Assembly: GCA_902510815.1 (NCBI GenBank)
Contig: CABXDI010000008.1
Span: 1 to 53,504 of the forward strand
Source of the DNA: an uncultured Verrucomicrobiota bacterium
Lineage (GTDB): Bacteria; Verrucomicrobiota; Verrucomicrobiia; Verrucomicrobiales; DEV007
DNA length: 53,504 nucleotides
Direction of reading: 5' to 3'
Shown here: positions 1 to 53,504 of the stretch, in pieces
How the letters are laid out: each line of letters begins with the position of its first letter
How positions within the stretch are numbered: the stretch's first letter is position 1
Notes under the pieces: model-generated
Told to the model about the DNA's origin: nothing
What the model saw: the letters and a program-made list of their open reading frames with translations, nothing else
Databases searched by the model: none
Program-made: the position numbers and the translations under genes

Positions 1-84
1 GTACAGGAGCCCGTACAAAAATCATCGAAGCAAGTAATTGCAGAAGTAATCATTAAAAAATTAGAAACAATGGATATAAAATGA
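1..84 (+). CDS. C-terminal end of an unidentified upstream gene (partial)
   Basis: Frame 1 is open from the first base to a TGA at 82-84 and encodes 27 residues ending KKLETMDIK. The stop overlaps the ATG of the next gene in an ATGA arrangement, which is typical of translationally coupled operon genes and is the main reason to believe this frame is real. The fragment is too short to name the product. Given ispF two genes downstream, an isoprenoid or housekeeping enzyme is possible, but nothing in the residues proves it. Confidence 0.55.
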   Translation, partial: VQEPVQKSSKQVIAEVIIKKLETMDIK

Positions 85-839
85 GTGAATTTCTTGAAAC
101 CGCGGTAGAGGCGGCTAAATCCGCAGGGCAATTGTTGAGAGATCACTATTACAAGGATAAGGCTGTGGATGCCTATGAGCAATATGACATTAAACTCGAA
201 TTAGATGTTTTGAGCCAAAATATAATTTCTGAAGTGATATTGTCTCATTTTCCAGAACATTCTATTATTGGGGAAGAGGGAGATAATATATCAGATCAAA
301 GCGAGTACCATTGGATCGTTGACCCCATCGATGGAACGGTTAATTACTTTTACGGCATTCCTCATTTCTGTGTTTCTATTGCTTTGAAAAAGACTAAAGG
401 TGATCAATGGGTTTTGGGTGTTATATATGATCCAATGATGGATGAGCTCTGGGCAGTAGAAGTTGGCAATAAGCCCACACTTAATGGTAAAATAATTAAT
501 ACTAGTGATCGGTCACAAATGTCTGAAGCCGTGGTGACTATTGGGTTTTCCAAGTCCAAAGAAGCTATGGATGCCGGTTTCGAGCGGTATCGAAAAATTT
601 CAACAAGCGTTAGGAAGTCTCGAATGATGGGTAGTGCTGCTTTGGCCTTAGCGTATATTGCATGTGGTCGTCTTGATGCCTATATTGAAGATGTGATTAG
701 TTTATGGGACATTGCTGCAGGAAAACTTCTAGTAGAAGCTGCTGGAGGAAGAGTGGACCTTATTGAGAGTGCTGTAACACAGGGAAAACTTTCTATATGT
801 TCATGGAATGGTAAATTACCTTTGGAAAATACAATATAA
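81..839 (+). CDS. Inositol monophosphatase family protein
   Basis: Member of the Mg2+-dependent inositol-monophosphatase (SuhB/CysQ) superfamily, which removes phosphate from small sugar or nucleotide phosphates in the cytoplasm. Visible motifs are the GEEG metal site (about residues 64-67), the family signature WIVDPIDGTVNYFYG (78-92) with both metal-binding aspartates, and the C-terminal WDIAAGKLLVEAAGG block (about 208-222). The 252-residue length is normal. The start overlaps the previous stop (ATGA), and ispF starts 6 bases after this stop, so the three form one operon. The true substrate (inositol-1-phosphate, PAP or other) cannot be read from the sequence. Confidence 0.9.
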   Translation: MSEFLETAVEAAKSAGQLLRDHYYKDKAVDAYEQYDIKLELDVLSQNIISEVILSHFPEHSIIGEEGDNISDQSEYHWIVDPIDGTVNYFYGIPHFCVSIALKKTKGDQWVLGVIYDPMMDELWAVEVGNKPTLNGKIINTSDRSQMSEAVVTIGFSKSKEAMDAGFERYRKISTSVRKSRMMGSAALALAYIACGRLDAYIEDVISLWDIAAGKLLVEAAGGRVDLIESAVTQGKLSICSWNGKLPLENTI

Positions 840-845
840 AAAGAA

Positions 846-1322
846 ATGGGATCAAGATCAGGCATAGGTTACGACGTTCATCGGTTAGTAGGAGGCAGAC
901 CACTTATTCTTGGAGGAGTTGACATTCCTTCTGAAAAAGGTCTCGATGGTCATTCCGATGCGGATGTTCTAAGTCATGCAATTGCAGATGCTTTACTAGG
1001 TGCAGTAGGATTACCTGACATTGGCCATTTTTTTCCGCCAACAGATCAATCTATCAAAGGAATATGCAGTTTAGATATTCTTAAACGAGTTGCCTTAGAG
1101 CTTCATGAATTAGGAGCTTCTATCATAAATATCGATAGCACCTTGGTGGCTGAAAAGCCTAAGATTTTGCCTTATGCAGATGAAATGAAAAAAAACATAG
1201 CTCTTGCTTTGAAAATTGATCCCAAATTGATTGGTATTAAAGCAACAACGAATGAGTGTATGGGATTTCTTGGAAGAGAAGAAGGAATGGCAGCAATGTC
1301 AGTTGCTAGCGTAGAAATCTAG
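846..1322 (+). CDS. ispF: 2-C-methyl-D-erythritol 2,4-cyclodiphosphate synthase
   Basis: Cyclises CDP-ME-2-phosphate to MEcPP with loss of CMP in the non-mevalonate isoprenoid pathway; the family acts as a cytosolic homotrimer. The N-terminus carries GIGYDVHRL, giving metal ligands D10 and H12, followed by DGHSDADVLSHAIADALLGA with the third ligand H44. The C-terminus contains the conserved TTNECMGFLGREEG block. Length (158 aa) is the family norm. It follows the monophosphatase gene with a 6-base gap and converges on the minus-strand giant gene 13 bases downstream. Confidence 0.97.
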   Translation: MGSRSGIGYDVHRLVGGRPLILGGVDIPSEKGLDGHSDADVLSHAIADALLGAVGLPDIGHFFPPTDQSIKGICSLDILKRVALELHELGASIINIDSTLVAEKPKILPYADEMKKNIALALKIDPKLIGIKATTNECMGFLGREEGMAAMSVASVEI

Positions 1323-1335
1323 GTTTAGTAATGAA

Positions 1336-4300
1336 TTATACGGCCCGGTTGACCCATTCTTCAGCAATGTCCTTCAGGTTGAGAGTCTGCTGATTTTCTC
1401 TATCAAAATATACTTTTTCTACTGACGCAATGGATTCATTCAATTGCAATTGAATGTCTTTAGCAAAATCTTTTTCTTTATGAATCTTACGTAATAGCCC
1501 AAGAACTGAGAAAGGAGTAATTTCATTTGGAACAGAAAAATTGGAAAGATCCTCCTTTTTAACGAAATCAGACGAAGCTTTCTTCTTAAGTTTAAAAGCT
1601 AAAGTAGATAAAAAAATCAAAATGAGTAATATCAAGAAAATCCATTTAGAATTTTTTTTATCATATTTTTGTTCCAGTTGAATTGTTTGGCTAGCAGAGA
1701 CTAAGTCGGCGTCATCATAACGCTGATAAAGAATTTCTTTAGTCTTTATAGCTGGTTCGGGGAAGCTAAAAGTAAGGCCGGATTTGGCCGATAAGTTTTC
1801 TGGCTTAGTGAATGTTAGTATCCAGTTCCTTTCAGATATTGGGCTCCCTTCTTTCGATTCTGCGTCGAGCTTAGATACAGAAATTTCACCTCCTGAAATA
1901 TCTGTTTGGAGAAAGTCACCAACATTAGGTTTAATTAATTGGTTCAGTGCTGGAACTAGTCCATTTGAAGAGGCTTTAATCTCAACTTTCAGTATTCCTT
2001 GATCGGCTTCTCTTTCATCAAGTATTTGAGTAATTTTTAAGTTTTCTGTAGGACGAGCGTCACCAAGCTCTGAGGTGGCATCAATTGGAATTGGAGCAGT
2101 GGCTATCGGAAGAATGACGAACCCTCCTGTATCTAAGAAATCTAGGTCAACCTGCATGGTAGGTACCTTGTCCACTTCTGGAGTGCGGGCTTTTAGCAAA
2201 ATATACGCGTAAGGAGTGAGGCGCCAACCTTCTTGGCCAGCTCCTTTTGAACTGATTTTACTGTCATGAAAGGTAATTGATATAACGTCAAAGTGTTCTG
2301 AAAGTGCTGAACGGCTAGTTTCTTCAAATTTGTCACGGTAATTCTGAGTTGGTCGACCATAGTTATAGGCGTAACTAGAATTCTTTTGATTTGTAAGATA
2401 TTTGGAGAAGCCGCCGGATTCGCGTTCTATTTCTTTGGTATGTTTAATATCAACGAAGATTCCAAATGGTGTTCCATGTCCTACGGTACTCGATCCATCT
2501 ATTCTCCCAACGAGCTGAATCTCGGAAGTTAGATCTTTGTAATAATTGTATAGTTTTTGTGCTTCAGTAGCCTTTTCATGATCACCAGCTATTGAAAGTC
2601 CATGTCTTAGGTAACGTTGTTTAAGTTCTGGTTTTACTGAACTAATTCTTGCTGCTAAAGCATTTGCAAAGCGAGCAAGGTGTCGTTCTGCCGAGTTTCC
2701 AGGTAATCCAAGAAGGGAGGTTTTGATTTTTTCGATCTCTTTTGGTGACGTTTGTTGAGATTCCCGAAGTGCATTCAGATCACTAGCACCGAGAGCCGCA
2801 TAAAACCAATGTTCAAAAGGTTCGGTTGTTTCCTCCTCTTCGGTCAAATTCGAAATATATAGCTCAACTGATTTCTTAAAAACTTCATAGTTGTTGTTTC
2901 GATCGATTGTATAAGTAGAGCTTTTTTGTGACTCTTGTTGAAAGTTTATCTTATCAAGATTTAGGCATGCTTTTCTCAAGTAGAGCTGCCAGTTATTAGG
3001 GTTAGCTTCTATACTGTTTTCCAAAATATTATCTATGCCTTCATAACCTGTAATTACCTCGGCAAAAATTTCAGCATCTTTGCGCTTTGTTTTGGCATCT
3101 TGTTGAGTTTTGGGGTTACGCCATACTGTTGCGAGATTAACACGCATAGTATTAGCTAAGGCGGCAACAGTCGAAGGGCTCATTTCTTTAAAGCTTCCAA
3201 ATACTTTAGTAATTGCGGATATCTTATAGACTTCTGCACGGCTATGAATTTTAGTGAAAGCTTCGGCGAGTTTATTTTGATCAATTTCTCCTATTGGTAA
3301 TGATTTTAATTTTTCAACCCACATAGCTAATTCAGTGAGATTTCGTTCTTGCTTAGAACGTGTCAAAGGAATCGAATTTGCTCGTTGATTATATCCATAC
3401 ATATAACCGTAACGATAATTACGATTGCGGTTTGCGTTGGGGTCATGATTGTCTGTCCAGACACGTAAAAATTCCTCAGCTAATTTTTTGCCTGTTTCAG
3501 GGTAATTATCAGAAATTTTCTGAATATAAGGAAATGCTTCTTCTGGTTCGTTCACTTTAAGAAAGAGTTGCGCAAATAAAGTTGAAAACTGAGGTCTAAG
3601 GTCTTCATCAATTAAGCGAATCCAATTTTCATTTGGTCGAATTTTTAATAGTTCCCCTGAGGCGATTGGAGCGGGCACGTTGCTTGGAATGGCGGTAGGA
3701 TTAACCTTAAGATTTTCATAGTACATATTCCCATATTGATCCCATTTCATTCTCGGGCTCATGGTTTTTGAGGCATCCTTTTTATAGCTATATGAAGCTT
3801 CTGAAAGCCAATTTTGGGCGAGTAGATTTAATATTCCAGACCACTCATTGAGTTTAATTTCACTTAATCCAATTAACGATTCTGCAGCAGTTTTTTGTAA
3901 AGTGAGCCTACGGAGGCGAGCAGAGGATGAAGGTTCTGACCTGCCTTTTGAAGTTATTGCTCCAATAGTTGCAAGAACCTCACGGCCAAGTTTAGCATCT
4001 CCAGTGAAACTTTTAGTTAGCCATTTTGAACCTTTTTCTTTTTCTATCTTGGGAGCGATTTCAACAGCTCTTTCAAGAGCCGTCTCCTTATCTTCTCTAA
4101 TAGTTTTTGGGTTTTCTATTATTAATTGGACTGCTTTCCAAGCTAACTCTAGGTGATCTTTTTTGGAATCATTTATGCTTAAAGCTAAATGATAAGTAGC
4201 AATAACATCGAGTACATTAGGATCATCTGAGTCATCGATTTTTGGCAGGAATTTACCTGCTTCAGTTGCTAGCCCTGCGCTGATTAACAGCCTGGCTGCG

Positions 4301-5052
4301 TTCATTCTCTTGTTGTTATCATCTGAGCCTCCCATCTTCTTGAGTCCTTTTTCAAGTAATGAGAGGGCAGTATCAGGAAAGTGACCTCGAGAAAGGGAGA
4401 TTTTAAGTAAGCGTCCCAATTTTGAAATAGTGGTTTTTTCATTTAAATCAATGGGACAGGCATCTCCTAAATATAGTATATCAGTAGGCGAAAGAAGGTG
4501 CTTTTCGGTATAAGCCATGTTGCGGGGCGGCGTGACCTTTCCGGACGTAACAATAGTAGGTGATGTTGTTCTTGTGGGGCGAATCCTTGGCGGTAGTGCG
4601 AGTGTATCTAATAAACTCAGATAAGCTTTGTGAGCATTTTCGGTTTTTTTAAATTGAGAAGAGAAGAAATCTGCAACCTCGTCCCAATTGCTTATAGTTA
4701 AATTTTTAGCTAGTGAATCTATTGCTAGATCGGCTGCACTTTTTGGCTGAGCAGTGGTTCCATTACTACTCTTTTCTTGTTGAAGGTTTCCAAGGTTTCT
4801 TAGAAGGGATGAGGGGCGACGATCAATCAATACTTTGGGTAGCTTTGATAGGATAAGTGCATCTAAATCAACTGGTCGCTTTTCTGATGAGGCTGTGGTT
4901 TTTGGTGTTTTATTTGGTTCGGATTCGTTGATAGGTTCTTGTAAATTTATTTTATCTTTAGACCCAGGTATAGTTTTGGTTAATCTCTCTTGGGATACCA
5001 AAATGGTTGTAAGCAATAATTTTATTAATACTGTGGAGATAAAAAGTCGCAT
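1336..5052 (-). CDS. Large exported, membrane-anchored protein of the Bat-type operon (unknown function)
   Basis: A 1238-residue protein if started at the ATG at 5052; an in-frame TTG at 5076 would add eight residues, but the ATG gives a cleaner Sec signal (MRLFISTVLIKLLL...). A Pro/Thr/Lys-rich N-terminal stretch is followed by a long, mostly helical, repeat-like region, with an Asn/Arg/Tyr-rich segment near residues 545-560 (PNANRNRNYRYGYMYGYN). One membrane helix (KWIFLILLILIFLSTLAF) lies near the C-terminus with a cytosolic tail of about 75 residues. This is the topology of BatD-like proteins: large periplasmic part, one helix, short inner domain. It is the last gene of the moxR-DUF58-VWA cluster. 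I recognise no catalytic motif; BatD-like is inference from topology and position. Confidence 0.7.
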   Translation of the reverse strand: MRLFISTVLIKLLLTTILVSQERLTKTIPGSKDKINLQEPINESEPNKTPKTTASSEKRPVDLDALILSKLPKVLIDRRPSSLLRNLGNLQQEKSSNGTTAQPKSAADLAIDSLAKNLTISNWDEVADFFSSQFKKTENAHKAYLSLLDTLALPPRIRPTRTTSPTIVTSGKVTPPRNMAYTEKHLLSPTDILYLGDACPIDLNEKTTISKLGRLLKISLSRGHFPDTALSLLEKGLKKMGGSDDNNKRMNAARLLISAGLATEAGKFLPKIDDSDDPNVLDVIATYHLALSINDSKKDHLELAWKAVQLIIENPKTIREDKETALERAVEIAPKIEKEKGSKWLTKSFTGDAKLGREVLATIGAITSKGRSEPSSSARLRRLTLQKTAAESLIGLSEIKLNEWSGILNLLAQNWLSEASYSYKKDASKTMSPRMKWDQYGNMYYENLKVNPTAIPSNVPAPIASGELLKIRPNENWIRLIDEDLRPQFSTLFAQLFLKVNEPEEAFPYIQKISDNYPETGKKLAEEFLRVWTDNHDPNANRNRNYRYGYMYGYNQRANSIPLTRSKQERNLTELAMWVEKLKSLPIGEIDQNKLAEAFTKIHSRAEVYKISAITKVFGSFKEMSPSTVAALANTMRVNLATVWRNPKTQQDAKTKRKDAEIFAEVITGYEGIDNILENSIEANPNNWQLYLRKACLNLDKINFQQESQKSSTYTIDRNNNYEVFKKSVELYISNLTEEEETTEPFEHWFYAALGASDLNALRESQQTSPKEIEKIKTSLLGLPGNSAERHLARFANALAARISSVKPELKQRYLRHGLSIAGDHEKATEAQKLYNYYKDLTSEIQLVGRIDGSSTVGHGTPFGIFVDIKHTKEIERESGGFSKYLTNQKNSSYAYNYGRPTQNYRDKFEETSRSALSEHFDVISITFHDSKISSKGAGQEGWRLTPYAYILLKARTPEVDKVPTMQVDLDFLDTGGFVILPIATAPIPIDATSELGDARPTENLKITQILDEREADQGILKVEIKASSNGLVPALNQLIKPNVGDFLQTDISGGEISVSKLDAESKEGSPISERNWILTFTKPENLSAKSGLTFSFPEPAIKTKEILYQRYDDADLVSASQTIQLEQKYDKKNSKWIFLILLILIFLSTLAFKLKKKASSDFVKKEDLSNFSVPNEITPFSVLGLLRKIHKEKDFAKDIQLQLNESIASVEKVYFDRENQQTLNLKDIAEEWVNRAV

Positions 5053-5132
5053 CGTATTGATAGTAAATTTAAACAAACGCGAAAGCGCTCATGTAATTTC
5101 TAGTTTTTTAATGATGAGCCTGCCATTTAGAA

Positions 5133-5249
5133 TTACGATCCGATACCGTCTGGCGGCGGCGCTTGGCCAGCCCCACGAGAATCCTTAGGTTTCTTGCCTG
5201 TTTTGCTTTTTCCAGCCCGACCGGGCTTGGTGCCACTTCCGCAACCTTG
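5133..5249 (-). pseudogene. In-frame 38-codon extension of the TPR gene beyond its TGA stop
   Basis: Reading past the TGA at 5252-5250 in the same frame gives 38 sense codons, beginning QGCGSGTKPGRAGKSKTG and ending PPPDGIGS, then TAA at 5135-5133. The composition (Gly, Lys, Ser, Pro-rich, no hydrophobic core) is what low-complexity C-terminal tails of BatC/TPR proteins look like, and the stretch is richer in GC than its surroundings. The stop context is CAA TGA CAA. This could be a recent nonsense mutation, stop-codon readthrough, a sequencing error, or a chance open frame. An inverted repeat (AGCCCGGTCGGGCT) at about 5214-5227 could also form a hairpin in the mRNA. Confidence 0.4.
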
Positions 5250-5837
5250 TCATTGATTAGGAAGAGGTAACCCTTGGAGTTCATCCAAATCCATTCGCGC
5301 AAGTTTTATTGAAGCTTCAAGGTTTTGGAGTAATTCATTATTTAATTTTTGATTGCCCTCACCTTTTACAAACTCCGAGGCCGCATAATAGTTTTGACGT
5401 GATGACTCAATGACTGGTTCCCAAATTTCACGAGAGTGCCCTTCTAGTCTCATTAGCCAAGTGATGTAATACTGAGCGTTGGCGAGAGTTGATTTTATTT
5501 CTGCTATGAGTTTAGGATTCGTATCCGCATTAATCTCTGATAACATAGACTCGAGGTTTTTATAAGCTTCCGGGAGTTGCGAGCATTGCATTTGAGCTTT
5601 GGCTTTTTCGATGCGTAATTTGGTTATTGTAGAAACATCTTCATTCGGCAATGAACTAATGGCTTCGTCAAACTCGACAACGGCTTCAGCAAACTCTTTA
5701 TTAGTGAGATGTTTTTCGGCTAGATCAATGTGTTGTGTAGCTTGATCAAACTTAAGGTTTTGTTGACCAGGACCAAAATGATAGGCCGTCGCACCTAGTG
5801 GAATAAGCAGCCAAATAAAGATGAAGAGCTTTCGCAT
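5250..5837 (-). CDS. Exported TPR-like protein (BatC-like), possibly truncated by TGA
   Basis: 195 residues from the ATG at 5837, which starts a good Sec signal peptide (MRKLFIFIWLLIPLGATA). An upstream in-frame ATG at 5906 would put 23 charged residues ahead of the signal and is less likely. The mature part begins with a TPR-like helical pair (HIDLAEKHLTNKEFAEAVVEFDEAI), a small helical repeat scaffold for protein contacts, and continues helical to the end. Position between the exporter gene and the giant gene in a MoxR/VWA cluster matches BatC. The frame stops at TGA (5252-5250) but stays open for another 38 tail-like codons, so the annotated protein may lack its native C-terminus. Confidence 0.75.
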   Translation of the reverse strand: MRKLFIFIWLLIPLGATAYHFGPGQQNLKFDQATQHIDLAEKHLTNKEFAEAVVEFDEAISSLPNEDVSTITKLRIEKAKAQMQCSQLPEAYKNLESMLSEINADTNPKLIAEIKSTLANAQYYITWLMRLEGHSREIWEPVIESSRQNYYAASEFVKGEGNQKLNNELLQNLEASIKLARMDLDELQGLPLPNQ

Positions 5838-5892
5838 GATAAACAGGGATTCTAATATGTTAATCTTAGGTCTAATCGGTTCAAGTTTAATT

Positions 5893-8118
5893 CTATTTCT
5901 TATCAAACAGCTTTAAAAGAGCAGGAAGTATTATTAGGTCAGCAATGAGCGCTGTGCTTAGCGTTGCACAAGCAACTGATGTAAAAGCCCGATACATAGG
6001 AAGTGAGCTGAAAAGAACACTCCCTAGACCGCAGAGCAGGACAACGGTAGTCGCTATAAGCACTTGTCCTACTCGGATAAAACTAATTTCCAGTGCATGA
6101 TTAACATCAAGACCATTTTTCTTTTCGGAAAGGTATCGACTTAGAAAGTGAATGGCATCGTCAGCTGCAATACCAAGGCAAATTGTGAAAGCGCAAACAA
6201 TTTCCAGTGAAAGTGGCATTTTAAAAAAAGCCAATACTGCTGCACATGCTAGAAGAGGAAATAGATTTGGAATCATACTTATTAAACCAATTCTCAATGA
6301 GCGAAAGGCGATTGATATCATGACTAGAATTATAATTGATGCAGCAGCAAGACTAAGTGCCATGTCATTTAACATACGGTGCACATATCTACCCCAACCT
6401 ACCGCACCTCCAGCCAAGCCAAATTTATAACCGGGAGTTGATTTGCTAAGTTCTGCAAGTTTGCGTTCTAGTCTTTCATATACAGGAGTGTACTGAGCTA
6501 CACCCAGATCTTGTATTCTCGTAATAACTACTGCCTTATTAATGTCTGGACGATATAAGGTATTAATCAAATCTTGAGGGGCCTTTTTTAATAGTGGCAT
6601 ACGTAAAGAGAGGTCCTTTCCAAAACCTGGAAGTGAATCAAGAACACCTCTCACAGATAAAGGTCGACTCAGAAGTTTTTCCTGCTCAACGATTTCTTCA
6701 ATTTTTCTTATGATAGGTATTGGGTTGTCGTTATCAGATTCCCACTCTGTAACTATTCGGATAGCTTGAATACCTCCAAGACTTTTATCTGCTTGTTTAA
6801 GAGCTTCTCCACTTTCGCTTTCATCTGGCAACTGATTAAGCAGATGCATGTCTGGTTTTAAATTTGAAGTTAACCAACCAAAGAAAATTGTTAGAACAAC
6901 AGATATAGAAACGACCCATTTAGCATTTTTTATGACAAATCTTATTAGAATGAGGATAAATTTTTGCCAGCTACTAGAATTTATTTTTATGGAATGACTT
7001 TCCATTTGTACCTTGAGAGGGATAGGCAATAAACCCAGTAGCGGTAATAACAGAATGACTGCAAAAAATGTGATTAGTGTACCAACAGCACAATCTCGGC
7101 CAAAATCACTAATCATATTTGATTCGGCAACGGTAAGCGAAGCAAAGCCTGCGGCAGTCGTTAAAGCTGATAACATGCAAGGCAGTCCTAATTTTTGCAT
7201 TGAGACTGTCATAGCCTCTTTTCGGCCTAAACCTATAATAAGTTCTCGTCGAAACTGAAATACAATGTGTGCGGCATTGGTAAAACCGATCATTGTTAGG
7301 ATAATAGGCATGATGACCATTGATAAGCTATTGAGACGTTCATTGGTGAAGCCCAGCATTCCAATCGTCCATAAAACACCGACAAAAGGTGGCAAGGTGA
7401 CAATTAATGTCATCACAACGCCGCGGAAAAAAATCAGAGCAAGTATTGCAGAAAGTACATATCCAATGATTTGAAAACGTAACTTCTCAGTTTTCATAGC
7501 TTCACGCCGAGCAATATCTATTGGAATTTTTCCAGTTAATTTTGCTTCTAGCTTTGAACCATTGAGAACTTTATTTGCCTCTTTTCTTATTAAATTAAGA
7601 ATATTACTGATTTCTTCATTTGATTTTAAATTTAAGCTTATTGGGATTAAAGAAGTGCGAGCGTCTGAAGATAACAAGTGTCCAACGATAATAGGGTGAT
7701 TTAATGCTCTTTTTCGACATTCGTTTCGTTGCGATATCGATGCTCCTTTATCTGGAAATAATGAAAGCCTGATTAGGCCCATTCCATATGACGGTATTTG
7801 ATCAAAGCTGAATACTTGAGAAACGCTCGGTATTTTTTTTATTCTTTTTATTAGTTTTTTATAAGATTCAGATGCCTCCTTCTCAAACAAGTCTCCATTT
7901 TTTTCTTTATGGTTAATGAGTAGGATGATTTCAGACCCATCTGGACCAAATTCGCGGCTAACTGATTTAGTGAATTCATAATCTGCTTTAGCCCTTCCGC
8001 TTTTAATTTTTCTATTTTCTTTTTCCGAGTTGCTCCCGAAAATAGAAAAGGCACTAATGATTGCGAATAAAAAAATCGCTAACCATGGATACTGGATAGA
8101 GATTCCGGACAATTTCAT
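5893..8118 (-). CDS. MMPL/RND superfamily exporter (SSD-type membrane protein)
   Basis: 741-residue inner-membrane protein with the RND-type duplicated plan: helix 1 at about residues 12-30, an extracytoplasmic loop to about 212, a block of five helices (about 213-362), helix 7 (about 395-412), a second loop to about 590, and five more helices. The second half carries the conserved helix-4 motif GIAADDAIHFLSRY, whose aspartates relay protons in RND transporters. It belongs to the predicted-exporter/MMPL branch rather than the HAE1 drug pumps, as no membrane-fusion or TolC partner lies nearby. Its ATG overlaps the TGA of the upstream VWA gene (ATGA), so it is built into the Bat-type operon. 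Substrate unknown. Confidence 0.88.
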   Translation of the reverse strand: MKLSGISIQYPWLAIFLFAIISAFSIFGSNSEKENRKIKSGRAKADYEFTKSVSREFGPDGSEIILLINHKEKNGDLFEKEASESYKKLIKRIKKIPSVSQVFSFDQIPSYGMGLIRLSLFPDKGASISQRNECRKRALNHPIIVGHLLSSDARTSLIPISLNLKSNEEISNILNLIRKEANKVLNGSKLEAKLTGKIPIDIARREAMKTEKLRFQIIGYVLSAILALIFFRGVVMTLIVTLPPFVGVLWTIGMLGFTNERLNSLSMVIMPIILTMIGFTNAAHIVFQFRRELIIGLGRKEAMTVSMQKLGLPCMLSALTTAAGFASLTVAESNMISDFGRDCAVGTLITFFAVILLLPLLGLLPIPLKVQMESHSIKINSSSWQKFILILIRFVIKNAKWVVSISVVLTIFFGWLTSNLKPDMHLLNQLPDESESGEALKQADKSLGGIQAIRIVTEWESDNDNPIPIIRKIEEIVEQEKLLSRPLSVRGVLDSLPGFGKDLSLRMPLLKKAPQDLINTLYRPDINKAVVITRIQDLGVAQYTPVYERLERKLAELSKSTPGYKFGLAGGAVGWGRYVHRMLNDMALSLAAASIIILVMISIAFRSLRIGLISMIPNLFPLLACAAVLAFFKMPLSLEIVCAFTICLGIAADDAIHFLSRYLSEKKNGLDVNHALEISFIRVGQVLIATTVVLLCGLGSVLFSSLPMYRAFTSVACATLSTALIADLIILPALLKLFDKK

Positions 8119-9098
8119 TTTATTTTTTCCATTCTCTTATGGATGCCAACACGCCATTTTGTGCCAAAGGCATTAAGCATAAAAGGAAGGGCGGAAAGAA
8201 TAAGGGTGGATGCTCCTATTGCTATTAAAGCATATTCCCGACGAGTCATTTGGTCTAAGGCGCTTTTTTCATCTATCGAAACTAGGGATGAAATTGTGTC
8301 GCTCGGAATATGCTTAACATTGCCATCATGATAAGTACCATTAAGGCGTAATGCTATTTGCCGCAAAGTTGATGCGTCCTGTTTTGAGTTTTGGCCGTTA
8401 AGGAATGTTCCCTTTGTCGGGTTGCCGACGCCAATGACCAGTATTCCATTAACCGATCTGGGCATTTTAGGAATGCCAACTGAAGGAACAGTATCACCAT
8501 CTGAAAGTAGGACAATTGTAGTACTGTTCTGTCTCCATTGACTGGAAATATTCGCTGCAAGATTAAGCCCATCAAATAGATGTGTCTTACCAGCTTCAAA
8601 AGCAGTGTACATATCCATACCGTCGAGAAAATTGCGAACTACCTCTGGATCTTTAGTATCAACAACGACAGGTTTAGCGCCATTGTAAACTGCGATTAGA
8701 GAAAGTCTCATTTGTTCGACTCTTACCCTTTTAAAGAATGATTCCATTAATTCAAAAGCGCGTTCGCGTCTAGTTCTCGCTCCATCGCCCCCAGCGTCTT
8801 TAATTTTCATGCTTGGAGAAACATCAAGGACAATTACAATGTGTCTTATTTCATCAGGATCAACGGTTTTGGCTTTGTGAACCTTTGGCTGAATAGTTAA
8901 AAGAGTTGTGAGTCCCCAAATTATTAAAGTTATCGCAAGGCATCTTACTACTGGGGCAACCCTAGACCATGATGAGGGAAGTGCTGAAGGCCCGAATGAT
9001 AAGGTCGCAATCGCGTTTATTCGTCGCGAATGTATCATCTCTGCTCCAACTGTAAGCACGAGAGCCGCCAAAGCTAAGATTTCTGGGTTGGTTACCAT
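8115..9098 (-). CDS. VWA-domain membrane protein (BatB-like)
   Basis: 327 residues: helices at about 5-22 and 52-70, a von Willebrand factor A domain from about 85 to 275, and a C-terminal helix near 290-310. The metal-ion-dependent adhesion site is visible as DVSPSM (DxSxS) and the later LLSDGD. VWA proteins of this kind sit in the inner membrane with the metal-binding domain outside and work with MoxR ATPases in assembling or activating other proteins. The start overlaps the preceding VWA gene by 7 bases and the stop overlaps the exporter gene by 4, indicating coupled translation. BatA versus BatB is a guess from gene order. Confidence 0.88.
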   Translation of the reverse strand: MVTNPEILALAALVLTVGAEMIHSRRINAIATLSFGPSALPSSWSRVAPVVRCLAITLIIWGLTTLLTIQPKVHKAKTVDPDEIRHIVIVLDVSPSMKIKDAGGDGARTRRERAFELMESFFKRVRVEQMRLSLIAVYNGAKPVVVDTKDPEVVRNFLDGMDMYTAFEAGKTHLFDGLNLAANISSQWRQNSTTIVLLSDGDTVPSVGIPKMPRSVNGILVIGVGNPTKGTFLNGQNSKQDASTLRQIALRLNGTYHDGNVKHIPSDTISSLVSIDEKSALDQMTRREYALIAIGASTLILSALPFMLNAFGTKWRVGIHKRMEKIK

Positions 9099-10012
9099 GG
9101 TGTATAACGAAGACCAAAGAGGCTAAGTAGAAAAATCAATGCAATGGAGGTCCCTGCCATAGCAAAGGGTTTGAAATAATCCATTGATTCTGCTCCAACC
9201 TTCTCAATTTTAGTTTTCTGCATTTGGTCAATTTTATTGAATATCGCTTTGAGAGCGAGGGGATCACCGGCTGCAAAGACTTCTCCTCCTGTTCTGTTAG
9301 TTATCGTTAAAAGCTGCGGTGGTGGTGATCCTGGTGCAATGTGAATTGCATAAGTGGAAATATTGTTAGCTAAAAGTTTATTTGCGATTTCAATGTCTTT
9401 GCCTCCTCCAAGGTCGGCGCTATATCCATCTGATAAAAGGATAATTAAGCGATCACCTTCTTCACGTTCTACTAAGAGTTTCATACATTCTTCTAGAGCT
9501 AAGCCAATTTTAGTTCCGCCTCTGAACCAAATTGGTAAACGTCTTGGACCTAAAAAGTCAGTTGCATATCCAAATGCTGACGGGTCAGATGTGAGTCGGA
9601 TCCAGTGCAAGAAGTGATCACCAAAAACGGTTAAGCCAAAAGCATCTTCTTCACGGTAATTAATAAACTCATTGATGGCCCCCATTGCTGCCTCATAACG
9701 ATTACCTTCACCAAAGGGTGCGGTCATGCTTCCTGATACATCAAGAGCAAACTGAATATTAGTTAGCTTTTTTTTTGTTTTTGGTTCGGATATTTGTTGA
9801 GGTCCAGCTAAGATAAGTATGGCTATTATTAACAATAATGATGGAAATGAAGCCGTGATTTTAAGCAGATATTTCCATATACGATTCTGATTTATTTGAG
9901 CATTATCGACAGGAATTACTACTTGATGTCCGCTCACATTATAACGCCATATCCAGAACAGCATTGTTGCAGGAATTGCAAGCAGCATTAGAACTGGATA
10001 ATTTACAAACAT
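9092..10012 (-). CDS. VWA-domain membrane protein (BatA-like)
   Basis: 306 residues with helices at about 5-22, 50-70 and 285-303, and a VWA domain between them. The MIDAS residues are in DVSGSM, the GGT of FRGGTKIG, and ILLSDGYS, all complete, so metal binding is expected. This is the standard layout of BatA, which with BatB, DUF58 and MoxR forms the Bacteroides aerotolerance-type module found across PVC and Bacteroidetes genomes. Four bases separate it from the upstream gene and it overlaps the next VWA gene. The physiological role in this organism (stress tolerance, envelope assembly) is not shown by the sequence. Confidence 0.88.
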   Translation of the reverse strand: MFVNYPVLMLLAIPATMLFWIWRYNVSGHQVVIPVDNAQINQNRIWKYLLKITASFPSLLLIIAILILAGPQQISEPKTKKKLTNIQFALDVSGSMTAPFGEGNRYEAAMGAINEFINYREEDAFGLTVFGDHFLHWIRLTSDPSAFGYATDFLGPRRLPIWFRGGTKIGLALEECMKLLVEREEGDRLIILLSDGYSADLGGGKDIEIANKLLANNISTYAIHIAPGSPPPQLLTITNRTGGEVFAAGDPLALKAIFNKIDQMQKTKIEKVGAESMDYFKPFAMAGTSIALIFLLSLFGLRYTPW

Positions 10013-10016
10013 TCAA

Positions 10017-10808
10017 TCAATTAATTTTTGGTTCGCTGTATGGCTCTAGGAGAGCATCTAAATCAGAGGGTTCCTCTGGTTCCGGTTTATGAAACCAAGA
10101 TTCGAGTTTTTGAAATAAGGGTTTAGCCTCGGGGTGAGATTTAATTTTAGAAAGGGTTACCTTTGAGGTTTCATCTTTAAGATCAAGTCGATGGCTCCAA
10201 AAAAGGATGAGCGTTCTCTCCAACTTTGCTTGATCGTTTTTTCCTAGATTGCCTTGTCTAGCTGCTTCTACTAGTGGTCGTAAAATTTCAGCAGGGCTAG
10301 GAGACTTTCGGGCAGAAGATTTAATGAGGTTCAACTTTTTACGACCACCAAAGATTAGAAATAAGAGTCCTGATAGCCAGAAAATAGTACCAACAATTAA
10401 TATGTTTTTGTATTTAATGAAATGCGGTAATTGCCCTTCTGCCGGTGGATTAGGTTTGATCTGTTCTTTGGGCAAAGAAGATGTGAATAATATTGGAATT
10501 TTAGGTTTATCACTTAAAGCTATGTTATTTTTACCTTGGAAATAATCACCTAAATCATAAGAACCTGGCGCTAGCCCATAATATTCATAATCATAACGGA
10601 ATGCATTTCCGTGTGGGTAAACAGCTTTGATGCGTAAGACAACGGCGGATTCATTCGTTAAAGGCTTAGCTTCTAATTCAGGACCGGGTATGATTTCATC
10701 ATTTATTTGTACCTTTATGCCAATAGGTATTGATTCGATGATCTGATCATCAGCAATAAGAGGAGCCAGAAACAAATATAATATACTAACAAATCGTGAT
10801 AGTTTCAT
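10017..10808 (-). CDS. Signal-anchored protein of the Bat-type operon (unknown)
   Basis: 263 residues. A Sec signal (MKLSRFVSILYLFLAPLIA) precedes a roughly 110-residue extracytoplasmic domain rich in beta-prone sequence, a single membrane helix (ILIVGTIFWLSGLLFLIFGG, about 135-154) and a helical cytosolic tail of about 100 residues containing EILRPLVEAARQG and TLILFWSHRL. The same plan (outer domain, one helix, inner helical domain) is seen in the giant protein at the end of the operon. It lies 2 bases after the DUF58 gene and 4 bases before the first VWA gene, so co-translation is likely. No family is recognised with certainty; BatD-type or DUF4381-like partners in similar operons are the closest idea. 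Confidence 0.72.
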   Translation of the reverse strand: MKLSRFVSILYLFLAPLIADDQIIESIPIGIKVQINDEIIPGPELEAKPLTNESAVVLRIKAVYPHGNAFRYDYEYYGLAPGSYDLGDYFQGKNNIALSDKPKIPILFTSSLPKEQIKPNPPAEGQLPHFIKYKNILIVGTIFWLSGLLFLIFGGRKKLNLIKSSARKSPSPAEILRPLVEAARQGNLGKNDQAKLERTLILFWSHRLDLKDETSKVTLSKIKSHPEAKPLFQKLESWFHKPEPEEPSDLDALLEPYSEPKIN

Positions 10809-10810
10809 AG

Positions 10811-11674
10811 CTATCGTGTTGCTCGACTAAGTAAAGTGCGAGATTTAAAAAACTGACGCAACTTGTGTGCTATTGGTTCGTTAGTGAAAAGTTGCAAGAA
10901 ATCAATTCCTGACTTTTTTAGTTCTTCAGCGATCAATTTAGAATCGGTAATTTTAGACTTCTTTTTTATAATTCCGGTCGATCCAGTTTCGGCTTCTCTA
11001 ATTTTTACAAAGCCAGCACCATGAATTTCTGTTTCCACTGGATCAGTTATTTTTAATACTACACAGTCATGTTTCTGTGCAGCTAGTTTGAGTGCAGGCA
11101 TTGCACTAGAGTCGTATAGGTCAGATATTAGGACAATCATCGATCGGCTCTTTAAAATTGGCATTAGTTCAGATAGGCGGGAACCAATGCGCGTTGGTTC
11201 ATCTACACGATAGGACCGGAGTTTCAGTAACCATTGCAATATGCGGTCTTTAGAAAGCGTTGGATTTACAAATAATTCACGTCCGCCTGCTCCAACGACT
11301 CCGACTGGACTAATTCGTTCTAAAGCGGCCAATGCGATTCCTCCAGCTATTCTTACGGCGGAATGATATTTGCTGGTCTTAATTGAAGAAACTGTCATCG
11401 AAGCCGATGTATCTATAAGCAAATATATAGGTATTTGCTTCGGGGCTTCATATTCCTTTACGTGAAATTTTCCTGTTCTTCCAGTGACTTTCCAATCTAT
11501 TGATTTTATAGGGTCTCCAATCTGATATGCCCGTGATTGTATATATTCTATGCCAGAACCCAGAAAAGTAGAACGGTCACTACCATAGCCAATGTCATCA
11601 GCTAATTTCTTGATTGCGATAATAAATTGTCGGGAATCAATTGGGTCGCAGCAATCGAGGATATGTTCAGTCAT
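10811..11674 (-). CDS. DUF58 domain protein (MoxR partner)
   Basis: 287-residue cytosolic protein with the DUF58 core: the diagnostic segment RAYQIGDPIKSIDWKVTGRT (about 49-68) followed by a degenerate VWA-like fold starting YLLIDTSASM. DUF58 proteins almost always sit next to MoxR ATPases and VWA membrane proteins, as here. The role is thought to be linking the ATPase to its substrates, but the chemistry is not known. It starts 50 bases after moxR ends, and 2 bases separate it from the next gene. Confidence 0.9.
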   Translation of the reverse strand: MTEHILDCCDPIDSRQFIIAIKKLADDIGYGSDRSTFLGSGIEYIQSRAYQIGDPIKSIDWKVTGRTGKFHVKEYEAPKQIPIYLLIDTSASMTVSSIKTSKYHSAVRIAGGIALAALERISPVGVVGAGGRELFVNPTLSKDRILQWLLKLRSYRVDEPTRIGSRLSELMPILKSRSMIVLISDLYDSSAMPALKLAAQKHDCVVLKITDPVETEIHGAGFVKIREAETGSTGIIKKKSKITDSKLIAEELKKSGIDFLQLFTNEPIAHKLRQFFKSRTLLSRATR

Positions 11675-11724
11675 CTATAGTTTAGGATTAGAAGCGCAAT
11701 TGAATAAAATAATTATAAATGACC

Positions 11725-12702
11725 TTATCCCATAGTGTTTAGGATGCCTTCTAAGACATCCGAGGTATTCATACCATCTGCTAAAGCTTCGTAATTGAGG
11801 CGCATACGATGAAGAAGAACATCTTCAGCTAATTCAAACAAGTCTTCAGGAATTGCATAGTCTCGACCTTGAATCAGTGCTCTGGCTCTTGCTCCTTTTA
11901 TTAGCGCAATACCTGCTCTGGGACTAGCTCCTAGTTCAATATGTGAGTTATTGCGGGTTCGACTAATAAGTTCGACTACATGCTTAATAAAAACTTCACT
12001 CACATGAATTTTATGAACGGCGTCGATGACTGAAATTAAGTCATTAACTTCACCGACGGGATCATCAGAAACAATATCAAATTCAGTATTAGCCACTGCC
12101 CCACCGCCTTCTTTTTGAATACCTAAATCCAAATTGCGTTTTAATATTTCCTCTTCTTCTACTGGCGTTGGGTATTTTAGTCTGTGGCAAAGCATAAACC
12201 GATCGAGTTGAGCTTCTGGTAGCTCGAATGTGCCGCTTTGTTCAATGGGATTCTGCGTTGCAATAACGAGGAAGGGAATTGGCAGGCGATATGTGTTATC
12301 ACCAATGGTTACCTTCCGTTCTTGCATAGCTTCTAATAGTGCGCCTTGTACCTTTGGGGCCGCACGATTTATTTCATCTGCAAGTAAAAGGTTAGTAAAT
12401 ACAGGGCCTTTATGCGTGGTAAATTGACCACTAGTTTGATCAAGAATTTCCGAACCAAGGATATCGGATGGTAATAAGTCAATAGTAAATTGAATTCTAG
12501 AAAAATCTAAGTGAATTGCTTTGCCAAGTGCGTTTACTAAAAGAGTTTTTGCAAGGCCCGGCATTCCTTGAAGCAAAATGTGACCGCTTGTGAAGAGAGC
12601 AATTAGTAAGCGTTCAACTACATCATCTTGTCCAACAACCACGTTTGCTACCTGTTTGCGGACTGCTTCAATATAAGGTGTGTGATTGTTTGGACTTACC
12701 AT
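11725..12702 (-). CDS. MoxR-family AAA+ ATPase
   Basis: 325-residue cytosolic AAA+ chaperone-like ATPase. Walker A is GMPGLAKT (46-53), Walker B LLLADE (105-110) and the sensor-1 region VIATQNPIEQSG follows, with the second sensor and lid domain in the C-terminal third (SPRAGIALIKGARARAL). MoxR proteins drive maturation or activation of partner complexes together with VWA proteins. It heads the eight-gene colinear cluster 12702-1336. A 95-base gap from the citrate synthase stop probably holds its promoter; that gap has an imperfect inverted repeat (TTCTCGTTTTC / GAAAATGAGAA, 12748-12775). Confidence 0.95.
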   Translation of the reverse strand: MVSPNNHTPYIEAVRKQVANVVVGQDDVVERLLIALFTSGHILLQGMPGLAKTLLVNALGKAIHLDFSRIQFTIDLLPSDILGSEILDQTSGQFTTHKGPVFTNLLLADEINRAAPKVQGALLEAMQERKVTIGDNTYRLPIPFLVIATQNPIEQSGTFELPEAQLDRFMLCHRLKYPTPVEEEEILKRNLDLGIQKEGGGAVANTEFDIVSDDPVGEVNDLISVIDAVHKIHVSEVFIKHVVELISRTRNNSHIELGASPRAGIALIKGARARALIQGRDYAIPEDLFELAEDVLLHRMRLNYEALADGMNTSDVLEGILNTMG

Positions 12703-12797
12703 TTTATGTGAACAGGGCTAGGGATGTTTTTCACCCTAGTACATTTTTTCTCGTTTTCAGATAAGAAAATGAGAATTCTGTGTTTTTATTTTGAGCT

Positions 12798-13925
12798 TTA
12801 AGAACGCTCATCTATAGGGAGAATCTCAGGTTGAGAATCTGCACCCGTATAATCTGTGAGTGGCCTATAAAGACGGTTATCATCTAGCTGTTCGAGGACT
12901 TGAGCTGTCCACCCGCTCGCTCGGCTAATAGCAAAAATTGGAGTAAAAAGATCGGTAGGAATACCTAGGCTGTAATATACTGTAGCAGAGTAAAAATCGA
13001 CATTTGCATTAAGACCTTTGCGATCTTTCATCATTTCTGCGATTCGTTCTGACATATTGATCCATTTTGGGTCCCCAAGTTCTTCAGTGAGCTTGATCGC
13101 CATTTTTCTTAAATGTGGCGCCCTAGGATCAAGGACTTTGTATACTCTATGTCCTATACCCATAATTTTTTCCTTTCTCTCAAGTTTGCCTTCTACATAA
13201 GCATCTACTGCATCTTCTGAACCAATCTCTTCGAGCATTTGAATCACTCCTTCATTGGCTCCACCATGAAGAGGGCCTTTTAAAGTTCCAATAGCTGAGG
13301 TAATGGCTGAGTACATGTCACTGAGAGTTGCAACTGTTACTCTTGAACTAAAAGTCGAAGCATTCATGCCGTGGTCAGCATGCAAAATGTAAGCAACATC
13401 TAAGGTTTTGGCTGCATCACTAGAAGGGACTTCACCATTAATTAAGTAAAGAAAATGCGCCGCTTCGCTTAGGTCTTCCCGAGGTTCAACAAGTTCTAAA
13501 CCCTGACGGAAACGGTGAAACGCCGCAACGATAAGTGGCATCTTTGCAATAATAGCAATCGCACGATCTTCATTAAGGCTTCGGTTTTGGTGGTCACCCT
13601 TGGTATCATAAAGGCCCATCATTGATATGCCCGTACGAATAATATCCATGGGGCCGGCATCTTTGGGTGCAGCTTTTAGAAAATCGACTATGCCATCTGG
13701 TAAGTTGCGGTTGGATTTAAGTTTAGCAGTTAAGCCATCTAGTTCAGATCGATTAGGCAGTTTTCCGTTATGTAATAAATAAATTACTTCTTCAAAGGAT
13801 GTATGTTCGACCAGATCATCAATTGTATAACCTAAATAACATAATTTGCCTTCTAGTCCTTGAACGTTACTTAGTTTGGATTCGTTTGCGATGATTCCTT
13901 CTAGTCCTTTTGCTGCTAATGCCAT
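12798..13925 (-). CDS. gltA: Citrate synthase
   Basis: Condenses acetyl-CoA and oxaloacetate at the entry of the TCA cycle. The 375-residue length is that of the shorter citrate/2-methylcitrate synthase branch rather than the NADH-sensitive E. coli type. Catalytic residues are visible: H220 in GPLHGGAN, H259 in GIGHRVYK and D310 in NVDFYS, plus the HADHG block (182-186) and RPLTDYTG near the end. It follows sucD on the same strand, which supports the citrate over the methylcitrate role, although the two are hard to separate by sequence. The leader contains a 10-base palindrome, GCAATATTGC, at 13949-13958. Confidence 0.95.
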   Translation of the reverse strand: MALAAKGLEGIIANESKLSNVQGLEGKLCYLGYTIDDLVEHTSFEEVIYLLHNGKLPNRSELDGLTAKLKSNRNLPDGIVDFLKAAPKDAGPMDIIRTGISMMGLYDTKGDHQNRSLNEDRAIAIIAKMPLIVAAFHRFRQGLELVEPREDLSEAAHFLYLINGEVPSSDAAKTLDVAYILHADHGMNASTFSSRVTVATLSDMYSAITSAIGTLKGPLHGGANEGVIQMLEEIGSEDAVDAYVEGKLERKEKIMGIGHRVYKVLDPRAPHLRKMAIKLTEELGDPKWINMSERIAEMMKDRKGLNANVDFYSATVYYSLGIPTDLFTPIFAISRASGWTAQVLEQLDDNRLYRPLTDYTGADSQPEILPIDERS

Positions 13926-14087
13926 ATTTAAAGGGATATAATTTTATTGCAATATTGCTGTATATGTTGAGGTGGGGGGAGGAGAAAATATAGAGATGCT
14001 GCACACATGCAATTTTCTTTTTTTCCTTTGATTGAAGAATTTAGCTAATTCGTGCGAAAGAATTAGAAAAAATATCTTAATTTTTGT

Positions 14088-14978
14088 TCACAAAATACTA
14101 GCTAGTGTGGATCCCATTTCTGACGGGGTTTCTGCAACAGCTATTCCTGCCGCCTTAAGAGCAGTTTTTTTGGCGTGCGCCGTACCCTTTCCTCCAGAAA
14201 TAATTGCTCCTGCATGCCCCATTCTTCGCCCAGGAGGAGCCGTGGCTCCGGCAATAAATGCTGCTATTGGTTTATTACAGTTATCTTTTGCCCATTCTGC
14301 CGCCTCTTCTTCAGCGGTTCCGCCTATTTCACCAATCATAATGATAGATTCCGTTTCAGGATCATCATTAAATAATTTAAGGACATCTAAATGACTTGTG
14401 CCATTAATAGGGTCTCCTCCAATTCCAACACAGGTACTCTGGCCAAGGCCAAGTTGAGTGGTTTGCCAGACAGCTTCATAAGTTAATGTTCCAGATCTTG
14501 AAACGACACCTACTGAACCTTTTTTATGGATATAACCTGGTGCAATACCGATTCGGCATCCCCCGGATGATTCTGGCCCTGTTCCTGGGGTGACGACTCC
14601 TGGACAATTTGGCCCAATGAGTCTGCAATTAGTGTCATCCATCATAGAGCGGACACGCATCATATCAGCGACAGGAATTCCTTCAGTGATAGCAACTATA
14701 AGTTCAATGCCAGCGTCTACAGATTCCATGATGGCATCACCTGCAAAGGGAGGTGGAACAAAAATTGCTGATACTGTCGCACCTGTCTCTTTCATTGCAT
14801 CTTCCACTGTATCAAATATAGGTACTTGAGCTTCGAAAGTTTGCCCTCCTTTTCCTGGAGTTACACCTGCTACAACTTTTGTTCCATAATCAAGGCTAAG
14901 CTTGGCATGGGTTCCGCCAAAACCTCCAGTAATTCCTTGAATGAGAACTTTGGTCTCTGGTTTAACTAGTATAGACAT
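14088..14978 (-). CDS. sucD: Succinyl-CoA ligase, alpha subunit
   Basis: Forms the ligase with SucC and carries out substrate-level phosphorylation in the TCA cycle (succinyl-CoA to succinate). Motifs: N-terminal CoA-binding Rossmann segment [23 protein letters not shown] (160-169), [10 protein letters not shown] (186-194), [12 protein letters not shown] and the phosphorylated histidine H255 in RRMGHAGAI. 296 residues is the usual size. It is separated from sucC by an inserted PTPS-like gene, which is not the usual sucCD order; the gaps are short, so all three are probably co-transcribed. Confidence 0.97.
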
Positions 14979-15006
14979 TATTGTTATGTTAGTTTATTAT
15001 TGTATT

Positions 15007-15546
15007 TTAACTCAAGTCATTAATGGAAAGGTCTGGACGATTCCACCAGTGACACTGCCCCGAAGGTAAAAATTGTTCTATATTTTCGCAGCTAAAACAA
15101 ACTGCATTTGTAGGAGTCTCCTGAATTTTCAGATCGGTACAAAACAATTCAGTTTTATTTTGATCTAAGAATGTACTTAATTTTGCATAATAGCAGGCTG
15201 CCCTAATTTCAGTTGTTGGGTCACCAGGAGTTATTAAAAGCTTTGGTAAGAGTTCAGGTTCGTTTTCCCTGAAGTAATCAATTATAGGATCTTCATTATT
15301 AATGTGAAAACTGTGATCAACGGATTCGTCTATCCATTCAAACCATCGCCCTTTTGCTTCTTCAAATTCGACAAGCATATTAGTTTTAGAATCAAGCGGT
15401 TCATTACTTTTGTTGGTAATATTGACCGTGACCACTTCATCATGTCCGTGAGGAATTTGGCAGTTCTTAGCCGCACCACTAATTAATCGATGCCCCATAG
15501 AATATCGGCGAGTAAAATTGAGTACGATGCTGTGATTCGATTGCAA
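15007..15546 (-). CDS. 6-pyruvoyl-tetrahydropterin synthase / QueD-like protein
   Basis: 179 residues of the T-fold PTPS/QueD family, which converts dihydroneopterin triphosphate to carboxy-tetrahydropterin (queuosine pathway) or pyruvoyl-tetrahydropterin. Zinc ligands H19 (SMGHRL), H33 and H35 (PHGH) are present, as are C29, the D77-H78 pair (SVDHSF) and E143 in IQETPT, the pterin-anchoring glutamate. It is longer than QueD (about 120) because of an insert around 85-115 and a C-terminal extension with HWWNRPDL. It appears to use a TTG start, as no in-frame ATG lies ahead of the zinc motif. It lies between sucC (12-base gap) and sucD (28-base gap), an odd place with no pterin gene nearby. Confidence 0.82.
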   Translation of the reverse strand: MQSNHSIVLNFTRRYSMGHRLISGAAKNCQIPHGHDEVVTVNITNKSNEPLDSKTNMLVEFEEAKGRWFEWIDESVDHSFHINNEDPIIDYFRENEPELLPKLLITPGDPTTEIRAACYYAKLSTFLDQNKTELFCTDLKIQETPTNAVCFSCENIEQFLPSGQCHWWNRPDLSINDLS

Positions 15547-15558
15547 TGTTTGTAAACT

Positions 15559-16740
15559 TTATATGTTAATCGCCTTAACAGCTTTTTCGGCAGCATCTGA
15601 CAAATCATCTGCAGCTATCAAATCAACTCCAGAATTTGAAAGAGTTTTCTTTCCTTGATCGACATTATTTCCTTCAAGTCTAACGACTAGAGGTATGCTT
15701 AAATTCACTTGCTTACAGGCATTAACTATACCATTTGCGATGACATCACAATCCATGATGCCTCCAAAGATATTTACCAGAATTCCCTTAACATTTGAAT
15801 CTCCAAGTATAATTTTGAATGCATTAGTGACTTGTTCTTCAGTAGCACCACCACCTACATCTAAAAAGTTTGCAGGTTCTCCTCCATAGTGTTTGATAAT
15901 GTCCATTGTCGCCATTGCCAGACCGGCTCCATTTACAAGGCATGCAATGTTACCTTCCAGTCCAATATAATTCAGGCCGTATTCAGACGCTGCTACTTCG
16001 CGAGGATCCTCTTCTGATGTATCTCGCATAGTAGCAATTTCTTTTTGACGGTATAAAGCATTATCGTCGAAACCGAATTTGGCATCTAATGCAAGGACCT
16101 CACCATTAGGTGTAGTAACCAATGGGTTTATTTCAACCATTGAGCAGTCACAAGAAATAAATAATTTAAATAGAGATTTAAGAAGCTTTCCAAACTGCTT
16201 TGCAATATCACCTTCGAATCCAAGTTTATTAGAAATTTTTCTAATCTCATATGGTTGAAGCCCCGCGAGTGGATGAATTGATTCTCTTATGATTTTCTCT
16301 GGAGTGCTTTCTGCAACTTCTTCAATGTTCACGCCGCCCTCAGTTGAAGCCACAATGACAGGCGATTCACTGTCCCGGTCCATCAATATTGCAAGATAAT
16401 ATTCTTTTGAAATATCCACGGCCTCAGCAACCATGACTTTATTAACGACTTTACCATCTTCGCCTGTTTGGTGGGTGACAAGTGTTTGGCTAAGCATTTT
16501 CTCTGCTATGCTAAAAATTTCATTTGAATCCTCTGATAAGTGGACCCCACCTTGGAAACCATTTTTAAAAGTTCCTTTACCCCGCCCACCGGCATGAACT
16601 TGAGCTTTAATGACTATTTGCCCACTAATCTCATTTGCAATCTTGAGTGCTTCATCCGAGCTTTCAGCCATTCTTCCTTTAGGTGAAGGAACACCGAACT
16701 TCTCAAATAGATCCTTTGCTTGATATTCGTGTATATTCAT
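15559..16740 (-). CDS. sucC: Succinyl-CoA ligase, beta subunit
   Basis: ATP-grasp subunit that binds nucleotide and succinate. The N-terminus is canonical ([18 protein letters not shown]), followed by [19 protein letters not shown], the EINPL metal site and a C-terminal ligase domain with FGGIMDCD and VVRLEGNNV. 393 residues is normal. A 42-base gap follows the RluA-type gene, so it may be read from an upstream promoter or have its own; the next gene is the PTPS-like gene and then sucD. Confidence 0.97.
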
Positions 16741-16782
16741 TGCTTTTCGTTATTAGAGGTCGGAATATTAGGTGTCGTACTC

Positions 16783-17517
16783 CTAACGGTCAAGACGTCC
16801 TCCAAAACTTTTAAATTCTATAGGGACCGGAGCTTCCCAACTTTCAAGGTTACTTAGTTGCATTTTGCGACAATGAAGAGCTTGACGTGGCAATATTAAC
16901 TTGGATTTCAGACTTTCTGTCCACCCAGTATTGATGAATTCTAAATAGCATGAATCATCACCTCCATAAATTTTATCCCCTACAATTGGCAAATTAACAT
17001 GATGGGCGTGGACTCGAATCTGGTGCATCCGGCCCGTCTTAGGAATTGCCTTTAGTAAACTAAAAGAACCTTTTATTTCAAGAAGTTCGAATTCAGTTAT
17101 ACATGCTTTACCCTTTGGATGAACCGTTTGTTTGACCCAAACCGGACTATCGTAAATTTCTCCTGCCCTGAGAATAGGTGCATCAACTGTGAATCGTTCT
17201 TTATCTGGTATCCCTTTAACTAGCGCAACGTACTCTTTCTTAATTTCTCGATTTTGCATAGCAATACCAAACCTTCTTGCCGTCTCTTTGTTTTTTGCAA
17301 TGAGAACAACGCCGCTTGTCTCTCTATCCAAACGGTTAATGATTGAAAGAGTGGCTCCATTAGCAATGTCGTAAGCAAGGAGAGCTTCAATTTCCTCAAG
17401 CAGTGAGGGTGGGTTGCCAGGTGTACTTGGATGAACAAGTAGTGGAGAAGGCTTGTCGACCACAATATAATTTTGTGTTTCATGCAGAACCACAAAGTTT
17501 GTATTGTTTTCGATCAC
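16783..17517 (-). CDS. RluA-family pseudouridine synthase
   Basis: Isomerises specific uridines in rRNA or tRNA. The catalytic block IINRLDRETSGVVLIAKN holds the essential Asp, and the later RMHQIRVHAHHVNLPIVGD is the standard RluA/RsuA C-motif. At 244 residues it has no N-terminal S4 domain, like RluA/RluC-short or TruC forms. It starts at GTG (17517-17515). The target site cannot be told from sequence. It sits between the DUF3276 gene and sucC. Confidence 0.93.
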   Translation of the reverse strand: MIENNTNFVVLHETQNYIVVDKPSPLLVHPSTPGNPPSLLEEIEALLAYDIANGATLSIINRLDRETSGVVLIAKNKETARRFGIAMQNREIKKEYVALVKGIPDKERFTVDAPILRAGEIYDSPVWVKQTVHPKGKACITEFELLEIKGSFSLLKAIPKTGRMHQIRVHAHHVNLPIVGDKIYGGDDSCYLEFINTGWTESLKSKLILPRQALHCRKMQLSNLESWEAPVPIEFKSFGGRLDR

Positions 17518-17550
17518 GTATAGTGGTGGCTAATAGCCAACACTTGATTT

Positions 17551-17577
17551 TAAAAGATTAGAAAAATTTCTAATCTT
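17551..17577 (-). terminator. AT-rich inverted repeat at the end of the DUF3276 gene (weak terminator candidate)
   Basis: AAGATTAGAAA (17554-17564) and TTTCTAATCTT (17567-17577) form a perfect 11-bp stem with a two-base spacer. On the minus strand the stem includes the DUF3276 stop codon and is followed by TTTTAAAATC. The low GC of the stem and the broken T-run make termination uncertain; a partial terminator or an mRNA-stabilising hairpin is as likely. Confidence 0.4.
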
Positions 17578-17845
17578 GATCGCCTTCGTTTTTGAGGTAA
17601 TCGGAAACGTTATTTAAAGCATCTATAAGTTCCTGAAGGCTTTCTTCTGGAACCATGATAGTGTCTCTTCGGCCTCTAACATCTTCAGTAATTTTAAGAA
17701 ATTTACCGCGATCATTAGCTTTAAGATCAATAAAAAATACTTTCCGATCAGAAAAAATCTTTTCTGTGTATAATGGCTCATCGCGGCGTCTTCTGTATCC
17801 GCGGTTATCATTTTCTTCTTGTTCTTCTTCTTCTTCTTCAAACAT
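17570..17845 (-). CDS. DUF3276 / PUR-type nucleic-acid-binding protein
   Basis: 91-residue protein that begins with a highly acidic stretch (FEEEEEEQEENDN), then RRRR, then a single PUR repeat: YTEKIFSDRKVFFIDLKAN, KFLKITEDVRGRRDTI and a helix with ELIDALNNVSDYL. DUF3276/PUR proteins of Bacteroidetes, spirochetes and relatives bind single-stranded DNA or RNA as dimers. The acidic head is coded by GAA/GAG repeats (about 17814-17842) that could slip. A gap of about 110 bases follows trpS. Specific targets are unknown. Confidence 0.8.
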   Translation of the reverse strand: MFEEEEEEQEENDNRGYRRRRDEPLYTEKIFSDRKVFFIDLKANDRGKFLKITEDVRGRRDTIMVPEESLQELIDALNNVSDYLKNEGDQD

Positions 17846-17958
17846 ACCAACTATAACTTTCCTCAGTTCAATTTGAATATTTATTGGGTGAGAATGCTAA
17901 TGCTAATGGGCAGGTTAGCAAGTTCAATTAGCATTTTTTAATATTAGTTTTTACTAAA

Positions 17959-18921
17959 TTAATCAATGCCACAGGCTTGACGCGCTTTGATTAACGTGGA
18001 GCTTGCTGCAGAACGAGCTTTTTCAGCGCCTTTTTTCAGCACCTTATCAACATAATCTAAATCCTTTGATAATTGATCTCTTTTTTCACGCATAGGTTGA
18101 AAATAATCCCAAAATTCTGAGAAGAGACGTTTTTTGAAATCCCCATATCCGAAGCCGCCGCTCTTAAAGTCTGATCGCATAGCATCAATATTTTTATCTG
18201 AACTTACCAGCTTAAAGAGATCGATGATGATTGATTCTTCTGGATCTTTTGGGTCTTCAACGGGTGTTGAATCTGTGACTATAGACATAATTTTCTTTTT
18301 AGTCTGTTTTTCAGTTCCAAAAATTTCGATAATGTTTCCATAGCTTTTGCTCATTTTTTGCCCATCAACTCCAGGCACTTTCGCTTTTTCTTTACGGATC
18401 TTTGGTTCTGGAACAACGAAAACCTCACCATAAAGATTATTAAATTTTATGGCTATATCTCTGGTCACTTCAAGGTGCTGCTTTTGGTCATCACCGACTG
18501 GCACAATATTGCTATCATATATTAATATATCAGCAGCCATTAGCACAGGGTAAGCAAATAAACCATGAGTAGCTTCAAGACCTCGATCCGTTTTATCTTT
18601 AAAGGAATGACATCTATTTAAAAACCCCATAGGAGTAACGGTACTTAATAACCATGATAGTTCTGTAACTTCGGGTACATCTGATTGTTTAAAGAACACA
18701 GCTTTATCGGGATCTAATCCACATGCCATAAAATCTATTGCAACATCCCGAACATTATCCCTGAGTTGTATCGGATCTTTTACGGTTGTTAGAGAATGAT
18801 AATCAGCAATGAAGTAAAATGCCTCACCTTGATCTTGTAGTTCTATAGATGGCTGCATCATGCCGAAATAATTTCCAACATGGAGCCTGCCACTAGGTTG
18901 AATACCTGATAATATACGCAT
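17959..18921 (-). CDS. trpS: Tryptophanyl-tRNA synthetase
   Basis: Class I synthetase charging tRNA-Trp. The HIGH-type sequence is visible as SGIQPSGRLHVGNYFG (5-20), the KMSKS loop as GQKMSKSYGN, and FLNRCHSFKDK lies between. 320 residues is normal for the bacterial TrpRS-I type. It heads the long minus-strand block; its promoter must lie in the 448-base gap shared with the divergent ECF sigma gene. No T-box or tryptophan attenuator was recognised upstream. Confidence 0.97.
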   Translation of the reverse strand: MRILSGIQPSGRLHVGNYFGMMQPSIELQDQGEAFYFIADYHSLTTVKDPIQLRDNVRDVAIDFMACGLDPDKAVFFKQSDVPEVTELSWLLSTVTPMGFLNRCHSFKDKTDRGLEATHGLFAYPVLMAADILIYDSNIVPVGDDQKQHLEVTRDIAIKFNNLYGEVFVVPEPKIRKEKAKVPGVDGQKMSKSYGNIIEIFGTEKQTKKKIMSIVTDSTPVEDPKDPEESIIIDLFKLVSSDKNIDAMRSDFKSGGFGYGDFKKRLFSEFWDYFQPMREKRDQLSKDLDYVDKVLKKGAEKARSAASSTLIKARQACGID

Positions 18922-19369
18922 TGTAAGATTTTAAATTATGATCAGTCTCTAAGTCTAAGTGTCAAGAGAAGCTCTTATGGCAAAAATAATTTCGACTTTA
19001 GTCCGTCTAACACAAGATTTCTGTTCTCCACTAATTATTTCATGCAAATGAAGCAAATTCTGGGAAATGAAGTGAAAAAACTTAATAATCTCCGAGTTTT
19101 TTTTAATTTATTGATTTTTATGTTATTTAGAATTTATAAGACATTAAGAATGAGGGGCTTTATGGCTTAACAATGGAAGCGGTTTTTTTTGTTTATATTT
19201 TCACCAAAAGCATGGATTCTGATAATTAAGTAAACTAAATAATAAAAAAACCAAAAATTCCAATAAGGTTGTGACCTTTAGTAGGTCGAGTGACATCTAA
19301 ACTAGAGAAGGGGTAAAACTATAATTTATTACCATCTTTAAATTCAGGGCCAGCCTTATATGAACTGCC
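18922..19369. promoter_or_regulatory. Divergent promoter region between trpS and the ECF sigma gene
   Basis: A 448-base, very A/T-rich gap with no convincing ORF. Near the sigma gene, AAGGT-TGTG-ACCTT (19265-19278) overlaps a second repeat, ACCT...AGGT (19275-19286). A TGACC (19273-19277) followed after 18 bases by TCTAAA (from 19296) resembles the -35/-10 layout of ECF-type promoters, which would fit autoregulation. This is a pattern match by eye and not a scored promoter. The part nearer trpS shows only poly-A/T tracts. Confidence 0.35.
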
Positions 19370-19386
19370 GTGGATGCATTATCTGA
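19360..19386 (+). other. Eight-codon upstream ORF overlapping the sigma factor start
   Basis: ATG at 19360 opens a tiny frame (MNCRGCII, then TGA at 19384) that overlaps the first codons of the GTG-started sigma factor in another frame. No in-frame ATG is available for the sigma factor, because a TGA in its frame lies at 19361-19363. If translated, the mini-ORF would place a terminating ribosome on the sigma start region, a possible coupling or repression device. It may equally be chance. Confidence 0.25.
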
Positions 19387-19948
19387 TGATGAGTTGGTGG
19401 CTCGGTGTAAAGCTGAGTTGCCTTACAACGTCAATGCATATCGTGAGCTTCTGAGGCGCCATGAACCATTAGTTTATAGAAGTTGTTTAAAAATGCTCGG
19501 TTCCGTTCAAGATGCTGAAGAAGCTTGCCAAGATTCGTTTCTACAAGTCTTCCACAAGATTAGTCAGTTTGAGGGTAGGTCTGCTTTTAAAACTTGGCTA
19601 TATAGAATTGTTTATAATCGTTGCATAGAGACTAGGCGAAAAGATGCGCGTCGTAATCAATATCATGCTAAATTGAAAGAAGAGGTAGAAAACGAAGAGC
19701 TCGCAAATTCTAATACAGATTCTCATAATGAGATTACTGGCAGAGTCCATGAAGTAATAGCAAAAATGAATGGAGAGGAGCGTAGACTCGTTACCCTTAG
19801 GTATATATCAGGTCTTAGCATTCAAGAAATTTCTGATGTTCTTGAAATTGGTTTGAGTGCAACAAAGATGCGCTTATACCGTGCCCAAGAAAGGTTTAAA
19901 GAAATCTACAACGATTTAGATTTTGAAGGGGAGGTACAAGAAGGATGA
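19370..19948 (+). CDS. ECF-type RNA polymerase sigma factor
   Basis: 192-residue sigma-70 family factor with only regions 2 and 4, the extracytoplasmic-function layout. Region 2 includes GSVQDAEEACQDSFLQVF and FKTWLYRIVYNRC, which open and bind the -10 element; region 4 is the helix-turn-helix IQEISDVLEIGLSATKMRLY near the C-terminus. The start is GTG. The stop overlaps the next ATG (ATGA), so the following small protein is translationally coupled, the position normally held by an anti-sigma factor. Confidence 0.94.
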   Translation: MDALSDDELVARCKAELPYNVNAYRELLRRHEPLVYRSCLKMLGSVQDAEEACQDSFLQVFHKISQFEGRSAFKTWLYRIVYNRCIETRRKDARRNQYHAKLKEEVENEELANSNTDSHNEITGRVHEVIAKMNGEERRLVTLRYISGLSIQEISDVLEIGLSATKMRLYRAQERFKEIYNDLDFEGEVQEG

Positions 19949-20286
19949 TTACTGACGCACAGTTTTTAGAACAGGATGCTCAGATACTTGATATTTTCAA
20001 GGAAGAAGCAATCGACGAGAACTCCATATTTAGTCAAGCGGATCAGGTTTCAGTAAGTGAAATTGAATCAGAAGATCTGAGAAGAATTGAGAGAATAGTT
20101 GAGAGAGCGAAGTTTACTTTGGTAATGGAGCATTCATTGTCTTTTCTCTTCAAAACAATAGGATCTGGAATTTCCGAACTGGCGACTGCTGCTGTGGGTG
20201 TTGCGAAGAGTGCCAGCCCAAATAGCGCAGCAAACAAACAACCGATAATAAAGGATGACAAAACTGATTGCTCAAATTCAAGATAG
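19945..20286 (+). CDS. Small protein coupled to the sigma factor (candidate regulator)
   Basis: 113 residues, overlapping the sigma stop by 4 bases and the next gene by 32. The first half is acidic and helical (ESEDLRRIERIVERAKFTLV); the middle has a weakly hydrophobic stretch, SLSFLFKTIGSGISELATAA; the tail is polar. There is no anti-sigma zinc motif (HxxxCxxC) and no clear membrane helix. Position suggests control of the ECF sigma factor, but this is inference from gene order only. Confidence 0.6.
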   Translation: MITDAQFLEQDAQILDIFKEEAIDENSIFSQADQVSVSEIESEDLRRIERIVERAKFTLVMEHSLSFLFKTIGSGISELATAAVGVAKSASPNSAANKQPIIKDDKTDCSNSR

Positions 20287-21187
20287 TAACAAATCTTTAG
20301 GGGTTTCTCCAGATAATGAGAGCTGGGGTTCTGAACTTATTCAGCAGTTCTCTAATATGGGTAATGAATTACTAGCCTTTATACCTAAGCTATTAATCGC
20401 ACTTATTCTCCTTTTAGTTGGATATATCATTTCGTATATAGTTGCTAGAGGAGCTCGGTTTTTATTAGAAAAATTTGGAGGACTATTAAAAGAGAATTTA
20501 GCAAACAACCCATTGGTTGAAAGGTCAGGGATTTCAGGAGTTTTCTTACGAGCAAATAACAGTGCTCCATTTTCTATGATAGTTAGCAAGACCCTTTTTT
20601 GGATCTTGATGATAATGTTTTTAAGTTCATCGGCCGGCTCTTTAGGGTTACCTCAAATTTCGGAGCCTCTTAACGGGTTAGTCAGTTTTTTGCCTCGCGT
20701 AATTACGGCTATCATTATATCGGTCGCGGGTTTTGTTATTGGTGATCTTGTAAGAGGCTTTGTAACGAATGGTGCTAATCGAGTGGGATTGGATTATGCC
20801 AGAGCCCTCGCGAATTTGGTTTATGCTTTTATACTAGTATTGGTACTAACCATTGCTATAAGCACCCTTGGTGTGGACACAACACTTATACGTCACACCG
20901 TTGAAATACTTTTACTTGGAGCCGCCATTGCAACTGCTTTGGCATTAGGGTTAGGGATGAGACCCTTGGCTCAAAATATTGTTTCAGGAGTTTACGCTAG
21001 AGATTTATATCCCGTTGGAACAAGAATAAGATTTAAAGACCAAGATTCCTTATCAGGAAAAGTTGTGTCTGTTGGCCCAGTAACCACCCAGCTAGAAAAT
21101 GCCGATGGTGATCATTTGAATATACCTAATAGTTCATTGATGTCCGGGATCGTTGAATCTAAAGCCATTGATAAACCTATAAACTAG
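20255..21187 (+). CDS. MscS-like mechanosensitive ion channel
   Basis: 310 residues with about five membrane helices (near 38-62, 100-125, 140-162, 185-206 and 214-236) and then the MscS beta domain: PVGTRIRFKD...GKVVSVGPVTTQLENADG and NIPNSSLMSG, which are family hallmarks. Such channels open under membrane tension and release solutes on osmotic downshift. The ATG at 20255 lies 32 bases inside the preceding ORF; an alternative ATG at 20357 would remove the overlap and still keep the first helix. Its place behind an ECF sigma factor suggests envelope or osmotic stress control. Confidence 0.88.
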   Translation: MTKLIAQIQDSNKSLGVSPDNESWGSELIQQFSNMGNELLAFIPKLLIALILLLVGYIISYIVARGARFLLEKFGGLLKENLANNPLVERSGISGVFLRANNSAPFSMIVSKTLFWILMIMFLSSSAGSLGLPQISEPLNGLVSFLPRVITAIIISVAGFVIGDLVRGFVTNGANRVGLDYARALANLVYAFILVLVLTIAISTLGVDTTLIRHTVEILLLGAAIATALALGLGMRPLAQNIVSGVYARDLYPVGTRIRFKDQDSLSGKVVSVGPVTTQLENADGDHLNIPNSSLMSGIVESKAIDKPIN

Positions 21188-21204
21188 GGACAATAATTTT
21201 TTTA

Positions 21205-22539
21205 TTATTCCTCAATACATGGTGTCATTATTGCTTCACTCATCCCATGTATGATTTTTTTATCGGAAGGAACTAAGGTTGCTAATATTCCTCCAAGTTT
21301 AACATCTGATATTGAGTCATCTTTTGTGGAGGTAAAGTAATAAGGGCAAAGCCTTGCTCGAACATCAATGGTTTTAATTTTTTCTTCTGAAATATCCCAG
21401 TAAGAGTGTTTGAAGACTTTAGCTTTTTTAAATTTTTGCATTACCCAGGGCCTAGATGGAAAATCTTCAATTGCCATTTCAACTGCTTTCTTCCAATCTT
21501 CAGCGGATAAATCATGACCAATTTTAACGCTACGGCTACCCCACGCGAGTTCTGAGAAGCCACTTATTTTAAGCACCAATTCTCTTTGTTTTTGTGAGAA
21601 TTTAGATAATTCATTCCAATTGTTAATACCTAGTCTAGGTAATTCAGCATAGTGAGGAACCGGACTTGGATCAATGACCCAACTGTATGGTAAATACGAT
21701 TGAAGCTTTTCAATTTGAGACTGGCGCATCCATTTTAACCAATTCGAACGGAGTGGCTGTGAATGAAAAAGTGCACTCCACATTTTCTCTTCTAGAAATG
21801 CTTTATGAGGTGAAGATACTTCTATTTTACAATCTTTAGCATGCTTAAATATATCTTCAGCCGGTGGTATATTTTCTAGGTCAAAGAGCTCGTAGAAACG
21901 GTAAATATCTCTATTCTTAATTTCATAACTTTCTGCCTCTAATACTTCATAATAATTATTATTATCTCCCTCATTAAGCTGTTCAATAAACCATTCCATT
22001 TCAGGTTTGTAATCTTTGGCTTCTTCACTAATTACTATGTCAGCACCTTTAGGTAGAATACTCTTAAATCCATCCATCATGCCCATAGGTCCACCTAAGA
22101 CATTATCACCTAGTGCGGAATACGTTTTGTTTAACCATCCGGTTAAGCCTATACCTCCAGGCACACTATCAATCTCGGTTATTGCAAAACCCTCATCAGT
22201 AAGAATTAGATCAGGACGTATAATTCTTGGGAGAGCATTTTTTATAGACTTATTGCGACCTTGATTGATGATATTTTGTGGTTTTCCTGAATCAAGATAA
22301 TTAGCAACCCACTCTGGTGCTTTACCGCTATGACTTTGAAGATAGATTGAATTGCAAGCTGTTAAGTAGTTAGCAAGTAAGCGACCTAGATCATGAAGTT
22401 GCTTTGAGACCTTTTTTGATATTACAACTGGGTAAGGTGATTGTCTCCATGTCTTATCCAAAAAAAGACCAGAATCCGGAAATGATTTTCGAATGAAATC
22501 TACCCTCTTATCGGCTGAGTCCGTTTTATTGGAGACCAT
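21205..22539 (-). CDS. Unknown 444-residue protein with ATP-grasp-like features
   Basis: A soluble protein without signal or membrane helix. Conserved-looking stretches are PRIIRPDLILTDEGFAITEI followed by DSVPGGIGLTGW, and near the end WVMQKFKKAKVFKHSYWD and RARLCPYYF. The ITEIDSVPGG element resembles the metal and nucleotide sites of circularly permuted ATP-grasp or glutathionylspermidine-synthase-type enzymes, but I cannot place it firmly. It lies 28 bases downstream of ruvA and converges on the MscS gene. Confidence 0.6.
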   Translation of the reverse strand: MVSNKTDSADKRVDFIRKSFPDSGLFLDKTWRQSPYPVVISKKVSKQLHDLGRLLANYLTACNSIYLQSHSGKAPEWVANYLDSGKPQNIINQGRNKSIKNALPRIIRPDLILTDEGFAITEIDSVPGGIGLTGWLNKTYSALGDNVLGGPMGMMDGFKSILPKGADIVISEEAKDYKPEMEWFIEQLNEGDNNNYYEVLEAESYEIKNRDIYRFYELFDLENIPPAEDIFKHAKDCKIEVSSPHKAFLEEKMWSALFHSQPLRSNWLKWMRQSQIEKLQSYLPYSWVIDPSPVPHYAELPRLGINNWNELSKFSQKQRELVLKISGFSELAWGSRSVKIGHDLSAEDWKKAVEMAIEDFPSRPWVMQKFKKAKVFKHSYWDISEEKIKTIDVRARLCPYYFTSTKDDSISDVKLGGILATLVPSDKKIIHGMSEAIMTPCIEE

Positions 22540-22567
22540 TAGGAAGAATTTAAATTATTTATGAGTG

Positions 22568-23167
22568 TTATTTCATAGCTCGTAGAGCAGACCTTATCAA
22601 CTCATCCGAGTCCATGTTTGTTGAATTTGATTTTTTAATTTCATTCACGGCTTTTAAAGCTTCCGTTTGTTTATACCCAAGAGAAATCAATGCCAAAACA
22701 GCATCATGGATAACACTCTCAGCTCCTTTGCTATCTTCCCTAACTGCATTCCAAGTTTCAGTTACGCCTACTTTGTCTTTAAGCTCCAAAATTATTCGTT
22801 CAGCTGTTTTTTTACCCAATCCATTTATTTTGGATAGGCTTGGAATATCACCACCTATCACGGAATTTTTAAATTCATCAACTGACATTCCACTTAGTAT
22901 TGCGAGCCCTAATTTGGGACCTATGCCAGAAACTCTATTAATCAAAAGACGAAAGAGGTCTCGTTCATCATTTGTTGCAAAGCCAAAGAGAGTCTGTTCT
23001 TGTTCGCGAATATGAAGGTGTGTTAATATCTGAAATTTTTCTCCTTCATTAGGCATTTTATCGCTGGTTGAAAGCGGAACTAACACTTCATAACCAACGC
23101 CTCCAACGTCTATTATTAATCTACCAGGAATGATTTCAGATAGAACTCCGCTTAGGTAAGTAATCAT
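22568..23167 (-). CDS. ruvA: Holliday junction DNA helicase subunit RuvA
   Basis: 199-residue RuvA, which binds four-way junctions as a tetramer and loads the RuvB motor. The N-terminal OB domain starts MITYLSGVLSEI and contains DVGGVGYEV; tandem helix-hairpin-helix motifs follow (VSGIGPKLGLAILSG, INGLGKKTAERIILELKDK), and domain III ends the chain. ruvB and ruvC are not beside it. I see no LexA-type repeat in the 74-base leader. Confidence 0.96.
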   Translation of the reverse strand: MITYLSGVLSEIIPGRLIIDVGGVGYEVLVPLSTSDKMPNEGEKFQILTHLHIREQEQTLFGFATNDERDLFRLLINRVSGIGPKLGLAILSGMSVDEFKNSVIGGDIPSLSKINGLGKKTAERIILELKDKVGVTETWNAVREDSKGAESVIHDAVLALISLGYKQTEALKAVNEIKKSNSTNMDSDELIRSALRAMK

Positions 23168-23271
23168 TGTTATAAATGGGAAACAGGAAAAAGAGATGGC
23201 AAAGTACTTTTTTGAATTGATATCTATTAATAGAAGTACAATTGGTTAATTTCTTTTGGTTAATTAAATTT

Positions 23272-23916
23272 ATGCGTTTCTTTATTATAATTATCTTAAT
23301 AATTAGTTCATTTAGTCCAGAATTAAGTATAGCTCAAAGATTACAACAAGATGGTATAGCAAAAAATGACAAATCTCATAAATTAAAGGAACCTATATTG
23401 ATCATTCAACCAAAGAATATGAGATCTGAGGTCATTATGATGGTTCCTGGTGCTAAGAAAACTGTGTATAGTGCAGGTTATTTGGGAGAGCTTGGTGTGA
23501 CTCCTTTTAGTGCTGAAGAATTTAGAGGTGAATTTAGAGGAGGTTGGAGAGAATTTCGAGAAAGAGCGCTTTTAGCTACTAAGAGCCACCTTAAGTCGAT
23601 TAAACCTATTTATGTAAGAGATTCTCTCGGTAAAATTGAATATGCTCTCATTCAGTCGGAAAACCCCTCAATTATTGCAGCCATTAAAACCTCACAATTT
23701 AGGGATCTATTTAAAGATAAATTTGGAGATAATTTGTTAGTCGTGATGCCCAACAGAAGTACGATTATTATCTTTTCTGCCGATAAAAACAGGTTAAATG
23801 CCTATAAGAAAACTTTTTACCAAATGTATCTTGATTCTATTTATCCTGTGAGTAGAGAGGTTTTTCTAATTAACGCTGAGGGCTTAAGCGTGATTGGGGA
23901 CCTAAAATCCCCATAA
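23272..23916 (+). CDS. Exported protein of unknown function
   Basis: 214 residues from the ATG at 23272, which opens a good Sec signal (MRFFIIIILIISSFSPELSIAQ); an in-frame TTG at 23242 would add ten residues. The mature part is mixed alpha/beta with MNTR-like basic patches and segments such as EFRGGWREFRERALLATK and VYPVSREVFLIN-type beta strands near the end. No motif is recognised. It is followed by a 144-base gap with a promoter-like element for the next gene. Confidence 0.6.
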   Translation: MRFFIIIILIISSFSPELSIAQRLQQDGIAKNDKSHKLKEPILIIQPKNMRSEVIMMVPGAKKTVYSAGYLGELGVTPFSAEEFRGEFRGGWREFRERALLATKSHLKSIKPIYVRDSLGKIEYALIQSENPSIIAAIKTSQFRDLFKDKFGDNLLVVMPNRSTIIIFSADKNRLNAYKKTFYQMYLDSIYPVSREVFLINAEGLSVIGDLKSP

Positions 23917-23960
23917 AACTAAAAAAATTCAAAAAAACTGGTTTTTCCCAATTTTGCGGC

Positions 23961-23966
23961 TATAAT
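23961..23966 (+). promoter_or_regulatory. TATAAT -10 element upstream of the 105-aa gene
   Basis: A perfect TATAAT at 23961-23966 lies 95 bases before the next start codon. The -35 region 17 bases upstream (CTGGTT) is poor, so activity would depend on other contacts. Transcripts from here would have an untranslated leader of about 90 bases. Confidence 0.4.
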
Positions 23967-24060
23967 ACGCGCCCTCAATCTAATCTTATTGCCCTTTGGC
24001 TTTAATTAAAGCTCATTAATCTTGGTTTATGAGGTTTGATTGTGATAAAATAAAAAAAAT

Positions 24061-24378
24061 ATGGCTACAACACGCAGAACCCGGTTTTCCCGGAGAATAC
24101 CTGATCACGTGACCGATGAATTGGTTGTTGTGCTCAATGAGAATGATGAGGCTCTAGAATTTAATAAATTGTTTGAGCTAGTATACGAAAACCTTAAAGA
24201 AAAAAACGCAGTCAGTGGAGGAGAAGAGATGCTTCGTTTAAGAGCATATGAAAAACTTCAAAATCTAGTGACTCGAGGCCTAGTAGAGAAGAATGCCAAG
24301 TGTTACAAAGGCCTTGAAGGCATTGAGCAAGCATCTAGTGCATACATAGCTGCTCAACAGGCAAAGCAACAAGCTTAA
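24061..24378 (+). CDS. Small basic/helical protein of unknown function
   Basis: 105 residues, beginning with a basic segment (MATTRRTRFSRRIPDHVTDE), then a helical core (NKLFELVYENLKEKNAVSGG, EEMLRLRAYEKLQNLVTRGL) that resembles a winged-helix or HTH-like fold, and an Ala/Gln-rich tail. A -10 element upstream and a strong terminator directly downstream mark it as a monocistronic, probably well expressed gene. DNA or RNA binding is plausible from the basic N-terminus, but no family is recognised. Confidence 0.7.
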   Translation: MATTRRTRFSRRIPDHVTDELVVVLNENDEALEFNKLFELVYENLKEKNAVSGGEEMLRLRAYEKLQNLVTRGLVEKNAKCYKGLEGIEQASSAYIAAQQAKQQA

Positions 24379-24397
24379 GTCCTACATAATTATTATT

Positions 24398-24441
24398 AAT
24401 AGGCAGGAGCGCATTCATGTGTTCCTGCCTATTTTATTTTT
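24398..24441 (+). terminator. Strong intrinsic terminator
   Basis: AATAGGCAGGA (24398-24408) and TCCTGCCTATT (24423-24433) form a perfect 11-bp stem with a 14-base loop, followed by a T-rich tract (TTATTTT). It ends the transcript of the 105-aa gene 19 bases after its stop codon. Confidence 0.88.
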
Positions 24442-24494
24442 GAATAGTTTTAATTGAAATCTTTATATATCGATCCGTAATTTAGATATTCTAA

Positions 24495-24872
24495 ATGTTA
24501 GACCAATACATACCTGTACTTATGCAGCTTGGAATCGCGACTGGCTTTGCAGTTTCCACTCTACTAGTTAGTGTTCTTTTGGGCAAAAGTGCAAAATCTA
24601 ACAAAGTAAAAGACAGTGCCTATGAGTGTGGCATGCTTCCCATAGGAGAGGCAAAGCCAAGGTTTAGCGTTAAATTTTATGTTATAGCGATGCTTTTTGT
24701 TATTTTTGATATAGAAGTTGTTTTCATGTATCCATGGGCGGTTTCATTCGGAACATTCTTAGAAGCCGGGCAAGCTCAAATGGTCTTTTTGAGTATGTCT
24801 GGTTTTGTTGGGATTCTTCTTATCGCCTACTTATATGCATGGAAGAAAGGTGCTCTCAGTTGGAAGTCTTAA
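24495..24872 (+). CDS. nuoA: NADH-quinone oxidoreductase subunit A (orphan)
   Basis: 125-residue subunit of respiratory complex I with three membrane helices (about 10-30, 68-88, 96-118). The diagnostic loop DSAYECGMLP and the helix segment FYVIAMLFVIFDIEVVFMYP are intact, with the conserved acidic pair. In most bacteria nuoA leads a nuoA-N operon; here it stands alone between a terminator and a convergent aminotransferase gene whose last 17 bases it overlaps. The remaining subunits must be elsewhere. Confidence 0.95.
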   Translation: MLDQYIPVLMQLGIATGFAVSTLLVSVLLGKSAKSNKVKDSAYECGMLPIGEAKPRFSVKFYVIAMLFVIFDIEVVFMYPWAVSFGTFLEAGQAQMVFLSMSGFVGILLIAYLYAWKKGALSWKS

Positions 24873-26145
24873 GACTTTCCTCAAGCCATTGAGAAACCCA
24901 AAGTATTTCTTCATTAGAAATATTAAATGGTGGGGTCAAAGCTAGGACATGACCTGTAGGCCCATCAGCAAGTGTAATAATTCCGGCCTTTAATGAATCA
25001 TTAATAAGTTTTGTTGCGAGTGCACCATTAGGATTTCCTAAATCATCTAATATTTCTAGCCCAAGCATCAGACCCTTACCACGTATCTTACCCCTATATG
25101 GGTGCTGGATCTTTTTTAGAGTATTTATAAAAAATTGGCTTTTCTTGTTAACATTGGAAGTAGTCGTTGGATCAGAATGAATCGATAATGATTCCAAGGC
25201 CATTGCGCAACCTATTGGATTACCTAAAAAAGTAGATGTGTGAATAGCTTCTCCATCTGAAACTGGCCAAGCGTCCATAATATTTGGTTTTCCTGTGCAA
25301 ATTGATAAAGGAAACCCTCCAGCCAACGCTTTACCTAGGCAGATTATATCTGGAATCACATTCCAGTGTTCGCAGGCGAATAACTTACCTGTTCTGTTAA
25401 AACCTGTGTAAATTTCATCGAGTATTAGAACCATATTATGTTTATCGCAAATATCGCGAAGCGCAGGCAAAAAGGAATCTTCAGGAACAACTTTCCCGCC
25501 TCTTCCCAAGATGGGCTCAACAATAATGGCTCCAATATTATGCGAACTTACTAATTCGATTACTTTAGATAAACCGCTTTCTCCAAAAGGAACAGTAAAT
25601 CCAAAATGAGAAATTTGTTTAGTAAAGGGTTCTTTAAATTTAGTTATTCCGGCAGTTGCTAAGGATCCAATACTAGTTCCATGATAGCCATCTTTAAAAC
25701 AGATTACACCCTCTTTCCCTGTATGAAGAAAAGCAGTCTTGAGGGCAGACTCAATAGAATCGCTTCCGGAAGAACTAAGAATCGATTTACCTCTTTCTCC
25801 ACTCCACTTTTCGAAGGTTAGCTCACTGATTTTTTTACATAATTCTACTTTCAGTTCTGTAGGATGAACGTCACCCATACCATGCAATAATTTACATGCT
25901 TGTTTTTTTAGAGCATCAGTTATGCTTGGGTTTTTGTGACCAAGAGAAGAAACAGCAAATGCTGAGGTTAAGTCTAAAAAACGATTGCCATCAACATCCC
26001 AAACATTTATTCCGTCTGCATTATCCCAAAAGACAGGAAATTTTTCTGATATAAAAGTTACATTTCTCGATTCATACTTATGCAACTCCTCACCCAGAAG
26101 GCGAGACCTTGGTCCAGGAATTTCGGTAACAATTTCGGGAAGCAT
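24856..26145 (-). CDS. Class III aminotransferase (4-aminobutyrate/ornithine type)
   Basis: 429-residue PLP enzyme. Motifs are SSSGSDSIESALKTAF (phosphate-binding region), KDGYHGTSIGSL, ILDEIYTGFNRTGKLFACEH with the cofactor-binding Asp, and LGKALAGGFPLS with the Schiff-base Lys. The family transfers amino groups from omega-amines such as GABA, ornithine or acetylornithine; the substrate cannot be told from these motifs. The start sits 63 bases after aspC, so both may belong to one transcript. It overlaps the convergent nuoA by 17 bases. Confidence 0.92.
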   Translation of the reverse strand: MLPEIVTEIPGPRSRLLGEELHKYESRNVTFISEKFPVFWDNADGINVWDVDGNRFLDLTSAFAVSSLGHKNPSITDALKKQACKLLHGMGDVHPTELKVELCKKISELTFEKWSGERGKSILSSSGSDSIESALKTAFLHTGKEGVICFKDGYHGTSIGSLATAGITKFKEPFTKQISHFGFTVPFGESGLSKVIELVSSHNIGAIIVEPILGRGGKVVPEDSFLPALRDICDKHNMVLILDEIYTGFNRTGKLFACEHWNVIPDIICLGKALAGGFPLSICTGKPNIMDAWPVSDGEAIHTSTFLGNPIGCAMALESLSIHSDPTTTSNVNKKSQFFINTLKKIQHPYRGKIRGKGLMLGLEILDDLGNPNGALATKLINDSLKAGIITLADGPTGHVLALTPPFNISNEEILWVSQWLEESLKTSN

Positions 26146-26208
26146 TTAGCCAGATAATCTGACTGAATGCGTTGAATATGGCGAATATAAAAATCTAATT
26201 AATTAGGA

Positions 26209-27375
26209 TCAATGAGCTCTGCAGAACTCCTCAAGTCTATCGAGTCCCTCTTTTATAACAGGCAGACTGGTTGCATAACTAATTCGAATGGTTTGGTCGT
26301 TACCAAACGCAACGCCTGGAATTGTGGCAACTTGCATACGGCTAAGAAGCTTTTCTGCAAAGTTAACTGATTTGATTCCTGTTTTCTCGATATTAATTAA
26401 GAAGTAAAACGCTCCTTCAGGTTCAATAGTTGAAATGTTTGCTATCGTATTCAGTCTTCCTAAAACGTATTGTCTACGAATGTTATACTCTTCAACCATA
26501 TCATCAATTTCAGATTGATCGCTGGTTAATGCGGCTATGGCACCGTATTGAGCAAATGTGGTTGGGTTCGAAGTACTATGACTTTGAATGGTATCAATGG
26601 CATCGGCGATTTCTTTGATAGCTGCTGTATAACCTAATCGCCATCCTGTCATAGAGTAAGCTTTAGAAAATCCATTAATGGTGATGGTGAGCCTTCTTAT
26701 TTCATCACTTATAGAAGCTATACTAACGTGTTTTGATTCACCATAAACAAGCTTTTCGTAAATTTCATCTGACAGAATCAGAATATCCTCAGATGCTGCA
26801 ACCTCACCAATTGCTGCAAGCTCTTCTCTTGTATAAACAGCACCGGTAGGATTATTAGGAGAATTAATAATGATCATTTTGGTAGAACCTGTCATGGCAT
26901 TATCAAATTCCTCGGCTGTGATCTTCCAATTGTTTTCTTGTTTGGTTTCGGCAAAAACGGGTTTAGCACCAACAGCATTTACCATCTCTGGATAACTCGT
27001 CCAATAAGGAGAAGGGATGATGACTTCATCACCTGCATCACAGCAAGCCATTATGGCATTGAAGCAGGAATGCTTGGCGCCACAATTAACAACAATTTCA
27101 TCTGGTTCGTAATTAATTTGATTTTCTTCTTTGAGCTTTTTAGCAAGTCCCATTCTTAGTGCCTTGAGTCCAGCAACAGCTGTATATTTTGTTTCACCAT
27201 CTTGTAAAGCATCAATAGCTGCATTTTTAATGTGCTGAGGTGTATCGAAATCAGGTTCGCCAGCAGCAAGGCCACAAACGTCAATACCATCTTCTCGCAT
27301 TTGTTTTGCTTGGCTGGTAATAGAAAGAGTTAATGATGGTGAAAGATCTGCAATGGTTTCAGCTATAAAATCCAT
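26209..27375 (-). CDS. aspC: Aspartate aminotransferase (class I, AATase Ib type)
   Basis: 388 residues, PLP-dependent transfer between aspartate and 2-oxoglutarate. Visible: GLAAGEPDFDTP, YTAVAGLKALR, SPYWTSYPEM, INSPNNPTGAVY, LSDEIYEKLVY and the catalytic-Lys segment NGFSKAYSMTGWRLGY. These match the Thermus/Bacillus-type Ib enzymes that may also accept prephenate. The ATG lies 46 bases after a terminator hairpin that has a competing antiterminator, so the gene appears to be regulated by attenuation (see the leader feature). Confidence 0.94.
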   Translation of the reverse strand: MDFIAETIADLSPSLTLSITSQAKQMREDGIDVCGLAAGEPDFDTPQHIKNAAIDALQDGETKYTAVAGLKALRMGLAKKLKEENQINYEPDEIVVNCGAKHSCFNAIMACCDAGDEVIIPSPYWTSYPEMVNAVGAKPVFAETKQENNWKITAEEFDNAMTGSTKMIIINSPNNPTGAVYTREELAAIGEVAASEDILILSDEIYEKLVYGESKHVSIASISDEIRRLTITINGFSKAYSMTGWRLGYTAAIKEIADAIDTIQSHSTSNPTTFAQYGAIAALTSDQSEIDDMVEEYNIRRQYVLGRLNTIANISTIEPEGAFYFLINIEKTGIKSVNFAEKLLSRMQVATIPGVAFGNDQTIRISYATSLPVIKEGLDRLEEFCRAH

Positions 27376-27421
27376 GATTTTTTTCTAAGGGATAAGGTTC
27401 AATTCTTGGCGATTTACAAAT

Positions 27422-27447
27422 AAAAAGGCTTCCGCTACCGGAAGCCT
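27422..27447 (-). terminator. Intrinsic terminator in the purT-aspC gap
   Basis: On the minus strand GGCTTCCG (27446-27439), loop GTAG and CGGAAGCC (27434-27427) form an 8-bp GC-rich stem, extended by an A-T pair, followed by five T residues (27426-27422). It lies 106 bases after the purT stop and 46 bases before the aspC start, so it could end purT transcripts or attenuate aspC, or both. Confidence 0.85.
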
Positions 27448-27453
27448 CCAAGG

Positions 27454-27552
27454 CTAAATTCGTAATGTCGAGCTTCCGCGTCAGCGTTATGCGGATTTCT
27501 CTTCTAGCCCACTGATATCTAAAGGCAAGAGAAAACTTACAATTTGGCGAAC
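27454..27552 (-). promoter_or_regulatory. Structured leader RNA upstream of aspC (candidate riboswitch/attenuator)
   Basis: On the minus strand three helices can form: P1 between AAATTGTAA (27545-27537) and TTAC-G-AATTT (27465-27456), nine pairs with one bulge; P2 between TTTCTCTT (27534-27527) and AAGAGAAA (27503-27496); P3 between TCCGC (27495-27491) and GCGGA (27479-27475). Together they make a three-way junction. The sequence CGGAAGCT (27478-27471), partly in P3, can instead pair with the 5' arm of the terminator just downstream (GGCTTCCG, 27446-27439) as an antiterminator. A TATATT -10-like element at about 27560-27555 would start the RNA right at this element. It matches no riboswitch class I know. 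Confidence 0.5.
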
Positions 27553-28731
27553 TTAATATAAGATATCGATCGTTGAGCTGGCTTTGATAGCCTTTTCTTT
27601 AGCTTCATCGATGGTTTTACCCCTAGCAATTGCAACTCCCAGCCTTCTTCGACCTGAAATGCTAGGTTTACCAAATAAGCGTAATTGGGTGTCTGGCTCC
27701 ATTAGTGCCTTATCGACGTTCCCAAATGATATTTCATCTGAATTCCCTTCACCTAATATAACGCTAGAAGCAGCTGGGCCATGTTGCATGATGTTTGGAA
27801 CTGGAAGTCCTAATATAGCCCTTGCATGTAATGCGAATTGTGAAAGATCTTGCGATAGAAGTGTAACTAAACCCGTGTCGTGAGGACGTGGTGAAACTTC
27901 ACTAAAAATAACATCATCACCTTTAATAAAAAGCTCTACTCCAAAAATACCGAAGCCCCCTAGTGCTGTGGTAATGGATTCTGCCATTTCTTTTGCTTTA
28001 TGAATGGCTTCATCTGTCATGGGTTGTGGTTGCCAACTCTGTCTGTAATCACCGTCTGACTGTACATGGCCAATTGGTTCACAAAAGGAAGTCCCATTCA
28101 TATGGCGCACAGTGAGCTGTGTAATTTCATAATCAAATTCAACAAAACCCTCTACAATCACTTTACCCGCACCCGCTCTTCCACCTTCTTGAGCATAGAG
28201 CCAAGCTTTATCAATTTGATCATTTGAGGTCAACGTTGTTTGTCCTTTTCCAGAAGAACTCATAATGGGTTTCACTACGCAGGGGATACCGATTTCTTGA
28301 ACTGCATTATCAAATTCTGCTTTCGTACTGGCAAATTTATAAGGAGAGGTTTTAAGTTTTAAATCCTCAGCAGCAAGTTTGCGTATGCCCTCTCTATTCA
28401 TTGTTAAGCTAGTCGCTCTGGCTGTTGGAATAATATTATATCCCTCATTTTCAAGATCAACTAGCACGTCAGTCGCAATGGCTTCTACTTCGGGTACTAT
28501 TAAATGTGGTTTTTCTTTTTCTATGACGGATCGCAATGCATTTCCATCCAGCATATCAATTGAATAGGACCGGTGGGCAACCTGCATTGCTGGAGCATTT
28601 TCATAGCGATCAACGGCAATGACTTCACAACCATATCTTTGTAATTCAATGACCACCTCCTTACCAAGTTCTCCAGAACCGCATAATAATACTTTAGTTG
28701 CCTTTTGCGTTAATGGGGTACCTATGTTCAT
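27553..28731 (-). CDS. purT: Formate-dependent phosphoribosylglycinamide formyltransferase
   Basis: 392-residue ATP-grasp enzyme that makes formyl-GAR from formate, ATP and GAR in purine synthesis, replacing folate-dependent PurN. The N-terminal Rossmann part reads [20 protein letters not shown], followed by [17 protein letters not shown]; the ATP-grasp part includes [14 protein letters not shown] and [14 protein letters not shown], both strongly PurT-like. The length equals E. coli PurT. Its 3' end is followed by the structured leader and terminator ahead of aspC. Confidence 0.97.
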
Positions 28732-29102
28732 GAATAATTATAGTATAAACTGTTCACCTTGACTCTTATTGATTTAAGAGCTTTCGAGCAACTAGAAAGT
28801 TCTGTCGATAGGTTAAAAACCAGATGAAATGTACAATTATAGTTATCAGTGCTCTATTTTTATGAGTTACATATAAAAAATGGTGCTTAGGTAGAGTGCC
28901 ATGAGGACAGGGGTTCAACTCCCCTCGCCTCCACTTAATTGGTGGGCCATCTGCGTGGCACGACTGAATTTCAAGGAGAGACACATTAAACAAAAAAATA
29001 ATTTATCTTAATTTAAAATGTTTCGAGGAATTCTTATTAAGAAATAACAAATTCCAAAATAGGAAATTTTGAGAGGTTATTTCCGCTTATGAAGATATTA
29101 TT
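28732..29102. other. 371-base non-coding gap between purT and the fusion gene
   Basis: No convincing protein gene is present. The left 170 bases are A/T-rich and should hold the purT promoter. The middle carries a tmRNA-like 3' end (separate entry). The right part, up to the ATG at 29103, shows no Shine-Dalgarno sequence and no clear repeat. A minus-strand frame (28766-28993) crosses the tmRNA-like stretch and looks like a spurious translation of RNA sequence. Confidence 0.6.
28904..28933 (+). ncRNA. tmRNA (ssrA) 3'-end-like fragment, possible att scar
   Basis: AGGGG-TTCAACT-CCCCT (28909-28925) is a perfect T-arm with a T-loop, followed by CGCCTCCA (28926-28933), the acceptor 3' strand typical of tmRNA, whose usual partner is GGGGGCG. 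No matching 5' acceptor strand, D-arm or anticodon arm precedes it within tRNA distance, and no tag-peptide ORF or 5' tmRNA half is visible upstream. It therefore looks like a detached 3' end, as left when integrative elements insert in ssrA. The encoded CCA is absent after the fragment (CTT). Confidence 0.5.
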
Positions 29103-31958
29103 ATGAAGATTGACTCCGCTGTTATTTTTTTTGCTACTTCGATTTTGGCGACTTCGGTCGTCCAGGCTCAGTCGGTCGCTGACAATTGGCACCAGTGGCG
29201 TGGCCCAGAAAATAATGGCGTCTCCCGCACCGCGGATCCACCTGTAGAGTGGAGCGAAGAAAAGAACGTTGCTTGGAAAATTGAAATAGGAGGCCATGGA
29301 ACCTCCAGCCCGATCGTGTGGGGCAACAAAGTATTTGTGACTACGGCCGTCAATACCGAGAAGGTTGATCCTTCACTGCCGAAGCCGGAAGATCAGCCAG
29401 AGAGGGTCTTCGGGATCAAGCATCCCAATACCAGTTACCAAATGACGGTACTCTGCATTGATAAAAATACAGGAAAGGAGCTTTGGCGGGACGTAGCAAA
29501 AACCTTGGTTCCCCATGAGGGTCATCACAGAGACGCCAGCTTCGCTTCGGCTTCGCCCTTTTGTGACGATAAGAGAATATATTTTTGGTTCGGTTCTGGT
29601 GGGCTATTTGCCTATAGCCATGACGGAAAAAAACTTTGGGAGCGTGACCTTGGAAAGGTAAAAGTGGGTGCAAGTTTGGGCGAAGGGAGCTCGCCGTTGG
29701 TCCATGACGGTAAAATGGTTATCGTTCGTGACAATGCCGGACAATCGACTATTGAAGTGTTGGATGCCAGTAATGGGGAGCCCATTTGGAAAAAGGATAG
29801 AGATGAGCGTAACGCCTGGGCCACACCGGCAATAGCAAAGTATCAAGGAGTGACACAGGTGATCACTTGCGCTTCGAATAAGGTCCGCAGCTATAACTTA
29901 ATAAATGGCGAAATAATTTGGGAGGCAAAAGGTCTGACATCAAACTGTATTCCGTGTCCGATCGTCCATGAGGAAGTTGTCTATTGTATGAGTGGCTACA
30001 AAGGATACTCATTGCTCGCTATCCCAATTACGGACAAAGGAGACGTTACGGATTCAGTCCTTTGGAAGGTCAAGCGAGGTACTCCTTATATTCCTTCGCC
30101 ACTACTCTATGATGAGCTGCTCTATTTCACTCAGTCGAACCAGAATCTTATGACTTGTGTTGATATTAAGGATGGTAGTCAGGTAATTGAGAAGGATCGG
30201 TTGCCCGGTCTAGGCGGAATTTACTCCTCACCAGTAGGGGCTGCTGATCGAATCTATATGACTGATAGAAAGGGAACGGTTTTGGTTTTGGAACGGGGCA
30301 ATAAGACGAAGGTACTCGCCACTAACGAACTGGATGATGATTTCCATACTTCTCCGGCCCTCGCTGGTAAAAAGCTCTTTTTGCGAGGGATGCGTTTTCT
30401 TTACTGTCTCGAAGAGAAGCGCGCTTCAGTTAAACAAAAGGTCGTTTCGGAAAAGCCTGCTGAGAAAAAACCAACTAATGCCAATAACTTTCGAAAACGC
30501 CCTAACGTTGTTACTCTACTTGTCGACGACTTGGGGTACCGCGACATCGGCTGTTACGGCGGCCCTGTTAAGACTCCCGTTCTCGATAAGCTGGCCGCTG
30601 GGGGCGTGCGTTTAACCGATTTTCACTCGGGAGCTCCTTCCTGCTCCCCCTCACGTGCCACTTTTCTTACGGGTCGCCACCACTATCGTGCCGGAGTCTA
30701 TTCCGTCATCACCGAACGGCTTCACAAGATGCATCTGCTGAAGAGCGAAACGACCATCGCTGAAGTGCTCAAGGAAAATGGCTACGCCACTGCCCACTTC
30801 GGCAAGTGGCACCTAGGCATGCCCGTCCAGAATCGCAAGAATCCCACCCCCGGCGATCATGGCTTCGACTATTGGTTCGGCCTCATCAACGGCCCGGGCC
30901 CCAGCCACAAGAACCCAACCCAGTTTCTGCGCAATGGCAAACGCGTGGGACAGATAAAAGGCTACTCCTGTCAAATCGTCGTCGATGAAGCCATCACTTG
31001 GCTCGATGAAAAGCGCGAAGCCGACGAGCCCTTCTTTCTCAATCTTTGGTTCAACGAACCCCACGCCCCAATCGCGGCGTCCGACGAGATCGTTTCCAAG
31101 TATGGCGAGCTTAACGATCAAGCCGCAATCTACAGTGGCACTATCGACAACACCGACCGGGCGATTGGACGACTCGTCGCCAGACTGGAAAAACTCGGGG
31201 AGCTCGATAACACCATCATCGTATATTCCTCCGACAACGGCAGCTACAGACAGGAGCGTAACGGAGAACTTCGCGGCCAGAAAGGATCTCAATTTGAAGG
31301 CGGGCACCGCGTCCCCGGCATCTTCTACTGGAAGGGTGGAATCCCTGGCGGACGTGTCGAGGACGAGCCCGCCGGTGTCGTCGATCTCCTTCCCACGCTC
31401 TGCGGATTGATCGGGATTGAAAAACCCGAAAAGGTCCATCTCGATGGCTCCGACCTTGCGCCTATGCTCACTGGGTCTGATAAGTTCAACAGGCATCAGC
31501 CGCTCTTTTGGATGACTGGCGCGAACATGGTCCTTCGAGTGGGTGACCACACTCTTTTTGCATCCGGCACTGCGAAATCACCGATCGACTTCAAAGCTGC
31601 CAATCGACTCACGGAGCAAATCAAGCAAGTCCTCGGCGATGATCTCGAGAAAGTGCTGGACGGAAGGGATGTTAAGGATCTTCGCAACCGCCTGTTTAAT
31701 CACGGGAGATTAGCCAATCCCGAGGCCGAGCGACTGCGGAACCAGCTTCGGGACTTGTATTACTTCAACGAAGCGTGGATCCCTGAACTCAAGAAGAGCG
31801 GGATTGGTCGTGTTCAACTGTATGACCTATCGAAGGATCTCGGTCAGCAAAAAAATATTGCGAAAAAGCGACCCAAACTCGTCACTCAATTGAAAAAGCA
31901 GGCCGCTGGAATCTACAGAAGTGTTATGGCCGATGCACCGGAATGGTCCTCAAAATGA
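29103..31958 (+). CDS. Secreted PQQ-type beta-propeller fused to a sulfatase
   Basis: 951 residues. A Sec signal (MKIDSAVIFFATSILATSVV, cleavage near AQA) leads into a quinoprotein/BamB-like beta-propeller (about 28-435): WRGPENNG, NVAWKIEI, and repeats such as GKELWRD, GKKLWERD and GEPIWKKD. A Lys/Glu linker (about 440-465) joins a complete sulfatase (466-951): metal-binding VDDLGYRDIGCYGG, C514 in SCSPSRATFLTGR (formylglycine site), HFGKWHLG and VYSSDNGSYR. Sulfatases of this family hydrolyse sulfate esters, usually of algal or mucin glycans, outside the cytoplasm. GC content jumps at the linker, so the halves probably have different origins. The ORF runs unbroken through the junction. Confidence 0.9.
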   Translation: MKIDSAVIFFATSILATSVVQAQSVADNWHQWRGPENNGVSRTADPPVEWSEEKNVAWKIEIGGHGTSSPIVWGNKVFVTTAVNTEKVDPSLPKPEDQPERVFGIKHPNTSYQMTVLCIDKNTGKELWRDVAKTLVPHEGHHRDASFASASPFCDDKRIYFWFGSGGLFAYSHDGKKLWERDLGKVKVGASLGEGSSPLVHDGKMVIVRDNAGQSTIEVLDASNGEPIWKKDRDERNAWATPAIAKYQGVTQVITCASNKVRSYNLINGEIIWEAKGLTSNCIPCPIVHEEVVYCMSGYKGYSLLAIPITDKGDVTDSVLWKVKRGTPYIPSPLLYDELLYFTQSNQNLMTCVDIKDGSQVIEKDRLPGLGGIYSSPVGAADRIYMTDRKGTVLVLERGNKTKVLATNELDDDFHTSPALAGKKLFLRGMRFLYCLEEKRASVKQKVVSEKPAEKKPTNANNFRKRPNVVTLLVDDLGYRDIGCYGGPVKTPVLDKLAAGGVRLTDFHSGAPSCSPSRATFLTGRHHYRAGVYSVITERLHKMHLLKSETTIAEVLKENGYATAHFGKWHLGMPVQNRKNPTPGDHGFDYWFGLINGPGPSHKNPTQFLRNGKRVGQIKGYSCQIVVDEAITWLDEKREADEPFFLNLWFNEPHAPIAASDEIVSKYGELNDQAAIYSGTIDNTDRAIGRLVARLEKLGELDNTIIVYSSDNGSYRQERNGELRGQKGSQFEGGHRVPGIFYWKGGIPGGRVEDEPAGVVDLLPTLCGLIGIEKPEKVHLDGSDLAPMLTGSDKFNRHQPLFWMTGANMVLRVGDHTLFASGTAKSPIDFKAANRLTEQIKQVLGDDLEKVLDGRDVKDLRNRLFNHGRLANPEAERLRNQLRDLYYFNEAWIPELKKSGIGRVQLYDLSKDLGQQKNIAKKRPKLVTQLKKQAAGIYRSVMADAPEWSSK

Positions 31959-31996
31959 ACCGATTTTTCATTATTCTTCTTCTACTTATTTAGCAT

Positions 31997-32028
31997 AAAA
32001 AAAGAGCGACTACCTAGGTAGTCGCTCT
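31997..32028. terminator. Bidirectional intrinsic terminator (fusion gene / recA)
   Basis: A 26-bp perfect palindrome (32003-32028, core GAGCGACTACC/GGTAGTCGCTC) lies between the convergent fusion gene and recA. On the minus strand it is followed by seven T residues (complement of A 31997-32003), an excellent recA terminator. On the plus strand only CTT follows, so it is weaker in that direction. Confidence 0.85.
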
Positions 32029-32051
32029 CTTAATGGGGAATGAGTTCAAAT

Positions 32052-33191
32052 TCAAAACTCGATTGATTCTTCTTCTAATTCACCATTTCCGTTCATTGCA
32101 TTTTTTACAGCAGATTCAATTTCCGTGTAAAGTGTTTGGTTAGCTTTTATTGCTTCCTTAGTTGCATCTCTTCCCTGCCCAAGTTGCTCACCATTATAAC
32201 TAAACCAAGATCCCCTCTTTAATAAAATACCATGCTCCAGTGCCAAATCCAACAGGGACCCGACTGCTGAAATTCCTTCATTATACATGATATCAAATTC
32301 CGCTTCAGTGAATGGTGGGGCTACTTTATTTTTAACAACCTTTAGTCTTGTTCGATTTCCTGATACTGAACCATCTGTATTCTTAATCGCTCCAATTCTT
32401 CTTATATCCACTCTTACTGAGCTATAAAATTTAAGAGCTCTTCCACCTGGTGTCGTTTCCGGACTACCAAACATGACACCTATTTTCTCTCTTATTTGGT
32501 TAGTGAAAATACAAGTTGTTCTTGCCTTAGATATGATTGATGTGAGCTTCCGCATTGCGGCACTCATTAGTCTTGCTTGTGCGCCGACCGTTGAGTCACC
32601 AATTTCTCCATCTAGTTCTTGTTTTGTAACTAGAGCAGCTACTGAATCTAGAACAATAACATCTAGCGCATTAGACCTCACTAGGGTCTCTACAATTCTT
32701 AAAGCTTCTTCTCCTGAGCTTGGTTGGGAAACTAAAAGATTATCCATGTTTACTCCCAATTTTTTTGCATACTGAGGATCTAATGCGTGCTCTACGTCTA
32801 CGAAAGCTGCGAGGCCACCCTTTTTTTGTGCTTGTGCGATTGCGGTTAGCGTAAGCGTTGTTTTTCCTGATGATTCCGGACCGTATATTTCAATTATACG
32901 ACCTCTGGGAAATCCACCCACTCCTAATGCTCGATCGATTAATAGATTTCCAGTGGGGATGACATCAACATCAACACGATACTCATCTCCCATTCTGATG
33001 ATGGAACCTTCACCGTAGTCCTTGTGTATTTGCTGAATAGCTAGGTCTAGATTTTTAGCCCTCATTGTTGCGAGTTTTGCAGCTTCAGGGTTTTCTTTCG
33101 TGATTGCAGTTTTCTTTTCGGGCACCTCTTTTTTAGATTTAATCTTTGGCTTTGAATCGATTTTTTTATTAGGTATTGCTATTGCTGGCAT
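32052..33191 (-). CDS. recA: RecA recombinase
   Basis: 379-residue recombinase with Walker A GPESSGKT (104-111), [30 protein letters not shown]-type L1 region and [20 protein letters not shown] (L2). Compared with E. coli RecA, where the P-loop is at 66-73, it has about 38 extra N-terminal residues rich in Lys and Pro. The C-terminus is acidic (EEESIEF). Candidate operator repeats lie in the leader 16-45 bases upstream of the ATG. It ends at a strong palindromic terminator. Confidence 0.98.
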
Positions 33192-33206
33192 ATTTAAACG
33201 TGTTAT

Positions 33207-33236
33207 GTAATTAAGTGAACATAATTACAGTGTTCA
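33207..33236 (-). promoter_or_regulatory. Overlapping inverted repeats in the recA leader (candidate SOS operator)
   Basis: Two perfect inverted repeats overlap 16-45 bases upstream of recA: GTAATTA (33207-33213) with TAATTAC (33222-33228), and TGAACA (33216-33221) with TGTTCA (33231-33236). The TGAACA/TGTTCA half-sites resemble LexA half-sites of several phyla, but the 9-base spacing is not the classical N4 box. Binding by LexA is inference. Confidence 0.45.
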
Positions 33237-33340
33237 AAAATACAGTTATAGCAAGTTGTTTATTCTTAAATTTTCATATTTCTTAATTATTTAGCTAAAA
33301 AACATATTTTTCAATTCTCAAATGCGCTTTGAATCTTGAT

Positions 33341-34330
33341 CTAATAGTCAATAAAACGTTCAAAAGTTTCTAGGTAGATACCAAAAATCTTAAATATTTG
33401 CCATATGACGATTATTACAACGAATCCATAAATGACCTTTGGAACCATTTTAGATATTCTATTACATTGAGATTCGGCATCATCGGAAAAAATCTTTGAC
33501 CATTGTGCCAGTTCTACATCAAGAGTTCCTGATTCTTCACTCGTTATATATGATCGCGTAAATGTTGGAGGAAAAACTTTAGTTAGTGATGCGAGATTAG
33601 GTCCAGCAGGATTACCAGAATTCACAGAAGGAAGTACTTCTTGAGACATTGATTCAACAATCTCACCACTTAATGAGGCTTTTGACGCCGCTTTCAACGA
33701 ATCAGAAACAGTGTGAGATGAAATGAGATGGATTCTTAAAATTTCTGTAAATCTAGATAAGGCAAAAGCTCTTCTTACTTTATTAATTAATGGGAGTTTA
33801 TTAAACAGTTTGTCATAAGATGCAGCATGCTGGGCCTTTTTTAGAAAATGGCGAACTAGAAAAATACCAATAACTAAAATGAAATAGCAGACCAAAAGTG
33901 TTATTAAAGCCATGATTAATTCACCTACTAAGTTTCGACTTGCCGCTGCTCTGGGGAGAGCTGGTAGCAAAACAGCAAAATGAAGCATTACAATTGGGTA
34001 AATAAGGCCAGCTCTAATTTTCTTTTTTGAATTATTTTGTAATTTAAAATAATTTGATAGAAGACTGAGAATTTCTGGAATTTTCCCGCTCTTTTCTCCT
34101 GAACATATTAGGGAAACCTCTAAAGAAGTGATATCGTTATTATATTGAATACTATCAGAAAAAGATTTCTTTTCTTTAATGCCCTTTAAAGTTTGCCTTA
34201 GATAATCGGCCTGATTCTTTGGAGGATTTGTGTCTAAAATTGATTCAATAGCTTTATGAATCGGAAATCCAGCGCTAGAAAGTTTTGATAACTCGCTGTA
34301 TAATGTGAACTTGTCATGGTCGTTCAGCAT
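33341..34330 (-). CDS. Type II secretion/type IV pilus F-like membrane protein (orphan)
   Basis: 329 residues with the duplicated GspF/PilC domain: first copy about 6-125 (YSELSKLSSAGFPIHKAIES, SLICSGEKSGKIPEILSLLS), second copy about 185-300 (FTEILRIHLISSHTVSDSLK, TSEESGTLDVELAQW), with helices near 108-125, 135-158 and 298-320. GspF/PilC is the inner-membrane platform protein of secretion and pilus machines. It is shorter than usual (about 400), lacking part of the N-terminus. No ATPase, pseudopilin or secretin gene lies beside it, so it serves a machine encoded elsewhere or is a relic. Confidence 0.85.
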   Translation of the reverse strand: MLNDHDKFTLYSELSKLSSAGFPIHKAIESILDTNPPKNQADYLRQTLKGIKEKKSFSDSIQYNNDITSLEVSLICSGEKSGKIPEILSLLSNYFKLQNNSKKKIRAGLIYPIVMLHFAVLLPALPRAAASRNLVGELIMALITLLVCYFILVIGIFLVRHFLKKAQHAASYDKLFNKLPLINKVRRAFALSRFTEILRIHLISSHTVSDSLKAASKASLSGEIVESMSQEVLPSVNSGNPAGPNLASLTKVFPPTFTRSYITSEESGTLDVELAQWSKIFSDDAESQCNRISKMVPKVIYGFVVIIVIWQIFKIFGIYLETFERFIDY

Positions 34331-34396
34331 GATTGAAAATAAATTTACTGGTTACTATTCAGTAATCGGGCCAGTGTGGCTATCTGATTTTTTATA

Positions 34397-35431
34397 ATGA
34401 GTGATAAAAATACAGAACAAGATACTAAATTCATGAAATCAGCTATCAAAGAGGCTGAAAAAGGCATTGGTTGTACCAGTCCAAACCCGAGTGTGGGATG
34501 CGTTATCGTCAAAAAAGGAAAGATTATTGGCAGAGGCTACCATCGAGGAGCAGGAGGTCCGCATGCGGAAATTGAGGCAATAAAAAATGCTAAAAAGACT
34601 CCTATTGCTGGCTCTACCATTTATATCACTCTAGAGCCATGTTCGACTCATGGTAAGACTCCTCCATGTTCCAACGCCATTATTAACGGGGGTTTTAAAC
34701 GAGTGGTCTACGGTATTAATGACCCTGACCCTCGCCATCAAGGCAATTCTATGCAACTTCTAAGGAAGAAAGGAATAGATGTGACCTCAGGTGTTTTATC
34801 AGAAAGTTGTCATCGGATAATTAGGCCATTTACAAAACGCCTTCGAACTGGTTTGCCCTGGGTTCTCGTCAAAGCTGGGATGAGTCTCGATGGTCGGTTA
34901 ACTAGACCTGGTAATGAAGGGCAATGGATTACTAATGAGAAAGCGATTAGAGATACACAGAATTTAAGAGCTGAGGTGGATGCAATTATTATTGGAGCTC
35001 AAACCCTAAGAAAAGATGATCCGCGCCTTACAATTCGTGAACCGATATTATTGAAAAGGCGAAAAAATCAGCCCAAGAGAGTTGTTCTTACACGAACCGG
35101 TAGATTACCAAAATCCGCAAAGATTTTCACAGATGAGTTCAGAGAAAACACTATAGTGTACACTAACAGATCACTTAATGCAGTGCTCAAAAATCTTGCT
35201 GATAAGCACCAATGCAACAGTGTCATGATAGAGGGTGGTGGAAAGCTTATAGGTAACGCAATAAAGAGAAAGCTTGTTGATGAAGTGTGTCTTTATTTTG
35301 CACCGTTGATATGCGGACAAAAGTGTACGCCTTTCGCAGATGTTAAATTGTCTGAATCCGGAAGTTTATCTGAAATTGAATTTAAGTCTCTAGACGATAA
35401 TTTTAGGATCAGAGGAACTATCAATTCATAG
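34397..35431 (+). CDS. ribD: Bifunctional riboflavin deaminase/reductase
   Basis: 344 residues in two domains. The N-terminal deaminase has the zinc site HAE (56-58) and PCSTHGKTPPC (81-91); the C-terminal reductase (about 150 onward) has VLVKAGMSLDGRL, IIGAQTLRKDDPRLT and MIEGGGKLIG. It carries out the second and third steps of riboflavin synthesis. The gene stands alone, diverging from the GspF-like gene and ending one base from the convergent PanB-like gene; other rib genes are not in view. Confidence 0.97.
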   Translation: MSDKNTEQDTKFMKSAIKEAEKGIGCTSPNPSVGCVIVKKGKIIGRGYHRGAGGPHAEIEAIKNAKKTPIAGSTIYITLEPCSTHGKTPPCSNAIINGGFKRVVYGINDPDPRHQGNSMQLLRKKGIDVTSGVLSESCHRIIRPFTKRLRTGLPWVLVKAGMSLDGRLTRPGNEGQWITNEKAIRDTQNLRAEVDAIIIGAQTLRKDDPRLTIREPILLKRRKNQPKRVVLTRTGRLPKSAKIFTDEFRENTIVYTNRSLNAVLKNLADKHQCNSVMIEGGGKLIGNAIKRKLVDEVCLYFAPLICGQKCTPFADVKLSESGSLSEIEFKSLDDNFRIRGTINS

Positions 35432-35432
35432 A

Positions 35433-36248
35433 TTAGTTAATCGAATTGATTTCCTTGATTGACTCTTCTAGGAGGTCATCATTTATATCGATTAAATTGG
35501 CTTTTTCTGGAAAGCATCCGTCCTTCACGTCCTTGATGTACTCACTAAAAGCATTAATGCGCTCTTCTTGTAATCGATTCTTTTCAGAAAGAAAATCTCG
35601 ATACGCTTTAGCGTGCCTAGGAATTTTTTCGTCATAATCACCTAGAATATCATCTGAAAAAAGAAACTGCGTGTCGCAATTAGGACCCGACCCTAAGGAC
35701 ATTAGTATCATAGATGTTTTAGATGATAAAAATGTGGCTAATTTTTCAGGTACTACTTCGATCTCGGCTGCATAAGCTCCAGCGTTTTCCAACTCTTTCA
35801 TTTTTACATAGAGACTCTTAGCCTCTTCGGCGGTCTTGCCAATCGCTCTATAACCAGTCCAAGTAACGTGCCTTGGAATCATGCCTAGATGACCGACCAC
35901 AGGTATTTGCTCATTACTCATTTTCTCAATGATATGTGTACTTGCTGAGCAATAAACAGAGCTAGCTCCAATTTCTAAAGCTTTAAAAGCAATTTTTATA
36001 GCTTCCTCTGAACTCGCTAATCCATGTGGTGTGGCCACTGAAATAAAACTATTAGGTGCTGCTTCAATGATCCTGGGAAGTCGTAGTTGTGCTTCTAGAG
36101 AATCAAAACTACAACTCATTAGGTCTACTCCAGCTAATTCAGCGGCTTGAGCTTCCTCAGGAGATTTTACATGGATATGTGTAAGGCACCGTTTCCCCTT
36201 TAACTTTTGTAAATCATAAACAGTGTATTTTTTTCTAGGTCTTAACAT
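35433..36248 (-). CDS. Divergent PanB-like protein (ketopantoate hydroxymethyltransferase family)
   Basis: 271 residues with the PanB core VVGHLGMIPRHVTWTGYRAI followed by GKTAEEAK, ENAGAYAAEIEVVPEKLATF and a C-terminal segment like CDTQFLFSDDILG (PanB: CDGQVLV..D.LG). The N-terminal half differs: the position of the metal-binding LVGDSLG reads MSCSFDS, and the VADMPF aspartate position reads VATPHG. True PanB uses both aspartates to hold Mg2+. It may therefore be a relative acting on another oxo-acid, or a drifted PanB. panC and panD are not nearby. It converges on ribD and lies 20 bases after prmA. Confidence 0.7.
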   Translation of the reverse strand: MLRPRKKYTVYDLQKLKGKRCLTHIHVKSPEEAQAAELAGVDLMSCSFDSLEAQLRLPRIIEAAPNSFISVATPHGLASSEEAIKIAFKALEIGASSVYCSASTHIIEKMSNEQIPVVGHLGMIPRHVTWTGYRAIGKTAEEAKSLYVKMKELENAGAYAAEIEVVPEKLATFLSSKTSMILMSLGSGPNCDTQFLFSDDILGDYDEKIPRHAKAYRDFLSEKNRLQEERINAFSEYIKDVKDGCFPEKANLIDINDDLLEESIKEINSIN

Positions 36249-36268
36249 TTTAGTCGGAAGTTAAATTT

Positions 36269-37132
36269 TTAGATAATTTTATTAAACTTGAAGCTTACCC
36301 ATTTTCCTTTGCAATATAATTTAGGTACAGACAATCCATTTTTTTGAGCAGTTTGCAGAACGCTATTATGATGTTCTTCTAATATTCCTGAAAGTAAAAG
36401 ATATCCGTTATCAGCAACTCTATTCCAAATTTTCTTTAAGTTAGGATTAAGAACGTTTGCAAAAATATTGGCAGTAATAACGTTCCATGAAGCTCCCTTT
36501 TTAGGAGACCAATCAAATAAGTCTTGCTCATAAATATTAATTTTATTTCGTAAATTGATGATCACATTACGTTTCGCAATAGCAATCGCTTCAGGATCAA
36601 AATCAAAACCTTCAACCTTAAAGGCTCCCATCAAACTTGCGGTTATGGGTAATATTCCTGTTCCTAATCCAATATCACAGAATGACCATTTTTCATTTCC
36701 CTTTTGATATTCTTTAGCAATGTCAACTAACATTCGTAAGCATGTTGATGTGGTTGCATGATCTCCAGTTCCAAATGCTAGAGCCGCTGGTATTGAGATA
36801 ACTATTTTCTTTGGATATTGTCTTTTAATTTTGTTTATTTGTTTTGCGTCTGAGTTGTCAGTGATTAGAATTTTATCTCTTATCTTTATTAGTGGTCGAT
36901 TAGATGAAGCATTGATTTTAGCCCAATTTTTATATTCTAATTTATTAACCTTACCCCCTAATTCTTTCTTTAATATTTGAGCTTCCTTTTTATTTTTTAG
37001 GTAAACTTCGATATGTAATTTTTTGGACCCTGATAACTTTCTAATAACGGCATTAGTCTGACCCATATTTAAAAAACGCTCTTCAATAGAACTTTGTTCA
37101 TTAGCAGAAATTATCTTTGACCAAACTAACAT
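36269..37132 (-). CDS. prmA: Ribosomal protein L11 methyltransferase
   Basis: 287-residue SAM-dependent methyltransferase for ribosomal protein L11. The PrmA signature is AFGTGDHATTSTCLRML, followed by the SAM motif CDIGLGTGILPITASLMGA, the DFDPEAIAIAKRNV motif and the substrate loop ITANIFANVL (NPxY-like position NIFA as in PrmA). The N-terminal domain is short and divergent. It is the gene immediately downstream of tRNA-Gly on the same strand. Confidence 0.92.
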   Translation of the reverse strand: MLVWSKIISANEQSSIEERFLNMGQTNAVIRKLSGSKKLHIEVYLKNKKEAQILKKELGGKVNKLEYKNWAKINASSNRPLIKIRDKILITDNSDAKQINKIKRQYPKKIVISIPAALAFGTGDHATTSTCLRMLVDIAKEYQKGNEKWSFCDIGLGTGILPITASLMGAFKVEGFDFDPEAIAIAKRNVIINLRNKINIYEQDLFDWSPKKGASWNVITANIFANVLNPNLKKIWNRVADNGYLLLSGILEEHHNSVLQTAQKNGLSVPKLYCKGKWVSFKFNKII

Positions 37133-37195
37133 TGATTTAATGTTGAGGGTTTAGTTGGTCTGCAGTTGATCAACAATTTAAAGTTTGATGGAAAA

Positions 37196-37270
37196 TGGAG
37201 CGGGTGATGAGATTCGAACTCACGACTTCAACCTTGGCAAGGTTGCGCTCTACCCCTGAGCTACACCCGC
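37196..37270 (-). tRNA. tRNA-Gly (GCC)
   Basis: Complete cloverleaf on the minus strand: acceptor GCGGGTG (from 37270) pairs with CACCCGC, D-arm AGCTCAGGGGTAGAGC, anticodon loop with GCC (37238-37236) read from CTTGCCAAG, T-arm with TTCGAAT loop, discriminator T and an encoded CCA (37198-37196). 75 nt including CCA. Confidence 0.97.
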
Positions 37271-37408
37271 TTTTCCATGTGCGGGTAGGGATTTTAGCCT
37301 TCAAAGGTTGGTCTTCAAGAAGTTTTTAGTCTGATTGATTGCCGAATAGTCTCAAATACTAGAATAATAGGATAAATAGATAGATTAATTCATTGTTATA
37401 TTTCTATC

Positions 37409-38746
37409 TTATGAGAAATCCCTTGGAATTTTTTTAACTAAGGAATTTGCTTCGGAATGATTCGGAATAACCATTTTATTTTGATTCCATTCAAGTTTTT
37501 TACCGTGGAAACGATTCGCAATGTTACCCAATAGAGTTGTTTCTGTAAGCGGTACAGCAAAACCAAAGTTGGATGTGGTGGCGTCTTTGCCAAGGCAAGC
37601 ATCAATGAAGGAATGATAATGACTTCGACCTTTAAGCTTAGGTCTTTCGATACCTTGATTTTTGGAATATGGAACTAATTGAGGTCCACCAACATGAGGT
37701 AAGAGTAAGTTGCCCGTTTCACCAATGAATAAACTACCACTGCCAGGTAATTGCCTTTCATCTTTTTCGAAACCTGCAAGTTTTCTGGGTGGTTTTTTTC
37801 CGCCATCATACCAAAAAACTTTAAGCGATTTTCCGGTTGTCCATTTTGTGCCTGGAAAATCATATTCATAAGTTGCCCAATCAGGCCAATTTTCTGAATG
37901 AATTTTTTCGTCATTTGCCCATCTTTCTGGTACGCCAGTTGTGATAACGCTTTTAGGAGCTGTAAGTTCGAGTGCTTTAAATGGTGAATCCATTATGTGG
38001 CACATGAAATCTCCAATTGGACCAGTGCCAAAGTCTTGCCAGCCTCGCCAATTGAAAGGGTGATATATTCCATTTTTGTAAGGTCTTTCTGGAGCTACTC
38101 CTAGCCATTTATCCCAGTCAAGATTTTTGGGAACAGGGTCCTCGCCAGCAGGCCTTCCGCTACCAGGGAAAGTAGCGCCAGCCCATGCATGAACTTCTTT
38201 TATTTTTCCTATTACACCATTTTGAATTAAGATAACCGCGGAGCGATATTCGATGCTTGATTGAATTTGGTTTCCCATTTGAGTAACGACACCACTTTTC
38301 TTTGCCCATGCCCCCATTGCTCTAGCTTCTGATATTTCGTGGGCCAATGGCTTTTCGCAGTAAACATGTTTGCCCTTTTTCATGGCAGCTATTGATACAC
38401 TGGCATGCATATGATCAGGAATAGCGACTTGAACTGAATCAATTCTATCACCTTCAGATTCCAGTAAATCTCTCCAATCTTGATACTTTCGAGCATCAGG
38501 AAATTTAGCCGCAGCCTTAGCCATCCTTGATGTGTCAACATCACAAATGGCTGTAATGTTTACATTTGGATGTGTCGCAATATTACTCAAATCACTCCAC
38601 CCTTGACCATCTGTTCCCACTACCGCGTGATTGATCTTACCATTCGGCGAAGCTGAGGAAGCTAAATTTGGTATTATGAGAGGCGCCGCAGTAAGCGCTG
38701 AGGTGTTTCTGAGAAAATTTCTGCGAGTTTGACTAAATTTTGACAT
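37409..38746 (-). CDS. TAT-exported Gfo/Idh/MocA-family oxidoreductase
   Basis: 445 residues. The N-terminus is a twin-arginine signal (TRRNFLRNTSALTAAPLI). The NAD(P)-binding domain follows (NHAVVGTDGQGWSDL, ITAICDVDTSRM), then the family motif GKHVYCEKPLAHEISEAR with the catalytic-region Lys and MGNQIQSS. Such secreted oxidoreductases are abundant in Planctomycetes and Verrucomicrobia, act on sugars or sugar derivatives in the periplasm and carry their cofactor tightly bound. The GxGxxG of the nucleotide fold is altered to GTDGQG. Substrate unknown. Confidence 0.92.
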   Translation of the reverse strand: MSKFSQTRRNFLRNTSALTAAPLIIPNLASSASPNGKINHAVVGTDGQGWSDLSNIATHPNVNITAICDVDTSRMAKAAAKFPDARKYQDWRDLLESEGDRIDSVQVAIPDHMHASVSIAAMKKGKHVYCEKPLAHEISEARAMGAWAKKSGVVTQMGNQIQSSIEYRSAVILIQNGVIGKIKEVHAWAGATFPGSGRPAGEDPVPKNLDWDKWLGVAPERPYKNGIYHPFNWRGWQDFGTGPIGDFMCHIMDSPFKALELTAPKSVITTGVPERWANDEKIHSENWPDWATYEYDFPGTKWTTGKSLKVFWYDGGKKPPRKLAGFEKDERQLPGSGSLFIGETGNLLLPHVGGPQLVPYSKNQGIERPKLKGRSHYHSFIDACLGKDATTSNFGFAVPLTETTLLGNIANRFHGKKLEWNQNKMVIPNHSEANSLVKKIPRDFS

Positions 38747-38859
38747 ATTTCTACAATGAAATGAAATGTTAAAGTGTGCGAGTAAATTCGGATCTTTAAA
38801 GTTATAGAACCACGATTTGATGTTATCTACAAAATGGCTATGCTTTTCCTTTGAAGCTC

Positions 38860-39648
38860 ATGTCTGATAAATTAGCCGAAATAATAGCGCATAAGAGAAA
38901 GGAAATAGAACCTCTTTTACTTAGAGCAGATAAGCTTCGTTATGCCGCACTTGAAAGAAACGAATTTCGCTCATTATCGTCTTCGATTGATTTAGGTTCC
39001 GAAAAGTTAGGGCTAATTGCTGAAGTGAAGAAATCGTCACCGTCTGCAGGAGTCATTGCAAAGGAATTTGACCCTGTGTTGCAGGCAAAAAAATATGCAG
39101 CGGCTGGAGCTAGTGCGATTTCTGTACTTACAGATGAAAAGTTCTTTGGCGGCAGGCTAGAATATTTAGTCAAGATTAGACAAGAAGTAGAAATTCCAAT
39201 TTTAAGGAAAGATTTTATTATCAATGAAGCGCAAATTTACGAAGCCTCTGTAGCTGGAGCTGATGCCATTCTTTTAATCGTAGCCGCCTTAGGCCAAGAC
39301 GAATTGAAGCGACTTCTGGATTGTGCCTATACCTATCAGCTTGAAGTTTTGATGGAAGTTCATGATCTAAAAGAGTTGGAAAGAGCTTTGGATACAGACG
39401 TAAAAATTATTGGTGTAAATAACAGAAATCTTAAAACATTTGAAGTGGATCTGAAAAACACTGAAAAGATAAGTGAAGAAGTTCCAGAGGATATCTTTTT
39501 TGTGAGCGAAAGTGGAATTAAAACTCCCGAAGATGCTGCTCTCGTGGCCGGCTGGGGAGCTGATGCTGTTTTAGTTGGAGAAAGCCTTATGCGTACAGAT
39601 GACGTCAATCTAGCAGTTAAGGAAATAATGGAATCAGTGCCAGACTAA
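38860..39648 (+). CDS. trpC: Indole-3-glycerol phosphate synthase
   Basis: 262-residue TIM barrel that closes the indole ring in tryptophan synthesis. Motifs: LIAEVKKSSPSAGVI (catalytic Lys and Pro-rich loop), YAAAGASAISVLTDEKFFGG, ILRKDFIINEAQIYEA and GVNNRNLKTFEVDL, then FVSESGIKTPED. The ATG at 38860 is chosen over an in-frame TTG at 38851. Standalone gene without trp neighbours; the last four bases overlap the stop of the convergent PBP gene. Confidence 0.97.
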   Translation: MSDKLAEIIAHKRKEIEPLLLRADKLRYAALERNEFRSLSSSIDLGSEKLGLIAEVKKSSPSAGVIAKEFDPVLQAKKYAAAGASAISVLTDEKFFGGRLEYLVKIRQEVEIPILRKDFIINEAQIYEASVAGADAILLIVAALGQDELKRLLDCAYTYQLEVLMEVHDLKELERALDTDVKIIGVNNRNLKTFEVDLKNTEKISEEVPEDIFFVSESGIKTPEDAALVAGWGADAVLVGESLMRTDDVNLAVKEIMESVPD

Positions 39649-41774
39649 TTAGACTTAAAGAGTTTTTTTAGAACCTTTAATCTTTCTGGTTTTTTTTCGA
39701 GATTCTTTGATAGCCTGACATGGGAATGTATTTGGCAATAATCTTTTGGAATTGAGTCATAGGGAATCTTTTCAAGATAACTATTTCCACTTCGAATGCA
39801 TTCTTTTGATGCTCGTTTTCCGCTTATTCTACAAAGCTTCAATTGACTCATTGGAATTGGAGGGATCATGCTTTCTGCTGTATATCCAAACTTTTCACAT
39901 TCTTGCATAATTTTTGTCCATATAGGCAAAGCGACGTTGCTTCCATAAGCCTCCTTTAAAATTGTTTTTGGCTTGTCTAACCCAACCCAAACTCCACAAG
40001 TGACCCTACTGGAAAAGCCAACAAACCAAGTATCTTTTGAATCATTTGTAGTTCCTGTTTTCCCGCCCACTTGCTTTTTGTAGCCTAGGGATTTTGCACC
40101 TGAGCCTGAGCCATTTTTAGACATTACTTTTTCAAGCGCCATGCATGTCATTGTTATAGGTCCTGAGGAAATCGCTGGATATGTTTGTGCAGCAGCTTTG
40201 TAAAAAGTCTGTCCATTGATGTCATCAATTGAGCGTATTGTGAATGATGGCGCCCTTCTTCCATAGTTGGGGAAAATAGTATATGCGCTGGTTATTGATT
40301 GGAGGTCTGAATTTACATTGCCCAGAAATATTTGGGGGTTTGGATTTGAAATTTTAAGTCCAACTTTATCAGAGAGCATTTTTACATTATGCACACCCGC
40401 TATTTTTCCAATTCTCGCTGACATTGTATTTCTAGATTTGTAGAGTCCAAAACTAGCAGTTTGAAAGCCGTAGGATTTCATATCATGGTTGCGCGGCATC
40501 CAATTTTTTTCAGAATCTTCGATTTCATTTCTTTTTATTGGTCCATCGTCAATTAACGACCCAGGCATTAAACCTTGATTGAAGGCGGCGGTATAAACGA
40601 AAGGCTTAAAAATTGAACCCAATGGTCTTTTTGCATTAATGGCCCTATTAAATTGTGAATCATTAATGTCTCTACCTCCGACTATCGTGAGTACTGCTCC
40701 AGTTTTATTGTCCATTATAACAACCGCACCTTGGAGGTAATCTGGCGCTTTCTTTAGTTTACTTGAATTGTATTGGGTTTTAGTTGTATGCGAGTATCCT
40801 GGCTTTTTCTCAACGGCTTGAAGGCCGCTCTCTAATATTTTTTCAACTGTATTTTGAAGTCGAAGGTCAATGCTTGCATGAATTTCAAGCCCTCCATCTT
40901 CAGTATTTGATTCGCTTAAAGCATTATTAAGCTCTCTTTGAATTGCGTCCATGGCATAACTTTTTACTGTCTCTTTTTTATTCAAATTTTGTGGAAGAAT
41001 TTGTACACCCGTAAGCATTGCGTTTTGAAATTCATTCCTAGTGATTATTTTCTCTTCATGCATTCGGTGTAGAACAGTCTTTCTCTGTTCGTTTGCATCT
41101 TCAAAATTTCTAAATGGAGAAAAACGATTTGGTCCTCGAATGATTCCAGCAAGCATTGCGGCTTCACTTAAATTCATATCCATGGCTCTTTTTCCAAAGT
41201 ACGAAAGGCTTGCGTTTTCGATTCCATAAATGCCAGAACCAAAAAAGATTCTATTCATATAAAATTCTAGGATTTGGTCTTTGCTATATTCATTTTCTAT
41301 TCTTCTGGCCAGTTGTGCTTCAATTAATTTTCTGTGGAGAGTTTTTTGACTCATCAATTCACTAAAACTATTTCTAGCTAGTTGCATTGTAATAGTACTG
41401 GCGCCTTCTCTCTTGTTTTTGAAAACGTTTCTATATAGTGCTCTTAAAATCCCAGTCGGATCTATACCTTTGTGCTCATAGAAACGAACATCTTCTCTAA
41501 TAATAAGCGCTTTCTTAAAGTCGTTTGATACTTCATTGAGTGGCACAAATCTCAGCTTAGATCCATGAATTTTACCAATTTCATTTCCACGGCAGTCATA
41601 TACGATGGAAGGTAAAGGCATCCTGCCTAATTGCTTGAGGTCATAACTCTTGGCTAAAATGCCATATACTGTTAGGACGATTCCACTGGATATAAAAGTT
41701 AACAAGGTGGCCAGGATAGCCGTCTTGAAGAGGGCAAAGGTGACAACTAAGTGTCTTCTCCTCTTTTTATGCAT
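39645..41774 (-). CDS. Class A penicillin-binding protein (PBP1A type)
   Basis: 709-residue bifunctional peptidoglycan synthase in the inner membrane. One N-terminal helix (about 15-40) precedes the GT51 transglycosylase with its catalytic EDVRFYEH (E94) and GASTITMQLARN; the transpeptidase has SIFK (387-390), SRN (447-449) and KTGT (572-575), so all catalytic sites are intact. It polymerises and cross-links glycan strands. A short C-terminal tail rich in basic residues includes three Cys (LCRISGKRASKEC...YCQIH). It is divergent from the hydrolase gene. Confidence 0.95.
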   Translation of the reverse strand: MHKKRRRHLVVTFALFKTAILATLLTFISSGIVLTVYGILAKSYDLKQLGRMPLPSIVYDCRGNEIGKIHGSKLRFVPLNEVSNDFKKALIIREDVRFYEHKGIDPTGILRALYRNVFKNKREGASTITMQLARNSFSELMSQKTLHRKLIEAQLARRIENEYSKDQILEFYMNRIFFGSGIYGIENASLSYFGKRAMDMNLSEAAMLAGIIRGPNRFSPFRNFEDANEQRKTVLHRMHEEKIITRNEFQNAMLTGVQILPQNLNKKETVKSYAMDAIQRELNNALSESNTEDGGLEIHASIDLRLQNTVEKILESGLQAVEKKPGYSHTTKTQYNSSKLKKAPDYLQGAVVIMDNKTGAVLTIVGGRDINDSQFNRAINAKRPLGSIFKPFVYTAAFNQGLMPGSLIDDGPIKRNEIEDSEKNWMPRNHDMKSYGFQTASFGLYKSRNTMSARIGKIAGVHNVKMLSDKVGLKISNPNPQIFLGNVNSDLQSITSAYTIFPNYGRRAPSFTIRSIDDINGQTFYKAAAQTYPAISSGPITMTCMALEKVMSKNGSGSGAKSLGYKKQVGGKTGTTNDSKDTWFVGFSSRVTCGVWVGLDKPKTILKEAYGSNVALPIWTKIMQECEKFGYTAESMIPPIPMSQLKLCRISGKRASKECIRSGNSYLEKIPYDSIPKDYCQIHSHVRLSKNLEKKPERLKVLKKLFKSN

Positions 41775-41808
41775 TTTATGGATTAGAATTTAAGGGGATA
41801 AAAACAAC

Positions 41809-41844
41809 AAGTTTACTTAATCTACTTAAAATTCAAGTAAACTT
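41809..41844. repeat. Perfect 10-bp inverted repeat between PBP1A and the hydrolase gene
   Basis: AAGTTTACTT (41809-41818) and AAGTAAACTT (41835-41844) are exact reverse complements separated by 16 bases, with a direct repeat ACTTAA inside. It lies in the 127-base divergent promoter region and could be an operator for either gene. Binding protein unknown. Confidence 0.5.
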
Positions 41845-41901
41845 AACATTACTGAATCATCATGCTTGAGACTTAACTATTAAGAGTGTCATAATTTGAT
41901 C

Positions 41902-43965
41902 ATGATTAAATTTATTCCATGGCGTTTTATATTGATACTAGGATTAATTAATCAATTAGTTGCCGCTCCACTTGCTCTGAAAAATGGACAACTACCCGAT
42001 GATATCAGGCTCTTACCATTAAAAGATTTAAACGGCTATTTCCCCTTTGACCCTCCTTCTTCAAAAACAGAGTGGAAAAAAAGATCTTCTAAAATTAGAC
42101 ACGAGTTAAGAGTAGCCGCTGGACTTTATCCAGAGCCTACACGTTCTCCTTTAAATGCTGTTGTCAGAGACAAAAAAAACTGTGGGGATTTTACTATCGA
42201 AAAAGTTTTTATTGAGACGCTCCCTGGTTTTTTTCTAACAGGAACTCTTTACAGGCCTAACTCAAAAATGGAAAAAAGACCTGGTATTTTATGTCCACAC
42301 GGTCATTGGAAAGATGCACGTTTTTACGACGCTGGTGAATCAAAAGCAAAAAAAGAGATTAAGATTGGTGCCGAAAATAATTTAGATAGTGCAAGAAATC
42401 CATATCAAGCTCGTTGTATTGGCTTGGCTCGACTCGGATGCACAGTTTTTCAATATGACATGATGGGTGATTCTGATAATCATCAGATTTCCCATGAGAT
42501 TACTCACCGGTTCGCCCGCCAGAGACCTGCAATGATCGCGAAGAAAGAGTGGGGGCTCTATAGTCCTCAAGCCGAATCTCATCTTCAAAGCATTTTAATG
42601 CTTCAGACTTGGAATTCCATTAGGGCAATAGATTTTGTTCAAACGCTGGAGGATGTTGATCCTGATAGGATAGGGGTGACTGGTGCCAGCGGTGGTGGTA
42701 CTCAAACGTTCATGGTCTCAGCACTTGATTCTAGAGTAAAAGTTTCAATGCCAGCTGTTATGGTTTCTACCGCAATGCAAGGTGGCTGCACATGTGAAAA
42801 CGCATCACTTCTTAGGGTTAATGAAGGAAATGTGGCTTTTGCTGCTTTGTTTGCACCTAAGCCACTTGGCCTAACTACCGCCAATGATTGGACCAAAGAA
42901 ATGACTACAAAAGGTTTTCCTCAATTAAAAAAAACTTACGAAGTCCTAGGATACCCTCAAAACGTCATGCTTCATAATCGTATAGAATTTGACCACAACT
43001 ACAATCTACCCTCAAGAAGATCTATGTATAGATGGTTCAATAGACACTTAAGCCTTGGACATGAAAAACCTGAAATTGAAAAACCTCACAAAAGGTTGAC
43101 CAAAGAGGTATTGACTGTTTGGGATAAAGACTATCCAATGCCCTCCGGAGGGGAAGATTTTGAGATTGAATTACTAAATTATCTAACTGAAGACATTAAT
43201 AAAAAAATTATTAATGACTCCAAGGTTGCAAGGAAAGGTTGGGAGGCAGTTCTTGGTTTGGACTCAGAGAGAAATAATGACGTTGAGTGGGAATTAACAT
43301 TAAAAAATCAAGAAGATCAATATGTGGAAATGTGTGGTCTTATTAACAACAAAACTAGTAAAGAAAGCATCCCGGCGCTTTTTCTTTATCCAAAGAATTC
43401 ATGGAATAAAAGAGTTGTTATATGGTTAAACGCATTGGGTAAAAGTGGACTCTATAAAAGCGGTGCAAGCTCGTCTGAGCTGAAGGAAGATGTTTTAAAT
43501 GTTTTAAGTCAGGGAACTGCGGTTTGTGGTATAGACCTTTTTATGCAAGGTGAATTTTTAAAGGATGGTAAGCCTATTGAAGTTACAAGAACCGTAGCGA
43601 ATAAGCGACAAGCCGCAGCCTACACTCTTGGTTATAATTATAGTCTCTTTGTTAAGCGTGTAAGAGATATTCTAACAACAATCAGTATGATTGAATCTAA
43701 TAATCATGGAGCAAATCATATTGATCTTATTGGTCTCCAAGGAGCCGGTCATTGGGCAGCGGCAGCAAACTTTTTGTCTAAAAACCTAAACAGAGTTGTT
43801 ATTGAAACGGGAGGTTTTGAATTTATTAATATAAACAGTATAAGGCACCCAGATTTTCTTCCGGGGGCGGCTCGTTATGGTGACATTAAAGCTTTAATAT
43901 CTTTAGCAAAAACTAATCCTTGGGTTGTTGATGATAAAGGACTTCCCGATTGGATAAAAGATTAG
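41902..43965 (+). CDS. Secreted tandem alpha/beta-hydrolase (acetyl-xylan-esterase-like)
   Basis: 687 residues from the ATG at 41902, with a Sec signal (MIKFIPWRFILILGLINQLVA). The first hydrolase domain (to about 390) has the oxyanion region CPHGHWKDARF and the nucleophile elbow GASGGGTQ (S263), with EFDHNYN as the likely His region. A second alpha/beta-like domain (about 450-687) shows WLNALGKSGLY and GLQGAGHWAAAANFL, where the elbow serine is replaced by Gln, so it is probably inactive. Relatives deacetylate plant or algal polysaccharides. A single gene with an inverted repeat upstream. Confidence 0.8.
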   Translation: MIKFIPWRFILILGLINQLVAAPLALKNGQLPDDIRLLPLKDLNGYFPFDPPSSKTEWKKRSSKIRHELRVAAGLYPEPTRSPLNAVVRDKKNCGDFTIEKVFIETLPGFFLTGTLYRPNSKMEKRPGILCPHGHWKDARFYDAGESKAKKEIKIGAENNLDSARNPYQARCIGLARLGCTVFQYDMMGDSDNHQISHEITHRFARQRPAMIAKKEWGLYSPQAESHLQSILMLQTWNSIRAIDFVQTLEDVDPDRIGVTGASGGGTQTFMVSALDSRVKVSMPAVMVSTAMQGGCTCENASLLRVNEGNVAFAALFAPKPLGLTTANDWTKEMTTKGFPQLKKTYEVLGYPQNVMLHNRIEFDHNYNLPSRRSMYRWFNRHLSLGHEKPEIEKPHKRLTKEVLTVWDKDYPMPSGGEDFEIELLNYLTEDINKKIINDSKVARKGWEAVLGLDSERNNDVEWELTLKNQEDQYVEMCGLINNKTSKESIPALFLYPKNSWNKRVVIWLNALGKSGLYKSGASSSELKEDVLNVLSQGTAVCGIDLFMQGEFLKDGKPIEVTRTVANKRQAAAYTLGYNYSLFVKRVRDILTTISMIESNNHGANHIDLIGLQGAGHWAAAANFLSKNLNRVVIETGGFEFININSIRHPDFLPGAARYGDIKALISLAKTNPWVVDDKGLPDWIKD

Positions 43966-43973
43966 TGTATTAG

Positions 43974-45143
43974 TTATTCTCCAAATATAACAGGCCCCCC
44001 ATCCGTAGGGTTTAAAGACCGTAGTTTATTAACGCAAGAAATAATAATTTCTGATGCTTGATCAATTTCTTCTTCATTATTCATTGAAGAAACTGACAAT
44101 CGGACACTGGATAAGGCCCTTTGATTGGTGTGACCCATGGCTGTCATTATTCTAGAGGGCTCTCTTTTTCCAGTACTGCAAGCAGAGCCACTAGCTATGC
44201 ACAAACCTTTTTCATTAGTCAGTATTAATAAATCTCCAGCATCTATGTTATCAAAGCTAAGGTGAGAAGTATTAGGGAGCCGATGTTGAGGGCAACCGTT
44301 TCGATAAACACCATTAATTGAACTTAGGATATTATTTTCTAGTCTGTCTCTGAGTGTTGCTAATTTTTTTTCTCCGCCCGAAATTAATCTGTTTGTTGCA
44401 AGCTCTGATGCTTTACCAAGTCCAATAATTTGCGCCACGGCTTCGGTCCCTGCTCGTTTTCCATTTTCTTGGCCACCACCAATAAAAAATGGTGAAAAAG
44501 GTGCTCCTGTCCTAACAAAGAGGGCGCCGACACCTTTGGGTGCATGAAATTTATGGCCCGAAATGGATAGAAAATCTATCGGACTTTTATTCACATCTAT
44601 TGAAATTTTTCCAATAGCATTTACTGCATCCGTATGAAATAAAGCATTTTTTTCATGAGTAATTTTAGCTGCCTCATAAATGTCCTGACAAATGCCCGTT
44701 TCATTGTTAGCCCACATTATTGTCACCAGAGCCGTATCTTCACGGATAGCATCGCGTAAGTCGTTTAATTCAATGAGGCCATCTTTGTTTACTGGTAGTT
44801 CTGTTATTTCAATGTCGGGCATCATTGAGCGAGCAAACAAGATGATAGCTGAATGCTCAACGGATGAAGTAACGATGTGCCGCTTCCCTGAATTATTCTT
44901 CAATGCAGAAAAGATTGCAGTATTATCGGATTCAGTTCCACAAGACGTAAAAATGATCTCCTCAGTTTTTGAGTTTATTAATTGTGACAACTGGTTGCGG
45001 GCTTGACTAACAGCCTCATTACTATTCTTGCCTAAATCGTAACCTGTTGAAGGGTTTCCAAATTCATCTTTTAGAAAAGGTTCCATTGCCTCAAAGACTT
45101 CAGAATGAACTTTAGTTGTGGCGTTGTTGTCTAGATAAATCAC
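43974..45143 (-). CDS. Cysteine desulfurase (NifS/IscS family)
   Basis: 389-residue PLP enzyme that takes sulfur from cysteine for Fe-S clusters and tRNA thiolation. N-terminus YLDNNATTKVH; PLP lysine K198 in SGHKFHAPKG; sulfur-accepting C322 in ASGSACSTGKREPS, the short-loop group I type. It uses a GTG start. No iscU, iscR or tRNA thiolase gene lies beside it; it follows folC by 17 bases. Whether it is IscS or a NifS-like paralogue cannot be decided here. Confidence 0.94.
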   Translation of the reverse strand: MIYLDNNATTKVHSEVFEAMEPFLKDEFGNPSTGYDLGKNSNEAVSQARNQLSQLINSKTEEIIFTSCGTESDNTAIFSALKNNSGKRHIVTSSVEHSAIILFARSMMPDIEITELPVNKDGLIELNDLRDAIREDTALVTIMWANNETGICQDIYEAAKITHEKNALFHTDAVNAIGKISIDVNKSPIDFLSISGHKFHAPKGVGALFVRTGAPFSPFFIGGGQENGKRAGTEAVAQIIGLGKASELATNRLISGGEKKLATLRDRLENNILSSINGVYRNGCPQHRLPNTSHLSFDNIDAGDLLILTNEKGLCIASGSACSTGKREPSRIMTAMGHTNQRALSSVRLSVSSMNNEEEIDQASEIIISCVNKLRSLNPTDGGPVIFGE

Positions 45144-45160
45144 GAGAAATATTTATTGAT

Positions 45161-46387
45161 TCACTGGTCGCTAGGTTCAAAATTTTGACTCTTGTTATCG
45201 AGAATTGCAAGTGCTTCTGCTACTAAGAATAGAGAGCCTGCAATAAGGATATTGTTTTTAGATTCTTTTGCAATTTCAATGGCTTTTAAAACTGAGTTCT
45301 CTTTTTCTACTCGAATATTTTCTGAGACATGTCTAATAACTTCATTATAACTCGCTAATGTTCTTGGAGTTTCTGGTTTAGTTACAATTAAGCGAGATGC
45401 TACTTTTTCAATTGGACCAATTATTGATTTTAGATCCTTGTTTGCTGCTGAGGCAAAGATTACAGTAGCTTTATTATCACCATAAATTTCATTCCAAGTT
45501 GAAATTAAGGCTATTGCTCCTTCTTTATTGTGCGCGCCATCAACGACAATATCAAACCCTCCTCTTTGAGGGAATCGTTCAAATCGACCTCTCCAAACCG
45601 TTTTAGCGATGCCTTCAAAGCAGCTGTCAGTACTAATACTTTTGGAGAATTTCTTTGCTGTTGCAATCGCTAGTGTTGCATTTGCTTTTTGGTGTTCTCC
45701 TTTCAAAGGTATTTTTTTGAAATTCAGTGAACTATCTACGAATTCTATACTTGAATTAAGTTCATTACATCGTGATTCTAGAATGGCTTTTGCTTCGATG
45801 TTTTGCTGAGCAGAGATGACAGGTTTGCCTGGTTTAATAATGCCCGCTTTTTCACTAGCGATTTCGGCGATGCTGTCTCCAAGTATATGTTGGTGGTCTA
45901 GGCTGATTGGTGTTATGACGCAGACATTAGGTTGTACAACATTGGTTGAGTCAAGCCGCCCTCCCAAACCAACTTCAATTATTGCAACATCTACTTTTTC
46001 GTCTGTAAAAAATTTCAATGCTAAAGCAGTTACAATTTCAAAGAAAGTAGGCTCTTCATCCCATTTGCTAACTAGGTTTTTGATTACGTTTATTCTTTTA
46101 GCAATTTCAATTTCAGTTATTGGTTTTCCACTGATGCGAATACGTTCACAGAATGAAATAAGATGAGGTGAGGTGAATAGACCAGTTTTATATCCGCTTT
46201 GCTGGAGAATTGAATCGATGAATGCACAAGTTGAACCTTTACCATTTGTTCCTGCTACATGAATAATTGGTATATTAGTTTCATGTATTCCTATAGACTT
46301 TAGGAGTTTGACTATATTCTTAAGGCCAAGCTTTATTCCTGACTCTTGTCGACCATAAAGCCACTTTCTTGCTTTTTCATATTCCAT
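45161..46387 (-). CDS. folC: Folylpolyglutamate / dihydrofolate synthase
   Basis: 408-residue Mur-ligase-fold enzyme that adds glutamate to folates. The P-loop is HVAGTNGKGSTCAF (about 43-56), followed by LFTSPHLISFCERIRI, EVGLGGRLDSTNVV and DHQHILGDSIAEIASEKAGI, all classic FolC motifs. It is 35 bases downstream of accD, an adjacency also seen in E. coli, and 17 bases upstream of the cysteine desulfurase, suggesting an accD-folC-desulfurase transcript. Confidence 0.96.
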   Translation of the reverse strand: MEYEKARKWLYGRQESGIKLGLKNIVKLLKSIGIHETNIPIIHVAGTNGKGSTCAFIDSILQQSGYKTGLFTSPHLISFCERIRISGKPITEIEIAKRINVIKNLVSKWDEEPTFFEIVTALALKFFTDEKVDVAIIEVGLGGRLDSTNVVQPNVCVITPISLDHQHILGDSIAEIASEKAGIIKPGKPVISAQQNIEAKAILESRCNELNSSIEFVDSSLNFKKIPLKGEHQKANATLAIATAKKFSKSISTDSCFEGIAKTVWRGRFERFPQRGGFDIVVDGAHNKEGAIALISTWNEIYGDNKATVIFASAANKDLKSIIGPIEKVASRLIVTKPETPRTLASYNEVIRHVSENIRVEKENSVLKAIEIAKESKNNILIAGSLFLVAEALAILDNKSQNFEPSDQ

Positions 46388-46422
46388 TGTTTAATAAGAA
46401 TTTTCAGCAATGGAATATGGAA

Positions 46423-47253
46423 CTAAGGTAATAAATAACCAAGTATACTGGCCAATCGATCACGCATTTCACGCCTTTCGACAATCATATCAACTAAACC
46501 GTGTTTATGCATGAACTCGGCAGTTTGAAATCCCTCAGGCAGTTCTTGGTGAGTGGTCTCTTTTATGACTCTTGGCCCAGCAAAACCAATCATACATCCA
46601 GGTTCTGCAAGAATCATATCTCCCAAAGTAGCAAAGCTGGCTGTAACACCTCCAGTAGTTGGATGCGTTAAGACTGAAATAAACGGAAGACCGGCCCTGT
46701 CATGAACGGCAAGAGCTCCACTCGTTTTAGCCATTTGCATAAGGCTCAGTATGCCTTCATGCATTCTGGCGCCACCAGATGCCGAGACAATTATGATTGC
46801 TGTTTTTTCTTTTGTTGCTAATTCGATGGCCCGCGTGATTTTTTCTCCGACGACTGAACCCATGCTTGCTCCAAGAAACCGAAAATCCATTACCGCTAGG
46901 ACTACTGGGTGACCGATAATTTTCCCTCTGCCTGTAATGATGGCCTCTGAGAGTCCAGTAAGTTTTTGATATTTTGTCAGCTTATCTTTATAACCTTTGA
47001 AATTTAATGTATCCACGCTGGCCATTCCTTTTTCAGTTTCATCAAAAGTGCCTGGGTCAGTGATTGAGTCGATTCTCTCTGGGGCACTGAGAGTAAAGTG
47101 ATGGTTACAATGAGGACATACCCTTAGGCTCTTTTTGAGTTCAAGTTCATGAATAACTTCACCGCAACCAATACATTTGTGCCAAAGCCCTTCAGGCATA
47201 TCACGCTTTTTATCTGCGTTGCCTCGGAAAGGGGGTTTCTTAAAAATCGCCAT
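46423..47253 (-). CDS. accD: Acetyl-CoA carboxylase carboxyltransferase, beta subunit
   Basis: 276-residue subunit that with AccA transfers CO2 from biotin to acetyl-CoA, the first step of fatty-acid synthesis. The N-terminal zinc ribbon has C27, C30, C46 and C49 (CIGCGE / RVCPHCNHHF); the carboxyltransferase core shows VVLAVMDFRFLGASMGSVVG, SASGGARMHEGILSLMQMAK and GPRVIKETTHQELPEGFQ. Length normal. First gene of the three-gene minus-strand group. Confidence 0.97.
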   Translation of the reverse strand: MAIFKKPPFRGNADKKRDMPEGLWHKCIGCGEVIHELELKKSLRVCPHCNHHFTLSAPERIDSITDPGTFDETEKGMASVDTLNFKGYKDKLTKYQKLTGLSEAIITGRGKIIGHPVVLAVMDFRFLGASMGSVVGEKITRAIELATKEKTAIIIVSASGGARMHEGILSLMQMAKTSGALAVHDRAGLPFISVLTHPTTGGVTASFATLGDMILAEPGCMIGFAGPRVIKETTHQELPEGFQTAEFMHKHGLVDMIVERREMRDRLASILGYLLP

Positions 47254-47333
47254 GTCTTAGAATTAATAATATTTAAAGAATCTAACTCACCGATCTTCTA
47301 AGGACAACCTTCTTCGAGCATCATTCTTTGAGA

Positions 47334-48290
47334 TTATAAAGTAGACTTCCTTTGTCTAATTGTGATCCATAACATCGCGAGTGTGCCTGTTAATAACACG
47401 CCTAATAATGGAATAAGGCCTTCTTTTAGATCAGATCCTATGTACGGAAGTAAGAAGTTTTTATCGTACCGAGTTGGTATATTTGAGTGGTAATCGTAGG
47501 TTTTTACGCAAAAAACCCACCCAGAGTGGAGTCCTATACTTAACCAGATAGAAGAAGTTTTTATTCTTGCCCACCCTAGAACAAGACCAACTACAAAAAG
47601 TGTGGCAAATCCCTTTGCAATAAAGATTGGGTTTTCAAACTGGCCAAAGATTTGTCCAACAGTCCAGAACCCAGTTCCAAAGTGGATGTCACCATCTTCT
47701 AGCCTTGCGCAATTCAAAGGAGGTTTGAGGAAATGAATGATAGCAAAGAAGAAAGAGATAAAAATCAAAGTTGAGAAATTACTAGCAGTTCTTTTTACAG
47801 CACCGAAAAGAAAACCTCTAAATAAATATTCTTCTATCAATGACACAGTTATTGCCGAAACCATGAATTTTAAAATAATGCGAAAACTAAAAGAATTCGT
47901 TTTCTCAAAGATTCCCATTTGAAAATATACGATACCAAAGATAAATAAAATGCCTGCAGCGAGGATAAAACCAACACTCAACTCCGAGAGGCGGTTTGGA
48001 TTTTTTGCAAGGCCAAGGTCTGTCTTTTTTAATTTCAGTGACCGAATTAAAGGGTAAAGGCAAATCAGAGCGCCGATAAGCATTGATCGATTAAAATAAC
48101 GTCCAAAATGGGCATTATCGAGTTTACTATTTAGCCATACTCCTGCGTCACCGAAACTTGGGAGTACTCTTAATTGTACTATTGCTTTACATCCGTGATA
48201 CAAAAATGGTGCTAAAGCTGCTCCTATAATTAGAGAACCTAAGAACCATGCTAATAATTTTAGAATGTCTGATCTAATAATTTTCAGCAT
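47334..48290 (-). CDS. CPBP-family intramembrane metalloprotease
   Basis: 318 residues with about seven to eight membrane helices. The CAAX-prenyl-protease-like (CPBP/ABI) site is complete: EEYLFR with E153, E154 and R158, H186 in FFAIIHFLK, and a later His in SIGLHSGW. These residues bind the active metal within the membrane. Bacterial members cut or mature membrane peptides and are often linked to stress or bacteriocin immunity; nothing nearby hints at a substrate. It is separated from accD by 80 bases and diverges from the next small gene. Confidence 0.87.
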   Translation of the reverse strand: MLKIIRSDILKLLAWFLGSLIIGAALAPFLYHGCKAIVQLRVLPSFGDAGVWLNSKLDNAHFGRYFNRSMLIGALICLYPLIRSLKLKKTDLGLAKNPNRLSELSVGFILAAGILFIFGIVYFQMGIFEKTNSFSFRIILKFMVSAITVSLIEEYLFRGFLFGAVKRTASNFSTLIFISFFFAIIHFLKPPLNCARLEDGDIHFGTGFWTVGQIFGQFENPIFIAKGFATLFVVGLVLGWARIKTSSIWLSIGLHSGWVFCVKTYDYHSNIPTRYDKNFLLPYIGSDLKEGLIPLLGVLLTGTLAMLWITIRQRKSTL

Positions 48291-48368
48291 ATTGACAGAT
48301 TATTTGTTAGACTGAAGTCCCATTGATGCTTGATGACAAATCCTTTGTTAAATATTAAACTAGATTAT

Positions 48369-48617
48369 ATGAAAATTCATGATTGGAAAGACCGCACGGA
48401 GACTGGAGAAAACCGCTTATGGAGAGCCACAAAGCATGGCGGTGAATGGAAATTTATGTCTAGACTTCAAAAATCTGAAGAAGGTTGGACAGGTCATGAG
48501 AGTATGAGTGTTGAGGATTTGAGCGTTTTCCGTGAAGTTCTTTTCAACAAGTATCAGCGTCGAAGAATTCCTTGGGAGGACGTATTAACTATTGATAAAA
48601 TGATCGAGGAAGCTTAA
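48369..48617 (+). CDS. Small protein of unknown function
   Basis: 82 residues from the ATG at 48369 (MKIHDWKDRTETGENRLWRA); in-frame ATG 48333 would add 12. The chain is charged and aromatic-rich (GGEWKFMSRLQKSEEGWTGH) with a helical C-terminal half (VEDLSVFREVLFNKYQRRR). No known family. It lies 24 bases ahead of the cobalamin adenosyltransferase gene and is probably co-transcribed, so a link to that gene is possible but unproved. Confidence 0.65.
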   Translation: MKIHDWKDRTETGENRLWRATKHGGEWKFMSRLQKSEEGWTGHESMSVEDLSVFREVLFNKYQRRRIPWEDVLTIDKMIEEA

Positions 48618-48641
48618 TCCTCAATTATATTTTATTAATAG

Positions 48642-49178
48642 ATGAGTATAACAACTAAGAGAGGTGACAAGGGTGAAACTGATTTGATGTTTGGTAGACG
48701 TGTTTCCAAAGATCATTTAAGAATCATAGCTGTTGGAGAAGTAGATGAGCTGAATGCTAGTCTGGGTATAGTGAGAGTATTCTCGAATGATGATTCAGAT
48801 TTTAGAAATAAGATTGAAGCAGTTCAGAAGGATTTGATTATACTAATGGGAGAGATAAGCACTCTTCCTGAAGACATAGAACTCTATAAGGAAAAAGGCT
48901 TTGAGTGTTTTGGATCTGAGCGTGTACAAAATTTAGAAAAATGGATTAAAGACATTGAGGATAGAGACATTTCCTTAGATGGGTGGGCATTGCCTGGATC
49001 AAGTGGTTTGCATGTCTCAGCACACTTGGATTACTCTAGAACCATTTGCCGCCGAGCAGAACGGGGATGCATAAAATTAGAGGATGGTTTAGGTGAATCA
49101 GTGATAATTTATTTGAACCGACTTTCTGATCTTCTTTGGCTTATGGCTAGAGATAAAGATTCGACGTCTCCTTCCTAA
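48642..49178 (+). CDS. Cob(I)alamin adenosyltransferase (PduO type)
   Basis: 178 residues. PduO-type ATR signatures are TTKRGDKGETDLMFGRR at the ATP site (5-21), VGEVDELNASLG (31-42), SRTICRRAERGC with the conserved Arg pair, and LNRLSDLLWLMAR. The enzyme makes adenosyl-B12 from ATP and reduced cobalamin and hands it to mutases. No B12-dependent mutase or cobalamin riboswitch is visible in the window. It has an insert of about 15 residues around 75-95 relative to short ATRs. Confidence 0.93.
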   Translation: MSITTKRGDKGETDLMFGRRVSKDHLRIIAVGEVDELNASLGIVRVFSNDDSDFRNKIEAVQKDLIILMGEISTLPEDIELYKEKGFECFGSERVQNLEKWIKDIEDRDISLDGWALPGSSGLHVSAHLDYSRTICRRAERGCIKLEDGLGESVIIYLNRLSDLLWLMARDKDSTSPS

Positions 49179-49179
49179 C

Positions 49180-49197
49180 GTTAGCTCTTTTGCTAAC
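49180..49197. terminator. Small hairpin between convergent genes
   Basis: GTTAGC (49180-49185) and GCTAAC (49192-49197) form a perfect 6-bp stem with a 6-base loop in the 21-base gap between the adenosyltransferase gene and the Lon-like gene. No T-run follows on either strand, so intrinsic termination is doubtful. Confidence 0.3.
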
Positions 49198-49199
49198 AA

Positions 49200-50384
49200 T
49201 TAATCTTGGATCAATTCTTCCATCATTTCTTTATTATTTCGGATTTTTTTCACTTCACGCTCAATTTTTTCTGCTGCGATTTGTATGTCAGTCAGTTTTT
49301 TCTTTTTTGAGACGTTACCCTTGGGAGGTGAGACTTTAAATTCTCTGACAAGTTTGCCAAAATCTTGAATTGAATCAGCGTAAGACCATACGCGCTTATC
49401 AAGTTTTAATCTCACTCTTTTTAGATCACTTATGACTATTCCTAAATCATCGTCAGCTAGTGAATCTTCCGGGTCAGTGCCTGACCTAGCAGCTTCTATG
49501 AGGGTAGATGCGAAATTTTCTGTTTTTTCTAGTGACCCCATCAATGAAAGTGTTCTTGGGGATTTTCCTGTAGCTACTTCAAGAGCAAGATTTGCCGATA
49601 AGTGGTTAGGAGCAAGTTTTAGGATTTCACGGAGTTTTTTTTGTACTTGAGTATTTTTCAGGATTGCAGACTTATGACGAAAAATTGCTGACTGCACCTT
49701 AGAAAATTCTTCAATTGATTTTATGATAGAATCATCTTTTTCAATAAATGCAATTTTGGATGCTTCATTAAAATTAGTAACTGTAAATACCTGTATTCGT
49801 GAAATGGTTTTAATACCATTGAGTAAAACAAGATCAGAAAGAGATCGTGAATTTTTTGCAGGAATAGCAACAATTTTACATTCTTTACTAAAGGCTCCCC
49901 GAACTTTGGCAGGAATTCCCCCAACTGGTTGTATGCTTCCATCAGCATTCATATCACCTGTAATGGCGAAAAATGGATCTATTTTTTTTCCACTGACTAA
50001 AGAGTCCAATAAAAGAGCGCAACATATTGCTGCAGAGGGGCCATCTTTAGAAGTGAACCTATCTTCAAATGCGATTTCGATATCATAGCCTGAGGGCCAT
50101 GCCTGGTGTCTTACTCTTAGAAACTTGATAACTTCCTTGAGTGCACCGTCCATATTGTTTCCAACTTTTTGGTTGAACCGGATTTTAAGAGGACTGGCTT
50201 TATTTTCTAATGAAGTTGCTGTTGCATTCATTTGTGAGGCTTTGCCGGCAAAGTCACCATTGGATAATGGTTGGACTAACAAACCCTTAAGTTTGCTTTG
50301 CCTTAATTGAAGCTCTTGAGAATCAGCAAAACCACTTACTTGATGTAAGAAAATAAATGTTAATATGATGGCCTTGCTGCGCAT
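49200..50384 (-). CDS. Secreted Lon-type (S16) peptidase-domain protein
   Basis: 394 residues with a Sec signal (MRSKAIILTFIFLHQVSGFA) and no ATPase domain. The S16 peptidase core spans about 65-190: catalytic S117 in KDGPSAAICC and K160 in GGIPAKVRGAF, 43 residues apart, the same spacing as S679/K722 in E. coli Lon. ITGDMNADGSIQPVGG between them is also typical. The C-terminal 200 residues are helical and Lys-rich. An exported Lon domain without ATP drive is unusual and suggests processing of unfolded or small substrates in the periplasm. Confidence 0.85.
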   Translation of the reverse strand: MRSKAIILTFIFLHQVSGFADSQELQLRQSKLKGLLVQPLSNGDFAGKASQMNATATSLENKASPLKIRFNQKVGNNMDGALKEVIKFLRVRHQAWPSGYDIEIAFEDRFTSKDGPSAAICCALLLDSLVSGKKIDPFFAITGDMNADGSIQPVGGIPAKVRGAFSKECKIVAIPAKNSRSLSDLVLLNGIKTISRIQVFTVTNFNEASKIAFIEKDDSIIKSIEEFSKVQSAIFRHKSAILKNTQVQKKLREILKLAPNHLSANLALEVATGKSPRTLSLMGSLEKTENFASTLIEAARSGTDPEDSLADDDLGIVISDLKRVRLKLDKRVWSYADSIQDFGKLVREFKVSPPKGNVSKKKKLTDIQIAAEKIEREVKKIRNNKEMMEELIQD

Positions 50385-50759
50385 TGGGATATTTTTTGCA
50401 AAAGCGTTTTTTCTTAGAATTTGATGCTTTGTAATGAAAAGAAAAGCTTAATGAAGATGAATATTTTGGTAAACATGGAATTAAATTTATAAAAGTCCCC
50501 GTATTTTTAGTTTTTTAATCACAAATTGTGATTAAAAAAATTACATGATAAGCATGCATGAAATTCCAACCAATTTTTCATAAATAACTTACTATTAGCA
50601 ACTTATAATTATTCATAGCGATATTTTTGTATCGTTATGAAATTCTAAATTAACTTTAAAATGAACAAGACGAAATTTCGTGAATGCTAACCTTTAGAGA
50701 GGATATTATCATTATACCATCCTCATACTCAAAGGCTAACTCCCCAACCCGATAAAAAA
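50385..50759. promoter_or_regulatory. 375-base non-coding leader with four inverted repeats
   Basis: No ORF is seen. Besides the 29-base palindrome at 50511-50539 there are TCATAGCGATA / TATCGTTATGA (50613-50640, one mismatch), the 12-base palindrome ACGAAATTTCGT (50670-50681) and GAGGAT / ATCCTC (50699-50724). The region separates the divergent Lon-like gene from the lamin-tail gene and should contain both promoters. The last hairpin lies 36 bases before the lamin-tail ATG and could act in the mRNA leader. Confidence 0.5.
50511..50539. repeat. 29-base near-perfect palindrome
   Basis: TTTTTTAATCACAA (50511-50524), a single central A, and TTGTGATTAAAAAA (50526-50539) are exact reverse complements. 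The TCACA/TGTGA half-sites recall CRP/FNR-type operators, in reversed order. As a hairpin with flanking T and A tracts it could also end transcription from either side. Confidence 0.65.
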
Positions 50760-53504
50760 ATGAAAAGTCCTTTTTTGCTAACCGCGATTATCTCTCTGAT
50801 TATTATACCCTCTCAATTACTCAAAGCTGAGCAGGTCGTCATTAACGAGATTATGTATCACCCTAAGGAAGGGGGGCATGAGTTCATAGAAATAGAAAAC
50901 CTTACGTCATCTCCATTTGATATTGCGCTTTGGAAACTCACTGGCGCAGTGGATTTTGAGTTTCCTGATTTTAGTTCAGCATCTTCAAGAAATACATTCC
51001 TCAAAGCTTTTGAAAGGATTGTTATTTGCGATACGGACCCTGGAACTTTTAGAAATACTTATGGATTGCCTTCAGCAGTTCGTGTTTTTGGCCCATGGAA
51101 AGGGAATCTCAGTAATACTGGTGAAAGAATTACATTAGAAGATAAAAATGGAACTACAAGGTGTACGGTTAGATATGATAATAAAGGAAGTTGGCCCGTT
51201 GCTGCTGCAGGTGGAGGGCACAGTCTAATTCTTTTTGACGACAGTCGAGCCATCGACGATTATCGCTTGTGGAGAGCTAGTTCTAGTATCGATGGAACGC
51301 CAGGATCACCTGAACCCGCTGCGGCAGAGGAGCCATATTCCAATCCTGAAGTGGATCTGAGCGTAGGAATTCCTTACATCGAATATGCGGATGCATGGGA
51401 TTTTAATGATCAAAATATAAATCTTGGAACAACATGGAAAAATTCTAATTATAATTACTCTCATCCTGGATGGACTAGAGAAAATGCTGGTGATAACGAA
51501 GGAGGGCTATACGGCTTCGAAAGCTCAGCTCTTCCAGCGCCAGGGCTTAGAACTCCACTCCTTAACAGTTCTGATGGCGCAAATCATATTAGTTATTATT
51601 TTCGTAAAGAGTTTACTTACAATGGATCGACCTCTGGTGTTCGGCTTACTATTGATTTAATTAATGACGATGGATGTGGGTTTTGGCTAAATGGTCAATG
51701 GATTGGTGGTGTTGCAACTTCTAGTGGAGCTAGCCATACAACGACTGCAGAAAGAGTTGTTACTAATGCTGCAGAAGAACTGGGAGTTATCTCGTTAGCC
51801 AACCCTCCACTAGTTAACGGTAAAAATGTTATTGCTGCTGCAGGTCGGCAAACAAGTAATTCTAGTTCAGATTTCATCTTTGGTGCAAAAGTAAGCCTTT
51901 CTGCACCAAGCGCGCCTACCGTTGTTATTAATGAAATCCTTCCTTCGAATAATGAATCGGGTTTTGTTGAGTTCTATAATCCCACCAATCAGAGTGTTAA
52001 CCTCAGTAATTGGTATATTAGTGATAGGGCTTCAAATCTGACTAAGAAAAGGATACCGGGCAATATCACGATAGCTTCTGGTGAGTTTGCTTCTGTCAGT
52101 TTTAGTGAATCATCCCTTGGTGTTGCTGCAACCACGACTGTTTATTTAACAAAGCCAGATGGTAATACTGTTGCTAATGCAGTTAGCACTCAAATGCCTT
52201 TAGATGGTAGATCACTTGGAAGAAAGCCTGCTGGAGGTGGGTCTTGGTTTCTTTTCACTTCGCCAACACGTGATTTGCCAAACGAGAGCTCTAGTGGTCT
52301 TGGGAAAAATTTGAAAATCAATGAAATTCATTACAATGAAGAAGGTGCTGTGGATTGGGTAGAGCTGGCTAATCTTGGTCAATCGTCTATTTCAATTCAA
52401 GGTCTATCGTTAACTAGTAAAAATGATTTTTCTGATAAGGTTGAATTAGGAGGGTCGATTCTTGCGAATAAATTTGCCGTTATTCCTACTCAGTTTGATT
52501 CCTCTGGTAACTCTTTTAAGCTGTTCTTAATTGATTCATCAAATACGGTTTTAGATGCTTGTTCGGTTAGTTTGGAAGATGGCCAGAGTTTTCTTCAAGC
52601 ATATCCTGACGGTTCTGGGGATTTCTTTCTAGGTTTTTCAGGTACTAGGAATGCGCCTAATGATCCCGAGCGTTTTTCAAATATTGTTATCAATGAATTG
52701 ATGGTTGAGCCGGTTAGTGGTGAGAGAGATGGTGAATTTATAGAGCTTTTCAATAAAGGTAATGAGTCCATTGATTTGAGTGCTTGGGGTTTTACTCATG
52801 GGGTGGATTATAATTTTCCTGGTGGCACTATTCTTCCAGCTAATGGTTATTTAGTTGTAGCGGCAAACCCTGAAATAACATCTGCTGCATTCCCTAATGC
52901 TACAGTTCTGGGTCCTTATTTGGGTAATCTTGCTAATGGAGGTGAATTCATTCGCTTAGCTGATCAGTGGGGAAATACGGTTGATAAACTGCATTATCAT
53001 ACTGGAGGTGACTGGCCAAGGTTAGCTGCTGGTGGAGGAAGTTCCTTAGAATTAAGGCATCCAGATATGGATAATGCAGATCCCTCTGCATGGGCAGATT
53101 CAGATGAAAGCAACAAATCAAGTTGGCAGAGTTTTAATATTAGCGAGCAGTATCAGCAGTTAACTACACGTGGATCTACTAGTGATTACGAGGAATTACA
53201 TATTTTTGCAGTTGGAGATGCTCATCTTGCTCTCCGAAATGTTGCGTTAACAAGAAACAATAGCACTACAAATATATTACCTGGTGGTGGAGAAACCGTT
53301 TCTCATAATGGAAGCGGTTCTAATGGTTGGCTTTGTCAGGGCACTCATCACGCTAGTGATAAATTTGGCAGTGAGTTTCACATTATATCATCAGGTCATG
53401 GAGATAATAAAGCTAACAGGTGTGAAATTGATATTACTCAGATCTCTAGAAATGATAATTTAAGATTTACGTGTCAGGCTCGTTGGATTTCCGGCAAACC
53501 AACT
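50760..53504 (+). CDS. Secreted protein with four lamin-tail domains (3' end missing)
   Basis: The frame from the ATG at 50760 stays open to the last base (915 codons), so the gene is cut by the window edge. A Sec signal (MKSPFLLTAIISLIIIPSQL) is followed by four lamin-tail (LTD) domains, each opening with a VxINEI-type strand: about residues 26-180, 387-504, 518-637 and 642-771. Between the first two lies a jelly-roll-like segment with DDGCGFWLNGQWIGG; after the fourth begins another beta domain. LTD proteins of Verrucomicrobia and Planctomycetes are surface or secreted, often with CotH-like or adhesion modules further on. Function not known; adhesion or extracellular matrix is inferred. Confidence 0.85.
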   Translation, partial: MKSPFLLTAIISLIIIPSQLLKAEQVVINEIMYHPKEGGHEFIEIENLTSSPFDIALWKLTGAVDFEFPDFSSASSRNTFLKAFERIVICDTDPGTFRNTYGLPSAVRVFGPWKGNLSNTGERITLEDKNGTTRCTVRYDNKGSWPVAAAGGGHSLILFDDSRAIDDYRLWRASSSIDGTPGSPEPAAAEEPYSNPEVDLSVGIPYIEYADAWDFNDQNINLGTTWKNSNYNYSHPGWTRENAGDNEGGLYGFESSALPAPGLRTPLLNSSDGANHISYYFRKEFTYNGSTSGVRLTIDLINDDGCGFWLNGQWIGGVATSSGASHTTTAERVVTNAAEELGVISLANPPLVNGKNVIAAAGRQTSNSSSDFIFGAKVSLSAPSAPTVVINEILPSNNESGFVEFYNPTNQSVNLSNWYISDRASNLTKKRIPGNITIASGEFASVSFSESSLGVAATTTVYLTKPDGNTVANAVSTQMPLDGRSLGRKPAGGGSWFLFTSPTRDLPNESSSGLGKNLKINEIHYNEEGAVDWVELANLGQSSISIQGLSLTSKNDFSDKVELGGSILANKFAVIPTQFDSSGNSFKLFLIDSSNTVLDACSVSLEDGQSFLQAYPDGSGDFFLGFSGTRNAPNDPERFSNIVINELMVEPVSGERDGEFIELFNKGNESIDLSAWGFTHGVDYNFPGGTILPANGYLVVAANPEITSAAFPNATVLGPYLGNLANGGEFIRLADQWGNTVDKLHYHTGGDWPRLAAGGGSSLELRHPDMDNADPSAWADSDESNKSSWQSFNISEQYQQLTTRGSTSDYEELHIFAVGDAHLALRNVALTRNNSTTNILPGGGETVSHNGSGSNGWLCQGTHHASDKFGSEFHIISSGHGDNKANRCEIDITQISRNDNLRFTCQARWISGKPT

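Follow-up and report, generated by a model that had tools for sequence, protein, structure and literature searches.

The TGA codon at positions 5250-5252 most likely encodes selenocysteine (Sec), which would make the gene it interrupts a selenoprotein gene; judging from sequence comparisons, we put the probability of this reading at about 0.95. The codon lies on the minus strand of the window (the whole stretch of 53,504 nucleotides analysed), in a frame that starts with ATG at 5837, runs for 195 codons up to TGA and goes on for 38 sense codons (QGCGSGTKPGRAGKSKTGKKPKDSRGAGQAPPPDGIGS) before TAA at 5133-5135. Comparative data document the Sec codon, its SECIS hairpin, Sec/Cys exchange, co-occurrence with the Sec machinery and conservation of the operon. 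Sec recoding, which the initial annotation had not named, would account for the in-frame UGA and the hairpin with its GGU loop as well as for the Cys homologues and the association with Sec machinery. The predicted gene is organised as follows:

5133..5837, minus strand: complete coding sequence (234 residues, Sec196 included), TAA stop at 5133-5135
5781..5837, minus strand: probable signal peptide or membrane anchor MRKLFIFIWLLIPLGATAY (judged from sequence; the hydrophobic start is conserved in alignment A1)
5274..5780, minus strand: TPR-like all-helical body (AlphaFold2, Foldseek, weak Pfam TPR matches in relatives)
5250..5252, minus strand: predicted Sec-encoding TGA, residue 196 (TGA shared with 57 other genomes; replaced by a Cys codon in 20)
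5241..5243, minus strand: TGC Cys codon completing the UQGC (UxxC) motif (alignment A1), absent from a few Planctomycetota members
5214..5227, minus strand: bacterial-type SECIS apical hairpin AGCCC-GGUC-GGGCU, loop GGUC at 5219-5222 starting 27 nt after UGA
5136..5249, minus strand: flexible Gly/Lys/Pro tail after Sec, ending PPPDGIGS (Ka/Ks; low pLDDT)

In alignment A1 the ATG at 5837 is conserved as the start, while the mechanically listed upstream TTG (5906) is not. The initial annotation had described both the same-frame extension of 38 codons and a hairpin at 5214-5227. Both descriptions proved exact. The extension is translated and conserved in relatives, so that the protein does not end at the TGA, and the hairpin matters as a SECIS element. 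We scanned the window for frames closed by TGA after 60 codons or more, requiring a further open stretch of 20 codons or more and a hairpin with a GGT loop and a stem no shorter than 5 bp. Apart from the target site, just one other site passed (a 65-codon frame opposite a likely gene), so the combination of TGA, tail and hairpin exceeds what chance would be expected to give.

A search of 96 relatives returned 20 matches, most of them having open frames that end where the window gene does. Reading these matches past their stops has revealed TGA in nearly all of them, followed by a shared tail (xGCGSG...PGRAGK.KTGKK..DSRGAG.APPPDGIGS). The initial annotation had looked to sister genomes for an answer, and they supply one: the tail is conserved and the site is occupied by TGA in nearly all of these matches, with TGC (Cys) instead in G060. 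After the set was enlarged by class-wide and Planctomycetota searches, UGA with the conserved tail was found in 57 other genomes (21 Verrucomicrobiota and 36 Planctomycetota), and Cys occupied the Sec site in 20 homologues, within motifs such as CKNC, CNGC, CSGC, CNC, CKCKGCC and similar. The same TGA, tail and hairpin recur in two phyla, and the tree of homologues requires at least five changes between U and C. A fresh nonsense mutation or a base-call error in an otherwise normal gene, as envisaged at first, can be practically dismissed, given that the same TGA is kept in 57 other genomes and the tail has a Ka/Ks of about 0.05.

The CAA codons on both sides of TGA had been likened to the leaky stop of TMV. 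The CAA-TGA-CAA context itself is present, but the analogy does not hold: relatives have various codons following TGA (CAA, CGT, CGG, AGT, GAG, AAA, ATT, GAC), so the context is incidental. TMV-type readthrough was rejected because no leaky context is conserved after the stop and because it is specifically Cys codons that replace UGA.

By its comparative signature, the hairpin downstream of UGA is a textbook bacterial SECIS. Folded on its own, the window hairpin is no more stable than its shuffled versions (z 0.00) and an Rfam scan of the site gave no SECIS call; since single-sequence folding was not significant, covariation was used instead. Among 34 distinct sequences, the five-pair stem around an invariant GGUC loop is 96.5% paired, compared to 64.8% after shuffling, although this percentage is biased upward because rows were admitted to the stem alignment only with at least three of the four inner pairs formed. 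In the same 34 sequences all five stem pairs display two-sided compensatory changes, which are less affected by this filter. The covariation score of the stem is 0.735 vs 0.18 for shuffled alignments and at most 0.15 when the stem is slid along the alignment. In each of the 54 cases scored, the loop Gly is encoded by GGT, a codon used at 58 of the 284 other Gly positions nearby. The loop lies 18-39 nt after the first UGA, the distance being greatest in genes with two UGA codons. In one Planctomycetota subgroup the loop is GGUU(C) and the stem is weaker and variable.

Genes for Sec synthesis and insertion follow the distribution of the UGA form. Apart from the window's own, all UGA genomes were found to have selA and/or selB. 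By contrast, selA is present in four of the 20 Cys genomes; the other 16 lack it above the cut-off, one of them (G439) having a fragment. Among tree-placed rows, excluding the window, Sec machinery is found in 55/55 UGA genomes and 4/20 Cys genomes (Fisher p 6e-13, a value that ignores relatedness). Three phylogenetically independent pairs are available on well-supported branches; they are concordant wherever selA differs, but too few for significance. Many family members have full-length tRNA-Sec candidates (about 91-95 nt) scoring above the cut-off, among them G002, G005, G007 and G008 of the window genus. In the window's own assembly (2.2 Mb in 138 contigs, 54% complete) selA, selB and tRNA-Sec were not found. 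It does include a selD gene:

Own genome, contig C15:5189-6112 (locus L149), minus strand: predicted Sec-containing SelD, TGA at TCG-U-AAK

This gene has an in-frame TGA at the catalytic position, followed by the same CCCGGUCGGG hairpin, which makes it very probable that the source organism uses Sec. The likeness between the two genes is confined to the recoding signal, with its identical CCCGGUCGGG hairpin, as SelD is an unrelated protein.

These data also bear on readthrough of UGA by a near-cognate tRNA, either leaky or programmed, which would yield a minor extended form of the protein without Sec. The UGA-C context and the downstream hairpin in the window genome would suit such a mechanism, as would the protein-level constraint on the tail. 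It is nevertheless very improbable, since Cys codons replace UGA in genomes lacking the Sec machinery, the GGU-loop SECIS covaries, second UGA codons occur at or near the motif Cys position and the base following UGA is not always C. The leaky UGA-C stop proposed initially is also incompatible with the retention of UGA in 57 other genomes.

The tail behaves as coding sequence. Between the window gene and its nearest relative, G002, Ka is 0.045 and Ks 1.0 in the tail, compared to 0.09 and 0.95 in the body. The low Ka relative to Ks therefore identifies the tail as protein-coding, and a Ka/Ks of about 0.05 corresponds to strong constraint on the protein. A separate small gene made up of the 38 codons after a genuine UGA stop was also considered, as in the window genome an ATG does overlap the stop (CAATGACAA). 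However, this ATG is out of frame, the conserved tail itself lacks a start codon, and in the Cys homologues tail and body are continuous, leaving a two-gene arrangement with hardly any credibility compared to a single selenoprotein gene.

UxGC is the main form among the tail motifs (ARRANGEMENTS), but the arrangement of Sec and Cys is variable. Second UGA codons occur at or near the motif Cys position in some relatives, and there are tails with two Sec codons (UxxxxU or UxxxU), namely U-x4-U in L033 and L101-L103 and UQGTU in L030. Twelve Planctomycetota have a vicinal Cys-Sec pair (the C-U form) within GGCUQGSG or GACUQGTG, the GGCUQGSG type being represented by loci L114-L125. The UxxC motif is not universal, as L109 (Planctomycetota) retains Sec in a motif without the partner Cys. 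Sec-less Verrucomicrobiota have CKNC, CNGC, CSGC or CNC, and CKCKGCCNGVCN is found in Sec-less Planctomycetota.

A related but distant subfamily with a GQCMxxQ tail lacks the Sec site and was kept separate from the family (G065, G288, G311, G115). Its tail reads PLPKEGQCMxxQGLSEQM (L019, L068, L069, L070), with no Cys in L070. One of these genomes, G065, is a Sec user.

The Sec gene belongs to an operon with the gene order MoxR, DUF58, 263-aa gene, BatA, BatB, [MMPL], Sec gene and ~1,240-aa gene, which is found in most of the 18 loci, in both phyla. In the window the neighbours are:

11725..12702, minus strand: MoxR-type AAA+ ATPase (Pfam AAA_3, E 6.5e-62)
10811..11674, minus strand: DUF58 protein (Pfam PF01882, E 1.8e-35)
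10017..10808, minus strand: 263-aa operon gene, no family match, conserved position
9092..10012, minus strand: BatA-like VWA protein (NCBIfam BatA_Lepto, E 1.8e-18, below the cut-off of that model; synteny)
8115..9098, minus strand: BatB-like VWA protein (Pfam VWA_2; synteny)
5893..8118, minus strand: MMPL/RND-type transporter, inserted between batB and the Sec gene (Pfam MMPL)
1336..5052, minus strand: large gene (about 1,240 aa) further downstream in the operon, a partner conserved in the two phyla

The MMPL insertion is seen in the window genus and in G025 (MMPL is present in L130-L132) and is absent from the other syntenic loci checked. The ~1,240-aa protein (1336-5052) has no Pfam or NCBIfam match and is a candidate partner of the selenoprotein.

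Two other loci of the window deserve mention. Positions 29103-31958 code for a 951-aa protein combining an N-terminal PQQ/BamB-like propeller with a C-terminal sulfatase domain. Within 14088-16740, a 6-pyruvoyl-tetrahydropterin synthase-like gene (15007-15546) is located between what appear to be the genes for the two succinyl-CoA ligase subunits.

In the AlphaFold2 model the body is all-helical and confidently predicted (mean pLDDT 83.8), whereas the tail is disordered, with pLDDT below 50 from residue 207. The top Foldseek matches include many TPR domains, none of them at E<=0.001, and Pfam TPR matches are weak and limited to some relatives. The initial description of the gene as BatC/TPR-like agrees with its operon position and with the TPR-like model. 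Judging by its N-terminus, the protein is probably exported or membrane-anchored.

The closest known counterpart is BatC of the Bacteroides/Leptospira aerotolerance operon (NF047507, TPR_BatC_Lepto), which likewise follows batA-batB in a moxR operon (after the inserted MMPL gene in our case), is TPR-like and is probably exported. The window protein differs from it by the Sec/Cys tail. Two family members match the NF047507 profile weakly (E 0.008-0.05); the window protein scores 13.1 bits against a cut-off of 175 in this model, which was built for Leptospira. Our literature searches turned up neither a BatC with Sec nor any earlier description of a family of this kind, although a prior mention is possible.

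Pfam and NCBIfam offer no selenoprotein family for the window protein, and none of 20 family members matched any NCBIfam 20.0 selenoprotein model at E<=0.1. The hypothetical selenoproteins GOS_B and GOS_C were considered and rejected, since the fold of GOS_C is Trx-like and there was no match to any NCBIfam selenoprotein model. A C-terminal tail with Sec (GCUG) is characteristic of animal thioredoxin reductase, whose mobile C-terminal arm likewise bears a redox-active pair of Sec and Cys. The window protein is not homologous to it, has a TPR body with neither a flavin nor a reductase domain, and carries U before C. UxxC selenoproteins listed in the 119-family inventory (PMC13188914) share with the window gene a UGA followed by a GGU-loop SECIS, the UxxC motif and the existence of Cys homologues; the difference is that Sec of the window protein is located in a flexible tail rather than in a thioredoxin fold. 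The table of 119 prokaryotic selenoprotein families in this 2026 inventory (PMC13188914) includes no TPR/BatC family.

We suggest the following course of events. The SECIS hairpin after UGA would recruit SelB with Sec-tRNA(Sec), UGA would be decoded as Sec and the ribosome would go on through the 38-residue tail. The product, probably exported or anchored, may dock by its TPR-like scaffold onto the MoxR-dependent BatA/BatB complex, with the U-Q-G-C redox pair borne on the flexible C-terminal arm. This pair could cycle between the Sec-Cys selenenylsulfide and the reduced form, passing reducing equivalents to Bat clients or to damaged envelope proteins. Such a relay would be in keeping with a pair of Sec and Cys on the flexible arm of a TPR protein that is probably exported. 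Redox shuttling by selenol and thiol at the cell envelope is the role that we consider most likely, at slightly better than even odds.

Redox catalysis is what Sec is commonly selected for, which speaks against the main rival function for a Sec-containing tail, namely a metal-binding arm (e.g., for Cu, Zn or Hg) delivering or scavenging metal for MoxR/VWA-assisted metallation. Consistent with metal binding, the Cys homologues are Cys-rich (CKCKGCCNGVCN, CNGCCSGKC), and insertion of metals is driven by MoxR/VWA pairs, NorQD among them (PMC13036017, PMC9976466). However, most Sec forms hold just U and one C, and the U-only (L109) and C-U forms would be weak metal sites, so we regard this alternative as rather doubtful.

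With respect to the redox shuttle, a role in reducing damaged periplasmic proteins or in exporting reducing power has been proposed for the Bat proteins (PMC3557215). Their biochemical function has been open since 1999: export of reducing power was never shown and found no support in Leptospira, where bat deletion mutants have no oxidative-stress phenotype, which counts against a redox role (PMC3557215). A broader proposition is that the proteins described here form an undescribed selenoprotein family with at least four Sec/Cys arrangements on a disordered tail (UxGC, UxxxU/UxxxxU, C-U and Cys-rich) and that this family is also the missing redox-active Bat component, so that in Verrucomicrobiota and Planctomycetota Bat would export or relay reducing equivalents via the selenol arm. 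We give this combined proposition even odds.

Overall, the window gene can be considered to represent a probable new selenoprotein family in two phyla, members of which standard gene callers will truncate at UGA. It is unusual for Sec to occur in such varied arrangements on a tail that is unstructured and not part of a thioredoxin fold, and this may be useful for understanding why Sec is kept. The Bat operon, widespread but functionally mysterious, would gain its first obvious redox-active residue, and the Sec/Cys site would provide a single residue to mutate in studies of Bat function.
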